In this document: one piece after another, positions 1 to 6,733 of the stretch
Layout: each line of letters opens with the position of its first letter
Numbering within the stretch: the first letter of the stretch is position 1
Assembly (NCBI GenBank): GCA_017534365.1
Contig: JAFWCS010000139.1
Location: 1 to 6,733, forward strand
Length of the DNA: 6,733 bases
From: Clostridia bacterium
Lineage (GTDB): Bacteria > Bacillota > Clostridia > Oscillospirales > Acutalibacteraceae
Reading direction: 5' to 3'
Program-made: the position numbers and the translations under genes
Notes under the pieces: generated by a model
Database searches by the model: none
What the model was told of the DNA's origin: nothing
The model's input: the letters and a program-made list of their open reading frames with translations, nothing else

Positions 1-255
1 GATGGTTTCATAGTTCGCGCCGCCGCCCTCGCCGGCCGCCTTTTTGATGATGCGGTCGATGTTGTCGTTCGGCACGTTGTTGGCCTTCGCCTTGGCGATG
101 ACGTCCTTGAGCTTGGAGTTGGAGGCGGGGTCGGGGCCGCCCTCACGCACGCAGACGGCGATCTCTCTGCCGATCTTGGTGAAGACCTTTGCGCGCGCGT
201 TATCGGTCTTTTCTTTTTTGCGTTTGATGGTGCTCCATTTGGAATGGCCGGACAT
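1..255 (-). CDS. yebC: YebC/PmpR family protein, N-terminal 85 residues (gene runs off the left edge)
   Basis: The translation opens [16 protein letters not shown] and continues through [10 protein letters not shown], an EGGPDP stretch, [16 protein letters not shown] and [11 protein letters not shown]. This is the hallmark N-terminal domain of the YebC/PmpR family. Members are DNA-binding regulators in some bacteria; some members have been linked to translation through difficult proline stretches, so the cytoplasmic role here could be either. Only about a third of the usual ~240 residues is inside the window, and no frameshift is visible. The start at 253-255 is the conserved MSGHSKW start and has a Shine-Dalgarno AAGGGA (261-266) five bases upstream. 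The gene lies 60 bp after the lipoprotein gene on the same strand and has its own consensus promoter in that gap. The family assignment is secure; the molecular role in this organism is not. Confidence 0.95.
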
Positions 256-289
256 ACAGTTCCCTTCTCTCTGTAATATTCACGCAGAC

Positions 290-319
290 ATTATATACTA
301 TTTGCGGGCGGGTTGTCAA
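290..319 (-). promoter_or_regulatory. Consensus sigma-A promoter for yebC
   Basis: Read on the minus strand, there is a perfect -35 box TTGACA (319-314), an 18-bp spacer and a perfect -10 box TATAAT (295-290). Transcription would start near position 283, giving a leader of roughly 28 nt before the yebC ATG at 255. The -35 box contains the TGA stop codon (318-316) of the lipoprotein gene, so the promoter begins exactly where that gene ends. No activator or repressor site is recognised, so expression is probably strong and constitutive. No intrinsic terminator is visible between the lipoprotein gene and yebC, so read-through from the upstream operon may add to this promoter. Confidence 0.85.
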
Positions 320-813
320 GTGGGATCGGCCGTTGCCGTGCCCGCAGCCGTCGCCGTGCCCGCAGCCGTCGCCGTGCCCGCAGCCGTCGCCGTGCCTGCG
401 GCCGTCGCCGTGCCCGCGGCCGTTTCCACCGGCATGGGATCTTCGCCGATGTTGAACGCCGCGTTGTCGGGAATGGACAGGGTGACCTTGCCTTCGCTGT
501 CGGTGAAGGAAACCAGACGCAGCACCTCCTGACTTTCCACGTTGAGCAGGATCGTGTAACGGCCGTTGGTCGAGGTCAGTGTGAGCTGCGCGGTTTCTTC
601 ATTATAAACGTAGGTGCCGCGCAGACGCAGGCCGTCGTTGGAATCCGAGAAGGAAAAGTTGCCGTCCTCTTTGAAAAGCAGCGTCGGCTCTTCAAACCGG
701 TTGGCAGGATCGTTGTAAGTATAGGCGGCTTTGAATACCACCGGCTTCGGGCTGCAGGCCGCGCAGGCGAAGAGCATCAGCAGGCATAAGAGGATTGCAA
801 GCAGTTTTTTCAT
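316..813 (-). CDS. Small secreted lipoprotein with C-terminal TAAGTA hexapeptide repeats
   Basis: This is a 165-residue protein. Residues 1-20 form a lipoprotein signal peptide: a KK n-region, a Leu-rich core, and two candidate lipidated cysteines in LFACAAC (Cys17 and Cys20; the latter is followed by SPKP). Predicted location is the outer face of the membrane. Residues 22-115 are a small, probably beta-rich domain with F/Y-G-T-Y and T-L-T-type strand alternation (for example LLFKEDGNFSF and LRGTYVYNEE), like the small lipocalin-like lipoproteins common in gut Firmicutes; no specific family is recognised. Residues 131-160 are five TAAGTA hexapeptides, a low-complexity Ala/Thr/Gly tail, ending TADPT. 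The start at 811-813 is preferred because AAGGGAG (828-822) lies eight bases upstream. A further in-frame ATG at 829-831 overlaps the yitT stop as ATGA but lacks a Shine-Dalgarno. The gene is 14 bp downstream of yitT and likely cotranscribed. Function unknown. Confidence 0.85.
   Translation of the reverse strand: MKKLLAILLCLLMLFACAACSPKPVVFKAAYTYNDPANRFEEPTLLFKEDGNFSFSDSNDGLRLRGTYVYNEETAQLTLTSTNGRYTILLNVESQEVLRLVSFTDSEGKVTLSIPDNAAFNIGEDPMPVETAAGTATAAGTATAAGTATAAGTATAAGTATADPT
329..424 (-). repeat. 18-bp tandem repeat, five copies, inside the lipoprotein gene
   Basis: The plus-strand unit is GCCGTGCCCGCAGCCGTC. Copies at 335-352, 353-370 and 371-388 are identical; 389-406 differs at two positions and 407-424 at two. 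A partial unit (329-334) precedes them. The perfect period-18 tract spans 335-396. The unit length is a multiple of three, so gain or loss of copies changes the protein by a TAAGTA hexapeptide without shifting the frame. The identity of the three copies nearest the 3' end of the gene suggests recent slipped-strand duplication. Confidence 0.95.
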
Positions 814-821
814 GAGGAAAT

Positions 822-828
822 CTCCCTT
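822..828 (-). promoter_or_regulatory. Shine-Dalgarno that decides the lipoprotein start
   Basis: The minus strand reads AAGGGAG at 828-822, eight bases before the ATG at 813. The alternative upstream ATG at 831-829 has only TTTCAAAAAACATT before it, with no Shine-Dalgarno, although it overlaps the yitT stop in an ATGA arrangement that could allow translational coupling. The downstream start is therefore preferred. Confidence 0.7.
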
Positions 829-1697
829 CATAATGTTTTTTGAAAGCCGTTGCCGAGAATTTCGTTGGCTTCGCTGACGATGATAAACGTGTGATCGTCC
901 ACGGCCTTCGCCGTTTTGATGATCGTGTTGATTTCGTGCCGCCGCGCGACGCACATGAGCATGTTTTTGTTTTCGCCGGTGTAGGCGCCCTCTACCGGAA
1001 GGATGGAAACGCCGCGCCGCGAGGAGGTGATGATCGCGTTTGCAACTTCGTGCGCCTTGTCCGTGATGATCATCAGCAGCTTGCCGCTGCCCGCGCCGTA
1101 GATCATGGCGTCGATCACCTTCGTGCTCACAAAGATGGCGATGATCGCATACAGGCCGCTTTCGATGCTGCGGAAAGCGATCATGTTTGCGGTCACGACC
1201 GCCGCGTCCGCCAGGCGCACCACCGTGCCGACCGTGATGTGCGGCCAGCGCTGATGGATCAGGCGGCCGACGATGTCCGTGCCGCCGCTGGTAGCGCCCG
1301 TGATCATGATCAGCCCCAGCCCGGCGCCCTCGATCGCGCCGCAGAGCAGGGCGGCGAGGATTTTGTCGCCCTGATAGGCCGGCAGGAACATGGCAAACAG
1401 GTCGAGCGCCGCCGCGAGGATCACGGTTACGCAGAGGGTGCGCAAAACGCTTTTTTTGCCGATGAAGATCCACATCAGGATCAGCAGCGGCAGATTCAGC
1501 AGCAGGCTCAGCACGCCGACCGGCACGCCGGTGAACCGGTTGAGCAGGATCGCGAGACCGGTCAGGCCGCTCTGCGCAATGGCGTTGGGCAGCGCAAAGC
1601 TGTTGACAGCGGTTGCGTAAAGCGCGCAGCCGATGATCCAGCAGCCGCCGTCACGCAGCAGGTTGAGCGCCTGCCTGGCTTTTTCACTTTTCGGCAT
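828..1697 (-). CDS. YitT family membrane protein with C-terminal DUF2179 domain
   Basis: The 289-residue protein fits the YitT/YpjC/YvjA family in length and layout. Hydrophobic segments lie at about 16-34, 42-75, 85-106, 112-134 and 158-197, with the conserved-looking patches NSFALPNAIAQSGLTGLA and ITGATSGGTDIVGR (residues about 32-49 and 132-145). Residues about 200-285 form the soluble DUF2179 domain, starting GKLLMIITDKAHEVANAI and including RGVSILPVEGAYTGE. Family members are integral membrane proteins of unknown transport or sensing role; a specific substrate cannot be named. The start at 1695-1697 (MPKSEK) is chosen because GAGAGGGGGG lies just upstream, and longer in-frame extensions lack membrane or family character. 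It overlaps the 3' end of mrnC by 14 nt, and the TGA stop (830-828) is 14 bp before the lipoprotein ATG, indicating one transcription unit. No defect is seen. Confidence 0.92.
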   Translation of the reverse strand: MPKSEKARQALNLLRDGGCWIIGCALYATAVNSFALPNAIAQSGLTGLAILLNRFTGVPVGVLSLLLNLPLLILMWIFIGKKSVLRTLCVTVILAAALDLFAMFLPAYQGDKILAALLCGAIEGAGLGLIMITGATSGGTDIVGRLIHQRWPHITVGTVVRLADAAVVTANMIAFRSIESGLYAIIAIFVSTKVIDAMIYGAGSGKLLMIITDKAHEVANAIITSSRRGVSILPVEGAYTGENKNMLMCVARRHEINTIIKTAKAVDDHTFIIVSEANEILGNGFQKTL

Positions 1698-2103
1698 CCG
1701 TTTGCCCCCCCTCTCGCGGGATCGCGTCAAACAGCAGCCGGATGCGTGCAAGCTCGCCCCGCAGATACAGCCAGCCGAACAGGCATTCCAGCCCCGTGGC
1801 ATAGTGATAATCCGCCGCGGAAGCGTGCTTCGGGATGCCGCCGGGATGGGCGTTGCGCCCGCGCTTGAAGACGGCAGTTTCCTCTTCGGTCAACAGCGGC
1901 AGGAGCGCGGACGCGGACGCGGCCTGCGCCGCCGCGCAAACGCGCCTGGTCGCCTGCTGATGCAGGGCGCTGACCGGCTGATTCGCCCGGCTGAGCAGCT
2001 CCCCGCGCACCAGAAGATCGAACACGGTGTCGCCGATGAAGGCCAGCGCCAGCGGGCTGAGCGCGGCGGTGTCGACCGCCGCGGGTAAAAGTGTTTCCGT
2101 CAT
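1684..2103 (-). CDS. mrnC: Mini-ribonuclease III (MrnC)
   Basis: The 139-residue protein is a stand-alone RNase III catalytic domain without a double-stranded-RNA-binding domain, as expected for Mini-III. Key elements are LALAFIGDTVFDLLVR (residues 18-33, with Asp25 in the catalytic GD motif), LTEEETAVFKRGRNAH (71-86), and YATGLECLFGWLYL (101-114, with Glu106 as the second metal-binding acid). In Bacillus subtilis the enzyme trims the ends of 23S rRNA precursor in assembling 50S particles; the same role is inferred here. The start at 2101-2103 (MTETLL) follows AAAGG six bases upstream; an upstream TTG in the same frame (2130) would overlap obg and is less likely. The ATG is 10 bp after the obg stop, and the gene's TGA (1686-1684) overlaps the yitT start. 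Placement beside obg suits a ribosome-maturation operon. Confidence 0.92.
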   Translation of the reverse strand: MTETLLPAAVDTAALSPLALAFIGDTVFDLLVRGELLSRANQPVSALHQQATRRVCAAAQAASASALLPLLTEEETAVFKRGRNAHPGGIPKHASAADYHYATGLECLFGWLYLRGELARIRLLFDAIPREGGQTDAEK

Positions 2104-2113
2104 AATCCGCCTT

Positions 2114-3385
2114 TCAGTTTCTGTAGTCAAATTCCAGATCGTAAATGGAGACTGTGTCGCCCTCCTGGATGCCGCGCGCCTTCAGCGCGTCGATGATGCC
2201 GGAGGAGATCAGCACGCGCTGGAAATACTGCAGGGATTCATAATCCTCCAGATCCGCGCGCTGCAGGATCTTGAGCAGCCATTCGGCTTCCACAAAATAG
2301 ACGCCGTCGCGTTCGGTGATCCGGAAGCCGCGGTCGCTCTGCTTCTCAAACAGGGCGGCGGGGATCGCTTCGGTCTCATAGCGTTTGATCGGCGGCAGGG
2401 TCTGCAGCTTGTTCCAGACCGCCTGCACCACAGCGTCCGTGCCCTCGGCGATCGGCGCGCACATGGTCAGGAATTCATAGCCGCGTTCCTCAAAATAGCC
2501 GCGCAGCCGCGCGATCTGCTCGTCGCTCGCCAGATCCACCTTGTTGGCCACCACGATCTGCGGACGCTCCGCCAGCGCGGGATCAAACACCGCAAGCTCG
2601 CGGTTGATGACGTTGAAATCCTCGATCGGGTCGCGCCCCTCGCTGCCGGCGGCATCCAGGATATGCACCAGCAGGCGGCAGCGGTCCACGTGGCGCAGGA
2701 ATTCGTGACCGAGGCCGACGCCCTCGCCCGCGCCCTCGATCAGGCCGGGGATATCCGCCATGACGAAGGAATTGCCCTCGCCCATGGAGACCACGCCCAG
2801 CACGGGCGTCAGGGTAGTAAAATGATAGTTCGCGATGATGGGCTTGGCCTCGCTGACGACCGAAACGAGCGTGGATTTGCCCACGTTCGGAAAACCGAGC
2901 AGCCCGACGTCCGCAAGGAGCTTGAGCTCAAGCTGCACTTCCCATTCCTCGCCGGGGGTGCCGTCTTTCGCAAAGCGGGGCACCTGCCGGGTCGGCGTCG
3001 CAAAATGCGGATTCCCCCAGCCCCCGCGGCCGCCCTTGGCGGCAATAAACGGCGTGTCGTCGGATAGATCCGCCATGACCGCGCCGCTCTCGACTTCGCG
3101 GATGATCGTGCCGCGCGGCACGCGGATGATCAGATCCTCGCCGCGCTTGCCGCTCTTGCGCCCGCCGGCGCCGTTGCTGCCGTTCTGGGCGGTGTATTTG
3201 CGTTTGTAGCGGAAATCGGCCAGCGTGGAGAGGTTGTCGTCCACCTGAAAGACGATGTTGCCGCCGCGCCCGCCGTCGCCGCCGTCCGGTCCGCCGGCCG
3301 CAACGTATTTTTCGCGGCGAAAGCTCACTGCGCCGTTGCCGCCGTTGCCGGCTTTGATTTTGATTTTTGCAATATCGACAAACAT
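2114..3385 (-). CDS. obg: Obg family GTPase, 50S ribosome assembly
   Basis: The 423-residue protein has the full Obg architecture. Residues 1-158 form the Gly-rich Obg fold, opening MFVDIAKIKIKAGNGGNG with FRREKYVAAGGPDGGDGG and KGGRGGWGN. The G domain at about 159-335 has G1 GFPNVGKS (164-171), the FTTLTPVLGVV switch I region, G3 DIPG (211-214) and G4 NKVD (281-284). Residues about 345-423 form the C-terminal OCT domain, ending DTVSIYDLEFDY. Obg binds the 50S subunit late in assembly and links GTP/ppGpp status to growth and sporulation in model Firmicutes. The G5 position reads MCA rather than the usual ISA, a mild variation. The start at 3383-3385 is preceded by AGGAG (3397-3393) seven bases upstream; longer in-frame starts would cover that site. 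It is first in the minus-strand operon and has its own promoter. Confidence 0.97.
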   Translation of the reverse strand: MFVDIAKIKIKAGNGGNGAVSFRREKYVAAGGPDGGDGGRGGNIVFQVDDNLSTLADFRYKRKYTAQNGSNGAGGRKSGKRGEDLIIRVPRGTIIREVESGAVMADLSDDTPFIAAKGGRGGWGNPHFATPTRQVPRFAKDGTPGEEWEVQLELKLLADVGLLGFPNVGKSTLVSVVSEAKPIIANYHFTTLTPVLGVVSMGEGNSFVMADIPGLIEGAGEGVGLGHEFLRHVDRCRLLVHILDAAGSEGRDPIEDFNVINRELAVFDPALAERPQIVVANKVDLASDEQIARLRGYFEERGYEFLTMCAPIAEGTDAVVQAVWNKLQTLPPIKRYETEAIPAALFEKQSDRGFRITERDGVYFVEAEWLLKILQRADLEDYESLQYFQRVLISSGIIDALKARGIQEGDTVSIYDLEFDYRN

Positions 3386-3418
3386 AGTTCTTCTCCTGTA
3401 AATCATTGCCTCCCATAG

Positions 3419-3447
3419 ATTATAGCCGAAACCCCCGCGTTTCGCAA
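3419..3447 (-). promoter_or_regulatory. Sigma-A promoter for the obg operon
   Basis: On the minus strand the -35 box is TTGCGA (3447-3442, four of six consensus bases), followed by a 17-bp spacer and a perfect -10 TATAAT (3424-3419). Transcription would start near 3412, leaving a short leader of about 27 nt that includes the obg Shine-Dalgarno. The spacer contains a 6-bp inverted repeat, described separately. Spacing and box quality make this the best obg promoter in the divergent region. Confidence 0.75.
3427..3444. promoter_or_regulatory. Inverted repeat CGAAAC-N6-GTTTCG within the obg promoter spacer
   Basis: Arms CGAAAC (3427-3432) and GTTTCG (3439-3444) are perfect inverted copies separated by CCCCGC. 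The element fills the spacer of the predicted obg promoter and touches its -35 box, so a bound repressor would block RNA polymerase. It could also be chance, because arms of six bases are short. No known operator family is recognised. Confidence 0.3.
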
Positions 3448-3530
3448 TAGAAAAATCGGCGGCAGAGAAAAATTATTATTATGTTATTATATTATTTACA
3501 ATTATTTTACTATCATTTTTTCCGAAAGTA

Positions 3531-3539
3531 TGCTATACT
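3531..3539 (+). promoter_or_regulatory. Probable extended -10 promoter for the DUF512-der-ruvC operon
   Basis: TGCTATACT (3531-3539) is an extended -10 motif (TGn then TATACT, five of six consensus bases). No good -35 box lies 16-18 bp upstream, which is tolerated in extended -10 promoters, and an AT-rich tract precedes it. A second -10-like GATAAT lies at 3544-3549. The start would be near 3546, giving a leader of about 45 nt before the ATG at 3591. Confidence 0.5.
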
Positions 3540-3590
3540 ATACGATAATCATGAAGATGTTAAAATCGGGGAGTATCGGCAGGTGAGAGC

Positions 3591-4901
3591 ATGGCAGTCA
3601 AGATCACGGGGATCGACCCGGGCAGCATCGCGCAAAAAAAGCGGATCGCGCCGGGCGACACGCTCCTGACCGTCAACGGCCGGGAGATCCGGGACGTGCT
3701 CGATTACCGCTTCTATCTGAATGACGGCAAGCTGCGTCTGGAGCTCCTGACCGCCGGGGGCAGACGCCGCCGCGTCACGATCCGCAAGGAGGAGACCGCG
3801 GACATCGGCCTGCAGTTTGCGACCTATCTGATGGATCAGCAGCGCAGCTGCAGAAACAACTGCGTCTTCTGCTTCATCGATCAGCTGCCGGCGGGGTTGC
3901 GGGAGAGCCTGTATTTCAAGGATGACGACGCGCGCCTGTCCTTCCTGTTCGGCAATTACATCACGCTGACCAATCTCACGGATGCCGAGGCGGACCGCAT
4001 CATCGAGATGCACATCAGCCCGGTGAACGTGTCGGTGCATACGATGGACCCGGCGCTGCGCGTGAAAATGATGAAGAACCGCTTTGCCGGCGAAGCCCTG
4101 CGCTTCCTTCACCGGTTCGCCGACGCCGGGATCGCGATGAACACGCAGCTCGTGCTCTGCCCCGGGATCAACGACGGACCGGCGCTCGCGCAGAGCCTGG
4201 ACGCCCAGTTCGCGCTCTATCCGGCGGTGCAGAGCGTGGCCGCCGTGCCCGTGGGGCTGACGGACCACCGCGACGGGCTGCCGGCGCTGGAACCGTTCAC
4301 GCCGGAAACGGCGGCGGCGGTGATCGATCTGATCGACGAAAAAAACGCCGCGTTCCGCGCGCAGCACGGCGAAACGATCGCCTACGCCGCAGATGAGTTT
4401 TATCTCAAGGCGGGGCGGCCGATGCCGGGGATGGACTATTACAACGATTTTCCGCAGCTGGAAAACGGCGTGGGCATGTGGACGCTGATGCGCACGGAAT
4501 TTGACGAAGCGCTCGCGGCCTGCGGCGCGCACGTGCCGGAACGCGCGGTGACCTGCGTGACCGGCGCGGCGGCGTATCCGCTGATTTCGGCGCTGGCGGA
4601 TGCGGCGATGGAGAAGTTTCCGCAGCTGACCGTGCGGACCGTGCGGGCAGAGAACCGTCCGTTCGGCAGCAAAATCACAGTCTCCGGGCTGCTGTGCGGC
4701 GCGGATATCGCCGCGGCGCTGGAAGGGTTGCCGCTCGGCGAGGGCGTGATCATCCCGCCGAACTGTTTAAAGAGCGATGAAGAGATCTTTCTGGACGATA
4801 TGACGGTGCCCGAGCTGGAAGCGCGGCTCGGCGTCCCGGTGATCAAACAGAAAAACGGCAGCGGCGAAGCGCTGCTGCAAGCAATGATCGGAGGTGCCTG
4901 A
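3591..4901 (+). CDS. DUF512 protein: PDZ domain plus radical-SAM-like domain
   Basis: The 436-residue protein has an N-terminal PDZ-like domain (about 3-65) with IAPGDTLLTVNGREIRDVLDYRF. It is followed by a radical-SAM-type region with the cluster motif C87-x3-C91-x2-C94 in CRNNCVFCFIDQLP, then the family signature LYFKDDDARLSFLFGNYITLTN (about 107-128). The C-terminal half (about 221-430) is DUF512, with YAADEFYLKAG and GAAAYPLISAL. The three Cys would bind a [4Fe-4S] cluster and S-adenosylmethionine; the substrate is unknown. The ATG at 3591 has AGGTGA (3581-3586) four bases upstream. The TGA stop overlaps the der ATG by one base (TGATG), so the two are translationally coupled. Adjacency to der is a recurring arrangement in Clostridia. 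The protein is full length with no damage seen; the function is not known, though a link to translation or ribosome assembly is a reasonable inference. Confidence 0.93.
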   Translation: MAVKITGIDPGSIAQKKRIAPGDTLLTVNGREIRDVLDYRFYLNDGKLRLELLTAGGRRRRVTIRKEETADIGLQFATYLMDQQRSCRNNCVFCFIDQLPAGLRESLYFKDDDARLSFLFGNYITLTNLTDAEADRIIEMHISPVNVSVHTMDPALRVKMMKNRFAGEALRFLHRFADAGIAMNTQLVLCPGINDGPALAQSLDAQFALYPAVQSVAAVPVGLTDHRDGLPALEPFTPETAAAVIDLIDEKNAAFRAQHGETIAYAADEFYLKAGRPMPGMDYYNDFPQLENGVGMWTLMRTEFDEALAACGAHVPERAVTCVTGAAAYPLISALADAAMEKFPQLTVRTVRAENRPFGSKITVSGLLCGADIAAALEGLPLGEGVIIPPNCLKSDEEIFLDDMTVPELEARLGVPVIKQKNGSGEALLQAMIGGA

Positions 4902-6223
4902 TGGCAGGGAATGTTGTGGCGATCGTCGGCCGCCCCAATGTGGGAAAATCGACGTTATTCAATAAACTGGTCGGCGCGAGGCTGGCGATCGTGGACGATA
5001 CGCCAGGCGTGACGCGCGACCGGATCTACGGGGACTGCGAATGGCTCGGCCGGCATTTCCTGCTGATCGATACGGGCGGCATCGAGCCGCGCGCGGACGA
5101 CGTGATCCTCAAGCAGATGCGCCGGCAGGCGCAGCTGGCCGTGGACAGTGCGGACGTGATCATTCTGGTTACGGATCTGCGCAGCGGCGTCGTTTCGAGC
5201 GACAGCGAGGTTGCGGCGATGCTGCAAAAGAGCGGCAAGCCGGTCATCCTCTGCGTCAACAAATGTGATACCGTCGGCGAGCTGCCGCCGGATTTCTATG
5301 AATTCTATAATCTCGGGCTGGGGGATCCGATCCCCGTTTCCTCCGTCCACGGCCACGGCACGGGCGACCTGCTCGATCAGGTGCTGGCCTATCTGCCGCA
5401 GGCGCCGCAGGAGGAGGAAGAGGAGGACGGCATCCGCGTGGCGGTGATCGGCAAGCCGAACGTCGGCAAATCCTCGCTGGTCAATGCCGTGCTCGGCGAG
5501 GACCGCATGATCGTCTCCGACATCGCCGGCACGACGCGGGACGCCACGGATTCGCTTGTCGAGAACGAGCACGGCAAATTCATCTTTATCGATACCGCCG
5601 GTCTGCGCCGCAAGAGCCGCGTTTATGACCAGATCGAAAAGTATTCCGTCATCCGCGCCCGCATGGCCGTCGAACGCGCGCAGGTCTGCGTGATCATGAT
5701 CGACGCCGTCGAGGGCTTCACCGAGCAGGATTCCAAGGTGGCCGGCATCGCGCATGAGATGGGCAAGGGCTGCATCATCGCGGTCAACAAATGGGACGCC
5801 GTCGAAAAGGACGGCAGGACCATGGACGGCTACCGCAAAAAGCTGATGCAGGATTTTGCGTTCATGTCCTACGCGCCGATCATCTTTATTTCCACAAAGG
5901 AAAAAATCAGAATCGACCGCCTGTTTGAATTGATCAAATTCGTCGACACGCAAAACGCCATGCGCATTCCGACCGGCCGGCTCAACGACGTGCTCGCCGA
6001 CGCTACAGCGCGGGTGCAGCCCCCGTCGGATAAGGGCAAACGGCTGAAGATCTTCTATATGACGCAGGCGTCCACCCGTCCGCCGACCTTCGTCTGCTTC
6101 GTCAACAATGCCGAGCTGTTCCACTACAGCTATCAGCGGTATCTGGACAATCAGATCCGCGGCATTTTCGGTCTGGAGGGAACGCCCACACGGTTTGTGA
6201 TCCGGGAAAGAGAGAAAAAATGA
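4901..6223 (+). CDS. der: Der (EngA) double GTPase, 50S ribosome assembly
   Basis: The 440-residue protein carries two tandem G domains and a KH-like C-terminal domain. Domain 1 has GRPNVGKS (10-17), DTPGVTRDR (33-41), DTGG (57-60) and NKCD (120-123). An acidic linker EEEEED (171-176) follows. Domain 2 has GKPNVGKSS (184-192), IAGTTRDATDS (208-218), DTAG (231-234) and NKWD (296-299). The KH-like domain (about 352-440) includes KIFYMTQAS, RPPTFVCFVN and the terminal GIFGLEGTPTRF stretch. Der binds the 50S subunit and is essential for its assembly in studied bacteria. GGAGGTG (4890-4896) lies four bases before the ATG and inside the end of the DUF512 gene. The stop codon overlaps the ruvC start in ATGA (6220-6223). 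All nucleotide-binding motifs are intact. Confidence 0.98.
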   Translation: MAGNVVAIVGRPNVGKSTLFNKLVGARLAIVDDTPGVTRDRIYGDCEWLGRHFLLIDTGGIEPRADDVILKQMRRQAQLAVDSADVIILVTDLRSGVVSSDSEVAAMLQKSGKPVILCVNKCDTVGELPPDFYEFYNLGLGDPIPVSSVHGHGTGDLLDQVLAYLPQAPQEEEEEDGIRVAVIGKPNVGKSSLVNAVLGEDRMIVSDIAGTTRDATDSLVENEHGKFIFIDTAGLRRKSRVYDQIEKYSVIRARMAVERAQVCVIMIDAVEGFTEQDSKVAGIAHEMGKGCIIAVNKWDAVEKDGRTMDGYRKKLMQDFAFMSYAPIIFISTKEKIRIDRLFELIKFVDTQNAMRIPTGRLNDVLADATARVQPPSDKGKRLKIFYMTQASTRPPTFVCFVNNAELFHYSYQRYLDNQIRGIFGLEGTPTRFVIREREKK

Positions 6224-6711
6224 TCGTTTTGGGCATCGACCCCGGCTATGCCATCGTCGGCTGCGGCGTGGTGGAGTAACAGAATAATCACTTCCGGATG
6301 CTGCATTACGGCGCGGTGACGACCGAAGCGCACACCCCCTTCAACGAACGGCTGGAAACGATCTACAACGGGGTGCTTGCGCTCATGCAGACCTATCACC
6401 CGCAGGCGATGGCGATCGAAAAGCTGTTTTTCAACACGAATCAGAAAACGGCGATCGACGTGGCGCAGGCGCGCGGCGTGCTTGTGCTCGCGGCGCAGCA
6501 GAACCGGATCCCGATCTTTGAATACACCCCGCTGCAGGTCAAGCAGAGCGTGGTCGGCTACGGCCGCGCGGAGAAAAAGCAGGTGCAGGAGATGACGCGC
6601 CTGCTGCTCAATCTGGAAAAGATCCCGAAGCCGGACGACGCGGCGGATGCGCTGGCCATGGCGATCTGCCATTGCCACAGCGCCGGCTCGCTGATCGGCA
6701 GTCTGGGATAA
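6220..6711 (+). pseudogene. ruvC: RuvC Holliday-junction resolvase interrupted by an in-frame TAA at codon 20
   Basis: Read from the ATG that overlaps the der stop, the frame gives MIVLGIDPGYAIVGCGVVE, then TAA (6277-6279), then QNNHFRMLHYGAVTTEAH and a full RuvC to 163 codons. Later landmarks are AIEKLFFNTNQKTAIDVAQARG (about 65-86), YTPLQVKQSVVGYGRAEKKQVQ (about 102-123) and KPDDAADALA (137-146). RuvC is a dimeric endonuclease that cuts Holliday junctions with RuvAB. Its four acids are visible as Asp7, Glu67, Asp140 and Asp143, but Asp7 lies before the stop. Family members usually have Tyr at the TAA position, so one base change from TAC or TAT explains it. Restart at the next ATG (6298-6300, no clear Shine-Dalgarno) would give 137 residues lacking Asp7 and hence probably no nuclease. 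The rest shows no frameshift or decay, so the lesion is recent, a sequencing error, or read through. The gene is certain; its status is not. Confidence 0.9.
6277..6279 (+). other. In-frame TAA stop within ruvC
   Basis: The local reading is GTG GTG GAG TAA CAG AAT AAT CAC. Frame is maintained on both sides with family-like sequence, so this is a substitution rather than an indel. The base after the stop is C, a context known to favour weak termination in bacteria, but no recognised recoding element or hairpin is evident downstream. Confidence 0.95.
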
Positions 6712-6715
6712 GGAG
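6710..6715 (+). promoter_or_regulatory. Shine-Dalgarno for the gene after ruvC
   Basis: AAGGAG (6710-6715) overlaps the ruvC terminal TAA and sits eight bases before the ATG at 6724. The match and spacing are near ideal, supporting independent initiation of the next gene. Confidence 0.8.
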
Positions 6716-6723
6716 AGGATCAA

Positions 6724-6733
6724 ATGTTTTACA
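6724..6733 (+). CDS. ruvA: Start of next gene, probably RuvA (first three codons only)
   Basis: Only MFY is inside the window. RuvA proteins of Firmicutes commonly begin MFYY or similar, and ruvA usually follows ruvC, so RuvA, the junction-binding subunit that loads the RuvB helicase, is the likely product. It is 12 bp after the ruvC stop, with a strong Shine-Dalgarno between. The identification rests on context plus three residues and is therefore tentative. Confidence 0.55.

Follow-up and report, generated by a model that had tools for sequence, protein, structure and literature searches.

In the Holliday-junction resolvase RuvC, the reaction depends on four catalytic acids, which we take from the Escherichia coli protein to be D7, E67, D140 and D143. 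These letters are kept in 118 (D7), 120 (E67), 120 (D140) and 120 (D143) of the best 120 relatives among the 8,000 database proteins scored, and the closest solved structure, with the intact database protein P0001 as the query, is 1hjr. The ruvC gene described here resembles this family (PF02075, 1hjr) in its full profile match and in the presence of all four acids, and is unlike it in having an in-frame TAA at codon 20, a stop that none of the other sequences examined shows.

The other described situation close to this locus is that of lone stops arising as artefacts of draft metagenome-assembled genomes. Truncated predicted proteins have been used to estimate assembly errors, in a case that concerns indels in long-read assemblies (PMC6785717). 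The draft studied here is likewise a single fragmentary assembly, in which conserved genes, some of them essential, are each broken by a single stop; it differs from that case in that the changes are substitutions.

The contig and its genes

The window, by which we mean the whole stretch of DNA analyzed, is one entire contig (C69) of 6,733 bases. It belongs to the draft genome, 71% complete, of a bacterium that is likely a gut member of the Clostridia; the draft totals 2.27 Mb and is split into 528 contigs. An intact gene for the GTPase Der (der, 4901..6223, forward strand; TIGR03594, 562 bits) overlaps with its TGA the ATG of ruvC (6220..6711, forward strand). The contig ends 22 bases past ruvC and cuts a further forward-strand gene after its initial codons (6724..6733); by its position, this is presumably ruvA. 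In the relative G015, ruvB is found ~0.7 kb past ruvC. No inner stop was seen in der or in the other genes of the contig besides ruvC, namely the start of yebC, a lipoprotein-like frame, yitT, a ribonuclease III-domain protein, obgE and a radical SAM/DUF512 protein. The latter (3591-4901) combines PDZ, radical SAM and DUF512 parts and matched TIGR03279 below the cut-off (371 vs 574.7 bits). The small lipoprotein-like frame (316-813, reverse strand) is without a Pfam match, has more changed than silent codons when compared with the relative G027 (39 vs 26), and contains in its 3' part an 18-base tandem repeat of 5.3 copies (329-423).

A lone TAA separates Asp7 from the remainder of RuvC

When the ruvC frame was read through its one interruption, the PF02075 profile was matched over its whole length (positions 1-148 of 148, E 4.8e-53, 179.6 bits vs a cut-off of 22.2), with exactly one TAA inside the match and the register kept on both sides. 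Translation of 6220-6711 gives 19 codons that include Asp7 (6220..6276), then, in the given consensus, the TAA at codon 20 (6277-6279), which is followed by a C, then 143 codons and a terminal TAA at 6709-6711. The first in-frame ATG past the stop opens a forward-strand frame of 137 residues (6298..6711) that matches the RuvC profiles PF02075 and NF000711 from position 26-27 onward. This frame contains E67, D140 and D143 and lacks D7, so that its product, if made, is expected from the known RuvC active site to be inactive.

These results agree with the description in an earlier note on this DNA, which had reported a lone TAA at codon 20 with RuvC-like sequence on both sides and a normal end stop, Asp7 upstream of the TAA, and a C after it. 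Its further statements, that a restart at 6298 would give an inactive fragment and that the remainder of the gene looks under selection, also hold, the former as an expectation from the loss of Asp7 and the latter by the conservation of the gene.

Codon 20 in relatives and the age of the change

The ruvC gene was found by DNA in 41 of the 45 genomes of the genus, and by profile likewise in 41 of the 45, with an inner stop in the window's genome only (0/40 others). At the family level, 357 of 398 genomes had ruvC and, among the matches listed, the stop was again confined to the window's genome. Codon 20 encodes Tyr in the nearest relative (94% DNA identity) and Phe in the next (90%). We also reached 80 loci in named genomes through der, fetching up to 3 kb of flanking sequence on either side; these come partly from the same genomes as the genus set. 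An inner stop was present in none of the 55 loci that contained ruvC, residue 20 being Tyr in 50, His in 2, Gln in 2 and Phe in 1. Among the best 120 of the 8,000 scored database proteins, position 20 was occupied by Tyr (104), His (9), Gln (4), Phe (1), Ala (1) or a gap (1), although this set is biased to intact genes because predicted proteins cannot contain stops. The comparison with sister genomes that the earlier note had proposed hence returned an amino acid in every relative where the position was readable (locus L025 was not read). One genome of the same genus, G016, listed as 97% complete, has no ruvC by DNA or by profile, and the SecA and Tex domains are present in it.

The protein P0001 is an intact RuvC of 163 residues with Tyr20; along the 137-residue stretch that begins at the restart ATG, it shows 99% identity to the window. 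When the window was compared with its four closest proteins (P0001-P0004), codon 20 was the sole residue private to it; at 14 further positions differing from at least one of the four, the window residue was common to another of them. As only position 20 is private in this comparison, the stop is either younger than every other replacement in RuvC or not real. Between the ruvC genes of the window and of G027, most of the differing codons were silent (22, against 6 changed ones that include the stop).

Lone stops in secA and tex of the same draft

A codon-usage scan combined with a family search uncovered two more lone stops in the window's genome: a TAG inside secA (L103 4020-4022, contig C47, forward strand) and a TAA inside tex (L117 2888-2890, contig C61, reverse strand), the latter 141 bases from one end of its contig. 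The SecA domain was found in 41 of the 45 genomes of the genus and the Tex domain in 37, and in both cases a stop inside the match was seen only in the window's genome (0/40 and 0/36 others); G027 and G015 have sense codons at both places. The two pieces of secA, both open frames, fit one SecA profile at the adjoining positions 1-91 and 93-595, and the alignments of the secA stretch to G027 and to G015 contain one one-base gap in each. In another genome of the genus (G001, contig C17, ~23,680), secA was matched in two pieces that overlap by two bases in a frameshift-like manner, perhaps another artefact of a draft genome.

The secA gene is essential in bacteria where tested, and a real truncation is therefore not expected to be viable. 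As the stop lies ~96 codons in and would remove nearly all of SecA, it is at least this one of the three that is hard to accept as real. Null mutants of ruvC and tex are viable in known bacteria, so real mutations would be possible in those two genes.

The presence of similar lone stops in secA and tex, found in this draft only among the genus genomes searched, together with the fact that secA is not expected to be dispensable, makes it likely that the ruvC TAA is an erroneous consensus base in a fragmentary draft and not biology. The ruvC, secA and tex stops would then have a common origin in base errors of an assembly with thin coverage. The earlier note had left three options side by side: a fresh nonsense mutation, an assembly or base-call error, and readthrough that tunes RuvC levels. 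The secA and tex stops favor the error, and tuning by readthrough finds no support, as no relative examined has the stop and position 20 varies.

The error rate that this implies was estimated from five intact genes of the window, in which 392 of the 15,552 single-base changes (2.5%) create a stop. Three stops in 233.7 kb would on this basis suggest about 120 wrong bases, or ~5e-4 per base, with a Poisson range of ~1e-4 to 1.5e-3. A draft assembled from short reads at thin coverage could plausibly have such a rate.

Quality of the assembly as a whole

We fetched 76 contigs of the window's genome and dropped the 35 that were masked (more than half N), leaving 41 readable contigs with 233,732 bases. 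The fetched part of the genome G015, a better draft, served as a control (1.13 Mb; 2 of 61 stretches dropped as masked). A first comparison of longest frames with G015 (27 frames with at least 70% identity, of which 5 had inner stops) was discarded because antisense frames and masked contigs were mixed in. The comparison filtered by composition covered 46 frames and 12,650 residues, some of them overlapping, and 4 of the 46 had inner stops; the three outside ruvC were rejected because the other strand carries a longer frame there (of 735 residues in L050 and 297 in L072). No frameshift candidate and no convincing lone stop besides that of ruvC was left in the 46 frames compared with G015. The assembly is for this reason not grossly bad, which counts against an error in the consensus.

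A strict coding-potential scan, which missed the ruvC stop itself, found 9 candidates (3.85 per 100 kb) in the window's genome against 11 (0.97 per 100 kb) in G015, and 0 in the one 20-kb stretch of G027 that it covered. Under the looser codon-usage scan, the densities were 6.85 per 100 kb for the window's genome (16 candidates, 233.7 kb) and 5.92 per 100 kb for G015 (67 candidates, 1.13 Mb), the raw rates being similar in both drafts because nearly all candidates are, by eye, gene boundaries. Sorting by eye placed 3 of the 16 in the middle of a gene (ruvC, secA and tex), and these three were then tested; we read the 13 others as ordinary gene ends, after which another gene starts in that frame or little else follows. 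In G015, 62 of the 67 candidates have a start codon within 20 codons past the stop. Two of the 5 without one (L221 1340 and L233 13200), as well as L061 8114, could be lone stops in unnamed genes; the control could hold lone stops too, none of them in a nameable gene. Since the raw rate of the window's genome is hardly above that of G015, the case for an artefact rests on ruvC, secA and tex. At the invariant columns of Der, the window has 1 private residue, within the spread of 0 to 4 in 82 sequences; this test has low power, since far less than one such residue is expected at the error rate estimated above, and its outcome does not favor an error in the consensus.

Could the stop be real?

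The explanation that comes next after a consensus error, and that we consider less likely, is a real and very recent nonsense mutation in the ruvC of this strain. One substitution would be enough to produce it, the rest of ruvC is conserved with a stop younger than all other changes in the protein, and the compared parts show no frameshifts and no excess of private residues. However, the secA of this draft is interrupted by a comparable lone stop, which is difficult to account for as a null that the cell tolerates, and the near-identical P0001 is intact. A back-up resolvase was not found either: RecU was present in 0 of 5 genomes (the window's genome and four relatives), as was RusA, so that the idea of the earlier note that an organism with a fixed stop would rely on another resolvase found no support. 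RuvX and a strong RuvB match, present in G027 and G015, were also not found in the window's genome. With a completeness of 71%, all these absences from the window's genome are weak evidence. If the nonsense mutation were real, the strain would have no RuvC resolvase and perhaps less RuvA and RuvB by polarity, and it would be impaired in repair or headed for loss.

A programmed or tuned readthrough of the stop that sets the level of RuvC is very improbable. The frame stays in register past the TAA, a C follows the stop, and the downstream sequence is RuvC-family-like, as such a mechanism would have it. It would, however, be expected in at least some relatives, and none examined has the stop: it was absent from the ruvC of all 40 other ruvC-bearing genomes of the genus and of all 55 loci fetched through der, which are partly from the same genomes. 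Residue 20 varies among the relatives, release factor 1 is present and unbroken, and ruvC itself terminates with TAA.

We find it equally far-fetched that stop reassignment or nonsense suppression turns TAA and TAG into sense codons throughout the genome, even if the lone TAA in tex and the lone TAG in secA point in this direction. With a reassigned code, far more inner stops would be expected than the 3 judged to be mid-gene in 233.7 kb, the end stop of ruvC is at the same place as in the two nearest relatives, and TAA seems to be the end stop of several other genes as well. The product of prfA reads UAA and UAG, and an unbroken prfA is present. No suppressor tRNA was found in the 41 readable contigs, which are about a tenth of the genome and yielded a single tRNA (Val). 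The unbroken release factor 1 and the essentiality of secA where tested make recoding unlikely. Hardly more credible is a combination in which the ruvC, secA and tex stops are all real and the lineage tolerates scattered UAA and UAG codons in its housekeeping genes, the essential secA among them, by suppressing them efficiently alongside a functional release factor 1.

Meaning of the stop

As a feature, the ruvC stop is ordinary. Two more lone stops, one of them in secA, turn what seemed an interesting knock-out of RuvC into a likely sequence error, and this calls for caution: lone in-frame stops in conserved genes of fragmentary drafts should be checked against the remainder of the assembly before they are given a biological reading. 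With the TAA as an erroneous base of the consensus, ruvC would be ordinary and intact in the living organism.
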